Below, in pieces: positions 1 to 64,000 of a DNA stretch of 64,000 bases (position 1 is the first letter of the stretch; every line of letters begins with the position of its first letter). Below the pieces are notes generated by a model, which saw nothing but the letters and a program-made list of their open reading frames with translations, did no database searches and was not told the DNA's origin. Source of the stretch: Leptotrichia sp. oral taxon 847. Its GTDB lineage: Bacteria; Fusobacteriota; Fusobacteriia; Fusobacteriales; Leptotrichiaceae. A program made the position numbers and the translations under genes. The stretch lies in NCBI RefSeq assembly GCF_001553645.1, contig NZ_CP014231.1:2108001-2172000 (forward strand), read 5' to 3'.

Positions 1-50
1 ACTGTATTTATATAAAAAAGTTTATATATCCTAATGTTCCTTTTGATTTT

Positions 51-488
51 CTAGTTTTTGTTTGACTTATAAATACCTTCTGCGCGCCTTCTAGTCGCAG
101 TTTTAGAATACCAAGTATCTTCTAAAATAAGTGAATCTCTAAAAGGAGTTTTTAAAACTTGTTGTTTCATATGATTTAAAAACATACATCTGGAAGAATG
201 ATGATTATCTAGCGTAACACAGGAAGCAAAGTGTATAGCCACTTCTTCAGGCGTGATCTTCCCTTCTTTTTTTATACATTTATTTACATTTGACAAAAGG
301 GAATTTACTCCTTTTCCATTACATCCTCCACATTGAAACATAAGAAGCCTTATGTTTTGTTCCATCGGATATTTTGAAAATCCCCCGCTTCTCTCGTAAA
401 ATGATTGACTGCAATGATACCCGCTACAGCGTCTTTTTGCAATTTCACATTGAATTATTATAACTAATTTAATTTTTGATAAATCCAT
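51..488 (-). CDS. CGGC domain protein
   Basis: A 145-residue cytosolic protein with the CxGxxC/CGGC signature (QCGGCNGKG, about residues 52-60), further cysteines at CSGYHC near residue 21 and FASC near residue 90. This pattern fits the CGGC domain family, thought to bind metal; its biochemical role is not known. The start is supported by GAGGTG about 7 bp upstream of the ATG on the minus strand. It is transcribed away from the SIMPL gene, with an AT-rich divergent intergenic region between them. No signal peptide is visible. Confidence 0.75.
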   Translation of the reverse strand: MDLSKIKLVIIIQCEIAKRRCSGYHCSQSFYERSGGFSKYPMEQNIRLLMFQCGGCNGKGVNSLLSNVNKCIKKEGKITPEEVAIHFASCVTLDNHHSSRCMFLNHMKQQVLKTPFRDSLILEDTWYSKTATRRRAEGIYKSNKN

Positions 489-623
489 AACATCACCTCA
501 AAATATATTTAAAATTTTTAAAACGTACTTAAATAAAGTTATTTAGTATAAAGTATCATAATTTTAGGGAAAAATCAATTCAATTAATTTTACTTGATAA
601 AATAAGTAAATTGTAAAAATTAA

Positions 624-652
624 TTGACATTTTTTTTAAAATAAATTATAAT
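624..652 (+). promoter_or_regulatory. Sigma-70-type promoter for the SIMPL gene
   Basis: TTGACA at 624-629 and TATAAT at 647-652 with a 17-bp spacer, both consensus. It lies about 40 bp upstream of the SIMPL gene start. Confidence 0.8.
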
Positions 653-691
653 TTAAGGAGCAAAAACTTCAATAACTAAGGAGTGAATAAA

Positions 692-1411
692 TTGAAAAAA
701 GTACAATTTATAATAATTTCTACAATATTATCTTTTGGGTTGATTGTGTCGGCGGCGCTAATTGCAAATGCAATTGACAAGACAAATAAACTGGATAATA
801 GAATTACAGTAAAAGGAGTTGCCGAAAAGAGAATTAAATCGGATAAAGCTCTTATTAAAATAATAATTTCAGATAAAGATGAAAATTTGGATAATTTAAA
901 AAAAGAAATAGATGGGAAGGAAAAAGTTATAATTGAAAAATTAAAAAATTTAAAAATTAGTGAAAATGATTATAACATTGAAAACTTAAAAATTCAACCT
1001 AACTACGATAAGACGAAAGAAAAAACTTCTCAAAATGAAGAAGCTTCGATTTTGGCTAACAGGATTTTAGATTATGATGGACAGGAAATTATATCAATTG
1101 TAACTGGAGATATTGACAAAGTAAAGGGATTTTATGAAAATTTATTGGAGTTGAAATTGCAGATGGAAAATATTGAAATTACAAAACCAGAATATGTAAT
1201 TACAAACATTGAAAAATATAAAAAAGATTTGTTGATTGATGCAACAAAAAATGCAGAGTACAGAGCAATTCAAATGTTGAAGGTGAATGGCAATGAAATA
1301 AACGGACTAAAAAATATGACGCAAGGACAGTTTGAGCTATTAAAAGATAATGAAGACATCTTAAATAAAGATGATGAGCAGCAAAATCAAATTTATAAAA
1401 AATGCGTCTAG
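692..1411 (+). CDS. SIMPL (DUF541) domain protein, C-terminus apparently frameshifted
   Basis: A membrane-anchored or periplasmic SIMPL-family protein: N-terminal hydrophobic segment (about residues 5-27), then the ITVKGVAEKRIKSDKA start of the SIMPL domain. The TTG at 692 is preferred to the GTG at 683 because TAAGGAG at 677-683 overlaps that GTG and is well spaced from the TTG. The frame ends as IYKKCV, but one extra A in the A6 run at about 1397-1402 would give IYKKMRLVVTATYFIRY, a typical SIMPL C-terminal beta strand. So the end is either a sequencing under-call or a slippage site. Cellular role is unknown. Confidence 0.75.
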   Translation: MKKVQFIIISTILSFGLIVSAALIANAIDKTNKLDNRITVKGVAEKRIKSDKALIKIIISDKDENLDNLKKEIDGKEKVIIEKLKNLKISENDYNIENLKIQPNYDKTKEKTSQNEEASILANRILDYDGQEIISIVTGDIDKVKGFYENLLELKLQMENIEITKPEYVITNIEKYKKDLLIDATKNAEYRAIQMLKVNGNEINGLKNMTQGQFELLKDNEDILNKDDEQQNQIYKKCV

Positions 1412-1483
1412 TTGTAACAGCCACTTATTTTATAAGATATTAGTTAATTAAATAATAAATAAAATAAATCAGGAGGAAAATTA

Positions 1484-2056
1484 ATGAAACCAGCAGCAGA
1501 ATTAAGACAGGGAAGTACATACAGAAAGGACAACATACCATATTTAATACTAAAAGCTGAAAGACACCAATCCACTTCAGGAAAAAGACAAAGAGCGGCA
1601 GAAGTAAAATTTAAAACAAAAGAATTAATTTCTGGAAAAATTCAAGAAATTACAGTACTTGCTACCGAACTTATGGACGACATCATTTTAGATAGAAATC
1701 AAATGCAATTTTTGTACGAAAGCGATGGAGATTACAACTTTATGGATCAGGAAACTTTTGAGCAAATAGCATTAACAGCAGAAGATTTAGGAGATGCAGT
1801 AAATTTTTTAGAAGAAGAAATGATTATTCAAGTATTGATGTATGAAGGAAGACCGGTTGGTGTGGAACTACCTAATACGGTAATTAGGGAAATCACTTAC
1901 ACTGAGCCAGGATTAAAAGGAGATACGATCGGAAGAGCAACAAAACCTGCAACACTTGCAAATGGTTACAGTTTACAGGTCCCTTTATTTGTCGTAATTG
2001 GAGATAAAATCAAAATTGACACAAGAACTGGAGAATACATCGAAAGAGCAAATTAA
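1484..2056 (+). CDS. efp: Elongation factor P
   Basis: A 190-residue protein with the three beta-barrel domains of EF-P (KOW-like N-terminal domain, central OB domain, C-terminal OB domain with the ATKPATLANGYSLQVPLFV signature). It enters the ribosome between P and E sites and relieves stalling at polyproline motifs. The loop that carries the modified lysine in some bacteria reads STSGKRQRAAE here. The start has AGGAGG 9 bp upstream. A strong hairpin terminator follows, so it appears monocistronic. Confidence 0.97.
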   Translation: MKPAAELRQGSTYRKDNIPYLILKAERHQSTSGKRQRAAEVKFKTKELISGKIQEITVLATELMDDIILDRNQMQFLYESDGDYNFMDQETFEQIALTAEDLGDAVNFLEEEMIIQVLMYEGRPVGVELPNTVIREITYTEPGLKGDTIGRATKPATLANGYSLQVPLFVVIGDKIKIDTRTGEYIERAN

Positions 2057-2086
2057 TAACGAAAATAAAAAAAGTATAAAATTATG

Positions 2087-2117
2087 AGCTATCGTTAAAA
2101 AACGATGGCTTTTTTTT
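2087..2117 (+). terminator. Intrinsic terminator after efp
   Basis: A perfect stem AGCTATCGTT / AACGATGGCT (one G-T pair) closes a small A-rich loop and is followed by eight T residues. Confidence 0.9.
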
Positions 2118-2169
2118 GAAAAATAAGTTATAATTAATATTATATTAAAATTTAGGAGATGAGAAATTT

Positions 2170-2503
2170 ATGGATGATAAAAAACAAAAAAAGCTGAAAT
2201 AGCTGAAAAAATAAAAAGAATTGAAGAAATGGAAAAATTTTGGATAAATCGGCAGATATATTTAGAGAAGTGAATTTGGCGCTAGATAAATTAGAAAAAA
2301 ATTTTTCGGATTATAGAAAATTGGACGAGTATTATAGCAGTAAAAATTGGTTTTCGGATGCAAACGATTACAATAATGGTAATTTGCCGCAGGACTTAAA
2401 ATGCGGGGTTTTGAGTGAAGATGCGGCTTATGATTTGTTTGGGGATAGTCATGAGCTAGCGATTAGAATGGTGGAAATTGCGGCGAAGATGCTTAGAAGA
2501 TAG
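2170..2503 (+). pseudogene. DUF4298 protein gene with two single-base frameshifts
   Basis: The last 87 codons (from 2240) read as a DUF4298 protein with LDEYYSSKNW and CGVLSEDAAYDL. An ATG at 2170 with TTAGGAG upstream starts MDDKKQKK. The two pieces join only if one A is added in the A7 run at about 2186-2192 and another in the A5 run at 2233-2237, which gives MDDKKQKKAEIAEKIKRIEEMEKILDK in pieces. Both changes are missing A residues in homopolymers, so sequencing error, phase variation and real decay are all possible. Function of DUF4298 is unknown. Confidence 0.7.
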
Positions 2504-2583
2504 TTTTTTATCTAAAGGGGGAATTAGAGTTTTTAAATTTATGAAAAATCATTTTAAGTAAAAAAATTAAGGGGTTGATTGAA

Positions 2584-3465
2584 GTGAAAAAAAAGATAAT
2601 AAAAGGGTTAATATTTATAATTTTCATTTTAGGTTTATTTAGCTGTTCAAAAAAGAAAAATGTGGATTTAGATTTAGGAAGTGGAATTAATCGGAGTGAA
2701 AATACAGTTTTAATTGCTTCGTTTAATGCGTTAAGACTTGGAGAAAAGCAAAAGGATTATTTAGCGTTTGCAAAAATTTTGGCAAATTTTGATTTGATCG
2801 GGATAGAAGAGGTTATGAACGAAAAAGGTGTAAAAAAAGTGAAAGCTCAATTGGAAAAATTGACAAAACAAAAATGGGAGTACATCATCTCGGAACATTC
2901 TGTGGGAAGTGAGAATTATCGAGAATTTTATGCTTATATTTACAGAAAAAACAAATTTTTGGAAGCAAAACCGCTGGGATTCTATGAGGAAAAAGATGAA
3001 AATGAGTTTATGCGGGAACCTTTTGGCGCATATTTTAAAAGTGGAAACTTCGATTTTGTCTACATCATAGCACATTCAGTTTTTGGAGATAAAGAAAAAC
3101 AAAGACTTATCGAAGCTTCAAATTATGCGAATGTCTACGAATATTTTTCAAAACTCACAGACGAAGATGATATTATTATTGCTGGAGATTTTAACATGTC
3201 TGCGGATAGCTTAGCTTTTAAAAATTTGTCTGAAAAATACAATGTTTCATATATTTTAGATCCAAAGGAAAACCCAACAACATTATCGGACACAAAACTT
3301 GTAAGTTCATATGACAATTTTTTTATTAATCGTAAAAAAACAAAAGAATTTACTGGAAATTCTGGAGTTTGTAACTTTATAAAAAATGATAATTATGCTG
3401 CAATTAAAAAATATGTGTCAGATCATTTATTAATTTTTTCCGAATATTATACGACGGGTGAATGA
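2584..3465 (+). CDS. Endonuclease/exonuclease/phosphatase-family lipoprotein (DNase I-like)
   Basis: A signal peptide with lipobox (IFILGLFSC, Cys at about residue 21) leads into an EEP-fold domain. Catalytic-type motifs are visible: SFNALRLG, IGIEEV (metal-binding Glu), AHSVFGD, IIAGDFNMS (GDFN) and the final VSDHLLI (SDH). Secreted DNase I-like enzymes hydrolyse DNA or phosphodiesters; here the substrate is unknown, and nucleic-acid scavenging at the cell surface is an inference. GTG at 2584 is chosen over TTG at 2575 because AAGGGG at 2569-2574 is 9 bp from the GTG. Confidence 0.85.
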   Translation: MKKKIIKGLIFIIFILGLFSCSKKKNVDLDLGSGINRSENTVLIASFNALRLGEKQKDYLAFAKILANFDLIGIEEVMNEKGVKKVKAQLEKLTKQKWEYIISEHSVGSENYREFYAYIYRKNKFLEAKPLGFYEEKDENEFMREPFGAYFKSGNFDFVYIIAHSVFGDKEKQRLIEASNYANVYEYFSKLTDEDDIIIAGDFNMSADSLAFKNLSEKYNVSYILDPKENPTTLSDTKLVSSYDNFFINRKKTKEFTGNSGVCNFIKNDNYAAIKKYVSDHLLIFSEYYTTGE

Positions 3466-3643
3466 AATTAAACTTAAAAGAAAAATAAATTTTAATTAAA
3501 TAAAATATAATATATAGTTCATTTAGTGAACTACTTTCACTTGTAGAAGTAGAAGACTTCTTGCTATCTTTTGTTAAAATTTACAGAAATGTTAAATTAT
3601 CAAGGCATATATAAAAGTTGTAGATTTCTTTTTTTTAATGGTC

Positions 3644-3671
3644 TTGATTTTGATAGAAAATAAGGTATAAT
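3644..3671 (+). promoter_or_regulatory. Promoter for the PTS gene
   Basis: TTGATT at 3644-3649 and TATAAT at 3666-3671 with a 16-bp spacer. The intergenic stretch from 3466 also has small inverted repeats (GTTCATTTAGTGAAC near 3517; GAAGTAGAAGACTTC near 3547) that might be regulator sites, but nothing more specific can be said. Confidence 0.65.
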
Positions 3672-3724
3672 ATATTGTTATAAAAAAGTATTGAATTATA
3701 ATTTTATTTTAGAGAGGAGTTTCT

Positions 3725-5272
3725 ATGAATAAGTATCATGATGATGCCGTTAAGTTATTAAAACTTGTCGGTGGAAAAGAAAATGTCGTAGCAGTAACTC
3801 ATTGTGCGACTAGAATGAGATTTTCTCTTGCGGATGAAAAAGAAGCAAATCCAAAAGAGATAGGACAGCTTGATTCTGTTAAAGGAACGTTTACTAATGC
3901 AGGACAGTTTCAAGTAATTGTTGGAAATGATGTTGGAGACTTTTATAAAGAATTTATAGATGTGTCAGGTATTCAGGCGGCTTCAAAAGAAGATGTAAAA
4001 AAAGCTGCAATGAAACAACAGCCATTATTACAAAGAATGGTTGCACATTTGGCAGAAATTTTTGTGCCGTTAATTCCAGCATTGGTAGCTGGAGGGCTTA
4101 TGCTTGGTATTGGAAACTTTTTACAAGCTAATCTGCCATTCTTAGGTGGAAAATCGTTTAAAGATGTTTCAGAATTAGCGAGAGTTATTTTATTCTTTAC
4201 AGATTGGATTGGTGGAGCTGTATTTGGAATGTTACCAGTATTAGTTTGCTGGTCTACAGTTAGAAAATTCAAGGGGAACGAAGCTCTTGGTATTGTGCTA
4301 GGATTGATGTTAGTGGCAGGAACTATGCTAAATGCTTATGTTTACGGTAATATTTCTTCAAGTAAGGAATTAGCGGGTGCAGGAGTTCACCTAAAAGATA
4401 TTTTAATTAATGGTTCAGCTAAATATGCTCATTTATTTGGTGGAAAAGATCCGTTTAACGTTGAGGCAGGAAAGCATGTGTTAAATTTAGGATTTACAAA
4501 ATTAATGTTAGTTGGATACCAGGCACAAGTATTGCCAGCAATGTTTGCAGGAATTGCATTATGTTATATTGAAGGTTTCTTTAATAAGAGAACACCAGAA
4601 GTATTAAAATTAGTGTGGGTTCCATTTATTACATTGATAGTTACAGGATTCTTAACAATTTTATTCATTGGACCATTTGCAAGAACATTGGGAGAATGGT
4701 TAGTTGCAATATTTGCATTCTTATTTAAGACACCGGGGTTAAAATATGTTGGAGCACTTTTATTTGGTTCAACTTATGCGCCACTAGTTATAACAGGACT
4801 ACACCATACATTTATAGCAGTTGATTTACAATTGGCAGCAGCTTCAGGTGGAACATTTATCTGGCCATTGATTGCACTATCAAATATGGCACAATCAGGT
4901 GCGGTTTTTGCAACATACTTTATTTACAAAAAAGATAAAAAACAAGAATCAGTATCGTTATCTTCAACTGTATCAGCTTGTTTTGGGATTACAGAACCGG
5001 CATTATTTGGAGCAAACTTGAAATATATGTACCCATTCTACGCAGCAATAACAGCTTCAGCATTGGCAGCAGTTATTTCTACTGGATTTAATGTATTGGC
5101 AAATGGAATTGGAGTAGGAGGAATCGCATTAGCATTCTTATCAATTAAATTTGGAGGTGTTCATCAATTAGGATTCTGGTTAGCTTCAATAGTTGCCTTT
5201 GGATTGGCATTTGTATTAACGTTTGTATTCTCAAAAAATCCAAAGTTGAACAAAGGAAGTTTAACAAATTAA
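3725..5272 (+). CDS. treB: PTS transporter EIIBC, trehalose-type
   Basis: A 515-residue sugar transporter. The EIIB domain (about 1-80) has the phosphorylated cysteine in VAVTHCATRMRF and the segment VKGTFTNAGQFQVIVGNDVGDFY, which is closest to TreB in my memory of the family. The EIIC domain (about 105-505) has around ten hydrophobic helices and the GLHHTFIAVDLQL and GITEPALFG motifs. It would import and phosphorylate an alpha-glucoside, most likely trehalose, with EIIA supplied in trans. No TreC hydrolase or regulator is next to it, so sucrose or another glucoside cannot be ruled out. RBS GAGAGGAG precedes the ATG. Confidence 0.85.
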   Translation: MNKYHDDAVKLLKLVGGKENVVAVTHCATRMRFSLADEKEANPKEIGQLDSVKGTFTNAGQFQVIVGNDVGDFYKEFIDVSGIQAASKEDVKKAAMKQQPLLQRMVAHLAEIFVPLIPALVAGGLMLGIGNFLQANLPFLGGKSFKDVSELARVILFFTDWIGGAVFGMLPVLVCWSTVRKFKGNEALGIVLGLMLVAGTMLNAYVYGNISSSKELAGAGVHLKDILINGSAKYAHLFGGKDPFNVEAGKHVLNLGFTKLMLVGYQAQVLPAMFAGIALCYIEGFFNKRTPEVLKLVWVPFITLIVTGFLTILFIGPFARTLGEWLVAIFAFLFKTPGLKYVGALLFGSTYAPLVITGLHHTFIAVDLQLAAASGGTFIWPLIALSNMAQSGAVFATYFIYKKDKKQESVSLSSTVSACFGITEPALFGANLKYMYPFYAAITASALAAVISTGFNVLANGIGVGGIALAFLSIKFGGVHQLGFWLASIVAFGLAFVLTFVFSKNPKLNKGSLTN

Positions 5273-5350
5273 TTAAAAGCTATAAAAGTATAGATTAAGT
5301 TTTATAATAATATTATTTGTTGTAGAATTTGAGAATAAAATAATAAAATT

Positions 5351-5379
5351 TAGCGGGAGTTTTAACTCCTGCTTTTTTT
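5351..5379 (+). terminator. Intrinsic terminator after the PTS gene
   Basis: Stem AGCGGGAGTT / AACTCCTGCT followed by a run of seven T residues. Confidence 0.85.
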
Positions 5380-5786
5380 GAAAATATTTGTTGTGTGTAA
5401 GTCTATAATTTTTATAAGCGGAAAATGAATTGATTTAACAAAAATAAAATTCTGGTGCATTGAAATTTTTAATTTCTTTAGCTTGTTTTTTTAGTTTTTT
5501 TTTTCAACTCCTTGAATTTTAACGAAAGATTTGGTAAAATAAATACATATTGAAATTACTGGGATATTAATAATGAGAAAAGATCAAAATTCTTTTAATC
5601 TTTAAAATAACCTTGTTTTCAGAAAAAATATACAAATCAATTGTTTTAAGAAAAGGATTTTTTTTGTAGAAATAATATTATTAAAAAAATCAAGTATTAA
5701 AATGTTAAAATATAGTATAAAGTAATGATGAGTTATGATAGTTTGTATACAAAATAGAACTTTGAATGGCAAAAAAGGAGGAAACT
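5380..5786 (+). other. AT-rich intergenic region upstream of serA
   Basis: About 400 bp without a supported gene. It contains A/T tracts and -10-like TATAAA/TATAGT elements near 5710-5720 that probably belong to the serA promoter. I looked for a T-box or other riboswitch signature and did not see one. Confidence 0.4.
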
Positions 5787-7379
5787 ATGTTTAAAATACT
5801 AGTTGGAGAATATATTGACGACGATGCAGTTGCTGGTTTAAAAGCGGCAAAAGATGTCGAGGTGGATGTGAAAATTGGAATCTCCAGAGAAGAAATCTTG
5901 GATATTATACAAAATTATGACGCTTTAATTGTAAGAAGTGTCATTAAAGTGGATAAAGAATTATTGGATAAGGCAAAAAATTTAAAAATAGTAGGTCGTG
6001 CTGGAAATGGAGTGGATAATATTAATATTCCTGAAGCGACAGCTCACGGAGTAATTGTTGCAAATACACCTGACAGTAACACAGTTTCAGCTTGTGAAAT
6101 TGCAATTGGGCTTATGATAGCCTCAGCTAGAAATATAGTTTCTGCAAATAATTTTATCAAAAGCGGAAAATGGGAAAGAGAAATTTTCGTGGGAAATGAG
6201 TTATTTGAAAAAACATTGGGGATTATTGGACTTGGAAGAATAGGAAGCCTTATGGCAAAGAGGATGAAAGCGTTTGGAATGAATTTAATCGCATATGACC
6301 CGTATATTTCTGATGAAGTATTTAAGAGAAATAATTGTGAAAAAGCTAATACACTTGACGAACTTTTGGCAAAATCAGATGTAATTACAATTCATACACC
6401 AAAGACAAATGAAACAATAAATATAATAAATTCTGAAAATATTTCTAAGTTAAAAGATGGGGTTAGACTTATTAATGCGGCTCGTGGAGGACTATTTAAT
6501 GAAGAAGCGGTTGCAGAAGGTCTAAGAAGCGGGAAAATAGCAAGTTTTGGATATGATGTCCACTCGGTTGAGCCTAGAAGTGAATGTGTGCTTTACGAAT
6601 TTGAAAATGCGATTACAACTCCACATATCGGAGCGACAACTTACGAAGCACAAAGAAATGTTGGAACTCAAGTTGTAAAACAAGTATTAAATGGACTTCG
6701 TGGAGAAATTGTGGAAACAGCGGTAAACTTGCCGTCAATTGGAAGAGAAGAGTATTTAATCGTAAAACCTTATATAAATTTGGCTGAAAAATTGGGAAAA
6801 ATTTATTTTCAAATTGAAAAAAATCCAATTTCAAATATTGTAATTAATTACTATGGTGAAATTGCACAACAGGAGACAGCTTTAGTTGATGCGACGGCAA
6901 TAAAAGGGATTTTGGAGCCTGTGTTAAAGGAGGAAGTAAATTACATAAATTCAAAACCACTTGCTGAAAAAAGAGGAATTAATATTGCAATAAATAAAAA
7001 AGATGTCAAATACAAAAATTATTTATCGGCAATAGAATTTGTAGTAAGCAATGAAGAAGGGCACAAAATTCATGTTGTCGGAACAATTGGAATAAATGGC
7101 GAAGAAAGAATAGTAAACATTAAAAAACATGATGTCGATATGGCAATTTCAGATAATATGATTTATCTTGGAAATGACGACGTTCCAGGAGTGATTGGAG
7201 CGGTAGGGGAAACATTAGGAAAAGCTGGTGTAAATATTGCAACAATGAATGTTGGAAGAAGAAATGACAGTGCTATAATGTTACTTACAGTAGATAGTGA
7301 AGTCGAAGAAAAAGCGCTGAAAAAATTAAGAAATTTAAGTCAAATAAAGTGGGCTTACTATTTGGATTTAAAATTATAA
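5787..7379 (+). CDS. serA: D-3-phosphoglycerate dehydrogenase
   Basis: Catalyses NAD-dependent oxidation of 3-phosphoglycerate, the first step of serine synthesis. The 531 residues have the full long-form layout: substrate domain, Rossmann NAD motif GLGRIGSLMAKR (about 146-157), catalytic arginine in NAARGG, catalytic His in TTPHIGATT, an intervening allosteric substrate-binding domain, and a C-terminal ACT domain (from about 450, DDVPGVIGAVG) for serine feedback. The ATG at 5787 is preferred to 5766 because AGGAGG lies 5-6 bp upstream of it. thrB follows 54 bp downstream, suggesting co-transcription. Confidence 0.95.
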   Translation: MFKILVGEYIDDDAVAGLKAAKDVEVDVKIGISREEILDIIQNYDALIVRSVIKVDKELLDKAKNLKIVGRAGNGVDNINIPEATAHGVIVANTPDSNTVSACEIAIGLMIASARNIVSANNFIKSGKWEREIFVGNELFEKTLGIIGLGRIGSLMAKRMKAFGMNLIAYDPYISDEVFKRNNCEKANTLDELLAKSDVITIHTPKTNETINIINSENISKLKDGVRLINAARGGLFNEEAVAEGLRSGKIASFGYDVHSVEPRSECVLYEFENAITTPHIGATTYEAQRNVGTQVVKQVLNGLRGEIVETAVNLPSIGREEYLIVKPYINLAEKLGKIYFQIEKNPISNIVINYYGEIAQQETALVDATAIKGILEPVLKEEVNYINSKPLAEKRGINIAINKKDVKYKNYLSAIEFVVSNEEGHKIHVVGTIGINGEERIVNIKKHDVDMAISDNMIYLGNDDVPGVIGAVGETLGKAGVNIATMNVGRRNDSAIMLLTVDSEVEEKALKKLRNLSQIKWAYYLDLKL

Positions 7380-7433
7380 CAATGGAAGGAGAACGATTGA
7401 AAAGTTTTAGTAAAACTTTATCAATTTATAAAA

Positions 7434-8327
7434 ATGGGTTTAAAATTTAGAGTAAAAGTGCCAGGAACTTCTGCAAATATCGGTGTTGGTTACGATTGCC
7501 TGGGAGTGGCATTAGATTATTTTTTGGAAATGGAAGTAGAAGAAAGTGATAAAATCGAGTTTTTGGAAGGTGGAAAACCGTTTTCTATACCAATTGAAGA
7601 AAATCTGATTTTTGAAGCGATAAAATACACTGAAAAGCATTTGGTAAAAAATATTCCAAGTTATAGAGTTAATATCACTAGAAATGACATTCCTATTTCT
7701 CGTGGACTTGGAAGTAGTTCGTCAGCAATCGTCGCTGGAATTTTAATTGCAAATAAATTTGCGGGAGATGTTTTAGATGTGGATGAAATAGCAAAATTGG
7801 CTGTGGAAATGGAAGGGCACCCAGATAATGTCATTCCTGCAATATTTGGAGGGATGGTTTTGACAGCACATGACAAAGATAAATTGGTGTATAGTTCGCT
7901 TCTTAGTTCAGACGACTTATGTTTTTATGTGATGATACCGGATTTTAAATTGGCTACTGAAAAAGCTAGAAGTGTGCTTCCTAATTCTTATTTAGTTTCG
8001 GATGTAATTAACAATATGTCGAAACTTGGATTGCTAGTTAATGCCTTTAATAAAAGCGAATACCAAAATTTAAGATTTTTATTGGGTGATAAAATTCATC
8101 AGCCTTATAGATTTGCACTTATAAATGATTCTGAAAAAATATTTGAAATGTCAAAAAAATATGGTGCGCTTGGAGAATATATAAGTGGAGCAGGTCCTAC
8201 TTTAATTTCTCTTAATTATGACAACGATGAATTTTTGGAAAATATGAAAAAAGATTTGGAAAAATTACCAGATAAATGGACTATTGAAAAGAAAAAAATC
8301 AATTTGTACGGTGCCGAAGTTTTTTAA
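7434..8327 (+). CDS. thrB: Homoserine kinase (GHMP family)
   Basis: Phosphorylates L-homoserine with ATP in threonine synthesis. The GHMP ATP loop ISRGLGSSSSAIVAG is at about residues 85-99, and the C-terminal GEYISGAGPTLISL motif is present; 297 residues is normal. The annotated ATG at 7434 has no good RBS. A strong GGAAGGAGA at 7384-7392 instead faces a TTG at 7397 that opens a 17-codon frame ending at 7450, overlapping the thrB start. Either this is a coupled leader peptide, or one A is over-called in the run before the ATG and the true start is the TTG. Confidence 0.93.
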   Translation: MGLKFRVKVPGTSANIGVGYDCLGVALDYFLEMEVEESDKIEFLEGGKPFSIPIEENLIFEAIKYTEKHLVKNIPSYRVNITRNDIPISRGLGSSSSAIVAGILIANKFAGDVLDVDEIAKLAVEMEGHPDNVIPAIFGGMVLTAHDKDKLVYSSLLSSDDLCFYVMIPDFKLATEKARSVLPNSYLVSDVINNMSKLGLLVNAFNKSEYQNLRFLLGDKIHQPYRFALINDSEKIFEMSKKYGALGEYISGAGPTLISLNYDNDEFLENMKKDLEKLPDKWTIEKKKINLYGAEVF

Positions 8328-8365
8328 ATGAAAATTTTAAAATGAATAAATTTAATAAAAAATAA

Positions 8366-8414
8366 TTGATATTTACTGTAATTTTACAGTTTATATCTTT
8401 TATTTTTTTTAATA
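8366..8414 (+). terminator. Probable terminator after thrB
   Basis: An imperfect hairpin (GATAT..ACTGTA / TACAGT..ATATC) followed by T-rich sequence. It separates the serA-thrB unit from the thymidine kinase gene. Confidence 0.6.
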
Positions 8415-8455
8415 GTTTGTATATTTTTTTATAAAAAAATTTAGAAAGGGGAAAA

Positions 8456-9532
8456 ATGGTAAATCTTAATGTAGGGTCGCTGGAAGTAATAACAGGAAGT
8501 ATGTTTTCTGGGAAAAGTGAAGAACTTATAAGGCGACTTAGAAGAGCAAAATTTGCAAAACAAAAAGTTGTTACATTTAAACATTCTGTCGATAATAGAT
8601 ATGGAGAAAATGGCGTATTTTCTCACAGAAAAGAAAGCATTTTTGCGTATCCGGTAAAAAATGTCGCTGAAATGGAAAAAATTATGGATGAAAATATTGA
8701 TGCCGAAATTATTGGAATTGATGAAGTACAGTTCTTTGGCAATGAAATTGTAGATTTTTGTAAGAAATATGTCGATTTTGGGAAAAGGGTGATTGTGGCA
8801 GGACTTGATATGAGTTTTAGAGCTGAGCCGTATGAACCTGTTCCAGAACTTATGGCAATTGCCGACGAAGTTGATAAATTACATGCTATTTGTACCGTTT
8901 GTGGAAAACCTGCTTATGCGAGTCAAAGACTTTTGGATGGGAAACCTGCATATTATGAAGATCCGCTTGTGATGGTTGGAACAAGTGAAAATTATGAAGC
9001 TAGATGTAAAAGGCATTTTATTATAAATCACAGAAATGAAAAAAAAGCCAAAATTTATTTTTTTGTCGGAACGGAAATTAATGTTGGAAAAAAATTTGTT
9101 GAAGAAATGTATATAAAAAATTTGTCAAAAGATGGAAATGTGAAAAGTGAAACAATAATTTTGAGCGGAAATATTATAAATTGTGAAAAAAATGTGCTAA
9201 AAAATTTACGGAAAAAAGTTGAAGAAAAAATTTCGAAAAATGATTTTTTGTTTGTAAGAATTACAGGGGGAATTTTACTTCCAATCGAAAAAAATTATAC
9301 AATTTTGGATTTTATGTGTGAGATGCGAAAAAGTTCTGAAGTTGTAATTGTTTCAAAAAATAAAAAAGGAGTGTTAAATCAGATTTTGGTGATGGTGGAT
9401 TTGTTGAAAAAATCAGATTTGAATTTGAGAGAAATTGTTTATAAAAAAACTGGCAATAAAAATGAAATTGAAGAAAATCAAATAATTGAAAAAATTTCAA
9501 ACTTAGCTGGAATTGGATATAGAATGATTTAA
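8456..9532 (+). CDS. tdk: Thymidine kinase fused to a BioD-like domain
   Basis: Residues 1-195 are a type II thymidine kinase: P-loop TGSMFSGKSEELIRR, Walker B-like IIGIDEVQFF, and zinc cysteines CTVC and the later C in ARCKRH. It would phosphorylate thymidine for dTTP salvage. Standalone enzymes stop near here, but this protein runs another 160 residues that resemble dethiobiotin synthetase: FFVGTEINVGKKFV at the P-loop position, RITGGILLPIEKNYT like the BioD GGxxxP segment, and VVIVSKNKKGVLNQIL like the BioD LGxxNH segment. The BioD P-loop (GTDTxVGKT) is altered to GTEINVGKKF, so catalytic activity of this part is doubtful. Confidence 0.9.
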   Translation: MVNLNVGSLEVITGSMFSGKSEELIRRLRRAKFAKQKVVTFKHSVDNRYGENGVFSHRKESIFAYPVKNVAEMEKIMDENIDAEIIGIDEVQFFGNEIVDFCKKYVDFGKRVIVAGLDMSFRAEPYEPVPELMAIADEVDKLHAICTVCGKPAYASQRLLDGKPAYYEDPLVMVGTSENYEARCKRHFIINHRNEKKAKIYFFVGTEINVGKKFVEEMYIKNLSKDGNVKSETIILSGNIINCEKNVLKNLRKKVEEKISKNDFLFVRITGGILLPIEKNYTILDFMCEMRKSSEVVIVSKNKKGVLNQILVMVDLLKKSDLNLREIVYKKTGNKNEIEENQIIEKISNLAGIGYRMI

Positions 9533-9553
9533 AAAATAAAAAAGGAGAAGAAA

Positions 9554-11746
9554 TTGGGTATATTAGATAAATTAAACGAAGAACAAAGAAAAGCGGCGGA
9601 AAAAGTCGAAGGACCTGTGTTAATATTGGCTGGAGCAGGAAGTGGGAAAACTAGAACGGTTACTTATAGAATGGCACATATGATAAAAGAAAAAGGAATT
9701 TCGCCACTTAACATACTTGCGTTAACTTTTACAAATAAAGCTGCAAGAGAAATGAAGGAAAGAGCTGAAGAGCTTATTGGAAGTGAAGCACAAAACTTGA
9801 TAGTATCAACATTTCACGCTTTTTCGGTAAGACTTTTAAAAATGTATGCCGATAGAATTGGATATGATAGAAATTTTAACATTTATGATGTGGACGACCA
9901 AAAATCTATTATTACAAAAATAAAAAAAGAAATGAACATTGGAGACAATGACAGTTCAAAGCCTGGAGTTTTGGCAAATAGAATTAGCAAATTGAAGGAG
10001 CAGGGAATCGGAGTAAATGAATTAGGGCAGCAAGTTGACTTAAAAGTTCCAGCAAATAAAATTTTTGCACAAATTTATCAAAGTTATAACGAGACTTTGA
10101 AAAAAAACAATGCAATGGACTTTTCGGATTTGCTTGTGAATGCTAGAAAATTATTGGATGATAAATTTATTCTTGAACGAATACAGGAGAGATATAAGTA
10201 TATTATGGTGGATGAATATCAAGATACAAATGATATTCAATACGAGATAATCAATTTGATTGCAGAAAAATATAAAAATATTTGCGTCGTGGGAGATGAA
10301 GATCAGAGTATTTACGCTTTTCGTGGAGCAAATATTAATAATATACTAAATTTTGAGCGAGATTACAAAGATGCGTTTACTGTAAAATTGGAACAGAATT
10401 ACCGTTCAACTAAAAAGATACTCGATACAGCAAACGAACTTATCAAAAACAACAAAAGCTCAAAAGGAAAAAATCTTTGGACGAATTCTAGTGAAGGAGA
10501 AAAAATTAAAGTTTACAACGCCACAGATATTTTTGACGAAGCAAATTACATCGTGTCAGAAATAAGAAAAAAAGTTAAAAATGGTGCGTCTTACAGCGAA
10601 ATGACTATTCTTTATCGTACAAATGCGCAATCTCGAATACTGGAAGAAAAATTACTGGCTGCAAATGTACCGTATAAAATTTATGGTGGAATGCAGTTTT
10701 TTCAAAGAAAGGAAATAAAAGATATCTTGGCGTATCTAAGTTTGTTAAATAACAGAAATGACAATCACAATTTTACAAGAATTATAAATGTTCCAAAAAG
10801 AGCGGTTGGAGAAAAGACACTTCAAAAAATTTCAGAATTTGCGGTTGAGAAAAATATGTCAATGTTGGATGCACTGAAATATGTTGATGAAATTTCAATT
10901 AGGGCAACTGTAAAGCCAACATTAAAAAGTTTTTATAATATGATGGAAAACATTCATTCGAATCTTGAAAATTTGTCAATAAAAGAAATATTTGAGCAAA
11001 TTTTGTCAAAAACGGGTTATATTGAAAGTCTTGAAGATAATAAAGAAGATAGGATAAAAAATATAGAAGAACTTTTAAACAGTATAACTGAACTAGAAAA
11101 ACAAAATCCAGGAATTTCATTGAACGAATATCTTGATATGGTGTCTCTTACTTCGTCATCGGATAACATCGAAGAAGATGAAAATTATGTTAAGTTAATG
11201 ACAATTCACAGTTCAAAAGGTTTGGAGTTTAACTATGTATTTTTAGTTGGAATGGAAGAAGGATTGTTTCCCTCAATCTCATTTGATGCGCCAGAAGAAG
11301 AAATTGAAGAGGAGCGTAGACTTTGCTACGTGGCAATCACTCGTGCCAAAAAAGAATTGTTTGTTTCGTACGCTTCAACAAGAAAAATTTGGGGAAAAGA
11401 TGATAATTTTAGAAAACCGTCAAGATTTTTATATGAGATGAAGCAGGATAACTTGGAATATGTCGGTGGAAGATTTGGCACTTTAAAAAGGGATAACAGA
11501 GTTAAAAATATTACAAAAATTGAAAATTTTAATCCATTTTCAAAAGGCGGATTTGGAAGAAAAGTAGAAAAAAGAAAATCAGAAAAGTCAGAAGATTTAA
11601 AATATAAGGTGGGACAAACCGTAATTCACAAAAAATTTGGTTCGGGTAAAATAAAAAAGATTGATATGAAGAGTATGACTGTGGAGTTTAAGGTTGGAGA
11701 GAAAAAAATCGCACTAATACTTGCCGATAAAATTTTGGAAAGTTAA
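9554..11746 (+). CDS. pcrA: ATP-dependent DNA helicase PcrA/UvrD
   Basis: A 730-residue superfamily 1A 3'-5' helicase for repair and replication-fork processing. Motif I LAGAGSGKTRT (about 26-36), motif Ia LTFTNKAAREM, motif II VDEYQDTN, motif III GDEDQSIYAFRGA, motif IV NYRST, motif V TIHSSKGLEF and motif VI EERRLCYVAITRA are all present. The C-terminal tail ends in a Tudor-like RNAP-binding segment (VGQTVIHKKFGSGKI). The start is TTG at 9554 with AAAGGAG 9 bp upstream. It begins 22 bp after the tdk fusion gene, so the two are probably an operon. Confidence 0.96.
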   Translation: MGILDKLNEEQRKAAEKVEGPVLILAGAGSGKTRTVTYRMAHMIKEKGISPLNILALTFTNKAAREMKERAEELIGSEAQNLIVSTFHAFSVRLLKMYADRIGYDRNFNIYDVDDQKSIITKIKKEMNIGDNDSSKPGVLANRISKLKEQGIGVNELGQQVDLKVPANKIFAQIYQSYNETLKKNNAMDFSDLLVNARKLLDDKFILERIQERYKYIMVDEYQDTNDIQYEIINLIAEKYKNICVVGDEDQSIYAFRGANINNILNFERDYKDAFTVKLEQNYRSTKKILDTANELIKNNKSSKGKNLWTNSSEGEKIKVYNATDIFDEANYIVSEIRKKVKNGASYSEMTILYRTNAQSRILEEKLLAANVPYKIYGGMQFFQRKEIKDILAYLSLLNNRNDNHNFTRIINVPKRAVGEKTLQKISEFAVEKNMSMLDALKYVDEISIRATVKPTLKSFYNMMENIHSNLENLSIKEIFEQILSKTGYIESLEDNKEDRIKNIEELLNSITELEKQNPGISLNEYLDMVSLTSSSDNIEEDENYVKLMTIHSSKGLEFNYVFLVGMEEGLFPSISFDAPEEEIEEERRLCYVAITRAKKELFVSYASTRKIWGKDDNFRKPSRFLYEMKQDNLEYVGGRFGTLKRDNRVKNITKIENFNPFSKGGFGRKVEKRKSEKSEDLKYKVGQTVIHKKFGSGKIKKIDMKSMTVEFKVGEKKIALILADKILES

Positions 11747-11756
11747 AAAAATTTTT

Positions 11757-11797
11757 TAAAGAGTAGGAAATAAAAAAATTTTCTACTCTTTTTATAA
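11757..11797 (+). terminator. Intrinsic terminator after pcrA
   Basis: Stem AAAGAGTAG / CTACTCTTT with an A/T-rich loop, followed by T residues. Confidence 0.8.
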
Positions 11798-11818
11798 AGA
11801 AAATGAAATTTTTTCGTA

Positions 11819-11847
11819 TTGAATTCCCCAAAGAAATGTGTTATTAT
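11819..11847 (+). promoter_or_regulatory. Promoter of the pyrimidine operon
   Basis: TTGAAT at 11819-11824, 17-bp spacer, TATTAT at 11842-11847, about 50 bp before pyrB. I see no PyrR-binding or attenuator hairpin in the short leader. Confidence 0.65.
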
Positions 11848-11895
11848 TTAACTAGTAAAAATTTTTTACAAGGAAAATAAAAGTAGGAGAAAAAG

Positions 11896-12822
11896 ATGAA
11901 AAAAGATATTATTTCAATGAATGATATGACAAAAGAAGAGATAATGGAAATTTTAAAGTTGGCAAAAAAAATTGAAAATATTTCAGAAGAAGAAAAATTA
12001 AAAATTTTAAGTGGTAAAATAGTTTCCACTCTTTTTTTTGAGCCAAGCACACGGACAAAGATGTCTTTTGAGTCGGCAGCATTTAGGTTGGGAGCAAATG
12101 TTTTGCAGTTGCCACCGGCAGAGTACTCTTCATTAAAAAAGGGGGAATCGTTTACGGATACAATAAAAATGGTAGAAAGCTACTCTGATGTAATTGTTGT
12201 GCGTCATCCATTTGATGGAGCAGCAAGACTTGCATCAGTAACTTCAAAAAATCCCGTCATAAATGCGGGAGATGGATCAAATCAACACCCAAGTCAAACG
12301 CTATTAGATTTATACACAATTTTGGAAGAAAAGAGAACATTGGAAAATTTATCAATTGCTTTTGTTGGAGATTTGAAGTATGGAAGAACAGTCCATTCAC
12401 TAATGAGGGCACTTACACATTTTAATCCAACTGTTTATTTCGTAGCACCGCAAATTTTACAGATGCCAGATTATTTGCTGGAAGATTTGCAAAAGCATAA
12501 CATAAAATATGAAATTTTATCTGATTTCAGAGATTGTCTCGATAAAATTGATGTTTTTTATATGACTAGAATTCAGAAGGAAAGATTTCTCGATGTTGAT
12601 GAGTACGAAAAATTAAAGGGAATCTACATTATAAATAAAAAAAATATTTTAGGAAAATGTAAAGATGATATGATTATTTTACATCCGCTTCCAAGAGTTG
12701 ATGAAATTTCAACAGATCTTGATTCAACAAAACACGCTTTATATTTTAAACAAGCTAAAAATGGGATTCCTATTAGACAAGCAATGATGATAAAAGTTTT
12801 AGAAAAAGAAAAAATGATTTAA
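11896..12822 (+). CDS. pyrB: Aspartate carbamoyltransferase catalytic subunit
   Basis: Joins carbamoyl phosphate and aspartate, the committed step of UMP synthesis. The carbamoyl-phosphate motif FFEPSTRTKMSFESA is at about residues 48-62; VRHPFDGAA, NQHPSQTLLDL and HPLPRVDEI are the other active-site segments. 308 residues is the normal length. AGGAG precedes the ATG. It is followed by pyrI, as expected for the enterobacterial-type holoenzyme. Confidence 0.96.
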   Translation: MKKDIISMNDMTKEEIMEILKLAKKIENISEEEKLKILSGKIVSTLFFEPSTRTKMSFESAAFRLGANVLQLPPAEYSSLKKGESFTDTIKMVESYSDVIVVRHPFDGAARLASVTSKNPVINAGDGSNQHPSQTLLDLYTILEEKRTLENLSIAFVGDLKYGRTVHSLMRALTHFNPTVYFVAPQILQMPDYLLEDLQKHNIKYEILSDFRDCLDKIDVFYMTRIQKERFLDVDEYEKLKGIYIINKKNILGKCKDDMIILHPLPRVDEISTDLDSTKHALYFKQAKNGIPIRQAMMIKVLEKEKMI

Positions 12823-12928
12823 TAAATAATTTTATTAAGAGAATTAGATATTTTATTGAAAAATTTAGATTTATTGTTTGATTATGTTAATATTTTTTAC
12901 AAATATTTAAAAATGAAAGGTTAATAAG

Positions 12929-13390
12929 ATGAGCAAAAGAAAAGAATTGTTAATTGGAGCTATAAAAAATGGAATTGTAATTGATCATATTCCATCAAAA
13001 AAAGTTTTTTTGATTGTAGAAATTTTAAAATTAAAAGATTATTCAGAAAGAATTACAGTTGCAACAAATATGCCTAGTAGTTCGCTTTTAAAAAAAGGAA
13101 TTATAAAAATTGAAGATAAGATTTTGCAGGAAAATGAATTAAACAATATTTCTTTAATTGCGCCAAATGTTACAATAAACATTATAGAAAATTATGAGGT
13201 TGTGGAAAAAACAAAATTAGAAAGACTGGATGAAGTCGAAGAACTTGTAAAATGCGATAATCCAAAATGCATTTCAAATCACGAAAATATCAAGACAAAA
13301 TTTGTAAGATTGAGTGAAGAAAACAAATATAAATGTTTTTATTGTGAAAAGATTATTTCAGAAGATGAAATTCAGCTAAAGACTAAATAG
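12929..13390 (+). CDS. pyrI: Aspartate carbamoyltransferase regulatory subunit
   Basis: 153 residues with an N-terminal allosteric nucleotide domain and a C-terminal zinc domain. The four zinc cysteines are visible as CDNPKC and CFYCE. It binds the PyrB trimers and gives CTP/ATP control. It lies 106 bp after pyrB and is preceded by AAAGG. Confidence 0.93.
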   Translation: MSKRKELLIGAIKNGIVIDHIPSKKVFLIVEILKLKDYSERITVATNMPSSSLLKKGIIKIEDKILQENELNNISLIAPNVTINIIENYEVVEKTKLERLDEVEELVKCDNPKCISNHENIKTKFVRLSEENKYKCFYCEKIISEDEIQLKTK

Positions 13391-13482
13391 ATTTTTTGTC
13401 AAAATAAAAATTAAAATTTTTGAAAAATAAAAATATAATTGAAAAATATTAAAAAAATTTGAAATGGAGAGAAAGTTTTAAA

Positions 13483-14349
13483 ATGCAAAATAATTGTGAA
13501 AAAAATGATAAGAAAGAATTTTTGGAAAATGTAGAAATTTTGGAAAATAAAGATGTCGGTGGAGATAATTTTTTGATGAGAGTAAAGTCTGAAAATGTCA
13601 AAAATAGGAAAAATATTCCAATTGCAGGACAGTTTTATATGTTAAAATTGAAAAATGAAATCATGATTTTAAGAAGACCAATAAGTCTTCATAGTGTAGA
13701 TTATGAGACGGGAGAAATAGAATTTTTGTACAAAGTTTTAGGAAAAGGAACAAGAGAGCTGTCAAATTATGAAAAAGGAGATGTCATAAACATTCAAGGA
13801 CCGCTTGGAAATGGTTTTGAAATAATAAAAAGTTCATCTAAAATAGTGATTGTTGGCGGTGGAATTGGACTTGCGCCATTAAAGCAGCTACTTAAAGAAT
13901 TATTAAAAAGTGAAAAGAATAAAAAAATCATTTTTATTGCTGGAGGTAGAGATAAAAAGACTTTGGAAATACTAAAAAATTTTGATTTTTCGGATAAAAG
14001 AATTTTTCTTAAAATTTGCAGCGATGATGGAAGTGCTGGAGAAAAGGCAAATGTTATTGAATTATTGAAAAAAGAAATGTCAATTGATGAAGAAATTGAC
14101 GTTGTTTATTCTTGTGGGCCTCATAAAGTATTGGAATTAATTTCTGAATTAGCAAATGAAAATGGAATAATTTCGCAAGTTTCGATGGAAGAAAGAATGG
14201 CTTGTGGGGTAGGAGCTTGTGTGGGATGTTCTATTCCAAGCAAAGAAGGAATGAAAAAAGTTTGTAAGAATGGACCTGTTTTTTACAGCAAAATTTTTGA
14301 TATAAAATCTGAAAATGCAGAAAATGGGGGTGAATCAGATGGAAAATAA
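13483..14349 (+). CDS. pyrK: Dihydroorotate dehydrogenase electron transfer subunit
   Basis: FAD and 2Fe-2S subunit that passes electrons from PyrD to NAD+. FAD-binding MILRRPISLHS, NAD-binding VIVGGGIGLAPL and the cluster cysteines CGVGACVGC plus a later VCKNGP cysteine are present. ATG at 13483 is preferred over the upstream TTG at 13459 because GGAGAG at 13464-13469 lies between them. The end overlaps the pyrD start by 11 bp, which indicates translational coupling. Confidence 0.93.
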   Translation: MQNNCEKNDKKEFLENVEILENKDVGGDNFLMRVKSENVKNRKNIPIAGQFYMLKLKNEIMILRRPISLHSVDYETGEIEFLYKVLGKGTRELSNYEKGDVINIQGPLGNGFEIIKSSSKIVIVGGGIGLAPLKQLLKELLKSEKNKKIIFIAGGRDKKTLEILKNFDFSDKRIFLKICSDDGSAGEKANVIELLKKEMSIDEEIDVVYSCGPHKVLELISELANENGIISQVSMEERMACGVGACVGCSIPSKEGMKKVCKNGPVFYSKIFDIKSENAENGGESDGK

Positions 14350-15307
14350 GATAAATAGACTTTCAACAGACTTTTTGGGAGTAAATTTAAAAAATCCCAT
14401 TTTTACAGGAAGTGGATGTTTCGCTTTTGGAACAGAATATATAGATTATTTTGATCCGAATGAATTGGGGGCAGTTGTGATAAAGGGATTAACTTTGGAA
14501 AAAAGAGACGGAAATTCAGGATCAAGAATTGCAGAAACTCCAGCGGGGATGTTAAACAGTGTGGGACTTGAGAATCCTGGAATTGATTATTTTGAGAAAA
14601 ATATCATAAAAGAGATAAAAAAATATTTGACAGTGCCAATAGTTGCAAATATTAACGGAAGTACGGTTGAGCAATATGTGAATCTCACAAAAAGACTTGA
14701 TAAAATGGAAGAAATAAAAATTTTGGAATTAAATATTTCTTGTCCAAACGTAAAAGATGGCGGGATGGCGTTCGGAGCAAATCCAGATATGGCAAGATTT
14801 GTCACAAGAGAAGTGAGAAAAGTAACAAATAAGCCATTAATGGTAAAATTATCACCAAATGTTACAAACATAGTAGAAATTGCAAAAATTGTGGAAAATG
14901 AAGGTGCAGACGCTATTTCGATGATAAATACTTTGCTTGGAATGGCAATTGATACAAATACTGGAAAAGCAATTTTGGGAAACACTTATGGGGGAATGTC
15001 AGGACCTGCGGTTAAGCCTATTGCACTAAGAATGATACATCAAGTTTCACAAGAGGTGTCAATTCCAATTTTAGGGATGGGTGGAATAAGCTGTGCAAAA
15101 GATGCGATTGAGTTCTTTTTGGCAGGAGCGTCAGCAATTTCGGTGGGGACAGCTTTTTTTGGAAATCCTTTAGTAGCAATGGAGATAAAAAAAGGACTTT
15201 TGGAATATTGCAAAAAGAAAAGTTTATCTAATATTTCAGAAATTATAGGATATTCTCATTCTGATGACGGAATTTCTTACAGAAAAAGATTAAAAATTAT
15301 AGAATAA
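14339..15307 (+). CDS. pyrD: Dihydroorotate dehydrogenase, class 1B
   Basis: FMN enzyme that oxidises dihydroorotate to orotate with PyrK. Motifs: NPIFTGSGCFAFG at the N-terminus, LELNISCPNVKDGG (class 1B uses a catalytic cysteine, seen here in NISCPN), and GMGGISCAKDAIEFFLAGA in the phosphate site. ATG 14339 is chosen because GGGGGTG lies 7 bp upstream; an in-frame ATG at 14315 has no RBS. 322 residues. Confidence 0.94.
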   Translation: MENKINRLSTDFLGVNLKNPIFTGSGCFAFGTEYIDYFDPNELGAVVIKGLTLEKRDGNSGSRIAETPAGMLNSVGLENPGIDYFEKNIIKEIKKYLTVPIVANINGSTVEQYVNLTKRLDKMEEIKILELNISCPNVKDGGMAFGANPDMARFVTREVRKVTNKPLMVKLSPNVTNIVEIAKIVENEGADAISMINTLLGMAIDTNTGKAILGNTYGGMSGPAVKPIALRMIHQVSQEVSIPILGMGGISCAKDAIEFFLAGASAISVGTAFFGNPLVAMEIKKGLLEYCKKKSLSNISEIIGYSHSDDGISYRKRLKIIE

Positions 15308-15329
15308 AAAGAAAAAAAGGAGAAAAATT

Positions 15330-16070
15330 TTGAATAAAATAAATGAAAAAGCTAAAGAAAAAATATTTGTAGCGTTGGACTTTGACAATTTAGAAGATGC
15401 AAAAAAATTGGTGGAACAACTTGGAGATAACATTTCTATGTACAAAGTGGGACTAGAAAGTTATTTGAGCACAGATGGAAAATTAGTTAACTATTTGCAC
15501 GGAAAAGGGAAAAAAGTATTTTTAGATTTAAAATTTCATGACATTACAAATACAGTAAAAATGGCGTGTAAAAATGCTATTCAAAAAAATGTTTTTATGT
15601 TTAACATTCATTGCTCAAACGGAAGTAAAACTATGAGAGAAGTTTCAAATTTAGTGAAAGAAAGTGGTTCAAAAAGCCTTTTAATCGGTGTAACAGTTTT
15701 GACAAATTTATCTGGCGATGACATTTCTGAAATGTTCAAAAGTAGCTTAAATGTCGAAGAAATGGTTCTAAATTTAGCGACAATTGCAAAAAATAATGGA
15801 ATGCATGGGATTGTCTGTTCTCCTTTGGAGTCGAAGAAAATTAAAGAAAAGTTGGGACAAAACTTTGTAACTGTGTGTCCAGGAGTTAGACCTCAGTTTA
15901 CATTAAATGCGCAGGGAAAAAGTGATGATGATCAGAATAGGATAATGACGCCGTTTGATGCGATTAAAAATAATGTAGATTTTTTGGTTGTGGGAAGGCC
16001 TATTACAAAAGCTAAAAATCCTTTAAAAAGTGCCAAAATGATATTGGAAGAAATTTCTCGTGCACTGTAA
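15330..16070 (+). CDS. pyrF: Orotidine 5'-phosphate decarboxylase
   Basis: Decarboxylates OMP to UMP, last step of the pathway. The barrel begins with IFVALDFDN, and the catalytic lysine/aspartate array is VFLDLKFHDITNT. The phosphate site is CPGVRPQF and FLVVGRPIT. TTG at 15330 is the best start, with AAAGGAG 9 bp upstream. It completes the cluster pyrB-I-K-D-F; pyrC, pyrE and carAB are not in the window. Confidence 0.95.
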   Translation: MNKINEKAKEKIFVALDFDNLEDAKKLVEQLGDNISMYKVGLESYLSTDGKLVNYLHGKGKKVFLDLKFHDITNTVKMACKNAIQKNVFMFNIHCSNGSKTMREVSNLVKESGSKSLLIGVTVLTNLSGDDISEMFKSSLNVEEMVLNLATIAKNNGMHGIVCSPLESKKIKEKLGQNFVTVCPGVRPQFTLNAQGKSDDDQNRIMTPFDAIKNNVDFLVVGRPITKAKNPLKSAKMILEEISRAL

Positions 16071-16171
16071 TATTAAAAATTTTTTTAAAAAAAGTAATAA
16101 AAAAGTAAAAAAAATCAAATTCAAATATATTTATATTATAATATTTAAAATAAAAATTTAAGGAGAAAGTT

Positions 16172-16651
16172 ATGAGAAAAAAAGCAATAATGATAATGGC
16201 AGTACTTTTTTTATGTCAATTGTCATATGCGGCAAGCCAAGTTGAAGATGTTAATAAATCAAATCCAGCTTTGGGTGGAAAAACAGAAACAAAAATAGAA
16301 AATACATCGACAACAACAACAACTACTACAATGCCATCTGAAAAAGAAAATGTAGGAAACGAAAATACAACAGTAAAAGAAAATACACCAATTACAACAC
16401 CAGCACCTGCTGCAGAAACTGGAACAAATGAAGAAACTACAGTAGTAAGTCCAGCGCCTGCCACAGACAATGAAACTGAAACTACTTTGAAAGATACAAA
16501 ACGAGAATCTATAACAACAAGAACAAACAAAACGACAAAAAGAAGTCAACTTAAATCTAAATCTAAGGCAAAAAAGATGACGTTGGATCAAAAATTGGAT
16601 GCAGAATTGTCAAATCTTACTCGTATGTTGGATAGACTGGAAGGAAAATAG
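16172..16651 (+). CDS. Secreted Thr-rich low-complexity protein
   Basis: Unrecognised 159-residue protein. A signal peptide (MRKKAIMIMAVLFLCQLSYA) is followed by a Thr/Glu/Pro-rich disordered stretch with TTTTTTT and repeated PAPA segments, then a basic patch (KRSQLKSKSKAKKM) and a short helical C-terminus (LDAELSNLTRMLDRLEGK). It may be an envelope spacer or adhesin-like protein. It has its own AAGGAG RBS and is followed by a strong terminator. Confidence 0.75.
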   Translation: MRKKAIMIMAVLFLCQLSYAASQVEDVNKSNPALGGKTETKIENTSTTTTTTTMPSEKENVGNENTTVKENTPITTPAPAAETGTNEETTVVSPAPATDNETETTLKDTKRESITTRTNKTTKRSQLKSKSKAKKMTLDQKLDAELSNLTRMLDRLEGK

Positions 16652-16663
16652 AAGAATTAAAAA

Positions 16664-16712
16664 AAATCTCTTGTAATATTTTATATATTTGAGAGATTTT
16701 TTATTTTTATAA
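16664..16712 (+). terminator. Bidirectional terminator between convergent genes
   Basis: AAAAAATCTCT near 16668 pairs with AGAGATTTTTT near 16691, with A and T runs on both sides, so it can serve both the Thr-rich gene and the convergent secA transcript. Confidence 0.75.
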
Positions 16713-16716
16713 AATT

Positions 16717-16786
16717 GGGAGTACTCAGAATTCTGGACACTCTCTCTATTTTGAGTTTACACAAAATTCTGGACACTCTCGTTTTT
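16717..16786 (-). repeat. Relic of an IS terminal repeat
   Basis: ATTCTGGACACTCTC occurs twice (about 16728-16742 and 16763-16777), the second preceded by TTTACACAAA. This pattern resembles the ends of IS256-type elements. No transposase remains nearby. The family assignment is from memory and uncertain. Confidence 0.4.
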
Positions 16787-16797
16787 TACTTTATTAA

Positions 16798-19476
16798 TTA
16801 TACATTTCTTCTTTCTCTTTCACGTCTTTCTCTTCTGGAAAGCGGTCTTTGAGGTTGTTGCGGCTCTGGAATAACTTCTTGTTGATAGTCATCGCCAATC
16901 ATATCAGTTTTGTCATCAGTATGTTCATATTTTACATTTGAAACTTCCTCACGTGTAAGATGATTTGTATCTTCTTCTCCACGAACTTTTAATTTTAAGA
17001 TAAACGAACTTGTTTCTCTTTTAATTGCATCAATCATTTCGTTGTAGACATCATATGCGACAATTTTGTAATCGTGAATTGGATTTCTTTGACCGTAAGA
17101 ACGAAGTCTTATTCCTTCTCGAAGCTCTGTTAAGTCTTTTAAGTGCTGTCTCCATTTTGAATCCAGTACTTCTAACATTATATAACGTTCTATTCTTCTG
17201 AAAACTTCATCTCCTACAGCTTTTTCTTTTTCATCATAAATTTTTAACAAATCTTCATAAATTAAATTTGAAACTTCTTCTGTTGATTTACCTTCGATTT
17301 TATTTATATCAATTTTATAATCAAATATTTCATTTAATTTATCTTCCAATAAATTTAAGTTTTTTTCTCCACTTTCTCCAGCAAACGCATTGTTTACAAT
17401 ATCGTCCACAGTTTCTGAAATCATTCCTTCAATTAATTCTTTTAAATTTTCATTTTTTAGAATGGCATCTCTTTGTTCGTAGACAACTTCCCTTTGAATA
17501 TTATTTACATCGTCATACTCAATAAGACTTTTTCTCGATGAAAAGTTTCGGCTTTCAATTCTTCTTTGAGCATTTTCAACAGATTTAGTAATTTGTCTAT
17601 GGCGGATTTCTTCATCTTCATCGATTTTCAACATTTTCATCATTGATTTTAATTTATCTCCACCAAAAAGTCTCATTAAGTCATCGTCTAGCGACAAATA
17701 AAATTCTGATGCTCCTGGATCTCCCTGACGACCGGCACGACCTCTCAATTGGTTGTCAATACGTCGAGATTCGTGTCTTTCAGTCCCTAAAATGAAAAGT
17801 CCACCAACTTTCAGCACTTTTTCTCGATTTTCAGCGCACTCTTTCACATAAGTGTGATAGATATCTTCATATTCAGGGGTCCCTTTTATAGCGATTTTTG
17901 AGGCAAAAGACTCGGGATCTCCACCAAGTTTTATATCAGTCCCTCTACCTGCCATATTTGTCGCAATTGTTACTGTTTTAAATCTTCCAGCTTGAGATAC
18001 AATTTCAGCTTCTCTTTCGTGATGTTTTGCATTTAATATTTCGTGTGGAATTCTTGCTTTTTTTAGTAAAGCCGAAACTTCTTCTGAGTGCTGAATAGAT
18101 GCAGTTCCAACTAAAACTGGCTGTCCTTTTTCGTACAATTCTTCAATTTTTCTTGCTATTGCTCGATATTTCGCATTTTTGTTCATATAAATGACATCTG
18201 GCAAATCTTTTCTTATAACAGGTTTATTCGTAGGAACAACTATAACTTTTAAGTTATAAATTTGCTTAAATTCTTCTTGTTCTGTCTTGGCTGTCCCTGT
18301 CATTCCTGACAATTTTTCGTACATTCTAAAGTAATTTTGTAGTGTAATTGAAGCTAGTGTCTGATTTTCACCTGCAACTTCCAAGTGTTCTTTGGCTTCA
18401 ATCGCTTGGTGAAGTCCATCTGAATATCTTCTACCTTCCATTAATCTTCCAGTAAATTCATCAACTATTATAACTTCTCCATCGCTGTTAATAATGTAAT
18501 CCCTGTCGATTTTAAACAATTCTTTAGCTTTTAATGCTTGTGTCAAGAAGTGCGTAAGTTCAACATATTCAGGGGAATAAAGATTGTCAATTTTTAAAAT
18601 CCGCTCAACATTTTTAATCCCTTTGTCTGTAATTGTAACAGTATGTGATTTTTCGTCAACTTCGTAATCTTCCCAATCCTCATCGGGAATTACTGTATTT
18701 TTTTTATCTTTTATTTCTTCAGTTTTATAACTTCTTTTTAATTTTTTAGCAACTTCTGCAAAAGTGTTGTACCACTCTGTTGTTTCTTCGGCCGCTCCAG
18801 ATATAATTAACGGGGTTCTGGCTTCATCAATTAAAATTGAATCCACTTCATCGACGATTACAAAATGGTGTCCTCTTTGAACTTTTTCTTCAAGAGAGCC
18901 AACCATGTTATCTCTTAAATAGTCAAATCCAAACTCACTGTTTGTTCCATAGGTTATATCTGCCTGATAAGCTATTTTTCTTTGTTCTGGAGTTATGTTT
19001 CCACCGATAAAATCAGATTTTAAACCTAAAAATTCAAATAGTCCAGCCATAGTATCCCTATCTCTTTTGGCCAAGTAATCATTTACGGTTACGACGTGTA
19101 CTCCTTTTCCAGTAAGTGCATTTAAGTAAATCGGAAGAGTTGACATAAGTGTTTTACCTTCTCCAGTTTTCATTTCTGCAATACTTCCTTTGTGCAAAAT
19201 CATACCACCTATGATTTGGACGTCGTAGTGGCGCAACCCAATAATTCTTTTAGACGCCTCTCTCACAGTCGCAAATGCTTCCACCAAAATATCATCCAAA
19301 GTTTCTGATTTTGCAATTCTTTCTTTAAATTCTACTGTTTTATGTTGCAACTGCTCATCTGTCATTTTTTCAAATAGCGGTTCAATTTCATTGATTTTTT
19401 CCACTATTTTTCGCATTTTTTTTATTTCTCTTTCATCTGAAGTTCCAAATATTTTTTCTCCCAGTTCTTTTAACAT
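16798..19476 (-). CDS. secA: Preprotein translocase ATPase SecA
   Basis: 892-residue motor of Sec export. Walker [12 protein letters not shown], Walker [11 protein letters not shown], the DEAD-type motif region and the conserved [15 protein letters not shown] are visible, followed by [13 protein letters not shown]. The C-terminal tail is a basic [12 protein letters not shown] and lacks the CxCx8CH zinc motif used for SecB binding. The ATG at 19476 is chosen because GAAAGGAA sits just upstream; the longer TTG start at 19491 would include it. A small membrane-protein gene precedes it. Confidence 0.97.
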
Positions 19477-19522
19477 TTTATTTCCTTTCAATTTTATTTT
19501 TTGGTTAATAAATTGAAACTTT

Positions 19523-19903
19523 CTATTCTCTTATTCGCAAATCATTTTCTTTTCGCTTTTCAAAAATTCTGTCATTTTGGAATAAATCTCGATTTCTTAT
19601 AATATCGTCAAAAAAGTCTATATTTTCATTAATTTTCGTGATAATATGAAATTCATTTTTTGAGTTATTCTCATTTTTTTTTCTTTTCCCAATTTTTTTT
19701 AGTTCTCTAGCAAAAACAGCGTTTTTATCGCTATTCATTTTGCTAATTTCATTTGCTATGTCGTCAATATCTTTATGCGACAAATTGTTGTCATTTACAA
19801 AGTTATTTAGTTTACTTGTAAATTTAGGTGTTCCTAAAAGACTCGAATAAGTCATCATAAAAATAATGCTCATAACGACTAAAACTATATTTTTTTTATT
19901 CAT
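19523..19903 (-). CDS. Hypothetical membrane-anchored protein upstream of secA
   Basis: Not recognised. 126 residues with an N-terminal hydrophobic anchor ([19 protein letters not shown]) and a charged, helical remainder rich in Lys, Asn and Asp. AAGGAAATGACAAG precedes the ATG. The 47-bp gap to secA suggests a shared transcript, but no functional link can be shown. Confidence 0.65.
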
Positions 19904-20075
19904 CTTGTCATTTCCTTATAAAATTTTAATATGCATTGTGTTCATTTAAAGGAATAGTTCCCTTGAAAAATAAAGTTATTGCATAAAGTTATTATATCAA
20001 ATATGTTAAATTATATCAATAAAAAAAATAGGAAAAATAGAAAGCTAAATAAATAAAAATTATTGTAACTTAACT

Positions 20076-20855
20076 TTAACTTCTTATTTTCAAAAAGAAT
20101 GCAAGAATATTCAAAATCCAAAATTGTAAAGGGTAAAAAATATAGAAAAACCATTTGTGAATTGGTGCCTTGCTTCCTTTTTTTCCATTGTATAAAAATA
20201 TGAATGGCAAAAATAAAAATGTTAAACCGTCGCTGTTATAGCAAAAACTATCAAACCATGCTCTTAAATTAGGGTATTTGGCAGGATTTAACGATGGCGT
20301 AAATAATGGAATATATAACATATTCAAAATTAAAAATGTTATTACTTGCTTTTTTCTATTTCCATAAAATGCCCAAAAACTAATCATTGTAAACAAAGTC
20401 TGTATTCCACCTTCAAGGCCCATGATATAATTTCCAATTACAATCGGAACAAAAGAAAATACCAATCCCAAAATAAAAAGAAAAATTCCTAAAATATTAT
20501 AAATTACTTTTTTACTACTTCTCCCTTTTTGCAAGAAATAAATTATTGTAAATCCAATCGCAAGACTTAAAAAAATATTATCTACTATTTGATATCTTTC
20601 TCCTAGTATGATAAATGAAATTACATTTCCAAATTGCATCAAAATAGCGGCTATCCACAATCTTGCCATATATTTTTTACGGTTTCTTGTATGATAAAAG
20701 CCTTCCACTGTAAAAAATGCAAATAATGGTGCCACAAATCTTGTGATTAAATGAATCCAAGATGGTAAAAATCCTGAAAATACAAAAAATACTGAGTCTA
20801 AAAACATAAAAAATAAAGCAATATATTTCAACTGATTTGTATTTAATTTTTTCAT
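20076..20855 (-). CDS. TraX-family membrane protein
   Basis: 259 residues with about seven to eight hydrophobic helices. The N-terminal pattern LKYIALFFMFLDS ... RFVAPLFAFFTVEGFYHTRNRKKYMARLW is typical of the TraX family, whose founder acetylates F pilin. Chromosomal members are likely membrane acyltransferases of unknown substrate. AGGAGG lies before the ATG. No conjugation genes are adjacent, so pilin modification is not implied. Confidence 0.85.
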   Translation of the reverse strand: MKKLNTNQLKYIALFFMFLDSVFFVFSGFLPSWIHLITRFVAPLFAFFTVEGFYHTRNRKKYMARLWIAAILMQFGNVISFIILGERYQIVDNIFLSLAIGFTIIYFLQKGRSSKKVIYNILGIFLFILGLVFSFVPIVIGNYIMGLEGGIQTLFTMISFWAFYGNRKKQVITFLILNMLYIPLFTPSLNPAKYPNLRAWFDSFCYNSDGLTFLFLPFIFLYNGKKGSKAPIHKWFFYIFYPLQFWILNILAFFLKIRS

Positions 20856-21064
20856 AAAATCCTCCTAAAATATTATTTTTGTAAAAAATTATAACACTTT
20901 TATCAGATAAATTTATAATATTTTATATAAAATAATCTTTATTATTAAAAATAAATAAAATATTTTTAAAAATTGAACTAATAAATATAAAATTTTTATA
21001 TTTGAAAAAATAAGCACATTATTTTAATATGTTTAGGTGTTGTATCTTAATTATAAAATCCATA

Positions 21065-22009
21065 TTACAAATTCCAAAGTAAAAATTCCCAATCCTCATT
21101 CTTAATTTCTTCATTATTTTTACAATTACAAATTTTCTCATAAAAAACCCTATACATCTTGCTCTTGTACTTAAAAACCTTCATTTTATTCAAATTCTTC
21201 TCCAAAAACGAGTTTTCATAACTCCCAATCATAAAAAAATCACAATTATAGCCCTTATTTTGAATAAATTTTACAGCTTTTCTAAATTCATTTTTATTTT
21301 TTTTCTCGTCTGCATTTTTATCCTTTAAAATAAAATCCACATACAAAAAATTTGAAATTTTATTAATTTCAGGCATTTCTGGATATCCAAAAAATGCTAT
21401 CACTTTTCTAAATTTATACAAAAATTTATAAATTTTTTTATAATCCATCACAACATATTTTTTATTGGCCTTATTTTTCAAGTGAATTTCAAAATTTCCA
21501 TAATTTAAAATTTCCTCATCGTTTACTGCCAAATCACCTTTTCTACTATTTTTCAAACTAAAAAATACAATATTTTTGTAAAACTCATAAACCGGCATAC
21601 TTTTTCGCCTTTTTGTCAAGATTCTTTGTGCTATTTTATTTTCTTCAAGAATAGTCGTAATTACGGTTTTTACTCCACATTTTTTGGCTTCTGTTATTAA
21701 CATCTTGTAAGCCTTGCCAAAATTAACTTTATTTCTATATTCTTTTTTTATTCTAAATGAATTTAAATACCCGATATTATTTTTAAAAATAGAACAAGCC
21801 CCAACACCCACAAGATTGTCATTTTCAGTATCAATTCCTACCACGATAATCGGTGTCTTTTCACTATCTTTTTGCAATGATTCAAATAAATTCGGCACTT
21901 TCTCATATTTTACCTGTACAAGCGATTCCATTTCCTCTTCATCCAGAATATTTCTTATTTCATCGCTGTAATCACTATTTTGAATAATTTTAAATTCTAT
22001 TTTTTTCAT
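21065..22009 (-). CDS. GNAT-like acetyltransferase, two-part protein
   Basis: 314 residues. The first half resembles a GNAT fold: VVGIDTENDNLVGVGACSIFKNNIGYLNSFRIKKEYRNKVNFGKAYKMLI contains in pieces the beta4 and acetyl-CoA loop region (RNKVNFGKAYKML in place of RGxGxG/A), so it is divergent. The second half (from about 170) is Lys/Tyr-rich and may be another degenerate GNAT unit. The start overlaps the preceding metallo-hydrolase gene by 20 bp, so the two are translationally coupled. Substrate unknown. Confidence 0.65.
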   Translation of the reverse strand: MKKIEFKIIQNSDYSDEIRNILDEEEMESLVQVKYEKVPNLFESLQKDSEKTPIIVVGIDTENDNLVGVGACSIFKNNIGYLNSFRIKKEYRNKVNFGKAYKMLITEAKKCGVKTVITTILEENKIAQRILTKRRKSMPVYEFYKNIVFFSLKNSRKGDLAVNDEEILNYGNFEIHLKNKANKKYVVMDYKKIYKFLYKFRKVIAFFGYPEMPEINKISNFLYVDFILKDKNADEKKNKNEFRKAVKFIQNKGYNCDFFMIGSYENSFLEKNLNKMKVFKYKSKMYRVFYEKICNCKNNEEIKNEDWEFLLWNL

Positions 22010-22730
22010 CTTTCCCCAATCTCCTAATCAAATCTCGTGCCGTAACCTGTTTCCCTGTCGCAGGAAAAATTTTATCATAATCATCCAAAATAATCTTTTT
22101 CCAATTTTCAATCAACTCTTCCTTATTCTTCCCAAATAACGGAATTAACGGAAATTTAAAACATAAGTTCTGAACCATATCCCCACAAAACAGATATTTC
22201 TCATTATTTTTTTCATCGAAAACTGCAAGAGAAACCGAATCATCTGAATGTCCCTTTGTTTCAATAATTTCCATATTCCCAAAACTATATTCTGAAAGCA
22301 AAATCCTTTCCTGTTGTAAAAAATTAATAAAAATCACTTTTTCCATATCAGTTTTCTCCAATTTTGGAAAGATATTTTTACTAAAATTCTTTTTACTTTT
22401 CAATTTTTTAGAAACCTTTTCTGTAAACGGATAAAATCCATTTGGAATAACACTTCTTCCTGTTTCTAATACATTTTCAGAATTTCTATGTGCAATAACT
22501 CTAACATCTCCAATTGCATCAATAAGAATTTTCAAATTTCCCACATGATCAGCGTGAGAATGGCTTAGAACTATCACTTTTATCTTTTTTACCTCTCCAA
22601 TTTTCTGAATTATTCTCTTCAAAATTTTTTTCTTTTTTACATGTACCCCCGTATCTAGCAATAAATATTCATCATTTTTATTTTTAAATAAATACAAATT
22701 ATTTAACCCAATTTTTATTTTTTCTATCAT
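21990..22730 (-). CDS. Metallo-beta-lactamase-fold hydrolase
   Basis: The metal motif HxHxDH is seen as SHSHADHVGN (about residues 61-70), with a later His in ETKGHSDDSVS and Asp in FCGDMVQN, giving a complete dinuclear site. The family includes glyoxalase II-like thioesterases, lactonases and phosphodiesterases; the substrate is unknown. The ATG at 22730 is preferred (MIEKIKIGLNNLYLF) because AAGGAGC lies 9 bp upstream; a longer frame to 22796 runs through that RBS. It is coupled to the downstream GNAT-like gene. Confidence 0.8.
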   Translation of the reverse strand: MIEKIKIGLNNLYLFKNKNDEYLLLDTGVHVKKKKILKRIIQKIGEVKKIKVIVLSHSHADHVGNLKILIDAIGDVRVIAHRNSENVLETGRSVIPNGFYPFTEKVSKKLKSKKNFSKNIFPKLEKTDMEKVIFINFLQQERILLSEYSFGNMEIIETKGHSDDSVSLAVFDEKNNEKYLFCGDMVQNLCFKFPLIPLFGKNKEELIENWKKIILDDYDKIFPATGKQVTARDLIRRLGKDEKNRI

Positions 22731-22827
22731 TTTTAGAAAGCTCCTTGATATTTTAATGAAAAACCTGCCAGTCCAGTAAATAGAACTGACAGGCATAAGG
22801 TGGGAAGAACAATGGGAATTTACTTAA

Positions 22828-22899
22828 TTATTTTTGACTGCTAAAAAATAAAAAAGCAGTGATTATAACTGCTAAAACAGTCAAATCCCAGTTCATCAT
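22828..22899 (-). CDS. Small hydrophobic peptide, type I toxin-like
   Basis: A 23-codon gene: MMNWDLTVLAVIITAFLFF then SSQK. One transmembrane helix with a short charged end is typical of type I toxin or holin-like peptides. It has a very strong AGGAGGTG 7 bp upstream, its own consensus promoter, and a leader hairpin (CAAGG..CCTTG, 22932-22950). These features make it a real small gene. The exact toxin family was not recognised. Confidence 0.7.
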   Translation of the reverse strand: MMNWDLTVLAVIITAFLFFSSQK

Positions 22900-22957
22900 T
22901 GAGACCACCTCCTAACTTTATAACATGGCATCAAGGTTTGTGAAGCCTTGACAAATG

Positions 22958-22986
22958 ATTATAACATAAAAAAAAGCCCCATTCAA
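22958..22986 (-). promoter_or_regulatory. Promoter of the small toxin-like gene
   Basis: Minus-strand TTGAAT (22981-22986), 17-bp spacer, TATAAT (22958-22963). The -35 box lies inside the stem of the neighbouring terminator hairpin. Confidence 0.75.
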
Positions 22987-23008
22987 TAATGAACAAGGCT
23001 TTTTTTTT
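22968..23008. terminator. Bidirectional hairpin terminator
   Basis: AAGCC..TTCA / TGAA..GGCTT stem flanked by eight A residues on one side and nine T residues on the other, so it can end transcripts from both directions, such as a small RNA from the minus-strand promoter at 23052-23080 or an antisense RNA to the toxin leader. Confidence 0.75.
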
Positions 23009-23080
23009 CACAATTTGCCATATTATAACCGTTAGGTTTTTATCCGTAAATATTATAACATTTCTAAAGATAAATTTCAA
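23009..23080 (-). ncRNA. Candidate small RNA next to the toxin-like gene
   Basis: A second minus-strand promoter with TTGAAA (23075-23080), 17-bp spacer and TATAAT (23052-23057) would start a transcript near 23045 that meets the hairpin terminator at 22968-23008. The product would be about 50-75 nt. It may be a regulator of the toxin gene, but this is inference; no complementarity was computed. Confidence 0.35.
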
Positions 23081-23150
23081 TATTAAAAATTAATTTTTTT
23101 ATTTTTTGTGGTATAATTTATTAAATAGATTATGTTTAAAGGAGCATTTT

Positions 23151-24014
23151 ATGAAAACAACCATAGATTTTATAATATTCTCAATTTTTTATATTTTTAT
23201 AAAAATCTTTAACTTTTTTCCACCGAAAATTCGTCTAAAAATATCTGAATTTATTGGAGTTCTGCTTTTTTATCTCATTCCAAAAGGAAGAAAATTGTCG
23301 TATCGTAACTTAAATTTGATTTTAAATGAGCAAAATAGTTTTAATTATTCAAAGAAAAAAATTAAGGAAATTGCGATAAAATCTTATAAAAATACAGCAA
23401 AGTCGTTTTTACTGCCTTTTTGGATATATGAATATTTTGAGAATTTTCCGCCAAAAATATATAATTCTGAATTACTGAAAAAATTAAAGAGTGAAAATGA
23501 ACGGATTATTCTTGTTACTTCACATTTCGGATTTTTTCATGCAAGTCTTTTTCCAACGGGAAATGATAGGATGTTTATCCCAATTAGAATTATTCCAAAT
23601 AAATTTATTGAATCCTATATGGATAAAATTCGTTTTAGAAACAATATGACTTATTTTCCGGAGCAGAACTACAAGTCCTTTTTGAAAAAGAAAAATTCAA
23701 AGGGCGTTTTTGTGCTTTTAAGTGATGTAAGAAAACCAGGTGGCGATAAAATCACATTTTTTGGCTTACCCACTACTAATTCAGGCTTTCCTGCCTATTT
23801 TTCCAAGAAAGAGAATATTCCGATTGTTATTATTCACAATGAAGTTGATAAAAACAATATTTGCCACATTTTTATAGACAAAGTCATCCATCCTGAAAAT
23901 TACAAAAATAGACACGAAATAATGAAATCTATTTTAGCTGAATACGAAAAAATTATCTTAAACCTGCCGGAACAATGGTTCTGGTTTCAGGACAGATGGC
24001 GGGATGGAATCTAA
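23151..24014 (+). CDS. LpxL/HtrB-like acyltransferase
   Basis: 287-residue inner-membrane acyltransferase of the lipid A lauroyl/lysophospholipid family, with an N-terminal membrane segment and the ending LPEQWFWFQDRWRDG, which matches the family's PEQWxWxHxRW motif. The catalytic HX4(D/E) motif reads HFGFFH, so the acidic residue is replaced by His, which may change the activity. ATG 23151 is chosen because AAAGGAG lies 8 bp upstream; the track start further upstream has no RBS. It faces the radical SAM cluster and may act on the same lipid product. Confidence 0.85.
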   Translation: MKTTIDFIIFSIFYIFIKIFNFFPPKIRLKISEFIGVLLFYLIPKGRKLSYRNLNLILNEQNSFNYSKKKIKEIAIKSYKNTAKSFLLPFWIYEYFENFPPKIYNSELLKKLKSENERIILVTSHFGFFHASLFPTGNDRMFIPIRIIPNKFIESYMDKIRFRNNMTYFPEQNYKSFLKKKNSKGVFVLLSDVRKPGGDKITFFGLPTTNSGFPAYFSKKENIPIVIIHNEVDKNNICHIFIDKVIHPENYKNRHEIMKSILAEYEKIILNLPEQWFWFQDRWRDGI

Positions 24015-24300
24015 CTTTTATTTTTCCTGTCCTTGATTTTCAATATATCTTTTAAAAACTTACTAAATCTGTTAAATAAAATAAGGTTTTTTTATTTTCA
24101 CAAGGGGGCAATACCCCTTGCTTCAGAACATTTGTTTTATCAAATTCTAAATATAGTCGAACCCGTTTAAAACTAAACTGTTAAAAATTATATAAATTTA
24201 GGATTTGAGTAAAATAGTTATAACTTTTTATTTCGGTTTTAAAGCAGTTTTGCTGTATCTTTGAAATTATCACAATACTTACGACTTATTTTACTGAAAA
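24015..24300. other. Intergenic region between convergent genes
   Basis: Holds a GC-rich hairpin CAAGGGGG / CCCCTTG at about 24101-24121 without a strong T run, otherwise AT-rich filler. It may terminate the convergent acyltransferase and radical SAM transcripts. Confidence 0.4.
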
Positions 24301-25635
24301 TTATTTTGGAGCTTCATCCAAGTTTTGTGCATACGGTAAATCATATTTCCCCATAACTTCTTTTTTCAAATTAAAGTTTTGTGCAAAAAATATTGCAAAC
24401 ATTCCCAAATCATGGCTTCGTTTTAACTGCATAAATCCTCTTTTAAGTATTGAACGCCATCCAAAAAAACTTTTTCTTGCATTGGCACATTTTTTGGAAA
24501 GTTCATCGGGAGTCTGATCACTTGGAAGAAAGGAAATTCGTCCGTATGGGTATTTTTCATCCAGCCACCATTTTTCACTAAGAAGCCGTTTTTCTTCTCT
24601 TAATTTTCTATAAACGCCTGTTTTTGGGAATGGTACAAGATGGTTAAATGCTGCAAAATAAAATCCATGTTTTTTGGCAAATTTTACCGTTTCGTCAAAA
24701 GTCTCCTGTGTATCGTTTCCGTATCCAAATACAAAAGTGGCATAAATTCCGATTCCATAACTATGAATTTTTTCCGTCAGTTCATTTATTTCCCCAACGC
24801 CATTTCTCCAGCTTTTTCCCATATCCTTCAAAATATTTGGATTCATTGACTCGTATCCAATCAAAATCATTTTACATCCACTTTTTTTCATCCAGTACAG
24901 CAATTCATCATTTTTTGCAATGGTAATAGCCCCTTGCGTTACCCATTTTATATTTAATGGAGCAATCGCCTTGCAAATCTCAATTGCATGTTTATGATCC
25001 GCCACAAAATTATCATCAATAAAAAAAACATACTTCTTTCCAGAATTTTTTATATCCTGTACAATTTCCTCAATAGGTCGTCTAAAATATTTTTTCTGAT
25101 AATATGAATGAATTGCACAGAAATCACACCCAAAATTACATCCACGCCCTGTTTCAATCAGTGCAAGCGGTGAATATTTCCTGTCCTTGTAAATACTCCT
25201 GTCAGGCATTGCAAAAGACGTAGTTACCCCATAATACCGTTTTTCCAGCTTATTCTTGCTCAAATCGTTCAACATCTTTGTCCACACGCTTTCTGCATTT
25301 CCCAAAATAATCGAATCAAAATGTTCCAGACACTCGTCAGGCTCTACAGTTGGATGATATCCCCCTGCAAGTGCCTTTATCCCTCTTTTCTGAAATTTTT
25401 TTGCTATTTCGTAAGCCCTTTTGGCAGTATAAGTTTCTACAGAAATCACAACCAAATCTGTATTTTCCTCATAATTTATAAACTCATTCCTGTCGTCCAT
25501 AAAATTCGTTTCAACATCCTCAGGAGTTAAAGATTTTAAAACTGCAATCATAAGCGGTTCCATATTTTTCCATGTTTTTATATATTTCTGCCCTTTTTTC
25601 TTTCCAATGGCTGGCAGTATAAATGTTATTTTCAC
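24301..25635 (-). CDS. B12-type radical SAM protein (copy I)
   Basis: 444 residues: N-terminal cobalamin-binding-like Rossmann domain (about 1-140, with DLVVISVETYTAKRAYEIA and GGYHPTVEPDECL) and radical SAM barrel with the cluster motif C166-NFG-C170-DF-C173. The classical B12 motif DxHxxG is not present. The C-terminal part has FNHLVPFPKTGVYRKL and EKWWLDEKYPYGR. GTG start with GGAGAAA upstream. It is the last gene of the minus-strand cluster and is closest to copy V. Product unknown; such enzymes typically do radical methylation, cyclisation or C-C bond chemistry on lipids or natural products. Confidence 0.88.
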   Translation of the reverse strand: MKITFILPAIGKKKGQKYIKTWKNMEPLMIAVLKSLTPEDVETNFMDDRNEFINYEENTDLVVISVETYTAKRAYEIAKKFQKRGIKALAGGYHPTVEPDECLEHFDSIILGNAESVWTKMLNDLSKNKLEKRYYGVTTSFAMPDRSIYKDRKYSPLALIETGRGCNFGCDFCAIHSYYQKKYFRRPIEEIVQDIKNSGKKYVFFIDDNFVADHKHAIEICKAIAPLNIKWVTQGAITIAKNDELLYWMKKSGCKMILIGYESMNPNILKDMGKSWRNGVGEINELTEKIHSYGIGIYATFVFGYGNDTQETFDETVKFAKKHGFYFAAFNHLVPFPKTGVYRKLREEKRLLSEKWWLDEKYPYGRISFLPSDQTPDELSKKCANARKSFFGWRSILKRGFMQLKRSHDLGMFAIFFAQNFNLKKEVMGKYDLPYAQNLDEAPK

Positions 25636-25660
25636 TGTTTTTCTCCTTTTTTCTCAACGT

Positions 25661-25819
25661 CTATTTATCAAATTTTATCTTCCCATACTTCCTAAATTTC
25701 CGTGCATGCTGTCTTGAAAATACTTCCAGAATGAATTTCAGCCCCTTATTCCTAGAAGTTTTCACTCTTCTTAAAATTCGCTTGAAAGTGAAAGTGTCAA
25801 GCCACAATTTCTGAACCTC
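25661..25819 (-). CDS. Radical SAM protein copy II, exon 2 (C-terminal 52 codons)
   Basis: Downstream of the IStron the minus strand has an open frame EVQKLWLDTFTFKRIL... ending at TAG 25661-25663. Joined to exon 1 after EFY it gives a 443-residue protein, compared with 439-444 residues for the paralogues, and supplies the basic C-terminal tail they all have (compare WRETYKVSSILKRIARF in copy IV). The frame is kept if the intron ends at either of two G residues near 25819/25816. The next gene starts 25 bp after this stop. Confidence 0.8.
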   Translation of the reverse strand, partial: EVQKLWLDTFTFKRILRRVKTSRNKGLKFILEVFSRQHARKFRKYGKIKFDK

Positions 25820-25838
25820 CCACGACTAAAGTCGCAGG
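25818..25838 (-). repeat. IStron right-end subterminal hairpin
   Basis: On the minus strand, TGCGACTTTAGTCGTGG forms a small stem-loop near the boundary with exon 2. A similar hairpin, CGCGACTTTTAGTCATG, occurs near the left end. Such hairpins are what IS200/IS605 TnpA recognises. Confidence 0.65.
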
Positions 25839-25940
25839 GTTCTAAAATCTTTAAAAATATTTAAAAATTTTCTAAGAAGTCTGATAGTACTACACTATCC
25901 TTATTCTTTTAGGCGTGTTCAGCTCACCTCTATTGTATAG
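25820..25940 (-). ncRNA. Candidate omega RNA (TnpB guide RNA)
   Basis: TnpB guides come from the right end of the element, overlapping the tnpB stop, with the guide copied from the flanking DNA. Here the flank is exon 2 (GTTCAGAAATTGTGG...). Limits are guessed; only position and the terminal hairpin support it. Confidence 0.45.
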
Positions 25941-27137
25941 GATACTTAAATCCACAACTTTACTTTTTCTTAATATGTTTAATGCTCCATTACAATCTGC
26001 ATTTATGAGTTTACCTTTTTTTGTTTGATATAGTCCTCTTTTTATTCTTTTTCCACTGAATATATATTCTTTTTGATTTTCTTTATCATATATTGGAATT
26101 TCATCTCCATCAAAGAAACTTGCTTTTGATGTATAACTCTCTTCTTGCAGTTTAAATTCTATTCCATATAGTTTACATAGATATATTAATTTATCTCTTA
26201 ATTTTCCATATGGTATATTCACAAAATTTTGATTATTTATACTTCCTATATTTGAATTTCTTTGAAAATCCTCATTATATCCTAAAACTATCTTTCCTAT
26301 ATCATTATTAAGACAATAATTTACAATTATTCTTCCTGCTTTTGAAAGATAATCATTTATACGATTATTTCTCTTTCTAGTTATTCTCTTTTGTCTTAAT
26401 GTTGTGCGGGAGGTCTTTTGTTTATCTTTTATGCTTTGTAATTTTGCATTTATCTTGTTATAGTATTGATTTATTGATTTTAATTTTCTACCATCTATTA
26501 AAAATGATGCTCCATTATTAGTTACACAAGTACAAAGATTGTCTATACCTAAATCTATTCCTAGTCCATTTTCTTTATTTAATTCCCTTTGAACTTCTTC
26601 TACTTCATAAGTATATTGAATTTCAAAGTACCTAGAATGTTGTTTGGGTATTATTCTAATCTCTTTTATTTTCTTGCCTTTTAATACTGGTGGTAGTTTA
26701 ATTTTAACTTCTTGATGAGTTTTCTTAAACGAATTTGAATAAGGAACTATCAGAATATCATCTTTTAATCTTACAAAACCTATAACAAGAGTTGTAAATC
26801 CATCTTTAGCAAGATATTTAGGTAATTTTATTTTTTTATTATCATATTGACCATTCTTAGCAAGTTTTAAAAGTCCAAAAAATGATTTGAAACTTCCGTC
26901 TACTTCTTTTAGAATTTGTTGAGCCATATTAGAATTTAATTTCTTGTAATTCTCACTGTTTTTAAGCATTTTATAGTTTTCATTATAACTTAAATACTTT
27001 TTCTTATTAAAATAGTATTGTCTAATATTATATATAGCTTCATTAGTTAAGTTCTTTGCTATATGACATAGATATTTTAAAATTCTAAACTCCTTTTTAC
27101 TAAGATGTTTTACTTGTTGTTTTAAAGTTAAATACAT
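25890..27137 (-). CDS. tnpB: RNA-guided nuclease TnpB (IS605 OrfB family)
   Basis: 415 residues. RuvC catalytic residues are visible: Asp in GLGIDLGIDNLCTC (about 193-206), Glu in IVLGYNEDFQ and Asp in INADCNGALNIL. The zinc-finger CxxC pairs of canonical TnpB are missing; the region reads SYTSKASFFDGDEIP, a form I know from other clostridial/fusobacterial TnpB subtypes. It likely cuts DNA at vacant target sites to keep the element in place. ATG 27137 has AAAGGAGGTG just upstream; the GTG four codons earlier lies inside that RBS. Confidence 0.92.
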   Translation of the reverse strand: MYLTLKQQVKHLSKKEFRILKYLCHIAKNLTNEAIYNIRQYYFNKKKYLSYNENYKMLKNSENYKKLNSNMAQQILKEVDGSFKSFFGLLKLAKNGQYDNKKIKLPKYLAKDGFTTLVIGFVRLKDDILIVPYSNSFKKTHQEVKIKLPPVLKGKKIKEIRIIPKQHSRYFEIQYTYEVEEVQRELNKENGLGIDLGIDNLCTCVTNNGASFLIDGRKLKSINQYYNKINAKLQSIKDKQKTSRTTLRQKRITRKRNNRINDYLSKAGRIIVNYCLNNDIGKIVLGYNEDFQRNSNIGSINNQNFVNIPYGKLRDKLIYLCKLYGIEFKLQEESYTSKASFFDGDEIPIYDKENQKEYIFSGKRIKRGLYQTKKGKLINADCNGALNILRKSKVVDLSILYNRGELNTPKRIRIV

Positions 27138-27239
27138 AGATATCACCTCCTTTTCATCAGAGATATTATACCATGTATTCTACATTTTATCTGTCAAAAA
27201 AGTAATATTTTTTATTTATTTTTAAATATTTTTAAAGTT

Positions 27240-27759
27240 TTTAAAACCCCACAACAGTGGGAAGCGTCGTTCACATAAGTTCGCTACTACTTATGCAGTT
27301 CTCAAAGATTTTATATCTTATGAACTTCTTGTTATCTCTAACAAGCACAGACTATATCTTATCCATATCTTATATTCATAACAATTATATTTGTTACTAC
27401 CTAAGATTTAGGTGAAACCACTTCCAATACCAATCGCTTGTATTGTACTCCCCTCACGAGGGATAGTCGTTGAACTTTCCTTTTCAGGCTTAGCTGCTGA
27501 TTGTCTATTATCATAATGTTTAGGATTTAACCTTGCACCATCTAGTATATTTTTTTTGCTTTCGCTACCTTCACATTTGCCTCTTATGAGTAAGATTGCT
27601 ATGTTGTGGTCATACTAGCTTTAAGAGTTCCCAGCAATTCAGTTTCTTTGTTGCACGGTTTTTCTTCCGTGTCTACATACAAGTTTCCCTATATGCTTAC
27701 TAAAATTCTCAAACAATTCATCTCATGACTAAAAGTCGCGAGTGTTCTTGCATTATTTA
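27240..27759 (-). ncRNA. Group I self-splicing intron core
   Basis: Conserved elements are in the right order on the minus strand: P (AATTGCTGGGAACTC, 27618-27639), Q (AATCAGCAGCTAAGC, 27486-27503), R (GTTCAACGACTATC, about 27462-27475) and S (AAGATATAGTCTG, 27348-27360). P4 pairs TGCTG with CAGCA, a compensated change from the usual GCGGG/CCGCA, and P7 pairs GACTAT with ATAGTC exactly. A P7.1-like hairpin CCCTCGTGAGGG follows R, as in IA2 introns such as CdISt1. The 3' splice site would be at the far end of the tnpB part, near 25820. Confidence 0.88.
27722..27743 (-). repeat. IStron left-end hairpin
   Basis: Minus strand CTCGCGACTTTTAGTCATGAG forms a stem-loop related to the right-end hairpin, about 17 bp inside the boundary with exon 1. 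Confidence 0.65.
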
Positions 27760-28932
27760 ATAAAATTCCTTTTGCAATGTTTCATAACTCATATTTTTAG
27801 GCTTGAATACGACTGTTTCAGTGTCGTAGTAATACCAGTCCTCTGTAAGCAATCTGCCTTCTTCTTTTAACTGATTAAAAAAAGGTGTTCCTGGATACGG
27901 AGTAATTATGTTATATCTTGGCACATCTACTCCAATTTCCTCAATAATATCGGGAATTTGGCGAATTGACTCCACTGTGTCAGTTTCCATTCCTATCATA
28001 AGTGTGGAAAGGACTGATATTCCATAAGATTGAATCGTTTTTACGAGTTTTTTGTATTCTGCGACATTGTTAAATTTTTTATTTACTCCATCAAGATTTT
28101 CCTGAACAAAACTTTCCAAGCCAATAACCAAGCCTATACAGCCAGATTCTTTCATTAACTGCAGAATTTTTTTATCATTACCGATATTTATTGTTGCGGA
28201 AGCCGTCCATTTTATTTTTAATTTTTTCAATTCTTCCATTAGCTGAATGGCGTAATTTCTGTTGCCTAAAAAGTTTGGATCAAGGAATATCCATTTTTTG
28301 GGCTTATTTGTTTTTATTTCATTTATCACGTACTCTATGCTTTTTATCTGATTTTTTCCAGAATACATCTTTGTGATGGAGCAGTAGGAGCATTTATTTG
28401 GACAGCCGTTGTTTGCGACGATTGTGCCATAATTTTTGAAATATTTTTTATTTTTCAAAAGTTTTCGGTTTAATGGCTTCGGTTCATAATCATTTCCAAC
28501 GAGGTTAAAATATTCTCTTTTTGGAGTTCCATTTGTAAAATCTTCAAGAAACATCGGAAATGAAATTTCAGCAGCGCCCGTAATTACTGTATCAAAATAT
28601 TGTAATGCCTCTTCTTTCAAAGCTGTCGCATAATGTCCGCCAATTAATGTATACGCTCCTTTATTTTTCCAAAACTTGGCAATCTCTTTTGCCCTTTTCG
28701 ATCCTGAAATTACCGAAGAAATACAAATTACATCAAATTTTTCATTTTCATATTTTTTAGAAGTAGCATCCCATTTTTCCACACCTTCGTCGACAATAAC
28801 GACATCAGCGTTATACTTTCTGTCAATTAGTGATTCCAGCGTTATTAACGTAATTTGCGGATAATATTTTCTTTTGTGAATCGAGTTGTATTTGTAAATG
28901 TTATCCTTTGCTAAAACAAGCATTATTCTCAT
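27760..28932 (-). CDS. B12-type radical SAM protein (copy II), exon 1
   Basis: 391 codons covering the cobalamin-like domain and radical SAM barrel, with cluster motif C177-PNK-C181-SY-C184. Without splicing the frame stops at a TAA supplied by the IStron at 27757-27759, cutting about 52 residues from the C-terminus relative to paralogues. Intron splicing would continue into exon 2 at 25819. The start ATG overlaps the upstream gene's stop (ATGA), showing coupling to copy III. Substrate unknown. Confidence 0.88.
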
Positions 28933-30233
28933 AATTTTATTCCTTTTTTGTTATAAACTTCTTTTCGATTGATATAATTTACAGCAAGAAATACAAGGGC
29001 ATGTTTAAAATTGGCAGCACCGTCAAATAGCCTTTTCCAGATACTCGAATGTCTGTTATATTCCACCTTGCACTTCAAAATTCCCGCCTCAAATTCCTCG
29101 ATCGTCATATTATATGGCTCAAAGCACGCTTTCCCATAACGAAAGTTCTCATCCAGCCACCATCTTTCATAAAGAAGTCTTCCTTCTTTTTTTAATCTTT
29201 CATAAAAAGGAGTTCCTGGTATCGGCAATGCCGGGTTAAAGCCTGCAAGAAAAAATTTATGCTTTTTAGAAAATTCCAGAATCTCATCAAAGCAGTTTTT
29301 ATCATCATAATCATACCCAATTACATAGCTTGCGTGTACAAGTATCCTGTATTTTTTATAGATATCAATGATTTTTTCATAGTCAAACTTATAATTTGCA
29401 ACCTTTTTCATCTTCTTAATATTTTTTATATTTATATTTTCAAATCCCAGAAGCATTTCAATGCACCCCGCTTCTGACATCAATTTTATCAATTTCTCAT
29501 CTCTTGCAATATCAATACTGCCTTGACAAGCCCATTTTATCTTCAATTTTTTCAATTCTTCAAATAACTGCAAAGCCTTTTTCTTATTGGCAAAAATATT
29601 ATCATCCACAAAATAAACAATTTTTGCCCTTTTATTCGTTCTAAAAATTTCTTTTACCTCGTTTATCACATTTTCAATGCTCCTATGCTGAAAATCTCCC
29701 TTGTGAACCGCTCCAATTGTACAAAATTCACATTGGTGCATACACCCTCGTCCAAACTGAACTGGTACGACAAAAGAATATTTTTTCCCCTTGTAAATGC
29801 TTCTGTCGTAGACAACATCATTAATATCAGGCAATTTTGTACACCCATATCTCTTTTTTGGTACTCCATTTTCCAAATCACGCAAAAATTCATTCCAGGT
29901 AATCTCACCACTTCCCACACAAACCGTATCAGCATGTTCCTGCACCTCATCAGGCATAAGTGAAGCGTGATACCCTCCAATCATCACATAAACCCCACGT
30001 TTCCTATAATTATCCGCCAGTTCATAAGCCCGTCTAGCCGTCATCGTAAACGTAGAAATCACAACTAAATCAACCTCAAGATCCATCGGAATATCCTCAA
30101 TCCTATCATCAAACAGCATAAGCTCATGTCTAGTCTTATCCGTAAGCCCCGAAAGCACCGCAAAAGCCAGTGGCTCTATCGCATCATTGGAACGTTTCCC
30201 CCCCATATTTGGACGTAAAAAAGCTATTTTCAT
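28929..30233 (-). CDS. B12-type radical SAM protein (copy III)
   Basis: 434 residues. Cobalamin-like domain (KIAFLRPNMGG ... VMIGGYHASLMPDEVQEH), radical SAM motif C164-MHQ-C168-EF-C171, and C-terminal GFNPALPIPGTPFYERLKKEGRLL in part. The start at 30233 is set by AAGGAG 8 bp upstream; the longer reading begins inside the leader. Stop overlaps copy II start by 4 bp. Copies I, III and V share the ending ERWWLDENFRYG-type block, so they are close paralogues. Confidence 0.88.
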   Translation of the reverse strand: MKIAFLRPNMGGKRSNDAIEPLAFAVLSGLTDKTRHELMLFDDRIEDIPMDLEVDLVVISTFTMTARRAYELADNYRKRGVYVMIGGYHASLMPDEVQEHADTVCVGSGEITWNEFLRDLENGVPKKRYGCTKLPDINDVVYDRSIYKGKKYSFVVPVQFGRGCMHQCEFCTIGAVHKGDFQHRSIENVINEVKEIFRTNKRAKIVYFVDDNIFANKKKALQLFEELKKLKIKWACQGSIDIARDEKLIKLMSEAGCIEMLLGFENINIKNIKKMKKVANYKFDYEKIIDIYKKYRILVHASYVIGYDYDDKNCFDEILEFSKKHKFFLAGFNPALPIPGTPFYERLKKEGRLLYERWWLDENFRYGKACFEPYNMTIEEFEAGILKCKVEYNRHSSIWKRLFDGAANFKHALVFLAVNYINRKEVYNKKGIKL

Positions 30234-30251
30234 TTTTCTTCTCCTTATCAA

Positions 30252-30742
30252 TAATTTAATTTATTATCTTAAACATTATAATTAAATTTAAAATTTTATT
30301 TATATAAAGTTTTTAACTATTTTTTAAATATCACAATTGGTATTATTGAATTAAAATGTTGTGATTTTTTTGGAATAAAATTGATTGTCCGAGCAAAGCA
30401 AGTTTCATTTTCGCAGTAATTTTAAGTTTATCCAAATAATTAAAATCTTGGAAATTAATAATAAATATTTTTTAGTTTAATAAACCGGCGGAGCTTTTAT
30501 TTGTTCAGCTACGACTGTCTGACGACTGGAAGGAGGAGTTTCGGAGCTGGGCAAATAAAAGTCGGAGTCTAGCCATAGGTGCAGGATTTGCGGCAATGAG
30601 CAATCCTGCGAAAAAAAGAAAAACATAATAAAAATAGTAAAAACTGTTATTAAACAAAATAATCTAATATTAAATTCTATCAGAAAATAGAAACTATAAT
30701 TCCTTGCTAATATAGTATGTAATTCAAATTTTAAGATTAACA
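30252..30742. repeat. Intergenic region with diverged copies of the dispersed repeat
   Basis: TTGTGATTTTTTTGGA at about 30360 matches the arm at 44338-44352 in the same orientation, and the stretch 30484-30612 (CCGGCGGAGC..., then GCGGCAATGAGCAATCCTGC-like end) matches the arm near 36488-36606. Two blocks of the repeat family thus occur here in a different arrangement. No gene is supported. Confidence 0.55.
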
Positions 30743-32062
30743 TCAGATATTTGGAATATCAGAATTATCTGTCATTTTTTCAAAAGTAAATTCCTCCAAT
30801 TTATCTGCATAATGTCTGTATCCTAAATTTGTATTTAGAAGAATTGGTGCAATAATGCTAAATCTTGCAATTCTTTTTAAAATTGAGCTTACTTTATAAG
30901 TTTCCCTCCAAGCGTAAATTCCACCTTCCTGAAGTTCCTGTGCTGTCATTTTTTTTGGATGGAATACAGCGTGCTGAACGTCATACATTGTCCAGTTTTT
31001 TTCAAAAATTCTGCCTTGCTTTTGCAAATCATTGTAAAGTTTTGTTTTAGGAAATGGAGTTAATATAGAATATCTTGGCAAGTCAACTTTCATTTTTATT
31101 ACTTCCTCCACAGTTCGCTTGAATATATCCTTATCATCGCCATCTGCACCGAATGTAAAAGTTCCGTTTACAGCAATATCATAATGATGCAGCTTTTTCA
31201 TAAGCAAATGGTAATCAGCCATAACATTTACCCCTTTATTCATAGCCCGCAACGATTCCTTCGAAACAGCTTCAAATCCAATAAGCAAGCCCTTACAGCC
31301 ACTTTTTGCCATTAGCTTTATCATTTCGTCATCGTGAACAAGGTTGGAAGTTGCCAGCCCGAACCACCATTTTTTTAATGGTATCAGTTCTAAGAACAAT
31401 TTTTTTGCATAATTTTTGTCGGCAATTAAATTTAAATCTAAGAATAAAACTTCCTTTTTCTTAAAAGTCTCAATTTCCGCAATAATTTCATTAATCGGTC
31501 TTTTTAAAAATGTTGGATATAAAGCCTTTCCAACGCAGAAAGAACAGTCAAAAGAGCAGCCTTTGGTTGCCTCAATGCTGTTTATCGAAACATATCTTTC
31601 CTTTTTCAAAAGTTCCCTTTTTGGTAATTTCAAATTTTCCAGGCTATTTTCCTTCTGCACATAAAATTTCTTTAAACTGTTATTTCTCGCATCTTCCATT
31701 ATTTCCGTAAAAAGCCATTCAGAACGCCCAATTACAACAGAATCACAATGCTGTATCGCCTCTTCTGGACAAAGTGTCGGATGCGGTCCACCTAAAATAA
31801 CCTTTTTTCCTTTGCTTTTAAAGTATCTTGCGTATTTATACACTCTTTCCGAGGTTCCCGTAATAGAAGTCATAACCACAATATCCGCATCCAGTTCAAG
31901 CGGTATTTTTTCAATTGTTTCATCATGAATTACAACTTCGATGTCTTCTGGGATATACGCCGCAAGTGTCGATAATGTGAGCGGTGCATAGTGAATCGCC
32001 TTCTTAAATGTTCCGTTAAACCTGTACATTGCCCCTGCCGGTGCCAGTAATGCCACTTTCAT
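30743..32062 (-). CDS. B12-type radical SAM protein (copy IV)
   Basis: 439 residues; N-terminal KVALLAPAG and GGPHPTLCPEEAIQH cobalamin-like domain, radical SAM motif C169-SFD-C173-SF-C176. The C-terminus has ILTPFPKTKLYNDL and the paralogue-type basic tail. It is the most divergent of the five together with copy II. GGAGGATTTGGAG precedes the ATG, which overlaps the GH3 gene stop by 4 bp, so these two are coupled. A repeat-bearing 490-bp gap separates it from copy III. Confidence 0.88.
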   Translation of the reverse strand: MKVALLAPAGAMYRFNGTFKKAIHYAPLTLSTLAAYIPEDIEVVIHDETIEKIPLELDADIVVMTSITGTSERVYKYARYFKSKGKKVILGGPHPTLCPEEAIQHCDSVVIGRSEWLFTEIMEDARNNSLKKFYVQKENSLENLKLPKRELLKKERYVSINSIEATKGCSFDCSFCVGKALYPTFLKRPINEIIAEIETFKKKEVLFLDLNLIADKNYAKKLFLELIPLKKWWFGLATSNLVHDDEMIKLMAKSGCKGLLIGFEAVSKESLRAMNKGVNVMADYHLLMKKLHHYDIAVNGTFTFGADGDDKDIFKRTVEEVIKMKVDLPRYSILTPFPKTKLYNDLQKQGRIFEKNWTMYDVQHAVFHPKKMTAQELQEGGIYAWRETYKVSSILKRIARFSIIAPILLNTNLGYRHYADKLEEFTFEKMTDNSDIPNI

Positions 32063-33975
32063 TCTCCAAATCCTCCTGCAAATTTATTTTCCCAGCCAAA
32101 ATTTTTATCTAGCAGCCGATATTTTATATCGCCTATTTTCTGCTTTTTCGATTTTTCAGCCGTATAAGTCTTTAATCCATCCTTTTCTATTAAAAATACT
32201 CTTACTTTCCTCAACTGCCCCAATTTATACGCATATTCATAATGAAATGCCTTGCATAAACTGCTATTAATTTCATTTTCAATTTGTTTCCAATTAAATT
32301 TTCTATCTTCTTTTTTTATTTCTAAAAATAAAGTATAAAAAATTCCCCCCGTTTCATTTTTTACTGGTGCAAACAGTAAAAATTCCCCCTTTATATTATT
32401 TTCTTCCAATGTTGTTAAAACCTGCTTTTCCACAAACGAATTTTTTAACTTTTCCCCGACAATGTCAGAAAAATTGTTCATTCTCCCAACAAACTTTACA
32501 ATTGGAATTTTATGATAAAATCCTGTAACTTCCACAATATCATTCGTATTATATCTGTAAAGCCCTGCATTTGTCGTAACAACAACGCAATAACGCTCTC
32601 CCATCTCCAATTCATCCAAAAGTTTTGGGCTCCTGTTTTCCAGCTTATCATCAGAAACCTGAATAAATTCATAAAAAAACGAGTTATAGGCAATAGCGCT
32701 CCCATTTTTCACATTTTCCAGCGGAAAACTTACGATGCATTCCGTTGACATAAGCCCTTTTCCCTGAAATTTCAAATTTATGTTTTTTTTATTGGGATTC
32801 AATTTTTTCTTCAATTTTATAAAAATTTCATAGGAATCACTATCCGCCCAGCAGCCAACAAGCGAAAGCTTTTCCCAAATCACAGAGTAATCCACAAAGT
32901 TTTCCACAATTTTATTTCCTGATTTAGTTTCCAAATTCTTATTTTCAGCCATGATTTCATTCTCGTTATTTTTTTCCGTAATTTCCAAATTCTGAGTTTT
33001 ATCATTTTTACTCAAAATATTTTTTTCATATTCATCAAAATAATTTATCAAAAATTTACTTCTATTTTTTTTCCACAATTTTCTATACTTTTTCTTAATA
33101 ATCTGAAAATACTTTTTATTTCCCAAATTTTTATCGGCAAAAAACTCAGTGCCTAAATCCTCGCTTTTTACAATTTGACAAATCACTTTATGATTTTTTT
33201 CAATAAAGTCAAGCAAAATCATAAGAAACGATGGACTCCAGACAGAAATCATCGTAAGATTTTCTGACAAAAGCAGAAACACCGCTGTAATCAGCAAAAA
33301 ATCCTCCATATTCTGAATGTTTTTTATTTCTTTCGGAACTGTAAACAGTTTATTTAAGAAAAATGCAGAAACTTTATCAAAATATGAAGTATCATCTTCG
33401 ATTCCCACACGGATTCCTCCACTAGTTATAGCTTCTCGCCTTAAAATAGGAGAAACAGACCAGTAGGAACTTCCAAGAAAAAGTCTTTTATTATTTTGAT
33501 ATAAATTGTAAATCCATGCAAAAACGCCATTCATATAGCTTTTCAAAAATTTCTCTGTGTATGGAATATATTTCACATCGGATGTACTTCCGCTCGTAAG
33601 TTCAAATAGCTTGATTTTATCACTCAAAAGAACATTGTTTTCCCCACTTTTTTCCTTTTCTACAAACTCCTTAATATCCTCATAATTCACAATCGGAATT
33701 TTATTCTGAAACTTTTCTATTAATTCTTTTTCATTTTCTGCATTTAAAATTTGGCTTTCTGTTTCAAAAGTTTTTAAATATTCTGTATTTTTATTAGTTT
33801 TCAATATTTCCAAAAGTATTTTTACTTGTGTTTCCCGAATTTTATTTTTACTTTTTATATTGGAAATAAAATCTTTGTAGGATTTTTTACAAAAAAATAT
33901 GAATAATCTGTTTAAAATCACATATTTTAAATTTTTTACTTCATAAAATTTACTTTTTTTACCGAATTTTTTCAT
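32059..33975 (-). CDS. GH3-family acyl-adenylate ligase
   Basis: 638 residues of the GH3 auxin-responsive family, which adenylate carboxylic acids and in plants join them to amino acids. The ATP/AMP motif ELTSGSTSDVKYIPYT is at about residues 125-140, and the classic block LYRYNTNDIVEVTGFYHKIP with IVKFVGR follows near residue 470-495. An Asn/Lys-rich insertion sits at about 325-370. Plain inference: it activates an acid made or modified by the radical SAM enzymes and transfers it to an amine, alcohol or thiol. Start overlaps the copy V stop by 17 bp. Confidence 0.88.
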   Translation of the reverse strand: MKKFGKKSKFYEVKNLKYVILNRLFIFFCKKSYKDFISNIKSKNKIRETQVKILLEILKTNKNTEYLKTFETESQILNAENEKELIEKFQNKIPIVNYEDIKEFVEKEKSGENNVLLSDKIKLFELTSGSTSDVKYIPYTEKFLKSYMNGVFAWIYNLYQNNKRLFLGSSYWSVSPILRREAITSGGIRVGIEDDTSYFDKVSAFFLNKLFTVPKEIKNIQNMEDFLLITAVFLLLSENLTMISVWSPSFLMILLDFIEKNHKVICQIVKSEDLGTEFFADKNLGNKKYFQIIKKKYRKLWKKNRSKFLINYFDEYEKNILSKNDKTQNLEITEKNNENEIMAENKNLETKSGNKIVENFVDYSVIWEKLSLVGCWADSDSYEIFIKLKKKLNPNKKNINLKFQGKGLMSTECIVSFPLENVKNGSAIAYNSFFYEFIQVSDDKLENRSPKLLDELEMGERYCVVVTTNAGLYRYNTNDIVEVTGFYHKIPIVKFVGRMNNFSDIVGEKLKNSFVEKQVLTTLEENNIKGEFLLFAPVKNETGGIFYTLFLEIKKEDRKFNWKQIENEINSSLCKAFHYEYAYKLGQLRKVRVFLIEKDGLKTYTAEKSKKQKIGDIKYRLLDKNFGWENKFAGGFGE

Positions 33976-35287
33976 CTAAATTATCTCCAATTGGCAAATC
34001 CTGAAATTTCTTTATAACAGCCTTCTGCCCAAAGCTCAAAAACAGATACATAATGGAAAATGGTATATTTTTTGTCCTTTTTAACACATCAAAAGTTCTT
34101 CCCAAAATATTTTTTACAGAATGATAGGCATATCTTACTGCAATACACCTGTCACGAAATTCATTTGTAGAAATATCATAAGGTTCAAAAAATAAATATG
34201 AATATTTTTGCGGCTCCAGCCACCACTTTTTGTACAAAAGCCTTCCTTCCTTTTCCATTTTAAAATAAAGTTCGGTATTTGGGAAAGGTACGAGATAGTT
34301 AAACTGGACAAATTCCAGATGGTTTTTCTGTGCAAATTTTACAGTATCTTCAAACGTAGTGCCGATTTTTTCCTCAAACCCAAAAACGAATGTGGCATAA
34401 ATTCCAATGTTGTATTTATGTATAATCCGTGTTGATTCCTCAATATCTCCCAGCTTGTAGCTCCATTCCTTTTTCATATTGTCAAGAGCCTGCTTGTTTA
34501 TTGATTCATAACCGATTAAAATAAAAAGGCATCCGCTATCTCGCATAGCCGCAAGCAGTTTCTCGTTTTTTGCCATCGTTATCGCCCCTTGCGAAATCCA
34601 TTTTTTCTTTAACGGCTTTATCTTCTCACAAAGCTCCAACGCATATTTCGGATCTGCAACAAAGTTATCATCAGCAAAAAATATATATTTTGACTTTATA
34701 TGCTTCAATTCCTCAATTACACTATCAACAGGTCTTTTAGCATACCGTTTCTTATTAACTGCCGAAATTGCGCAAAATTCACAGTGATGAGGACACCCAC
34801 GCCCAGTTTCCACAACTGAAATTAAATATTTTTTCTTAAAAATACTTCTGTCGGGTATTAAAAATTTATTGCTAAGCCCCCCAATATAGAGTTTCTTTTC
34901 TGTCCCGTTCTTATAATCCTCAATAATTTTCCCCCAAATATCATCAGCATATCCTGTAACTACAGAATCTGCATACTTCATAGCCTCTTCTGGAACAAGC
35001 GAAGCATGTGTCCCCCCAACAATAACCTTCTTTCCTTTTTCCCTAAATCTTTTAGCAATCTCATATCCGTGCCGTGCCGTATACGTTTCCAAAGTAATTA
35101 CAACAATATCTGCATCGTTATCATAGTCAATTGCCTCAATCCTCTCATCAATCAGCTCACACTCAATATCATAAGGAGTCAATGCCCGCAAGTAAGCAAA
35201 CGTAAGTGGCTCAAACGTCCTCAACTGAAAAATATATTTCTGTCCCTTTTTCTTTCCAAATCCAGGATAAACAAACAACATCTTCAT
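33959..35287 (-). CDS. B12-type radical SAM protein (copy V)
   Basis: 442 residues; opening MKMLFVYPGFGKKKGQKYI is very like copy I. Cobalamin-like domain with GGTHASLVPEEAM, radical SAM motif C165-PHH-C169-EF-C172, and a C-terminus with NYLVPFPNTELYF and KKWWLEPQKYSY. ATG 35287 is chosen for AAAGGTG 8 bp upstream; a GTG three codons earlier lies within it. Overlaps the GH3 start, so the pair is coupled. Confidence 0.88.
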   Translation of the reverse strand: MKMLFVYPGFGKKKGQKYIFQLRTFEPLTFAYLRALTPYDIECELIDERIEAIDYDNDADIVVITLETYTARHGYEIAKRFREKGKKVIVGGTHASLVPEEAMKYADSVVTGYADDIWGKIIEDYKNGTEKKLYIGGLSNKFLIPDRSIFKKKYLISVVETGRGCPHHCEFCAISAVNKKRYAKRPVDSVIEELKHIKSKYIFFADDNFVADPKYALELCEKIKPLKKKWISQGAITMAKNEKLLAAMRDSGCLFILIGYESINKQALDNMKKEWSYKLGDIEESTRIIHKYNIGIYATFVFGFEEKIGTTFEDTVKFAQKNHLEFVQFNYLVPFPNTELYFKMEKEGRLLYKKWWLEPQKYSYLFFEPYDISTNEFRDRCIAVRYAYHSVKNILGRTFDVLKRTKNIPFSIMYLFLSFGQKAVIKKFQDLPIGDNLDEKIR

Positions 35288-35403
35288 AAAATTCACCTTT
35301 TTTATTTATTTAGCTTACAATATTTTATCATAAAAATCATTGAATTTTATTTTTTTAAAAAATCAAATTTTATTTTTTTAATCAAACTATTTAATTTCAA
35401 AAA

Positions 35404-36150
35404 TTAAAAAATTTCCTTCAAAACCCGTTTTCCCAAATTTGTTAAATTATCAAAGGAAATTTCGGCAAGGCACACCAGCTCATCCCCTTTTTTATAATTA
35501 GGATTTTTCTCTAAAAAAAACTGTATATTTTTATTTTTCAGCTGTTTTTCTGACAGTACAACGACATTTTCCCGCAAAAAGTCATTTGTTCCATCATTTT
35601 TTACAATTCCGTTTTCCTTGCAGTATCTGCTGTCATATATTTTTTCAGCATAAATATCTTTTATTTTTTTCTCCATCTCACTTTCAGTATAATCCGCCTT
35701 TGGACAAAAATTTTTAAAATAAGTTGGTAAATACATATATGTCTTTATCCCTTTAGAAATCAAGAACCAATAAGTTTTCACGCCATTTTTCATATTTTTT
35801 TCACTTTCCAGAAGGCAGTATTTTATCCATTCCTTCTGAAATTCAATTCCCCATGAAAATCCCTTTTCAATAATAGTGTCCCCAGAAAAAAATCCGACTA
35901 TTTTCTTGTTAACTGTTTTTTCCTCATCCTCTTTTTTATTCTCAATATTTAGCTCCATTTTTTTTATTGTAGAAAATCCCTTTAATTCATTATTTTCAAA
36001 CAACAGAAAAACATCATTTTTATCATACAAATCTCTTAAAAATTTATCTTTTTTCATATTTTCATAATGTTTTTTCATAAGTAAAAACATATTTTCCACA
36101 ATTTTATTATTATTTTTTATATCTTTTACAGCAAAAATTTTACATTCCAT
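35404..36150 (-). CDS. Hypothetical GNAT-like protein heading the radical SAM cluster
   Basis: 248 residues, first gene of the minus-strand cluster. Features such as DVFLLFENNELKGFSTIKKMEL and KIVGFFSGDTIIEKGFSWG with GVKTYWFLISKGIKTYMYLPTYFKNF look like a divergent GNAT fold, but the acetyl-CoA loop is not clear. I do not recognise a family with certainty. Its tail (LVCLAEISFDNLTNLGKRVL) suggests a small folded domain. AGGAG lies about 17 bp upstream of the ATG. Confidence 0.6.
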   Translation of the reverse strand: MECKIFAVKDIKNNNKIVENMFLLMKKHYENMKKDKFLRDLYDKNDVFLLFENNELKGFSTIKKMELNIENKKEDEEKTVNKKIVGFFSGDTIIEKGFSWGIEFQKEWIKYCLLESEKNMKNGVKTYWFLISKGIKTYMYLPTYFKNFCPKADYTESEMEKKIKDIYAEKIYDSRYCKENGIVKNDGTNDFLRENVVVLSEKQLKNKNIQFFLEKNPNYKKGDELVCLAEISFDNLTNLGKRVLKEIF

Positions 36151-36230
36151 TACAATAAAAAAACTCCTAATTTTTTGTTTAATAAATTATACCTCATATT
36201 TTATTCATAACAAAATAAAAATAATAATTT

Positions 36231-36695
36231 GATGGTTTAAAAATTTTAGGGGCAGATTTTTTAATTTCAAATTTTTTAGGTTATTCTTGATTACAAGATG
36301 TTATTTTGTTTAATATTATTTTTTTATTTTTTACATAAGGGGAAAGGACCGCCATTTCCCCTTATAATCCCCACGCTCGTCTAAGCATTTTTTTGAAGCA
36401 AAGCCGAAACTCGCGCTAAACGTGCTCAAACAGTCGTCTTTACTCCAAAAAAATCACGACACTTTTTGTATAATAGTAAAATTTAAACCGTTGGAGCATT
36501 TTTATGTGCTGACAAAACTGCCCCGCCGTAAGCGAGTTTTTTGGCAGTGCATAAAAATGTCTTGAGCCTTGCCGGGGTGCCGGGGTGCGGCGATGAGCAC
36601 TTCTGCTTAAAAAAGGAATAGAAAAAAATTGTTATTTTAGTAATTTTCTGGATTGAATGAAAAACTTAAAATAGAAGTTTTTATTTACCTTTAAA
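36231..36695 (+). repeat. Long inverted repeat, left arm
   Basis: About 460 bp of non-coding sequence whose reverse complement recurs at about 44110-44570. Shared blocks include TTATTCTTGATTACAAGATG, CTTATAATCCCCACG, CAGTCGTCTTTACTCCAAA, AATTTAAACCGT and GATGAGCACTTCTGCTTA. It holds nested hairpins (GCATTTTTATGTGCTG / CAGTGCATAAAAATG) that suggest a structured RNA or MITE-like unit. The region upstream of the MATE gene (36700-36816) holds its promoter. Confidence 0.85.
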
Positions 36696-36816
36696 TGTTT
36701 TGCTTCATCTCAATTTTTTTATTATGATTGAAAAATTTTTCAAATAATGGTAATATTATTCTTGTATAATTTTATAAAAATAAAAAAATTTTAAACATAA
36801 TTATTAAAGGAGAAGA

Positions 36817-38172
36817 ATGAAAAAAGCAGTTTATAAAAAAGTTTTTTCTATAGGACTTCCAGTTGCAATAGAAAATATGATTTATAGCCTTATGAATTTT
36901 ATTGATATTTTTATGGTTGGAAAAAATAATGTGGCATTGGGGCTTGGAACGGTTGCGGTTGCTGGAACAGGATTTGCTAATCAGATATTTATGATTTTTA
37001 TGACTTCACTTTTTGGAATGAACAGTGGCGGTGGAATTTTGGCGGCTCAGTATTTCGGAAATAAAGATTATAAAAATTTGAAACGATGTCTTGGAATTAC
37101 GGTCATTGTTGGATTTGTATTTTCCTTACTTTTTTTCTTTGGCGGGATTTTTATTCCAGAAGTTATAATTTCAGTGTTTACGAAAGATGCCAAAGTTATA
37201 AGAGTAGGAGTAGCATATATAAGAATAGTGGCTTGGATTTATCCTCTGGTGGGAGTTGGATTCGCGTTTAATATGCAGCTTCGTGCGATTGGAAAGACGA
37301 AATATTCATTTTATTCAAGTGTCATCGGACTTGTTGTAAATTTGATGTTTAATACTGTGTTAATATTTGGATATTTTGGTTTTCCTGCGTTAGGAGTTAG
37401 AGGGGCTGCAATTGCGACTGTTATAGCAAGGATTGTAAGCACCTTTTATATAATTTTTATAATTTATAAATTGAAGTTGCCGATTGCGGGGAAAATAAAT
37501 GAATTGTTTGATTTATCACTGCAATTTTTCGTAAAAGTTATGAAAATTTCACTTCCCGTGTTTTTGCACGAAATATTTTGGGTTTTGGGAGCTAGTGTCT
37601 ATATCGTCATTTTTGGAAGAATGGGGACAAATTATGCGGCTTCAATTCAAACTGTAAAAGCGATAAGCAGTCTCGTTTTGACATTATTTTTTGGACTTTC
37701 AAGTGCAACTTCAGCGATTATAGGTAATGAAATCGGTGCGGGAAATGAAGAGAATGCTTATAATTATTCTGTGATTTTGTTAAAGGTCTCTTTTTTTTGC
37801 GGTATTTTAGTAGGAATTTTTGTGCTTTTATTTAGTCCAGTAATTTTGTCACTAATGGGTATTTCTAAAAGTATTTACCCGCTCACAAAGCAGATTGTAA
37901 AATCGGAAGTACTTATAATTATTGTGAAATCTTTAAGTTTACAGCTTTTAGTGGGCATTTTAAGAGCTGGAGGAGATGTAATTTGGACGATATTTATGGA
38001 TTTAGTTCCACTGTGGTTTGTCGCAATTCCAATTACATATTTTACAGGACTTCAGCTGGGATGGCCAATTTATATAGTTTATTTACTTTCGTGCAGTGAT
38101 GAAGTTATAAAAATTTTACCTTGTATAAGAAGGTTAAAGAGTAGAAAATGGATTAACAATCTGGTAAGCTAG
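36817..38172 (+). CDS. MATE-family efflux transporter
   Basis: 451 residues with 12 hydrophobic helices in two related halves; opening FSIGLPVAIENMIYSLMNFIDIFMVG is the usual MATE N-terminus. It would export cationic drugs or metabolites using a Na+ or H+ gradient. AAAGGAGAAG precedes the ATG. The PLD-family gene starts 12 bp after its stop, so the two are one operon. Confidence 0.92.
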   Translation: MKKAVYKKVFSIGLPVAIENMIYSLMNFIDIFMVGKNNVALGLGTVAVAGTGFANQIFMIFMTSLFGMNSGGGILAAQYFGNKDYKNLKRCLGITVIVGFVFSLLFFFGGIFIPEVIISVFTKDAKVIRVGVAYIRIVAWIYPLVGVGFAFNMQLRAIGKTKYSFYSSVIGLVVNLMFNTVLIFGYFGFPALGVRGAAIATVIARIVSTFYIIFIIYKLKLPIAGKINELFDLSLQFFVKVMKISLPVFLHEIFWVLGASVYIVIFGRMGTNYAASIQTVKAISSLVLTLFFGLSSATSAIIGNEIGAGNEENAYNYSVILLKVSFFCGILVGIFVLLFSPVILSLMGISKSIYPLTKQIVKSEVLIIIVKSLSLQLLVGILRAGGDVIWTIFMDLVPLWFVAIPITYFTGLQLGWPIYIVYLLSCSDEVIKILPCIRRLKSRKWINNLVS

Positions 38173-38184
38173 GGAGAATAAAAA

Positions 38185-39798
38185 ATGAAAAAAAATATAA
38201 TAAAAAAAAGTTTTGCAGTAAGTATTCTATTTTTTCTTGTGTCGTGTTCCACAATAAAAACACCGCCTGAAGGAGTTGATTATGAAAGTCCGATTAGGGA
38301 TAGTAAAAATGTTGATTTTCATTACGATTTAACATATTTGGACAAAGATGGAAACGTTAAATACGATAGAAAAATTTGGGATGCAACTTACGAAGTCGTC
38401 GATAACGCAAAAGATTATCTGATAATTGAAATGTTTTTGTTTAACGACATTTACAACAAAGATGTGGATAAATTTCCTGAATTTGCAAAAGAATATACGA
38501 GAAGACTTATAAAAAAGAAAATGGAAAATCCAAATTTAAAAGTATATGTATTATCGGACGAAAATAATGATTTATATGGAGCATTTGAACACCCATTTAT
38601 CACGGAGATGAAAAATGCTGGAATAGATGTTATAACTGTGGATATTTACAAGTTAAAAGACACTTTTCCGTGGTATTCGCCAATTTGGAGAAGTGTTATA
38701 GAGCCTCTTGGAAATCCACAAAATAAAGGTTGGATTCCCAATTTTTATGGACCGATGTGGCCAAAACTTACGCTTAGAAATTTATTTCGAGCTTTAAATG
38801 TAAAGGCTGATCACAGAAAAATATTCTTAAATGAAGACAAAGTCGTAATTGCGAGTGCAAATATTCACGATCCCAGTTATTTCCACGAAAATGTGGCGAT
38901 TTCAGCGGATGGAGAAATAACCAAAGATGTTTTAAACGATTTGCAGTTAGTTGCAAAATTTTCAGGCGGAAATATAGATGTTTCAAGTGAGAGTGAAAGT
39001 AAGAAACCCATTCGTGTAAAACAATCTGAAAAATCAGAACCTGAATTTAAAGAAGATGAAAATTTGAAGACAGATTTACAAAAGCAAGTTGAAAAAATTG
39101 AAAAAAATAAAGAAAATTTTGTTGAAAAAGGGACAAAAGATTTTTTTGAAACGGGGGAACTTACAAAAAAAGAAAATGTATTACAAAATGATGAATTAGC
39201 TAATAATTACAAATTGCAGTTTGAGTCAGAAGCTATGATTGGAAAAAATTTGGACAAAGATATTGATAGTCTAAAGGCTGGAGATGAAATTCTTATGGGA
39301 ATGTACTTTTTGGCGGATAAACCAGTTATAAATAGACTTATAAAAGCTGCTAATCGTGGGGTAAAAGTGAGAATTATTTTTGACAGGAGCAGGGACGCTT
39401 TTGGAATGAGTACGAATGGACTTCCAAATAAACCTGTTTCAAAAAAGTTAAAGAAAAAGACAAGAAATAAAATTGAGATAAAATGGTATTTCACAAATAA
39501 TGAGCAATACCATACAAAGATAATGCTAATGAAAAAAACAGATGGAAGTGTTATAATACATACTGGCTCAGCAAATTATATCAAGAAAAATATTCGTGGT
39601 TATATAATGGACGCAAATTTCAGAATTTTGACAGATAAAGATTCTAAATTGACAAAAGATGTCTACGACTATTTTAACAGGCTGTGGGAAAATAAAGATG
39701 GACTGTTTACAATAAATTTTGATGATGAGCCAACAACAAAAGCAAGTCAAGATTTTATGTACAAAATATTAGATGCGGCCCAATTAGGTTCGTTTTGA
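38185..39798 (+). CDS. Phospholipase D-family lipoprotein
   Basis: 537 residues. Signal peptide with lipobox FFLVSCS (Cys about residue 21). Two HKD-type motifs: DHRKIFLNEDKVVIASANIHD (about 210-230) and YHTKIMLMKKTDGSVIIHTGSANY in the second half. They are separated by a charged Lys/Glu linker (about 275-340). Such proteins act as cardiolipin synthase-like or phosphodiesterase enzymes; as a lipoprotein it would act in the periplasm or on the outer membrane. Substrate not determined. Confidence 0.87.
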   Translation: MKKNIIKKSFAVSILFFLVSCSTIKTPPEGVDYESPIRDSKNVDFHYDLTYLDKDGNVKYDRKIWDATYEVVDNAKDYLIIEMFLFNDIYNKDVDKFPEFAKEYTRRLIKKKMENPNLKVYVLSDENNDLYGAFEHPFITEMKNAGIDVITVDIYKLKDTFPWYSPIWRSVIEPLGNPQNKGWIPNFYGPMWPKLTLRNLFRALNVKADHRKIFLNEDKVVIASANIHDPSYFHENVAISADGEITKDVLNDLQLVAKFSGGNIDVSSESESKKPIRVKQSEKSEPEFKEDENLKTDLQKQVEKIEKNKENFVEKGTKDFFETGELTKKENVLQNDELANNYKLQFESEAMIGKNLDKDIDSLKAGDEILMGMYFLADKPVINRLIKAANRGVKVRIIFDRSRDAFGMSTNGLPNKPVSKKLKKKTRNKIEIKWYFTNNEQYHTKIMLMKKTDGSVIIHTGSANYIKKNIRGYIMDANFRILTDKDSKLTKDVYDYFNRLWENKDGLFTINFDDEPTTKASQDFMYKILDAAQLGSF

Positions 39799-39846
39799 AG
39801 TAGTATTAAAAATAATATAAATAAATTTTAAAGAGAGGGAAAAACT

Positions 39847-41070
39847 ATGAAAATGAGAAAAAAAATAACATTTTTACTAATTTTATTAGCGTTGGGAACA
39901 ATGACGGTGTCTTGTAAAAAGAAAGTTAAGAATAAATCAGCACAGACACAAATTTCAAATAAACCGATAAACACAGATATTTTTAATTTAGGAGCACAAG
40001 GTCAGCAAGGAAACCCAAATATTCAAAATTTAACTCCAGAAGAACAACAAAAATTAATTGACAACCAAATTGATCCTGTAAAAGTTTCTGAAGCGTTGAC
40101 AAAGGCACAAAATGGAGACAAAGAGTCAATTATGTCGTTAGCGCAACTTTATTACAATTTAAAAGATACTAACAAAGTAAAACAAATTTTGCAATACGGA
40201 GTTGACAGAGGCTATCCAGAAGCAATTTATAACCTGGCAGTAATTTTAAAACAGGAAGGAAATACAGACCAAGCAAATAAACTTATGGCACAACTTCCAA
40301 GAACAGCTGAAAGAGTTGCAAGAAGACAAGGCGGTGGAAGTAGTGGCGGACCAGTTGTAATTAGACAACTTAGAATGCGACCAGGAGCAGAAGAATACAA
40401 CAGAGCCGTAGATTTGGTAAAAGCTAAAAAATACGACGAGGCCAAAAAATATTTTGAAAAAGCTTATAATGCTGGAATCAAAGAAGCAGATGTACGTATA
40501 GCGCTTATAAATAAAGAACAGAAAAATACGCAGGAATCTGTGAAATGGTTTCAAAAAGCTGCTAACCGTGGTGTAAAGGAAGCAAATTTTGAAGTCGGAG
40601 CAATGCTTTATGACAGTGGAAAACAAGAAGAAGCTAGACCTTATTTGTTAAAAGCGTATAAAGCGGGAAATAAATCACTTGCAATGCCTATTGCAATGTC
40701 GTATCAAAATCAAAACAACACATCTGAAGCATTAAAATGGTACAAAATTGCAGCACAAAATGGTGATAAAAACGCCAAAGCAACACTTGAAAGATTAGAA
40801 AGACCAAATAGTTCAAATACAGCACAAGAAAAAAGTAATTCTAGCTCAAAAAATGAAACAACTAAAAGCAGTACAACTTTTTTAGGAAATCAAAATTCAA
40901 AAAGTCTTACAGAAAGTACATTAAACAGTGTTAAGAGCAAAGGTAAAGCTGAAGAGGAGAAAAAAGTAGAAGAAAAAAAAGAAACAGCAAGTGGAAAACA
41001 TTCAGGTGATAAAAAAGAAGTAAACATAGACGAGATCATGAATAATAAAGCAAAGGAATACAGTAAGTAA
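39847..41070 (+). CDS. Sel1/TPR-repeat lipoprotein
   Basis: 407 residues. Lipobox TMTVSCKKK (Cys near residue 20), then a Gln/Asn-rich linker, then Sel1-like repeats (SIMSLAQLYYNLKDTNKVKQIL, YPEAIYNLAVILKQEG, EANFEVGAMLYDSGKQEEARPYL and ALKWYKIAAQNGDKNAKATLERL pieces), and a Ser/Lys-rich tail. Likely an envelope scaffold for protein contacts. Gene start has AGAGGGA upstream. Confidence 0.85.
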   Translation: MKMRKKITFLLILLALGTMTVSCKKKVKNKSAQTQISNKPINTDIFNLGAQGQQGNPNIQNLTPEEQQKLIDNQIDPVKVSEALTKAQNGDKESIMSLAQLYYNLKDTNKVKQILQYGVDRGYPEAIYNLAVILKQEGNTDQANKLMAQLPRTAERVARRQGGGSSGGPVVIRQLRMRPGAEEYNRAVDLVKAKKYDEAKKYFEKAYNAGIKEADVRIALINKEQKNTQESVKWFQKAANRGVKEANFEVGAMLYDSGKQEEARPYLLKAYKAGNKSLAMPIAMSYQNQNNTSEALKWYKIAAQNGDKNAKATLERLERPNSSNTAQEKSNSSSKNETTKSSTTFLGNQNSKSLTESTLNSVKSKGKAEEEKKVEEKKETASGKHSGDKKEVNIDEIMNNKAKEYSK

Positions 41071-41077
41071 AAAAAGT

Positions 41078-41106
41078 TTGACATTCAAAAAAAAATATTG
41101 TATACT
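41078..41106 (+). promoter_or_regulatory. Promoter of the metK leader
   Basis: TTGACA (41078-41083), 17-bp spacer, TATACT (41101-41106), reading into the SAM riboswitch. Confidence 0.85.
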
Positions 41107-41130
41107 AAGTGCAAGTAATTTAAAATTAAA

Positions 41131-41267
41131 TAGCTTATCAAGAGAGATACTAGGGACAGGCCCGTTTTGAGTATCCAGCAACCTGTATTTACAAGGTGCT
41201 AAATCCTGGCATTAAATGCGAAGATAAGAATTATAATTCTCTTCCGAGCAGGAAGAGTTTTTTTTAA
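41131..41267 (+). promoter_or_regulatory. SAM-I (S-box) riboswitch
   Basis: Characteristic S-box sequence: CTTATCAAGAGAG (41134-41146), GGGACAGGCCC, CAGCAACCTG, AAGGTGCTAAATCCTG and the closing GAAGATAAG that pairs with CTTATC. A rho-independent terminator CTCTTCC...GGAAGAG plus eight T residues follows (about 41240-41267). High SAM should stop transcription before metK, giving feedback control of SAM synthesis. Confidence 0.96.
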
Positions 41268-41296
41268 CAATTTAAAATGAAATTTAGGAGGAAAAA

Positions 41297-42448
41297 ATGA
41301 GAAAAAAAATTTATTTTACATCAGAATTTGTATCTCCAGGACATCCAGATAAAATTTGTGATCAAATTTCTGACGCAATATTAGACGCTTGTCTAAAAGA
41401 TGACGAAAATTCTAGAGTTGCCTGTGAAGCATTTGCAACAACAGGATTAGTTGCAGTAGGTGGAGAAATCACAACCAAAACGTATGTGGATGTGCAAAAA
41501 GTTGTGCGAGAAAAGATAACTGAAATTGGGTATAGACCGGGAATGGGATTTGATGCTGATTGCGGTGTACTAAATACTATTCATTCTCAGTCGCCTGATA
41601 TTTCGATGGGAGTTGACACAGGCGGAGCTGGAGATCAAGGAATTATGTTTGGTGGAGCGGTAAACGAGACAGAAGAATTTATGCCATTAGCACTTGTCCT
41701 ATCTCGTGGAATTATTCAGAAATTGACAGAACTTACGAGAAATAAAGAACTTGCCTGGGCTAGGCCCGATGCTAAAGCACAAGTTACGCTTGCCTATGAT
41801 GAAGATGGAACTGTTTTAGAAGTGGATACAATAGTTTTATCAGTTCAGCACAATGAAGAAGTTAATCAGAATCAGATTGAGAAAAATTTAAAAGAAAAAG
41901 TAATAAAACCTGTGCTTGAAAAATATGATTTAAAAATTGACAAAGTTAGAAAATTTCATATAAATCCGACTGGGAGATTTGTAATTGGTGGGCCTCACGG
42001 AGATTCTGGGCTTACTGGAAGAAAAATTATAATTGACACTTACGGTGGATATTTTAGACATGGTGGAGGAGCTTTTTCCGGAAAGGACCCATCGAAAGTT
42101 GACAGATCAGCAGCTTATGCGGCAAGATGGATTGCTAAAAATATTGTTGCGGCAGGGCTTGCCACTAAATGTGAGGTTCAGCTGTCTTATGCGATAGGAG
42201 TTGCCGAGCCAGTGTCAATAAGAGTGGAAACATTCGGAACTGGAGTTGTGGATGAAGTTAAAATCGAAGAAGCTGTTTCAAAAATTTTTGATTTGACGCC
42301 TAGAGGAATCGAAAAAGCTCTAAGTTTAAGAAAACCGTCATTTAGATATCAAGATTTAGCGGCATTTGGTCATATTGGTAGAACCGATATTGACTTACCT
42401 TGGGAAAAATTGGATAAAGTTGAAGAAATAAAAGAAGCTTTAAAATAA
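41297..42448 (+). CDS. metK: S-adenosylmethionine synthetase
   Basis: 383 residues. Makes SAM from methionine and ATP. Motifs [31 protein letters not shown] and [19 protein letters not shown] are all present. AGGAGG precedes the ATG. It is controlled by the S-box leader. SAM is the cosubstrate of the radical SAM cluster upstream, though a functional link is only general. Confidence 0.98.
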
Positions 42449-42472
42449 ACATTAACTGTTAAGGAGGAATTT

Positions 42473-44080
42473 GTGAAAAAATCTTGGATTTTATTTTTCG
42501 TTATAGTTATTTTGATTTTGGGGATAGTATTAGGAAATATTTTTTTTAAAGGTAAATCAAAAAAAGATGAACCTGTCGTGTTTAATTTGGGAATTAATTA
42601 CAGCACATTAGATCCGCATTTATTTACAGAAATGATTTCAGTTCAAGTGGACAGTTCCATTTATGAGGGGTTATTAAGACTTGATAAAAATGGAAATTAT
42701 ACTGGTGGAGTTGCCGAAAGTTTTATAGAGGATAAGAAAAATAATAAGATGATCTTTAAAATTAGAAAAAATGCTAAATGGAGTGATGGTTCAAAAATTA
42801 CTGCAAATGATTTTGTCTTCGCGTTTAAAAGGGTTTTAAATCCTGAAACAGCAGCCAGATTCTCAGAAATGCTTTTTCCAGTAAAAAACGCAGAAAAATA
42901 TTACAACGGGAAAGCCTCAGTTAATGACTTGGGAATTAAAGCTATAAATGACAGTACTCTTGAAATAAAATTTGAACATCCAGTAGCTTACTTTAAATAT
43001 ATTTTGACACTCCCAATAACAGCGCCTTTAAAAGAAGATTTTTATAAGTCTCACAAAAAAACATTTGCTGTAAATTTAGACAGTTTTTTGTTTAACGGAC
43101 CTTATAAGATAATAAAATTAAGCGATGGAGAAATATTACTTGTAAAAAATGAGTATTATTGGAATGCAAAAAATATAAAAATACCTAAAATAAAATATAT
43201 TGTTTCTTCAGATTTTCATGCTGTGGACAATTTGATAGAAAATGGAGAAATTGATATTTCAAGGGTTGAGAACTATAATCTTGAAAAATATAAAAAGGAA
43301 AAAACGCTAAATTCTTTTTTAATAGGAAAATTGTGGTATTTGGACTATAATCTAAACAACAAATTTTTAAAAAATAAAAAATTAAGACAAGCGATTTCAA
43401 TGGCAATTGACAGAGATTTAAATATAAAAAAAATAAAAAATAATGACGGTTCAATTCCAGCAAAATCTGTTATCAGCAATCAGATTTCTGGAAACTCAGA
43501 AAAATATAGAAAAGAGTATCCTGATAAAGATTACATAAACGACAAAAATCCCGAAATGGCAAAAAAATTATACAACGAAGCCTTAAGGGAACTTGGAGTA
43601 AAAGAGTTGGAATTAGATTTGCTTGCGGGAAATTCTGACCCTGAAACATTGGAAATACAGCATATTCAAGAAGAGCTGAGAGTAAAATTGGGATTAAAGA
43701 CGAAAATAACAGTCGTGTCATTAAAAGAGCGATTAAATATGACAAGAAGCGAAAAGTATGACATCGTGCTAAATACTTGGTCGCCAAAATATGACGATGC
43801 GACAACATATTTTGACAGATGGAAAACAAAAGACGATAAAAACGTTTCTGTCTGGCAAAAACAAAAATACGATTTATTAGTAGATGAAATTTATAAAATG
43901 CCAAAAAGTGCCGAAAGAGATAAGAAAATTAATGAAGCTGAAAAGATTTTAATTAATGATGCAATAATTGCTCCAATTTATTTTGCAATCGAAAATACTT
44001 ACACAAACCCTAAAATTCATGGGCTAATCCGAAGAGAAATAACTGGAATTACAGATTTTACATATGCTTATATTAAATAG
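42473..44080 (+). CDS. Oligopeptide ABC transporter substrate-binding protein
   Basis: 535 residues of the family 5 solute-binding proteins (OppA/DppA type): LNLGINYSTLDPHLF-like start, SDGSKITANDFVFAFKRVLNPETAA and RQAISMAIDRDLN. The N-terminus is a hydrophobic helix (ILFFVIVILILGIVLGNIFF) with no lipobox Cys, so it is probably held by an uncleaved anchor rather than by lipid. GTG start with AAGGAGG upstream, 24 bp after metK, so it may share the SAM-controlled transcript. No permease genes follow. Confidence 0.88.
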   Translation: MKKSWILFFVIVILILGIVLGNIFFKGKSKKDEPVVFNLGINYSTLDPHLFTEMISVQVDSSIYEGLLRLDKNGNYTGGVAESFIEDKKNNKMIFKIRKNAKWSDGSKITANDFVFAFKRVLNPETAARFSEMLFPVKNAEKYYNGKASVNDLGIKAINDSTLEIKFEHPVAYFKYILTLPITAPLKEDFYKSHKKTFAVNLDSFLFNGPYKIIKLSDGEILLVKNEYYWNAKNIKIPKIKYIVSSDFHAVDNLIENGEIDISRVENYNLEKYKKEKTLNSFLIGKLWYLDYNLNNKFLKNKKLRQAISMAIDRDLNIKKIKNNDGSIPAKSVISNQISGNSEKYRKEYPDKDYINDKNPEMAKKLYNEALRELGVKELELDLLAGNSDPETLEIQHIQEELRVKLGLKTKITVVSLKERLNMTRSEKYDIVLNTWSPKYDDATTYFDRWKTKDDKNVSVWQKQKYDLLVDEIYKMPKSAERDKKINEAEKILINDAIIAPIYFAIENTYTNPKIHGLIRREITGITDFTYAYIK

Positions 44081-44109
44081 TTTATTGTGCTTTGGTATGC
44101 GATGGAATA

Positions 44110-44570
44110 AAATATTTAGGGGTAAATAAAAATTTCTATTTTAAGTTTCTTATTCAATCCATAAAGTCCTAAAATAATTTTTTATTTTTTAAGCAGAAGT
44201 GCTCATCGCCGCACCCCTGCACCCCGGCTAGTCTTCGACATTTTTATGTACTGCCAAAAAACTCGCTTTTGCTCAGACAGTTTTGTCAGCACACAAAAAT
44301 GCTCCGACGGTTTAAATTTTACTACTATATAAAGGTGTCGTGATTTTTTTGGAGTAAAGACGATTGTCTGAACGAAGTGAGTTTCAGCTTTGACGCAGAA
44401 AAAATGCTTAGACTGACGTGGGGATTATAAGGGGAAAGGGGGGCTTTTCCCTTATATAACAAATAAAAGAGCAATATTAAAAAAATAACATCTTGTAATC
44501 AAGAATAACTTAAAAAATTTGAAACTAAAAATCTACCACTAAAATTTTTAAACTATCCTTCGATATAAAA
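44110..44570 (+). repeat. Long inverted repeat, right arm
   Basis: Reverse complement of 36231-36695 with scattered differences. Blocks such as TAAGCAGAAGTGCTCATC, TTTTTGGAGTAAAGACGATTG and CATCTTGTAATCAAGAATAA match. The two arms enclose 36.7-44.1 kb. It is non-coding and hairpin-rich. Confidence 0.85.
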
Positions 44571-44574
44571 AAAT

Positions 44575-44640
44575 TTGATATAATTGATGTTTTGTAGTAA
44601 AATATAGAAGTTATAAAATATCAAAGGAGATCAACTATGA
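44575..44640 (+). promoter_or_regulatory. Orphaned promoter, RBS and start codon left of IS110
   Basis: TTGATA (44575-44580), 17-bp spacer, TAAAAT (44598-44603), then AAAGGAG (44623-44629) and ATGA (44637-44640). The frame stops after 11 codons. This looks like the original expression signal of the M48 gene, cut off by the IS110 insertion; the M48 gene itself starts ATGAAATTA at 46244 with no RBS. Confidence 0.6.
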
Positions 44641-44751
44641 TTTGTCAAGCCCTTTTTAAAAAAAATTTTTAAATTTTTGATCTTGAATTTTGGGCGAATT
44701 TAAATTAACCTATTGAAAATAGATTTTCTTAAATATTTTGTATAGTTTTTT

Positions 44752-45924
44752 TTAAATAAGTTGCTCAGCGTCAAATGAAATATTATCTTTCATAAGTTTG
44801 TAAATAACTCTTACAAGCTTATGGGCAACATGACCCAGTGCCTTGTAATGATTTTTCCCCTGTGAACGTTTAAGAGCATAGTAATTACTGAAAACTTCAT
44901 TGTTTCGGACAGCATTCCAGGCAGTGTAGATTAGGGAATATCGTAAATATTTTGAGCCACGTTTTGACATTCGGCATGATAAGGCTCTGAACTGCCCTGA
45001 CTGTCTGACTTTAGGATCTAAGCCTGCAAATGCTAATAGCTTTGAAGGGGAACGGAATCTTGATATATTTCCGATTTCTCCCAGAATGCAGGCACAGGCA
45101 ACATTGCTTATGCCGGGAATAGACAGAATAACAGGTTTAAGCTTTTCAATGATGGCATTGATCTGCTTTTCAGTATTCCTTATCTGCTCTTCCAGCAGCT
45201 CAATAGAGGAAATCAGCTGTGAAATATGAAAACTTAAGGAAATGTCCTCAAAACCGACAGAAGATCTAGCCTGACTTTTGATAATATAGGCAGTCTTTTC
45301 ACAGAAATGCCCCCTGGAATTAGTTTTTAAAATATTTGTTAAAACATCAATTCCTAAGGCGGCTATTTCTTCTGAAGAAGGATATTTCTTCAAAAGGGCA
45401 TAGACAGCTTTAGAGTGGATGCCTGAAGGCAGCAGGTACTGAAGCTCAGGGAATATGGAATCGAGATTTCTGGTCAGCAGAATTTTGCATTTACTTTTCT
45501 GTTTGACAAGGGAATCTCTGATTCTGTTGAGTTTTTTCAATGAAAGATATTCAATATCGCTCTGTGTAACGAGAGAGTATTCACGGGAAAGCAGCATTTT
45601 AGCGATATTGATGGAATCAATTCTGTCGTTTTTAGAATCCCTGCCATAAGATTTTCTAAAATTGGCGACATTTGAAGGATTGACCAGAGTGACATTAAAC
45701 TTTCTGTTAAAGAAGAAATTAACAAAATTGTCAGAATAGTGTCCAGTAAATTCAAGAGCAATAACAATGTCGTCTTTAGGGATGGACTTTATTTTATCAA
45801 TTAAGGAAAGAAAGCCCTCAAGACTGTTTTTGAACATAAAATTAGAAAAAACGATATTTCCATTGTCAGAAACAAGGGAAGCAACGTGGTTGAGCTTGGC
45901 GATATCAATGCCTAAAAAAAACAT
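44752..45924 (-). CDS. IS110-family DEDD transposase
   Basis: 390 residues. RuvC-like DEDD residues: D in FLGIDIAK (about residue 6), E in ALEFTGHY, D residues in DSKNDRIDSINIAK. The C-terminal Tnp20 domain has SIPGISNVACACILGEIG and the SGQFRALS serine region, then SKRGSKYLRYSLIYTAW. It recombines DNA under bridge-RNA guidance. It looks intact. Confidence 0.95.
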   Translation of the reverse strand: MFFLGIDIAKLNHVASLVSDNGNIVFSNFMFKNSLEGFLSLIDKIKSIPKDDIVIALEFTGHYSDNFVNFFFNRKFNVTLVNPSNVANFRKSYGRDSKNDRIDSINIAKMLLSREYSLVTQSDIEYLSLKKLNRIRDSLVKQKSKCKILLTRNLDSIFPELQYLLPSGIHSKAVYALLKKYPSSEEIAALGIDVLTNILKTNSRGHFCEKTAYIIKSQARSSVGFEDISLSFHISQLISSIELLEEQIRNTEKQINAIIEKLKPVILSIPGISNVACACILGEIGNISRFRSPSKLLAFAGLDPKVRQSGQFRALSCRMSKRGSKYLRYSLIYTAWNAVRNNEVFSNYYALKRSQGKNHYKALGHVAHKLVRVIYKLMKDNISFDAEQLI

Positions 45925-46200
45925 AAGATCACATCCTTTAAGAAGAAATAGGGGAACTGTAGGAACCGCAAAGTTTTATCAGGCGCATTCTTGCTAAACA
46001 TAAAAATTTAAAAACTTATCCAACTATAAGGGTTAAAGATAAAACAGCGGCAATAATCTCCTTTGAAAAGTAGCGAGAGCTCCTTAAGAAAAATAAAAAG
46101 TCCGCAGTTTCCCTAAAATAATTATACAAAATAAGGGAAGAGAAAAGCAATAGGAACAGAAAAGAAAAAAATAAGAAATATAAAGAAAGGAGTGTGTGGT
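45925..46200 (-). ncRNA. Candidate IS110 bridge RNA region
   Basis: Non-coding end upstream of the transposase start with alternating purine-rich and hairpin-like segments (for example TAGCGAGAGCTCCTTAAG near 46069 and GTCCGCAGTTTCCC near 46100). IS110-group elements transcribe the bridge RNA from this end. Exact limits and loops were not folded. Confidence 0.5.
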
Positions 46201-46243
46201 ATTTTATATAATTATTTATATATTTATCATACAAGATTAACTT

Positions 46244-47035
46244 ATGAAATTAAAAAAATATTCTAAAATACTTATGAGCTTAACGCTTTTGGGAATGCTT
46301 TCAAGCTGTACCACTGCACCGCTTACAGGAAGAAAACAACTTAGCCTTGTCAGCGATGAAAGTGTCAGAGAGAGCTCAATATCTTCTTACAACGAATTTA
46401 TTCGTCAGGCGAGTGCAAAGGGGCTTCTTGCTAATAATACGGCTGATGGGCAAAGACTTAGAAGAATAGGAAACAGAATATCTTCAGCGGTTGAACAGTA
46501 TTTACGTGAAAATAATTTATCTAGTAAAGCCAAAAATTTGGACTGGGAATTTAACTTGATAAAAAGTAACGAAGTAAATGCTTTTGCTATGCCAGGTGGG
46601 AAAATAGCCTTTTATACAGGAATTTTGCCAGTTTTAAATACGGATTCTGGAATAGCGTTTGTAATGGGTCATGAAATAGGACACGTTATCGGGGGACATC
46701 ATTCTGAAGGTGCAAGTAATCAAGCGCTGGCTGGAGTTGCAGCATCTGTTACAGGACTTTTTGCAGGAAACTTGGTAACTTCGCTTGTATCAGAAGGACT
46801 TAGCATAGGTTTACTGAAATTTAACAGAACTCAGGAATATGAAGCTGATAAATACGGTATGATTTTTATGACAATGGCAGGTTATAATCCAGCAGACGCT
46901 ATTACAGCTCAACAGAGAATGGAATCAATAGGCGGTGGAAATATAGAAATTTTATCAACACATCCATCTGGAAAAAACAGAATAGAAGCAATGAGAAAAT
47001 TTTTGCCGGAAGCTATGAAATATTATAAGAAATAA
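46244..47035 (+). CDS. M48-family metalloprotease lipoprotein
   Basis: 263 residues. Lipobox LGMLSSCTTAPLTGRKQL (Cys about 21), zinc motif HEIGHVIGGHH (about 141-151), downstream Glu ligand in RTQEYEADKYG. Similar to LoiP/BepA-type envelope quality-control proteases. The start ATG has no upstream RBS because the IS110 end abuts it, so expression may be low or depend on a promoter within the IS. Confidence 0.92.
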   Translation: MKLKKYSKILMSLTLLGMLSSCTTAPLTGRKQLSLVSDESVRESSISSYNEFIRQASAKGLLANNTADGQRLRRIGNRISSAVEQYLRENNLSSKAKNLDWEFNLIKSNEVNAFAMPGGKIAFYTGILPVLNTDSGIAFVMGHEIGHVIGGHHSEGASNQALAGVAASVTGLFAGNLVTSLVSEGLSIGLLKFNRTQEYEADKYGMIFMTMAGYNPADAITAQQRMESIGGGNIEILSTHPSGKNRIEAMRKFLPEAMKYYKK

Positions 47036-47063
47036 ATAGAAAATAAAAAATTGTAATAAAAAA

Positions 47064-47130
47064 TAAGATAGAGTAAAATTGAATTTTATTAAAAAAATTA
47101 AAAATAAAAAAATTTTGCTCTATTTTTTTA
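47064..47130 (+). terminator. Terminator after the M48 gene
   Basis: AGATAGAGTAAAATT pairs with AATTTTGCTCTAT across an A/T-rich loop and is followed by T residues. Confidence 0.75.
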
Positions 47131-47165
47131 AGTTGCTAAAACAAATAACAGGAGTTTTAATGTAA

Positions 47166-48173
47166 ATGGAAAAAGATATTGTGCAAAATAAAATAAGTGT
47201 CGCTCCGATGGTCGACAGGACTGATAGACACTTTAGAAATTTTGTTAGAATGATAAATAAAGATGTATTAATGTACACGGAAATGATTACAGCACAAGCA
47301 ATTATAAATGGAAATTTGGATTATATTTTAGGATTTGATAAAATTGAAAATCCCATCGTTTTGCAAATTGCGGCAACAAATCCAGAAGATGCTTACAAAG
47401 CTGTTAAAATCGCAGAAAAGTATGACTACGACGAAATAAATTTGAATGTGGGATGTCCGTCAGAAAGAGTTTCTGGAAATATGATGGGAGCATCTCTTAT
47501 GGCATATCCAGAAAAAGTGGCGAAAATTTTAGAGGCAATGAAAGCAGCGACAAAAAAAACTGTTTCGATAAAACACAGAATCGGAATAGATGGCAGAAAA
47601 ATATTACCTGATGCACTTTCAAAAAAAGTGTTTGACACATATGAAGATATGAAAAATTTTGTAGAAATTATAAGAAAAGTTGGAATTAAGAAATTCATAA
47701 TTCACGCAAGAATAGCTGTTTTAGCCGGACTTGATACTAAACAAAATAGAGAAGTTCCACCATTGAGATATGATGAAGTATACAAAATAAAAAAAGAGAT
47801 ACCAGATTTGTATGTAGAAATTAATGGCGGAATTAAAACAGCCGAGCAGATTGACAATCATTTAAAAGAGGTGGACGCTGTTATGATTGGACGGCAAATT
47901 TATGACAATCCAATGATTTTGACAAAATTTGGAAAATATTATGGGAAAAAAATCGAAGTTACGAGAGAAGAAATTATTGAAAGAATGATAAAATATGTTG
48001 AAAAGATGGAATTAGAAGGGATAAGACCACATTTATTTTTGAGGCATACTCACGGTCTATTTTTTGGACAAAGAGGTAGTAAATTTTGGAAAAGGGCTAT
48101 AAATGATCCAAAAGCGGGTTCTTTTGTGTTAAAAAATTTGTTGAAAGAATTAAAAAATGAAAGAAAAATTTAA
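47166..48173 (+). CDS. dusA: tRNA-dihydrouridine synthase DusA-type
   Basis: 335 residues; FMN-dependent reduction of uridine in the D-loop. VAPMVDRTDRHFRNFVR is the DusA-type N-terminus, NLNVGCPSERV holds the catalytic Cys, IKHRIGID and FIIHARIAVLAG are FMN/tRNA contacts. The DusA subgroup is suggested by RTDRH and by the HTHGLFFGQRGSKFWKR end. It has AGGAG about 15 bp before ATG. Confidence 0.9.
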   Translation: MEKDIVQNKISVAPMVDRTDRHFRNFVRMINKDVLMYTEMITAQAIINGNLDYILGFDKIENPIVLQIAATNPEDAYKAVKIAEKYDYDEINLNVGCPSERVSGNMMGASLMAYPEKVAKILEAMKAATKKTVSIKHRIGIDGRKILPDALSKKVFDTYEDMKNFVEIIRKVGIKKFIIHARIAVLAGLDTKQNREVPPLRYDEVYKIKKEIPDLYVEINGGIKTAEQIDNHLKEVDAVMIGRQIYDNPMILTKFGKYYGKKIEVTREEIIERMIKYVEKMELEGIRPHLFLRHTHGLFFGQRGSKFWKRAINDPKAGSFVLKNLLKELKNERKI

Positions 48174-48311
48174 AATAATAAAACTATTTTTAAAACCAAA
48201 ATATTAATGTAACAAATATAAAAAAGTATTTTACAAATTAAAAAATATATGTAATAATTATAATGTTGATATTAAATTAAGTGAAAAAAATAATTTAAAA
48301 GGAGAATATTT

Positions 48312-49070
48312 ATGCATGAAGATACATTATCTAAAGTTTCAAATGCGGCAAAAGGTAAAGTTGAACTGCTGCAACAAAGTAAAGCCAGATATTTAATGTC
48401 GGCAGGACTTGCGGGATTATTTATTGGATTTGGAATTATGCTTATTTTTGTAATTTCAGGGCTTTTAGGAAAAAGTCCAGCAACTAAAATTGTTATGGGA
48501 GTAGCTTTTCCAGCTGCCTTGAGTTTGGTGGTTGCACTTGGCGTGGAACTGTTCACTGGAAACAATATGGTTGGTTTTGCAGGATTTTTAAATAGAGCGA
48601 TAACTGGAAAAGAATTGATTGAATTATGGATATTTTCATACATTGGAAATCTTATTGGTTCAATTATAGGTGGAGCGTTATTTGTTTTTTCAGGAGTTGC
48701 AACGCCGCAAATAGTTGATGCATTTGTAAAAGCGGGTGTAGCAAAAACGACAGCGCCAGCGGGACAATTATTTTTTAGAGGAATTTTATGTAATTTTCTT
48801 GTCTGCCTTGCTGTACTTTCTGGAATAAAATTAAAAGAAGAAACTGCAAAATTAATTATGGTTTTCTGGTGTCTGTTTGTATTCATAACAGCGGGATTTG
48901 AACACAGTGTAGCCAATATGACGCTTTTTACAGTTGCAAATTTATTAAATGGTGTAAAAGTTACTTTGGGTGGGTGTGCTTATAACTTATTATTTGTAAC
49001 GTTGGGAAATATAGTAGGTGGTGGATTTATAGGATTTGCATATTACTATATTGGAAGAGAAAAAAAATAA
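48312..49070 (+). CDS. FNT-family channel, probable hydrosulfide channel
   Basis: 252 residues, six hydrophobic helices, with FNT signatures: GLFIGFGIMLIF, ELFTGNNMV, GILCNFLVCLAV and FEHSVANMTLF. FNT proteins carry formate, nitrite or hydrosulfide. The gene lies 49 bp before asrABC; a FNT protein in this setting in clostridia exports HS-, so sulfide exit is the likely role. AAGGAG precedes the ATG. Confidence 0.87.
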   Translation: MHEDTLSKVSNAAKGKVELLQQSKARYLMSAGLAGLFIGFGIMLIFVISGLLGKSPATKIVMGVAFPAALSLVVALGVELFTGNNMVGFAGFLNRAITGKELIELWIFSYIGNLIGSIIGGALFVFSGVATPQIVDAFVKAGVAKTTAPAGQLFFRGILCNFLVCLAVLSGIKLKEETAKLIMVFWCLFVFITAGFEHSVANMTLFTVANLLNGVKVTLGGCAYNLLFVTLGNIVGGGFIGFAYYYIGREKK

Positions 49071-49119
49071 ATAAAATTTTTTATTAATATACGGAGAGAA
49101 ATTTAATTCAGGAGGAAAA

Positions 49120-50151
49120 ATGAAAATAAGTTTAGATTACAAAAATTTTAATGCAGCACTTTCAAAATTGAGCAAAGAATATGAAATCTATGCTCCGATT
49201 GAAATACCGTATCGTGGAACTTTTTCTGATACGCCTGTTATCAGATATTCAAAAATAAATAAAGTGGAAGAAATTTGCTTTGATAAAAAATCACATTTTT
49301 CAGCAAAGGAAATAATGCTTCCTATAACTCAAACAATGTTCTATTTTACTGGTGATGAGTGTAAAATGCCAGAAGAACAAGATAAAAAATATTTAATATT
49401 TTTAAGAAGCTGTGATTTTCATGGAGTAAAAAGAGTGGATGAAATTTACTTAAATAACAAATTTTTAGATATTTATTACAAAAGAGTGAGAGATAAGGTT
49501 AAATTTGTTGTATTTGGTTGTCCAAATTCATTTGAAAACTGTTTTTGCGTGGATATGGGAACTAATAAAACTGATAAATATAATTTGGGGATTAAAGTTA
49601 CAGAAAATGAAGTTTTTGTTGATATAAAAGACGATGAAATGAAAGAGTTTTTTGAAGAAACACAAAATAAAGAAAAAGATTTTGAAATGGAATTTGTAGA
49701 GGACAATGAAATTCATGTAGATATTCCAGACAATATTGAACTTTCTGATATTATAGATCTAGATTTATGGCGTGAGTATGACAGCCGATGTATTGCTTGT
49801 GGAAAATGTAATTTTGTTTGTCCAACTTGTACTTGTACGACAACGCAAGATGTATTTTATAGTGAAAATGACAATAATGGAGAAAGACGAAGAGTGTGGG
49901 CTTCGTGTCATGTGGATGGGTTTACAGATATGGCTGGAGGACATTCATTTAGACAAAGACATGGGGATAGAATGAGATTTAAAGTTATGCACAAAATATC
50001 TGACTTTAAAAAAAGATTTGGGTACCAGATGTGTACTGGTTGTGGACGATGTGATGACGCTTGCCCTGAATACATTTCATTCTCAAACTGCATAAATAAA
50101 TTAAGTGCGGAACTAAAGAGAATTTCTAAAGAAAAAAGGGGTGAAATCTAA
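49120..50151 (+). CDS. asrA: Anaerobic sulfite reductase subunit A
   Basis: 343 residues. Iron-sulfur electron-transfer subunit with two 4Fe-4S motifs: CIACGKCNFVCPTC (about 226-239) and CTGCGRCDDACPEYISF (about 309-325), plus AsrA-type N-terminal domain (CDFHGVKRVDEIYL). Feeds electrons for six-electron reduction of sulfite to sulfide. AGGAGG RBS; stop overlaps the asrB start by one base. Confidence 0.95.
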   Translation: MKISLDYKNFNAALSKLSKEYEIYAPIEIPYRGTFSDTPVIRYSKINKVEEICFDKKSHFSAKEIMLPITQTMFYFTGDECKMPEEQDKKYLIFLRSCDFHGVKRVDEIYLNNKFLDIYYKRVRDKVKFVVFGCPNSFENCFCVDMGTNKTDKYNLGIKVTENEVFVDIKDDEMKEFFEETQNKEKDFEMEFVEDNEIHVDIPDNIELSDIIDLDLWREYDSRCIACGKCNFVCPTCTCTTTQDVFYSENDNNGERRRVWASCHVDGFTDMAGGHSFRQRHGDRMRFKVMHKISDFKKRFGYQMCTGCGRCDDACPEYISFSNCINKLSAELKRISKEKRGEI

Positions 50152-50972
50152 TGGAAAATATTTATTTGCCGACAGCGCACAAAGTTTTACTTGTGGAACA
50201 GACGACAGAGTTGGAGTGGCTTTTTCGTGTGGAATATAACGGAGGAAATGTAAACGCTGGACAATTTATGCAGGTATCTCTTCCAAAAGTTGGAGAAGCG
50301 CCAATTTCAGTTGCAAATTTTGATTTTGAAAAAGGGTATTTAGATTTTTTAATAAGAAAAGTGGGAAAAGTGACAGATGAAATTTTTAAATTAAAAGCTG
50401 GAGATAAAGTATTTTTGCGTGGACCTTATGGAAATGGTTTCCCAATTGAGAAATATAAAAATAAACATATTGTAATGGTTGTCGGTGGAAGTGGAATTGC
50501 GCCGGTTCGTCCGATTATTGAATATTTTACAAAACATCCTGATGAAATGAAATCTTTTAAAATAATTGTAGGTTATAAAAATTATGAAAGTGTGATTTTT
50601 GAAGAAGAATTTTCTCGTTGGAGAAAAAATATTGAGATTTTAGTCACTTTGGATAATGCCCAAAGTGCAAGAGATTTAGGGAAAACTGAAGAAGAATTTC
50701 ATGAAGGAATGGTAACTAAATATATTCCAGATTTGAAAATTGAAAATATGGATGAAACCGAGTTTATTGTAGTGGGACCGCCAATAATGATGCACTTTGC
50801 CTGTCTTGAAATTTTGAAATTGGATGTGCCACTTGAAAAAATATGGGTTTCATTTGAGAGAAAAATGTCGTGTGCAGTTGGAAAATGTGGGCATTGTAAA
50901 ATTGATGAAACGTATATCTGTTTAGAAGGACCTGTATTTAAGTATGACAAGGCACAAAAATTGTTGGATTAG
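50151..50972 (+). CDS. asrB: Anaerobic sulfite reductase subunit B
   Basis: 273 residues, ferredoxin reductase-like. NAD site VMVVGGSGIAPVRPIIEYF, FAD domain GQFMQVSLPKVGEAPISVA, and 2Fe-2S cysteines CAVGKCGHC with later YIC. Takes electrons from NADH. The TAATG junction with asrA indicates translational coupling. Confidence 0.95.
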   Translation: MENIYLPTAHKVLLVEQTTELEWLFRVEYNGGNVNAGQFMQVSLPKVGEAPISVANFDFEKGYLDFLIRKVGKVTDEIFKLKAGDKVFLRGPYGNGFPIEKYKNKHIVMVVGGSGIAPVRPIIEYFTKHPDEMKSFKIIVGYKNYESVIFEEEFSRWRKNIEILVTLDNAQSARDLGKTEEEFHEGMVTKYIPDLKIENMDETEFIVVGPPIMMHFACLEILKLDVPLEKIWVSFERKMSCAVGKCGHCKIDETYICLEGPVFKYDKAQKLLD

Positions 50973-51014
50973 AAAAATTTTTAGAAATTTTATTTTAAGA
51001 AAGAAGGCAATAAA

Positions 51015-51992
51015 ATGAGTATGGATTTAAATAGAAAAGTTGTTACAAAAAATGCATATAGAGTGACAAAAGACAGATCAAAAGCTGCACTTCGTGTAAG
51101 AGTTCCAGGTGGAGCAGTTACAGCAGAAATAATGGGCTTAGTTGCGGACATAGCAAATACTTATGGAGATGGAAATGTGCACATTACAACTCGTCAGGGG
51201 TTTGAAGTTTTGGGAATCAATTGGAAAGACATTGAAAAAGTCAACAAAATGGTTCAGCCAATTATGGAAAAATTAGATATTAATTACAGAGATAAAGATA
51301 AAGGATATGCAGCGGCTGGGACAAGAAATGTGGCAGCTTGTATTGGAAACAAGGTTTGTCCAAAAGGAGCTTATAACACAACTGAATTAGCCAAAAAAAT
51401 AGAAAAAGTGATTTTTCCAAATGATTTTCATTTCAAAGTGGCTCTAACTGGCTGCCCGAATGATTGTCAGAAAGTGAGAATGCACGATTTTGGAATAATC
51501 GGAATGGCAAAACCTGAACTTGATGAATCAAAATGTGTTTCTTGCGGAATGTGTGAGAAAAAATGTAAAAAATTATCAACAGGAGCGATTACATATAAAA
51601 ATTATAAACCTGTGAGAGATCACGACAGATGCATAGGTTGCGGAGAATGCGTCTTAAACTGCCCTACAGGAGCGTGGACAAGATCGCCTAAAAAATACTA
51701 TAAACTTACAATAATGGGAAGAACTGGAAAGCAAAATCCAAGACTTGCTGAAGATTGGCTTTTGTGGGCAGACGAAGAATCAATTATAAAAATTATGAAA
51801 AATACTTATGAATATGTTGACAAATATATAGATAGAAGTCTTCCAAAAGAGCATATCGGTTATATCGTAGACAGAACTGGTTTTGACGAGTTTAAAAAAT
51901 GGGCGTTAAAAGGTGTCAATTTGCCTGAAGAAGCTATTATGATTGATAGAATTTACTGGGGAAATGGTATAAAATATCCTGGAATTAAATAA
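51015..51992 (+). CDS. asrC: Anaerobic sulfite reductase subunit C (siroheme)
   Basis: 325 residues; catalytic subunit. Siroheme/4Fe-4S cysteines in CIGNKVCPKGAYNT and TGCPNDCQKVRMHDFGI (about 112-155), then two ferredoxin clusters CVSCGMCEKKC and CIGCGECVLNCPTGA. Completes the AsrABC complex; sulfide produced may leave through the upstream FNT channel. AAGAAGG lies about 5 bp before the ATG. Confidence 0.95.
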   Translation: MSMDLNRKVVTKNAYRVTKDRSKAALRVRVPGGAVTAEIMGLVADIANTYGDGNVHITTRQGFEVLGINWKDIEKVNKMVQPIMEKLDINYRDKDKGYAAAGTRNVAACIGNKVCPKGAYNTTELAKKIEKVIFPNDFHFKVALTGCPNDCQKVRMHDFGIIGMAKPELDESKCVSCGMCEKKCKKLSTGAITYKNYKPVRDHDRCIGCGECVLNCPTGAWTRSPKKYYKLTIMGRTGKQNPRLAEDWLLWADEESIIKIMKNTYEYVDKYIDRSLPKEHIGYIVDRTGFDEFKKWALKGVNLPEEAIMIDRIYWGNGIKYPGIK

Positions 51993-52036
51993 TTTTTAAA
52001 TGAAAGAAACAATATACTTGAAAAGAAAATAATAAT

Positions 52037-52074
52037 TTGATACTATTTAACTAAAGAATAGTATCATTTTTATT
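52037..52074 (+). terminator. Terminator after asrC
   Basis: GATACTATT / AATAGTATC stem followed by TTTTTATTT. Confidence 0.8.
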
Positions 52075-52098
52075 TAATTAAAAAAGGGAGTCAAAAAA

Positions 52099-52797
52099 TT
52101 GATAGAAGAACATATAAAAAATGCAAAAGAAATACTTGAAAAAATGAACCGAAATCAAAAAATTAATTATCACACAATTTTGGGAAAATTAATAGATGAT
52201 TGGAAAAAAAACGAAATCCGACCGAAAATATTGGTTCATAGCTGTTGTGCGCCGTGTAGTACTTACGTTTTGGAGTTTCTTACGCAATATGCCGATGTTA
52301 CAGTACTTTTTGCCAATAATAATATTCATCCGAGAGCTGAGTATAAAAAAAGAGCTTTGGTGCAGAAGGAATTTATTGAAAAATTTAATAAAAAAACTGG
52401 AAATAGTGTGGGATTTATTGAGGACAAGTATAAACCTGCTGATTTTTATCGTGCTGTAAAAGGTTTGGAAGGCGAAAAAGAAGGTGGGAAAAGATGTACA
52501 GCTTGTTTTCAAATGAGACTTGACATAGTGGCAAAAAAGGCACAAGAATTGGGATTTGATTATTTTGGAAGTGCATTGACGCTAAGCCCACACAAAAATA
52601 GCCAACTTATAAATACATTGGGACTAGAAATACAAGAAATTTTTGATGTAAAATATTTACCATCAGATTTTAAGAAAAATAATGGTTATAAGCGTTCAGT
52701 CGAGATGTGTGCTGAATATGATGTTTATAGACAATGTTATTGCGGCTGCGTATTTGCGGCGCTGGATCAAGGAATTGATTTAAATGAATATAAATGA
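52099..52797 (+). CDS. queH: Epoxyqueuosine reductase QueH
   Basis: 232 residues. Final step of tRNA queuosine synthesis. Conserved metal/cluster cysteines: VHSCCAPCSTYVLEFL (about 48-63), GKRCTACFQMRL and RQCYCGCVFA. TTG start with AAAGGGA 7-8 bp upstream; no better in-frame start. It is the last chromosomal gene before the integrated element, and a terminator follows. Confidence 0.92.
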   Translation: MIEEHIKNAKEILEKMNRNQKINYHTILGKLIDDWKKNEIRPKILVHSCCAPCSTYVLEFLTQYADVTVLFANNNIHPRAEYKKRALVQKEFIEKFNKKTGNSVGFIEDKYKPADFYRAVKGLEGEKEGGKRCTACFQMRLDIVAKKAQELGFDYFGSALTLSPHKNSQLINTLGLEIQEIFDVKYLPSDFKKNNGYKRSVEMCAEYDVYRQCYCGCVFAALDQGIDLNEYK

Positions 52798-52802
52798 TGG
52801 TT

Positions 52803-52831
52803 AGAGAGAATTTTAAAATTCTCTCTTTTTA
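52803..52831 (+). terminator. Terminator after queH
   Basis: Perfect stem AGAGAGAATTTT / AAAATTCTCTCT followed by T residues; the integrase lies just beyond. Confidence 0.88.
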
Positions 52832-52835
52832 GTTG

Positions 52836-52856
52836 TGGGGGCAAAATGGGGGCAAG
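52836..52856. other. Candidate attachment-site region of the integrated element
   Basis: GGGGGCAAAATGGGGGCA, a short direct repeat of GGGGGCA, lies between the queH terminator and the integrase 3' end, where attL is expected. The other end of the element is outside the window, so the att core cannot be confirmed. Confidence 0.4.
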
Positions 52857-52857
52857 T

Positions 52858-53913
52858 TTAAAAATCAATCTCTTCCAGAATTTTTCTTAAATAGTCGTTT
52901 GATTTAGGGATTAAATGAGAATAAGTCTCCAGTGTTACTTTAACGTTTTTATGTCCTAATCTTTTAGAAATAGCTGTTATATCAACTTTTTTATATAATA
53001 AATATGAAGCATGAGAATGTCTAAAATCATGAATTCTGATTCGTTTTAAACCACATTTTTTAGAAATAGAAATAATTCTTCTTCTAAGAGCATCATGTGT
53101 AAAACAAAATATTTTATCTGTTTCAGTTACATCATAAAGTGAATTTTTATATTTCTCTATTTCCTTGATCAAAGAATCAGGACAATATATAGTTCTGATT
53201 GAATTTTTTGTTTTAGGTGGGGCAATAGTAGTTCCTTTAATATCTCTTGAAACAGTTTTATTGATGTCAATAGTATGTTTTGAAAAATTAATATCTTCAA
53301 ACGTTAAGGCTAATAATTCCCCAACTCTTAATCCACACATAAATAGTATTTTAAATGCAATGGAAAAATTTGTTTCTTTAACTTCCTTAATAAAAATAGA
53401 AAACTCCTCTTCTGTCCATATATTAATAACTTTCTTTCTTTCGTTACTTCCAATGCTTTGACTTATTTTATATGGATTTTTCTGCAAATTATAAAATTTT
53501 TCAGCATAAGTAAAAATAGAAGAAAGAACCTGTGAAATTGTCCTTAAGTAATTTTCTGAATAACTACATTCTAATAAATTATTTTGCCATTCTCTTATAA
53601 TTTTTGGAGAAATATCCTTAATCTTTAAATCTTTAAAAAATGGAAGAATATGTTTAGTAATAATATGATTCCTCATTTTTATAGTAGAGACTCTAGCACG
53701 AAATTTAAAATCTTTAATAAACTCTTCATATAAATTTTGAAAAGTTATTTCAGGGTCAGATGACAAAGAGTTTATAAATTCTGCTTCCCATCTTCTAGCT
53801 TCAGATTGTTTCTTAAATCCTCTTTTTTTCTTTTTCTTATTATTTCCAAAAATATCTTTATACCACAACTGGACAAACCAAGTTCCTCTTTCTTTATCCT
53901 TAAAAACAGGCAT
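52858..53913 (-). CDS. int: Tyrosine-family integrase
   Basis: 351 residues. N-terminal AP2-like arm domain, core-binding domain, and catalytic domain with Arg in CGLRVGELLALT, HxxR in HDFRHSHASYLL, GHKNVKVT and the Tyr nucleophile in ETYSHL. It would insert and excise the element. ATG 53913 is set by GAAAGGAGG just upstream; the earlier frame start overlaps that RBS. One copy of the element-wide palindrome lies about 23 bp before its start. Confidence 0.95.
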   Translation of the reverse strand: MPVFKDKERGTWFVQLWYKDIFGNNKKKKKRGFKKQSEARRWEAEFINSLSSDPEITFQNLYEEFIKDFKFRARVSTIKMRNHIITKHILPFFKDLKIKDISPKIIREWQNNLLECSYSENYLRTISQVLSSIFTYAEKFYNLQKNPYKISQSIGSNERKKVINIWTEEEFSIFIKEVKETNFSIAFKILFMCGLRVGELLALTFEDINFSKHTIDINKTVSRDIKGTTIAPPKTKNSIRTIYCPDSLIKEIEKYKNSLYDVTETDKIFCFTHDALRRRIISISKKCGLKRIRIHDFRHSHASYLLYKKVDITAISKRLGHKNVKVTLETYSHLIPKSNDYLRKILEEIDF

Positions 53914-53935
53914 TTTCCCTCCTTTCAAAAAAATA

Positions 53936-53955
53936 CTTTACCACGCGTGGGAAAA
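53936..53955. repeat. Element palindrome, copy 1 (upstream of int)
   Basis: TTTACCACGCGTGGGAAA, one mismatch from the palindrome TTTCCCACGCGTGGGAAA. It lies about 23 bp upstream of the integrase start codon. Confidence 0.85.
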
Positions 53956-54128
53956 TATAATTTGATATTGTAAAATATCTTCTCTTATTAACAAATATTT
54001 ATACAATGTAAGTTATCTCGTGTTAGAATCTAAAGCTACCGCCTTTCGCTATGCTTCAGTTGCTCGAGTTACAAATTATTTTTTCTTCGTGAAAAATAAT
54101 TTGCAACTTAACAATTTTATAAACTTTG
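53956..54128. other. Intergenic region with a long hairpin
   Basis: AAATTATTTTTTCTTCGTG-type arm at about 54076 pairs with GAAAAATAATTT near 54099, and GTTGC..GCAAC flanks it. It may be a terminator for the convergent or tandem minus-strand genes. No gene supported. Confidence 0.4.
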
Positions 54129-54468
54129 TTATTTTAGTTTATAATTTTTGAAATATTTAACAAACATTCTTGCTTCTTTTTCCATTTTTTCCCTATCTTT
54201 ATTACACTCCTTAATTTAAAAGAATTTGTCGATGAAGTATAAAATGCGCAAATTCGTGAATTAAAATATCAATTTTCTCTTGTTTGGATAGAGACTTTTT
54301 TAAGAAAATGAAATTAACTTTATTAGTATCTATAAAAAATATTCCCTTTATATTGAAGTTTCCTTCTAAGATGTTAATTTTATAGTGATTACACAAAAAG
54401 TAAATATCTTTTGTGTTATGAAGAGTCATTAAAATTCTTATTCGTTTTTTTATGTAATTATATTTCAT
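54129..54468 (-). pseudogene. ImmA/IrrE-like metalloprotease, apparent frameshift near the C-terminus
   Basis: The first 85 codons (54211-54468) end in DILIHEFAHFILHRQILLN with the zinc motif HEFAH. ImmA-type proteins normally continue with another helix. If one A is removed from the AAA near 54216 the frame goes on as IKECNKDREKMEKEARMFVKYF to a stop at 54129-54131, which fits the usual EA-containing helix. ImmA cleaves the neighbouring phage/ICE repressor to induce the element. A natural truncation is the other reading. Confidence 0.55.
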
Positions 54469-54498
54469 AAATCCTCTTTACATCAAATAAAAAATATA

Positions 54499-55287
54499 TT
54501 ATTCGTATATTTTTTTACCTATTTTTTGACAATCCTCTCTATCTGAAGTATATAAAGTATTATAGATTTTTTTATATTTTTCAATTTGTTTTATAAAATT
54601 TGTTTTGACATTTTCATCTAAACTTTTTCCAATAAATTCAGCTCTATGAACAGTTTCTAATTTTGAATAAAATCCATCTCCAGTAAAATTACTAGAACCT
54701 ATGTAAATAGTATTGTTTATTATGTAAATTTTACTGTGTAAATTTATTCCGTCAAGAATATAAAAATTTATTTTTTTATCTTGAAATTTTACCATTTGTT
54801 CGTTTATAAAAGTTAAGAAATATCCATCTTTATTTTTGCTAAATTTTATAAATTTCTTCAAAAAATTTTTTTTATTTTCTTGCATTTCAGAAGTTGTTAG
54901 TATTTTTACTCTTACACCTCTTTTTATCAAATCCATAATTATCCTAGACAAATCAGAAAAATCATTATCACCAATGTATGGAGAAACAATGTAAAAATCT
55001 TCTCCAAATTTTAATTTACTCAGATCTTCTTTTATATTTTCGCCCACTTTAAAACCACTTATCCAACTAATTTTATAATTATTTGAAGTGGGAGAAAAAC
55101 GAAAATTTAAAATATCAGGGAATAAATCAAGCAGGTCTCTTTTATTTTTTACATACGGACTTAATTTTTCAAAAATTATATCTTGACTAGAAGTATCTAT
55201 TTGTTCTTCAAAATCAGAAATTCTAGAAATTCTTTTATCTAAAACTAATTTGTAATATGTAATAAAATCATCAATTGTATAATTCAT
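54499..55287 (-). CDS. PLD-like nuclease-family protein between ImmA and the repressor
   Basis: 262 residues. The C-terminal half has a phospholipase D-type motif LHSKIYIINNTIYIGSSNFTGDG: HxK is present, the usual Asp position is Asn, and GSSN follows. Only one such motif is seen, so it may act as a dimer like BfiI-type nucleases. The N-terminal ~80 residues are unassigned. RBS AGGAG lies about 7 bp before ATG. Its place inside the regulatory module suggests a defence or superinfection-exclusion cargo; this is inference. Confidence 0.7.
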   Translation of the reverse strand: MNYTIDDFITYYKLVLDKRISRISDFEEQIDTSSQDIIFEKLSPYVKNKRDLLDLFPDILNFRFSPTSNNYKISWISGFKVGENIKEDLSKLKFGEDFYIVSPYIGDNDFSDLSRIIMDLIKRGVRVKILTTSEMQENKKNFLKKFIKFSKNKDGYFLTFINEQMVKFQDKKINFYILDGINLHSKIYIINNTIYIGSSNFTGDGFYSKLETVHRAEFIGKSLDENVKTNFIKQIEKYKKIYNTLYTSDREDCQKIGKKIYE

Positions 55288-55335
55288 AAATTCACTCCTA
55301 AAATTATATTTTAACCACCCCTTTTAATTTATATA

Positions 55336-55695
55336 TTATTTTTCATATTTTTGTTTATAATAAAATTCCTGCAATAGCTCAATCATTTCTTTTTTATCTT
55401 CATCACTAATGTCTTTTGCTTCAAAGAAAGCCATATTATCTTTAGTTAGCTGCTCTTTAGTAATAATATTGTCTTTTTTCTTATCATCTTCAAATCCTAG
55501 AAGATATTCAGGAGAAACTTTAAAAAAACTTGAAAGTTTCATTAAATTTATACTACTTATTTTTCTTTCTCCAACCTCATATCTAGATAGAGTAGTTTTC
55601 GGTATATCCAATTTTTGTGATAGTTGTCCTAAAGAATATTTTTTTTTTTCTCTCAAAATTCTTAAATTATTTTTAAATTTTATCTTGTTAGTCAT
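55336..55695 (-). CDS. XRE-family repressor
   Basis: 119 residues with an N-terminal helix-turn-helix (YSLGQLSQKLDIPKTTLSRYEVGERKIS, in the first 40 residues) and a short acidic C-terminal region. It probably keeps the element silent and is the likely ImmA substrate. It is transcribed divergently from a Cro-like gene. RBS AGGAG precedes ATG. Confidence 0.9.
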   Translation of the reverse strand: MTNKIKFKNNLRILREKKKYSLGQLSQKLDIPKTTLSRYEVGERKISSINLMKLSSFFKVSPEYLLGFEDDKKKDNIITKEQLTKDNMAFFEAKDISDEDKKEMIELLQEFYYKQKYEK

Positions 55696-55727
55696 AATTT
55701 AATAACTCCTTTATTAAATAGTATAAC

Positions 55728-55753
55728 ACAAAAAATAAAAATATTGTGTATTT
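55728..55753. promoter_or_regulatory. Inverted-repeat operator candidate in the divergent region
   Basis: TAACACAA and TTGTGTA flank an A/T-rich centre between the two divergent regulator genes; likely bound by the XRE repressor. Confidence 0.45.
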
Positions 55754-55767
55754 TTATAAAATAATTG

Positions 55768-55796
55768 TTGACAAAACGGAACAAATATTGTATAAT
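55768..55796 (+). promoter_or_regulatory. Promoter with overlapping operator, early operon
   Basis: TTGACA (55768-55773), 17-bp spacer, TATAAT (55791-55796). The sequence GACAAAACGGAACAAA inside it recurs at 56038-56053, near the end of the next gene, so it looks like a regulator binding site. Confidence 0.75.
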
Positions 55797-55830
55797 ATTT
55801 TCAGATAGAAAAAGAAAGAGAGAAGATAAA

Positions 55831-56064
55831 ATGAATAAAAAACTTTTAAAATCAAAAATGGCATTAAATGGTGATAATAATCGTACAATAGCGGAGAAAA
55901 TAGGGATTACACCCGCTTCTTTTTCAAATAAATTAAATAGTAAAAGGGAATTTACAAGGGATGAAATGATAAAAATAAGAAATATTTATGGATTATCTAA
56001 TATGGAATTTCTTTTAATTTTTTTTGTTCCTTTTGTAGACAAAACGGAACAAAACAAAATTTAA
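55831..56064 (+). CDS. Cro-like small DNA-binding protein
   Basis: 77 residues; helix-turn-helix NRTIAEKIGITPASFSNKLN (about 15-34), as in XRE/Cro-type regulators. The ATG at 55831 is preferred (MNKKLLKSKMALNG) with AGAGAGAAG upstream; the longer frame begins inside the promoter. It opens the rightward operon that leads to rep. Confidence 0.8.
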   Translation: MNKKLLKSKMALNGDNNRTIAEKIGITPASFSNKLNSKREFTRDEMIKIRNIYGLSNMEFLLIFFVPFVDKTEQNKI

Positions 56065-56077
56065 AGGTGGTTTATTT

Positions 56078-56995
56078 ATGAAAAGAATAAAAATAGATGA
56101 TGTTGAAAAAACTAATTTTTATAAAATGCCTAAAAAAATATATGAGTTTGATTTAAAACCAGTAGACAGGGAATTATATATGTTATGTCTTGAGAATTGG
56201 AGATTATCAGTAAAAAATAATTGGATAAATGAAAATGGTGAAATATTTTTTTATGCAAGCCAAAATAAATTAGCCAAACAAATGAAAGTTAGCAAACCAA
56301 CCATCATAAGTTCATTTAAAAATTTAATTTCAAAAGAATTATTAGAAGCAGAAAAAGAATTGGGAGAAGCAAATATGTATTATTTGGCTGAGTTAAATAG
56401 TATAGAAGTAAAAAATTTTAACCAGTCAAAAAATTTAACTGGGGTAGTAAAAAAATTTAACCAGTACCAGTCAAAAAATTTAACTGGAGTAGTAAAAAAT
56501 TTTGACTCAATAAAGAATAATACATTAAGAATAAATGGAGAAAGAATAAATAAGCAAGAATTATCTTCTTCTGAGATTGAGAAAAATCAAGGTGTTGAAA
56601 ACCAAAGTATTGAAAATCGATCACAATTAAAGACTAATACATTAAGTACTAAAGAATTAAATACTTATTCTCTCTTTATGGAAAAATGGAATGAATTAGC
56701 AAAAGGATGTGAATTAAGTTTAATTAAATCTTTTACAGAGAATAGGAAGAAAAAATTATCTGAACTACTTGAGAAATTTACTCAGGAGGAAATTTTAGAA
56801 ACAATGTTTAAAATAAAGAATATAAACTTTTTACTTGGAAGAACTGATAAATCAAACTGGAAAATATCATTTGATGATTTTCTTAATGAGGATAAGTTTA
56901 TGAAAATAATGGAGGGAAGTTATTATGATAAAAATAAGCGAACTAGTTCAAAAGAAGCAGGAAAAACAATCGAAAAAAACTACGACCTTTGGTAA
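56078..56995 (+). CDS. RepA_N-type replication initiator
   Basis: 305 residues. The N-terminal ~110 residues (NFYKMPKKIYEFDLKP ... LSVKNNWINENGEIFFYASQNKLAKQMKVSKPTIISSFKNL in part) resemble the RepA N-terminal winged-helix domain. The middle has a tandem amino-acid repeat (QSKNLTGVV twice). The C-terminal part (from about 200) is helical, DnaD-like. It probably starts replication of the excised circle. AAAGGTGG precedes ATG; its 3' end overlaps the DnaC-like gene. Confidence 0.8.
   Translation: MKRIKIDDVEKTNFYKMPKKIYEFDLKPVDRELYMLCLENWRLSVKNNWINENGEIFFYASQNKLAKQMKVSKPTIISSFKNLISKELLEAEKELGEANMYYLAELNSIEVKNFNQSKNLTGVVKKFNQYQSKNLTGVVKNFDSIKNNTLRINGERINKQELSSSEIEKNQGVENQSIENRSQLKTNTLSTKELNTYSLFMEKWNELAKGCELSLIKSFTENRKKKLSELLEKFTQEEILETMFKIKNINFLLGRTDKSNWKISFDDFLNEDKFMKIMEGSYYDKNKRTSSKEAGKTIEKNYDLW
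56421..56510 (+). repeat. Tandem repeats inside rep, candidate iteron origin
   Basis: Two copies of a 45-bp unit (ACCAGTCAAAAAATTTAACT... starting 56421 and 56466), with one extra AACCAGT at 56459. RepA_N replicons carry the origin inside the rep gene, so this may be the binding site of the initiator. Confidence 0.65.
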
Positions 56996-57686
56996 TAACG
57001 AGTATACAGATGAAGAAATAAGAGTAAGTCTTAGACTGAGAGAAGACAAGATTAAACAAAAAATATCATTTTTTAAAAGAATTTCAAGTATTCCTACTAA
57101 CTTTGAGCAATTTAATTTTGAAAATGCAGTTGTAGATTCTAAACAGGAACAGGAAGTGAAAGCTAAACTGGAGTATTACTGTGATAATTTTAAAAAAGCA
57201 AAAAATATGGGGATTGGGTTATGTCTTGTGGGAAAAATAGGAACTGGAAAAACATTTTATTCATTGTGTGTGATGAACCGTCTTATTGAAAAACGTTATA
57301 AAATTTACAGAACATCGTTAAACAGTATTTTTCAAAGAATGAGAGATACAATTAATAAAGAGTCGAAAGAAACGATAGAGGAGATATTTAAAAACTTGAC
57401 TGAGGCAGATTTAATTATTTTAGACGATGTTGGTGTTGAATATATGACAAGCTGGGGAAAAGCTCAATTATTTGATATATTTAACTTTTTTTATGAAAAA
57501 AATAAATGTATTGTGATGACAACAAGTTTAGAGCAGGAAAAATTTAAGGAATTTATGCAAGTAAATGATGATAATCCAATTTTAGACAGATTTTCGCAAA
57601 GAATAAAAACTTTAAAATTTACCTGGAAAAGCAAGAGAAAAGAAATTGGTGAAAAAATATTTAAAGAATTTTGGAATGAAATATAG
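56925..57686 (+). CDS. DnaC/IstB-like helicase-loader ATPase
   Basis: 253 residues; Walker A VGKIGTGKTFYS (about 101-112) and Walker B LIILDDVGVEY. Follows rep in the same transcript and overlaps it by 71 bp in another frame. It would load the replicative helicase at the element origin. GGAGGGAAG precedes ATG. Confidence 0.88.
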   Translation: MIKISELVQKKQEKQSKKTTTFGNNEYTDEEIRVSLRLREDKIKQKISFFKRISSIPTNFEQFNFENAVVDSKQEQEVKAKLEYYCDNFKKAKNMGIGLCLVGKIGTGKTFYSLCVMNRLIEKRYKIYRTSLNSIFQRMRDTINKESKETIEEIFKNLTEADLIILDDVGVEYMTSWGKAQLFDIFNFFYEKNKCIVMTTSLEQEKFKEFMQVNDDNPILDRFSQRIKTLKFTWKSKRKEIGEKIFKEFWNEI

Positions 57687-57699
57687 GTGTTAAAAAATT

Positions 57700-58059
57700 A
57701 TGGAAAGAAATAAAATTTTATACGACATAAAAGATATTTCGGATATATTACAAATATCAATACCAACAGCATATAAAGTTGTAAAGTGTTTAAATGACGA
57801 ATTAAGCAAAAAGAAAAATAAGTATGGAGACAATTATTACACTTTTGGAGCAAAAATATATTCTAAGTATTTTGTAGAACGATTTTATGATAACAAGTTT
57901 TTGAAAATAAAACAAATAATGGAAAAATTGGAAATAAAGGAATTTGAGGCAAAAAAAATATGGAAAAAATCTAAAAAAGAGCTTTTAGAAAAAGGATACT
58001 TGATAATAAAAGGCAGAGTTCCTGAAAAATTTCTAATGGAGAAAATAAGAGTTGTTTAA
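57700..58059 (+). CDS. Helix-turn-helix protein
   Basis: 119 residues. An N-terminal helix-turn-helix, DISDILQISIPTAYKVVKCLN (about 12-32), is followed by a second possible wing (KIKQIMEKLEIKEFEAKKIW). Small HTH proteins at this spot in mobile elements are often excisionase or copy-control factors, but I cannot assign one. Starts 13 bp after the DnaC-like gene. Confidence 0.7.
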   Translation: MERNKILYDIKDISDILQISIPTAYKVVKCLNDELSKKKNKYGDNYYTFGAKIYSKYFVERFYDNKFLKIKQIMEKLEIKEFEAKKIWKKSKKELLEKGYLIIKGRVPEKFLMEKIRVV

Positions 58060-58401
58060 AAAATAGAAATCAATTTTAAAATGTAAAATATCGTTTTTTA
58101 GGCAAATTTTTACAAAAGGCAACCAATTATACCAAAAATTAAAAAAACGAGCAATATACCACCTTAAAATCGATTTTAGAGTGGGTTAAGAGACAATAAG
58201 ACAATAACAACTAAATAAAAATGTAATCCCATTTTTGTGTGAAGTCATTTTTATATCAAGACAATGAGGACAGAATAATAAAAAAAGATGTGATTGCAGA
58301 AGTTTACGTGATAATAAAAATCCCTAGAGAGTTGAGGAGTAAGTGACAGGTGATAAAGTCGCTAAAACACAAAAAAATTAAAATTGAAGGATGTGATTGT
58401 A
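58060..58401. other. Non-coding gap, 340 bp
   Basis: Contains the short direct repeats AGACAATAAGACAATAAC near 58190 and TCAAGACAATGAGGACAG near 58256 and an ATCGATT-type segment. It could hold an origin of transfer or a leader RNA, but nothing is firm. A 63-codon frame at 58350-58541 is in the shadow of the next gene. Confidence 0.35.
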
Positions 58402-58644
58402 ATGAAAAAATTAAAAAAAGATTGGATGTATTTTGTATTGCTAGGATTAGTGGCGTATATAGATTCCTCGGAAGCATATATAAACGGAGATTTGAGAGTA
58501 GTCATAATAGAAAATGTATTTTGGATGGTACTGTCGCTTAGGGTAGTAAGTTTTTTGATGTATCTTTATGAAAAAAGAAAAATTAAAATCAAAAAAGAAA
58601 AAGCCGCTGAAGAAAACAGCGACAATATTATAATTTTAAAATAG
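58402..58644 (+). CDS. Small membrane protein
   Basis: 80 residues with two hydrophobic segments (WMYFVLLGLVAYI and VFWMVLSLRVVSFLMYLY) and a charged Lys/Glu tail. Unrecognised. ATG 58402 has GAAGGATG upstream. Confidence 0.6.
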   Translation: MKKLKKDWMYFVLLGLVAYIDSSEAYINGDLRVVIIENVFWMVLSLRVVSFLMYLYEKRKIKIKKEKAAEENSDNIIILK

Positions 58645-58727
58645 TATTCGTGAAATCGAACAAGTAAATTATACAGAAAAAATGAGAATTTGTAAAGAAA
58701 AATTTTTGATAAAAGGATGGAAATTTT

Positions 58728-58913
58728 ATGAAAAATAAATATAAATTCAATAAAATTTATGATAGGGCAGAAAAATTGATCAATAAATTAAGAAAAAAAG
58801 GAGGATTTGAAGATGAAATTGAAGAAGCTAAATATTCATTATACGAAGATAAGGATATAACGTATGACGAATTAAAAACAATTTTAAAAATAATGGAAGA
58901 ATTATTGAGATAA
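58728..58913 (+). CDS. Small helical protein, paralogue A
   Basis: 61 residues, all charged helix. The end EEAKYSLYEDKDITYDELKTIL matches DEAREAIEDDEITFGELKIIL in the gene at 61895, so the two are paralogues. Family unknown. AAAGGATGG precedes ATG. Confidence 0.7.
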   Translation: MKNKYKFNKIYDRAEKLINKLRKKGGFEDEIEEAKYSLYEDKDITYDELKTILKIMEELLR

Positions 58914-59013
58914 AAAAATTAATTTCGAGGAAACAATGGAAAATAAAAAGAACAAAAAAATTGTATGAAACTTGTTTTAAATAGAAAATTATATTTGAAA
59001 TGGAGAGAAAGAA

Positions 59014-59196
59014 ATGGACAAAGCGACATATATAAATACTGTATTTTACTTAGCAACAACAGGATTAATATTATTTATTTTTGGTTTAGTCTGTACTTTC
59101 GTAACTAAAGAAAAAAGCAAATATTTATATTATCCTGTTGCATTGCTGATAATGATAATATTTTTAACGGGTTATTTCGTTATTTTCAATAAGTGA
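59014..59196 (+). CDS. Small two-helix membrane protein
   Basis: 60 residues; hydrophobic TTGLILFIFGLVCTFV and VALLIMIIFLTGYFVIF. GGAGAGAAAGAA precedes ATG. Unrecognised; its 3' end overlaps the convergent gene at 59164-59559 by 33 bp. Confidence 0.6.
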   Translation: MDKATYINTVFYLATTGLILFIFGLVCTFVTKEKSKYLYYPVALLIMIIFLTGYFVIFNK

Positions 59197-59559
59197 TTTA
59201 TCAAGAACGATAGTGTTATATCTTAACATATCAGTAAACCAGTTTAAATTGTGAAAATCATAATCTTTTTTCAAGGAAAAGTTTTTAGAGAAAATTTTTA
59301 AGAAGATGATTAACTTCTCTTTGCTGATTTCTTGATAATTAGCACTTTTAGCATTTTCACCATTTAAAATATAGGCGCAAAAATCAGTATAGGCATTAAA
59401 GGATTTTCTGTCAAAAAATAATAAATCTGCTGAAAATTTATCAGTTTTTTTAATAATGGAATCAAGATTATATAAATTTTGGGTAAGTTGCTTTAGATAA
59501 TCAACATCAGGATCTCCTATATTCTTACGATGAAAATTATACATATCCTTATTTGACAT
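59164..59559 (-). CDS. Hypothetical protein, opposite strand to the element's genes
   Basis: 131 residues, no family recognised, no signal peptide; a central segment with KSFNAYTDFCAYILNGENAK. It is the only minus-strand gene in this part of the element and has no clear RBS. It starts exactly where a relaxase remnant begins on the other strand, so it may have entered by the same rearrangement. Confidence 0.45.
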   Translation of the reverse strand: MSNKDMYNFHRKNIGDPDVDYLKQLTQNLYNLDSIIKKTDKFSADLLFFDRKSFNAYTDFCAYILNGENAKSANYQEISKEKLIIFLKIFSKNFSLKKDYDFHNLNWFTDMLRYNTIVLDKSLIENNEITR

Positions 59560-59901
59560 TATATATCAGAAAGACAGCTTAAAATTTCAAATTCAATTGA
59601 TGAATTTAAAGAAAACTTTATAAAATTAGGGTATAATATTAAATTTTCAGAGAAAAATATTACTATAACTGACAAAGAAAATAGAAGTGTAAGATTAAAA
59701 ACTTTGGATAAGGCTTATACAAATGAATATATTATCAATTTTTTTGAAAGAAAAAAGAAAATAGTAATTAAAAATGGACAAATAGATAAAAGATTTGGAA
59801 ATAAAAAATATTATAAAAACAATTTAATGAGCTTTACTAGTTTACGAAGAGTAGCAAGGGAATTTGGCGCAGCAAGGTTTGCAACAAGAAGGTTTAAATA
59901 A
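59557..59901 (+). pseudogene. Relaxase remnant (C-terminal part only)
   Basis: Open frame without a start codon: DEFKENFIKLGYNIKFSEK, then NITITDKENRSVRLKTLDKAYTNEYI, which resembles the end of the MobA/VirD2-like relaxase domain (gkkxRxxTLGxxYT). The catalytic N-terminal part with Tyr and HxH is missing. It may have been replaced by the minus-strand gene. A TTG at 59704 would allow only a 65-codon product. Confidence 0.6.
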
Positions 59902-59918
59902 TTAAGGAGGAAGCAATA

Positions 59919-60713
59919 ATGAAAATGATAAGTTTTGTAAATCCAAAGGGAGGAGCAGGGAAAACTACTTCTGCGATCAACATAGCATACGCACTAAAAA
60001 ATAAAGATAAAAAAGTACTTTTAATTGATACTGATCCAAGAGGAGCGGTTGCAACATATCTTAATATTCACAATGAAAATACAATTTTACAACTTATAAA
60101 GGAAATTTATGATAATTTTGGAATAATAGAAAATTTGGGAAAATATATAACTATAAAAAATGGAGTTGATTTGATTGTATCAGATTCATCAATGATAGAT
60201 TTTGATAAGATTTTTCCTGAAGAAGAACATTATCAGGATGTATTCAGAGAATTAAGACAGAAACTTCAAAATTATGATTATGTGATAATTGATACTGAAG
60301 GAACAATAAGCAATACTGTTAAGTCTGTATTAAATGCTACTGATTATATTTTCGCACCAACGAAATCAAGTTATATTGATATGAATGGAATTGTCGATTT
60401 AAAAAGTATATATGAAATTGCCAAATTAAGTAATCCTAATATTAAATTGACAAAAATTTTTACAGTTCAGGCTGAAGTAAATACAAGAATCTTTAAAAAA
60501 TCACATAATGATTTAAAAACAGCTTTTGAAAGTATGAAAGATGAATTTGGTAAAAATCCATATTCTGAAATATATATAAGAAAATCGTCAGATATATTAA
60601 ACAGTATGGAATTGAATAAAGATATATTCAGTTATAAAAAAACAACAACGGCAGGAAGAGATTATAAAAACTTAGTTTATGAATTTTTACAGGAAGAAAA
60701 GAAAATTGATTAG
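59919..60713 (+). CDS. parA: ParA-family ATPase
   Basis: 264 residues with the deviant Walker A motif NPKGGAGKTTSAIN (about 8-21), Walker A' LLIDTDPRGA and Walker B YVIIDTEG. Moves plasmid DNA or stabilises the element. No ParB lies next to it; the DUF3102-like proteins downstream or the palindromes may supply the partner. AAGGAGG precedes ATG. Confidence 0.92.
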   Translation: MKMISFVNPKGGAGKTTSAINIAYALKNKDKKVLLIDTDPRGAVATYLNIHNENTILQLIKEIYDNFGIIENLGKYITIKNGVDLIVSDSSMIDFDKIFPEEEHYQDVFRELRQKLQNYDYVIIDTEGTISNTVKSVLNATDYIFAPTKSSYIDMNGIVDLKSIYEIAKLSNPNIKLTKIFTVQAEVNTRIFKKSHNDLKTAFESMKDEFGKNPYSEIYIRKSSDILNSMELNKDIFSYKKTTTAGRDYKNLVYEFLQEEKKID

Positions 60714-60721
60714 GTTTAAAA

Positions 60722-60747
60722 ATACTTTCCCACGCGTGGGAAAGTAT
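60722..60747. repeat. Element palindrome, copy 2 (perfect, 26 bp)
   Basis: A perfect 26-bp palindrome: TACTTTCCCACG and its complement, centred on ACGCGT. It lies just after parA and 19 bp before the next ATG. It is the best of the four copies. Confidence 0.9.
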
Positions 60748-60765
60748 ATTCAGAAAGGAAGAAAT

Positions 60766-61008
60766 ATGAGAAAGAAAATAATAATTTGTTCTTTAATTTC
60801 AATAATTGTGTCAAGCACTGTATGGTATGGAATAATAAGTTATCAGGCAAAAAAATATCGAAATGAATTAAACATGGAAAAAGAAAAAATAAAAAAATGC
60901 AATGAAAAAATATCAATGTATGAATTTTATATAAAAGAACAAGAAAAAAGTATAGAAAATTTTTATAACTCAATCTTAAACAAGGATGGAATGAATTATA
61001 GGGAATAA
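60766..61008 (+). CDS. Small membrane-anchored coiled-coil protein
   Basis: 80 residues: one membrane helix (IIICSLISIIVSSTVWYGI) then a Lys/Glu coiled coil. ATG 60766 has AGAAAGGAAG upstream; the longer frame reads back through the palindrome. Unrecognised. Confidence 0.65.
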   Translation: MRKKIIICSLISIIVSSTVWYGIISYQAKKYRNELNMEKEKIKKCNEKISMYEFYIKEQEKSIENFYNSILNKDGMNYRE

Positions 61009-61026
61009 AGAAAGCAAGGAAAAATA

Positions 61027-61821
61027 ATGATAGATTTGAATAGATATTTTTACGATGATAAAAAAATTCATTCTTTAAAACTTACGGAAAATTCATTGAT
61101 TATAAATTACTGGGATTGTTGTTTTGATGAAATTAAAATTACAACAGAAGAAGATAAGAAGGAAATTTTAAAATATTATATTAATTATATTATGAAGAAA
61201 GGAGAAACGATGGGAAGAATAGAAATGCTCACAAAGACTAATAATTTAGTACAGACTGCATATAAAAGCGATTTTGAATTTAAAAAATATGAAATTGAAG
61301 ATGAAGAACTCATATTAAAACTTTCAAAATCTGAGGAGGAAGTGATGAAGTCAGGAAAAGTTGTAGCTAAAGAATCACTGAAGTTAGGGAGAAAGTTTTT
61401 TGAAATTCAGGAATTATTATCCAATTGTAAGTCTGGGACTTTTGTAGCTTGGATTAAATACATGAATATTGATAAGAACTTTGTTTATAGAAAAATAGAT
61501 GCCTGGAAGTTATTTATGAAATATCAGAATCCAATGATAGCAGAGGCAAGTGTAAGAACAATAGAATTTATTAAAAAAAATGACGAAATTTTAGAAACGA
61601 AAAAAATAAATGAAATTTTAGAAGAACCTAAGAGCGCTCCTGAAAAAATAAAGGAAATTCAACAGGCAGAGATAGTGGAAGAGGAAAAAACAATAGAAGA
61701 TAAAGTTTCTGAAATAGATAAAAGGATAGAAGCAGAATACGAAAAGATAGCAAAATCTGAAGAAAAGATAGAGTTACTGAAAGAAAAGAAAAATAAATTG
61801 AAAATGGATAAAATATTTTGA
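61027..61821 (+). CDS. DUF3102-like protein, copy 1
   Basis: 264 residues. Residues about 95-180 (VVAKESLKLGRKFFEIQELL ... GTFVAWIKYMNIDKNFVYRKIDAWKLFMKY) match the DUF3102-type helical DNA-binding-like core and the copy at 62667. The C-terminal third is a coiled coil (EKIAKSEEKIELLKEKKNKL). An internal AAAGGAG and ATG at 61210 could start a shorter 203-residue form, so the first 61 residues may be optional. Might act as a ParB-like partner of ParA; not shown. Confidence 0.7.
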   Translation: MIDLNRYFYDDKKIHSLKLTENSLIINYWDCCFDEIKITTEEDKKEILKYYINYIMKKGETMGRIEMLTKTNNLVQTAYKSDFEFKKYEIEDEELILKLSKSEEEVMKSGKVVAKESLKLGRKFFEIQELLSNCKSGTFVAWIKYMNIDKNFVYRKIDAWKLFMKYQNPMIAEASVRTIEFIKKNDEILETKKINEILEEPKSAPEKIKEIQQAEIVEEEKTIEDKVSEIDKRIEAEYEKIAKSEEKIELLKEKKNKLKMDKIF

Positions 61822-61894
61822 AATAAATTATGAAAATAAAAAATAAATTTGAATTCAAAAAATAAGGTGAAAATATACATTGAAAGGAAAAATA

Positions 61895-62074
61895 ATGAAA
61901 AGAAATTTAATAAAAAAGATAGAAAATAAAATTTATGAAATTGAAGAAAAATATGAAAATAAAGAATATATTTCAAATCAATTGGATGAAGCAAGAGAAG
62001 CAATAGAAGATGATGAAATTACTTTTGGTGAATTAAAAATAATTTTGGAAAATTTGGAAGAATTGGAGGATTAA
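61895..62074 (+). CDS. Small helical protein, paralogue B
   Basis: 59 residues, paralogue of 58728-58913. ATG 61895 follows GAAAGGAA; the earlier TTG at 61880 lies upstream of this RBS. Function unknown. The next gene starts 1 bp after its stop. Confidence 0.65.
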   Translation: MKRNLIKKIENKIYEIEEKYENKEYISNQLDEAREAIEDDEITFGELKIILENLEELED

Positions 62075-62075
62075 G

Positions 62076-62594
62076 ATGGAAAATGTAGTAACTGTAAAAG
62101 AAATGGTCCTATTTAGTGGTGAAGAAAAAATGACAGAGACAGTGAATAATTTTATCAATAATATGATTATTTATTTTCGTGAAGAAGTGAAACTGGAAGA
62201 AGTAGAAAAATATATTATAAAACAGAGGGAACAAATTTTGAAGTTTATTTTAAAATTTGAAGATAATAGTATTGAAGATAACTTTTTTTGCTTTTTAGAA
62301 TTTAAATATGGAAATATCGAAAAACAAAAAGTTGTTGATGAAATGACATTTGATGAAATTACAGTAAAAGATTTTTGCCGCGCATATGGTATGGTAAATG
62401 CGAGAAAATATATAGCGGAACATATAAAAAAAATTTTTGGAACAACTAAAGATGAAAAAGAGTTTTTAGATAGTGGGATAGCAGAAATTCTTGCATATAA
62501 TGTATCAATGCTTATGAATGAGATGACTGTCAATAGCGCAATAGAAGAAATCGTGGGAAATGAAGAAAATTATTATAAAAGAAATAAATATTAG
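62076..62594 (+). CDS. Hypothetical cytosolic protein
   Basis: 172 residues, unrecognised. Charged N-terminal helix, central TVKDFCRAYGMVNARKYIAEHIKKIF region and C-terminal NEMTVNSAIEEIVG. Starts right after the small helical gene, so they are coupled. Confidence 0.65.
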   Translation: MENVVTVKEMVLFSGEEKMTETVNNFINNMIIYFREEVKLEEVEKYIIKQREQILKFILKFEDNSIEDNFFCFLEFKYGNIEKQKVVDEMTFDEITVKDFCRAYGMVNARKYIAEHIKKIFGTTKDEKEFLDSGIAEILAYNVSMLMNEMTVNSAIEEIVGNEENYYKRNKY

Positions 62595-62603
62595 TCAGAT
62601 TCA

Positions 62604-62635
62604 AAAATACTTTCCCACACGTGAGAAAGTATTTT
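62604..62635. repeat. Element palindrome, copy 3 (imperfect)
   Basis: TACTTTCCCACACGTGAGAA with outer ATACTTT/AAAGTAT arms kept; two centre changes from the consensus. It lies about 31 bp before the start of the second DUF3102-like gene. Confidence 0.85.
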
Positions 62636-62666
62636 AAACCTAATAAATTAGAAAGGTGGAAATAAT

Positions 62667-63233
62667 ATGAATGATGTAGTTGAAAGATATGAAAGTAGTT
62701 TTAATTATGAAGAATTTGAGGTGAACAATGAAGAAAAAGAGTATTTTATTGAAAAAGAACAAGAATTGATTAATTTAGGACAGCAAGTGGTAAAAGCTAC
62801 ACTTGAAATTGGGAAAAAATTATCGGAAGTTCAAGAAAAAATAGGAAATCCTAATAATGGAATGTTTTTAAAGTGGTTTGAACATATTGGTTTTAAAAAA
62901 AATTATGTTTATAGAGAAATTAATAGATGGAAAATGTTTGAAAAATATCAAATTTCTGCTATTGCTGAAGCAAGTATAAGAACAATAGATTTCATTAAAA
63001 AGAATGAAGACAAAGTTGCTAAGAATGAAATAGAAGAAATATTAAAAATGCCTGGACAGGCAAGTAATAAAATAAAATCATTAAAAGAAAACATTGAAAT
63101 AAAAAAAGAAAGTATAATAACACCTGAAATAGAGATAAAAATAATTAATGAAAAGATAGATTTTTATTTTGAAAAAATTAATAAATTGGATTTGAGAAAG
63201 AAAGAACTGGAAGAAAGAATAAAAAATAATTAA
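62667..63233 (+). CDS. DUF3102-like protein, copy 2
   Basis: 188 residues. VVKATLEIGKKLSEVQEKIG and WFEHIGFKKNYVYREINRWKMF match copy 1 closely, as does AEASIRTIDFIKKN. C-terminal coiled coil. GAAAGGTGG precedes ATG. A duplication of the core within the same operon is clear. Confidence 0.75.
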   Translation: MNDVVERYESSFNYEEFEVNNEEKEYFIEKEQELINLGQQVVKATLEIGKKLSEVQEKIGNPNNGMFLKWFEHIGFKKNYVYREINRWKMFEKYQISAIAEASIRTIDFIKKNEDKVAKNEIEEILKMPGQASNKIKSLKENIEIKKESIITPEIEIKIINEKIDFYFEKINKLDLRKKELEERIKNN

Positions 63234-63257
63234 AAAATTTCAATTTTATTAGAAACA

Positions 63258-63275
63258 TTCCCACGCGTGGGAAGG
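63258..63275. repeat. Element palindrome, copy 4
   Basis: ATTCCCACGCGTGGGAAGG, with the inner CCCACGCGTGGG intact. It lies about 28 bp before the next ATG. Confidence 0.85.
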
Positions 63276-63302
63276 ATTGAAAGGTGTGGGAAAGGATTAA
63301 TT

Positions 63303-63620
63303 ATGATATTCAAATTTATAGAAATTGAAAATGAAGGACATAAAATTCCTTTATTTTTTGGTAAATTAAAAGATAATAATTATAAAAACTACATAAGAAA
63401 GATTGAGAATATAACATCAGAAAGTTGGGATGGCGAAGGTGGTAAATTGAAAAGATTTTTGAAAAAATTTAACTTTGAAAAAATAAGAAATATAACAATT
63501 GATAGGAAATCATCTATTGAAGTTTATAAAACAACTGAATTGGAATTTTCAATAATTAGAATAAAAAGAATAACGCCAGTGTATGAATTACTTGATTATA
63601 TAAAAAAGATAATATTTTAG
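63303..63620 (+). CDS. Hypothetical protein upstream of the relaxase
   Basis: 105 residues, mixed alpha/beta (IFKFIEIENEGHKIPLFFGKL), unrecognised. ATG 63303 has AAAGGATT upstream; the longer GTG frame at 63267 runs through palindrome copy 4. Confidence 0.6.
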   Translation: MIFKFIEIENEGHKIPLFFGKLKDNNYKNYIRKIENITSESWDGEGGKLKRFLKKFNFEKIRNITIDRKSSIEVYKTTELEFSIIRIKRITPVYELLDYIKKIIF

Positions 63621-63680
63621 AATATTTGATTTGCAAGCAGGGAAATTTAACAACTTATTATATTTTGGAAAGGAGATAGT

Positions 63681-64000
63681 ATGGCGATTTATCATTTTCA
63701 TTCACCGCTTCCATCGAATATTAAAATAAATGTTTTAAATAAACACGATTATGACAATAGAGAAGGAAAATTTAGAAATATAAAAGATTTATATAGAAAA
63801 GAGACCTTTAATCTTCCTGAAGAGTTTAAAAATGTTAGGGATTTTTGGAAAACTGCTGATGTCTATGGGAGAGTAAATGAAAGAACTTATCTGATTTATG
63901 AATTTGCATTGCCAAAAGAGTTTTCAGATGAAAAAAATTGGGAAATTGGAACAGGATTTTTAAAACAACATTTTGGAGATAAATTTGTATATAATGTCAG
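63681..64000 (+). CDS. mobA: MobA/MobL-family relaxase (partial, runs off the window)
   Basis: The first 106 residues are present. MAIYHFHSPL and DVYGRVNERTYLIYEFALPKE match the MobA/MobL start, where a tyrosine nucleophile and metal-binding His motif follow. AAAGGAGAT precedes ATG. It would nick the element at oriT for mobilisation. The C-terminus lies beyond 64000. Confidence 0.82.
   Translation, partial: MAIYHFHSPLPSNIKINVLNKHDYDNREGKFRNIKDLYRKETFNLPEEFKNVRDFWKTADVYGRVNERTYLIYEFALPKEFSDEKNWEIGTGFLKQHFGDKFVYNV

Follow-up and report, generated by a model that had tools for sequence, protein, structure and literature searches.

The stretch of DNA analysed here (the window; 64,000 nucleotides of contig NZ_CP014231.1 of Leptotrichia sp. 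oral taxon 847, positions 2,108,001 to 2,172,000) contains the attL core of an integrative conjugative element (ICE), for which a second att copy at L004:7363 gives a length of 41.5 kb. The ICE genes relevant to this study are listed in Table 1, together with four copies of a palindrome with a 16-bp core. The ParA protein carries the deviant Walker A motif KGGAGKTT, has PDB matches to Soj/ParF, is assigned to a ParA-like PHROG and lacks an N-terminal HTH extension. The start of int was taken as ATG, whereas the listed ORF begins at a TTG (53928).

Table 1. Palindromic sites and selected genes of the ICE (window coordinates).
Feature	Position	Strand	Remarks
attL core	52774..52795	+	ATTGATTTAAATGAATATAAAT, at 3' end of queH
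int, ICE tyrosine recombinase	52858..53913	-	Pfam Phage_integrase, E 2e-18
Site 1	53938..53953	.	TTACCACGCGTGGGAA, 1 mismatch; 24 bp ahead of int ATG
RepA_N-type replication initiator of ICE	56078..56995	+	Pfam RepA_N, E 1e-10
parA, Soj/ParF-type deviant Walker ATPase	59919..60713	+	Pfam AAA_31, E 3e-30
Site 2	60722..60747	.	Perfect 26-bp palindrome ATACTTTCCCACGCGTGGGAAAGTAT; 8 bp past parA stop codon, ahead of next gene
Small gene downstream of site 2	60766..61008	+	
ParT-like HTH protein, first copy	61210..61821	+	37% identical to second copy
Site 3	62612..62627	.	TTCCCACACGTGAGAA, 2 mismatches; 39 bp ahead of second HTH gene
ParT-like HTH protein, second copy	62667..63233	+	Candidate site-binding protein
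Site 4	63258..63273	.	TTCCCACGCGTGGGAA; 24 bp past second HTH gene
Small gene downstream of site 4	63303..63620	+	

The palindrome and its confinement to the ICE

The four copies (core starts 53940, 60729, 62614 and 63260) compare with 0.11 expected in the window, and at least four were reached in 0/100 shuffles. Each is followed by a start codon and the copy at 60722 is a perfect 26-bp palindrome, both as originally predicted; the predicted spacing of 19–32 bp becomes about 23–39 bp when measured from the 16-bp core. When a copy was defined as having at most three mismatches to TTCCCACGCGTGGGAA, the 2.19-Mb genome yielded only six, every one within the ICE (1.9% of the genome) and none elsewhere in the chromosome. 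The two copies beyond the window lie 26 bp upstream of the gene that follows virB4 (C1:2185946) and 40 bp upstream of an NlpC/P60 gene (C1:4356), and the palindromes of the ICE are intergenic. The motif is, therefore, not equally common across the host chromosome, a point on which the original prediction could have failed; because all six genomic copies are inside one ICE, a host-wide motif was rejected. Considering the excess in the window and the restriction of 6/6 copies to so small a part of the genome, the probability that chance or a host chromosomal motif explains the palindromes is negligible. Iterons of the RepA protein were also rejected as their identity; the repA gene holds its own internal repeat.

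Sites and par genes across the Fusobacteriota

Related sites occur in other members of the phylum. The version of sister Leptotrichia ICEs, TTCYCACRYGTGRGAA, was found as 33 exact sites in 7/98 Fusobacteriota genomes, with 0 sites in the remaining 91/98 and 0 for a reversed-sequence control; the sister version of the palindrome is TTTTCTCACGCGTGAGAAAA. Within the genus, sites were present in 6/6 genomes encoding an HTH protein of the window's clade and in 0/7 others (nominal p=0.0006). Several sites keep orthologous intergenic positions in the ICEs, among them 8 bp past parA (the position of site 2, common to the sister ICEs) and between the transglycosylase and NlpC/P60 genes, and int of the L. 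hongkongensis ICE is likewise preceded by a site. For other clades of the HTH protein, some of which are encoded on proven plasmids, different palindromes adjoin or lie within the parA or HTH genes: TTCGACCGCGGTCGAA (6 sites in 3 genomes; L. wadei and L. hofstadii have them on circular plasmids) always occurs as a pair flanking parA, and TTCGGTCATGACCGAA (16 sites in 7 genomes) lies directly ahead of parA on a 128-kb Cetobacterium plasmid, while odd-length palindromes are located within or flanking the HTH gene. Two genomes, G070 and G078, each contain two different site/protein pairs.

An HTH-type protein gene, with predicted DNA binding, adjoins parA in most of the 38 elements examined. The deviant Walker A ATPase and the palindromic sites near the par genes are features of type I ParABS partition systems in a broad sense. 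A TTC...GAA palindrome was detected in 22/38 par zones, whereas none of 23 other end triplets gave more than 5/38; this count and the 18/38 of another scan are lower bounds, because perfect-palindrome scans overlook imperfect copies. About 16/38 par zones lacked a perfect TTC palindrome over a distance of 250 bp, a number that includes truncated contigs. In the clade-specific palindromes, the TTC…GAA ends are mostly conserved, while the core varies with the recognition helix of the HTH protein (VYR/AYR with TTCNCA, VYL/VYM with TTCGG and VSxS with TTCGAC), a correlation that does not represent many independent events since the clades share descent. The G013 protein has the exact site of the window despite only 28% identity.

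The HTH protein compared with known partition systems

The protein encoded after parA has no function name in Pfam, NCBIfam or PHROGs. The originally suggested DUF3102-like identity was not confirmed: with a limit of E 0.1, none of ten relatives matched DUF3102 (PF11300) in Pfam, and the second copy in the window had no such match at 0.05. A ParB_N CTPase domain is absent both from its Pfam matches and from its predicted structure, and no sequence match to HTH_ParB (PF17762) was found. AlphaFold models (pLDDT 77 and 84) predict a disordered N-peptide, a long helix, an HTH domain and a C-terminal coiled coil. In the VIA structural comparison, DNA-binding domains of KorB/Noc/ParB/SopB occupied 10 of 50 rows, with Z 3.5–5.8 to KorB, Noc, P1 ParB and SopB in one register, values that a common helical arrangement can also give; Foldseek returned no match at E 0.001 or better and a PDB sequence search with the family only chance coiled-coil matches. 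Three family members had no relatives in the viral contigs scanned. An alignment of 20 diverse members varied too much to serve in a locus search, and a closer one recovered only two Leptotrichia loci, both already in the set.

The closest parallel is ParA-ParT-parS of the Streptomyces coelicolor plasmid SCP2, where, as here, a small ParB-like protein without CTPase domain is encoded beside parA (PMC12260392). ParT systems, which are CTP-independent, were described in 2025, almost all of the ParA-linked examples being from Actinomycetota. The predicted layout of the HTH protein, with putative dimerisation through its C-terminus, matches that of SCP2 ParT (PMC12260392), and a ParT profile aligned with the family co-linearly through the HTH (hhalign score 22.5; the maximum among 60 column shuffles was 14.0), although this match is weak alone (probability 2%, E 0.024). 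In SCP2, parS lies within parT as an inverted repeat of 18 bp (PMC12260392), and several of the Fusobacteriota relatives likewise carry an inverted repeat inside the HTH gene. The systems differ in that ParT occurs mostly in Actinomycetota and has 325 aa, against 188–230 aa in Fusobacteriota, and in that up to six sites are dispersed over the ICE.

Such dispersal is shared with KorB/IncC of the IncP plasmid RK2, in which a ParA-linked site binder recognises dispersed palindromes, some ahead of transfer and maintenance genes (PMC11790492). The KorB HTH domain is weakly similar to the one predicted here, but KorB has a CTPase domain, uses KorA and binds a site unrelated in sequence. Canonical ParABS (Spo0J/Soj) has in common a Soj-like ParA and palindromic sites of ~16 bp; the sites here are, however, not TGTTNCACGTGAAACA, and the 13 Leptotrichia genomes contain no HTH_ParB or ParB_N match over the cut-off (controls worked), which led us to reject a canonical ParB as the binder. 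Phage proteins of PHROGs 1733, 32652 and 26898 have a related HTH region (phi3T QNN96660, 46% over 58 aa), but in the phage records examined they have no parA beside them. The phi3T relative led us to consider the SPbeta SPBRE, on which the one pertinent paper located deals with MrpR as master repressor.

Partition sites or regulatory operators

Taken together, we consider it probable that the palindromes serve as parS-like sites for a ParB analogue lacking the CTPase domain. This analogue would be the ParT-like HTH protein whose gene immediately follows parA. The inferred parts of this reading are physical binding, ParA activation and partition. A dimer joined by the coiled coil would place one HTH on each half-site TTC-Y-CAC-R, and the site-bound protein would recruit or stimulate the Soj-type ParA ATPase, by which related plasmids, and the ICE in its excised form replicating through RepA_N, would be distributed at cell division. 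There is good support for one of the two roles originally proposed for the sites, namely that they are centromere-like sites for the ParA system: they are confined to a ParA element, adjoin or lie inside parA or HTH genes in many relatives and change in sequence with the HTH clade. The dispersal of sites over mid-operon gaps is unusual for a pure centromere.

The other proposed role, that of an operator common to int and other modules, is less probable; in its favour, sites precede int in two ICEs and also precede transfer genes. In its strongest form, the HTH protein or another ICE regulator would, like KorB, act mainly as a repressor or activator of int, par and transfer genes, with partition secondary or absent. 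Sites occur 23–49 bp ahead of int (two ICEs), HTH genes, the post-virB4 gene, NlpC/P60 and small genes, a perfect TATAAT follows just downstream of the site ahead of the post-virB4 gene, and KorB shows that a single protein can combine the two functions (PMC11790492). However, promoter-like scores (at least 8/12 matches) are only weakly enriched near sites (48% vs 31% at other gene starts, p=0.07), several sites fall in the middle of operons, the plasmid relatives carry no more than two or three, with all or most of these at par genes, and the HTH gene is paired with parA in most relatives. A mainly regulatory function, therefore, seems unlikely. Far less likely still is an operator for the XRE/ImmR-like repressor (55336–55695) in ICEBs1-type regulation, in favour of which the element has genes for an XRE protein and an M78 (ImmA-like) protease: the XRE protein, one of the binders originally suggested, is an improbable candidate because the intergenic region between xre and the divergent gene has no palindrome and contains a different repeat, GACAAAACGGAACAAA (55770 and 56038), and the palindrome type follows the pair of ParA and HTH protein on plasmids whose gene contents are unrelated. 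An RNA hairpin or terminator in 5' leaders has, if anything, a slightly smaller chance of being correct. Any palindrome folds, and the transcripts do so at z -1.6 to -4.7, but broken C-A pairs are about as common as T-G wobble (4 vs 7, p=0.55) and only 1/4 window copies is terminator-like, on the wrong strand; in view of this lack of pairing constraint the explanation was rejected.

Returning to the ParT-like protein as the partition factor, its sites lie 23–49 bp ahead of many genes (int, post-virB4, NlpC/P60), so the bound protein may affect those genes; that it also acts on nearby genes in the fashion of KorB is conceivable, though not our expectation. Somewhat more doubtful is a broader scheme in which up to six dispersed parS sites of a CTP-independent ParT-like protein would serve as both centromere and global ICE regulator, so that segregation of the excised circle would be tied to the expression of int, mating-pore and cell-wall-hydrolase genes, with the family phylum-wide in Fusobacteriota plasmids and ICEs and a helix-to-half-site code shared with Streptomyces ParT.

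That related plasmids and elements across the phylum each have their own version of the site points to a ParA–ParT-like segregation system in Fusobacteriota, where the literature searched contains no description of the HTH family. If true, the ParT-type kind of partition would extend to another phylum, for which there are few accounts of how plasmids and ICEs are maintained. A number of natural site classes and their cognate proteins would become available, and G070 and G078 would offer a ready test of parS choice without CTP. An ICE with segregation sites ahead of int and transfer genes would also make a coupling of partition and regulation testable and, as a by-product, the sites may provide incompatibility-type markers for Fusobacteriota elements.

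Distribution and placement of the palindrome

The original prediction held that four copies of a palindrome occur in the window, and CCCACGCGTGGG was indeed found four times where 0.11 occurrences are expected, one copy being a perfect palindrome of 26 bp. Extending the search to the rest of the element and the whole genome (TTCCCACGCGTGGGAA, up to three mismatches) added two copies, and all six lie within a 41.5-kb integrative conjugative element (ICE; p ~5e-11 from length alone), which leaves a motif of the host genome poorly supported. A direct repeat of 22 bp bounds the ICE; it lies at the 3′ end of a flanking gene that we read, from its own translation, as queH. Repeats of 20 bp are additionally present at both ends of the element. 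Besides int and parA, the ICE encodes an XRE/M78 pair, a RepA_N initiator, a DnaC-like protein and a VirB-type secretion apparatus. TGGGGGCAAAATGGGGGCAA, which resembles integrase arm sites, occurs near both ends. The RepA_N gene contains a direct repeat, as expected for an origin within rep.

Location of the palindromes and associated features (bare coordinates, window positions; C1, same genome; L, other sequence regions)
Feature	Position	Remark
Palindrome, window	53940, 60729, 62614, 63260	perfect copy 60722-60747
Palindrome, beyond window	C1:2185946, C1:4356	
Palindromes within HTH gene	L086:3089, L087:6534, L088:10255, L090:10053, L094:14875, L101:10721	3′ coding part
ICE-bounding repeat ATTGATTTAAATGAATATAAAT	52774-52795, L004:7363	
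XRE repressor and M78 (ImmA-like) protease genes	54211-55695	PLD-domain nuclease-like gene between
Repeat GACAAAACGGAACAAA	55770-55785, 56038-56053	
Repeat in RepA_N gene, ACCAGTCAAAAAATTTAACTGG...	56421-56506	41 nt, 45-bp spacing
IS256/Mutator-type transposase-like gene	L001:14679-15905	in ICE, between relaxase-like region and virB8; from translation
Topoisomerase-like gene	near ICE right end	from translation only
Palindrome TTCGCACGCGTGCGAA	L096:11675	G078 contig C18
Relative of HTH region, phage phi3T (SPbeta group)	L112:5920-6837	
Relative of HTH region, S. thermophilus phage CHPC1036	L114:2899-3840	

Nearly all sites in this ICE and those of five sister genomes occupy short intergenic gaps; the sole site scored as inside a gene (60727) is an ORF start artefact, because the downstream gene begins at 60766. 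Related elements, where absence would have counted against the original prediction, keep the positions between ICEs with proteins just 45-60% identical: 8 bp past the parA stop, ahead of the HTH gene; between the lytic transglycosylase and NlpC/P60 genes (this ICE, G070, G071, G072, G073 and G078, where the gene downstream is truncated in contig C42); and upstream of int (this ICE and L. hongkongensis). The half-site reads TTC-Y-CAC-R, and the halves differ by transitions only with RNA pairing not favoured, a pattern that a DNA-bound protein dimer would give, so that an RNA hairpin is poorly supported.

The HTH protein and the associated site classes

The palindromes track an HTH protein of 188-230 aa encoded downstream of parA. 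Of 98 Fusobacteriota genomes, 45 have this protein, its gene mostly adjoining parA. All seven genomes with TTCYCACRYGTGRGAA (33 occurrences) have this protein; neither this sequence in the remaining 91 nor its reversed-sequence control gave any hit. Different clades of the protein go with different palindromes: TTCGACCGCGGTCGAA occurs solely as a parA-flanking pair in three genomes, including plasmid pJCM16777-1 of L. wadei and the corresponding L. hofstadii plasmid; TTCGGTCATGACCGAA is confined to seven genomes of a single genus, a 128-kb Cetobacterium somerae plasmid among its carriers; and TTCGCAAGCTTGCGAA has seven copies (one-base variants counted) within 17 kb of one contig (G067). Two genomes (G070, G078) possess two systems each, with differing site classes. 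Versions of 15-17 bp adjoin or sit inside the HTH gene. A TTC...GAA palindrome lies in the par zone of 22 of 38 elements; the 23 other end triplets compared average 1.0 and reach at most 5. One additional palindrome in G078, TTCGCACGCGTGCGAA, has a further core type and no obvious cognate protein.

Recognition helix and core also correspond: VYR/AYR with TTCNCA (or TGTCGCA), VYL/VYM with TTCGG and VSxS with TTCGAC. This supports the HTH protein as a candidate binder, although it is suggestive rather than proof because the HTH clades share ancestry. We came across no description of this family from Fusobacteriota in the literature searched, and Pfam and NCBIfam gave no family match; PHROGs matches were limited to entries of unknown function. 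Relatives in two phages have no parA alongside. The AlphaFold model (pLDDT 77; 84 for residues 20-150) predicts a disordered N-terminal stretch followed by a long helix (21-59), the HTH domain (to ~149) and a C-terminal helix (153-187). Foldseek returned nothing significant; in a second look with VIA, 10 of 50 rows were DNA-binding domains of KorB, Noc, P1 ParB and SopB in a single register, with Z just 3.5-5.8, and these may reflect a common helical arrangement.

Comparison with ParT and proposed function

The HTH protein was not filed as a canonical ParB because neither a CTPase nor HTH_ParB was found in it. ParT of Streptomyces coelicolor plasmid SCP2 is a ParB without CTPase; its parS site, an inverted repeat of 18 bp, lies within parT, and ParA-linked relatives of ParT are reported almost only from Actinomycetota (PMC12260392). 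The HTH protein is predicted to share the domain layout of ParT, and several Fusobacteriota elements likewise have palindromes inside the HTH gene. Profiles of both families align co-linearly through the HTH with a score of 22.5 at low standard probability (controls: at most 14.0 in 60 column shuffles, 9.5 reversed). The sole perfect 18-bp inverted repeat in parT, TGTCTCCAATTGGAGACA, which we infer to be the published parS, begins TGTC-N-C, similar to the TGTCGCA half-sites of Fusobacteriota proteins whose AYR residues ParT shares (helix AYRMI). We class the system as ParABS, broadly defined, and as ParT-like in layout, but not as a proven ParT homologue.

The original prediction had offered a shared operator or centromere-like sites. 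An operator of the XRE repressor is poorly supported; GACAAAACGGAACAAA, a repeat next to both the XRE gene and a divergent small HTH gene, differs from the palindrome and is itself a candidate XRE operator. The HTH protein might additionally regulate genes, for which KorB of RK2, a site-binding protein, offers a precedent (PMC11790492); promoter-like scores beside the sites are only slightly above control (p=0.07).

In 13 Leptotrichia genomes no HTH_ParB or ParB_N scored above cut-off (controls positive), and therefore chromosome segregation in Leptotrichia probably proceeds without ParB-parS. For the mobile elements we propose, as the most likely reading, that a dimer of the HTH protein would load at the palindromes and, together with ParA, bring about the distribution of the plasmid or the excised ICE.
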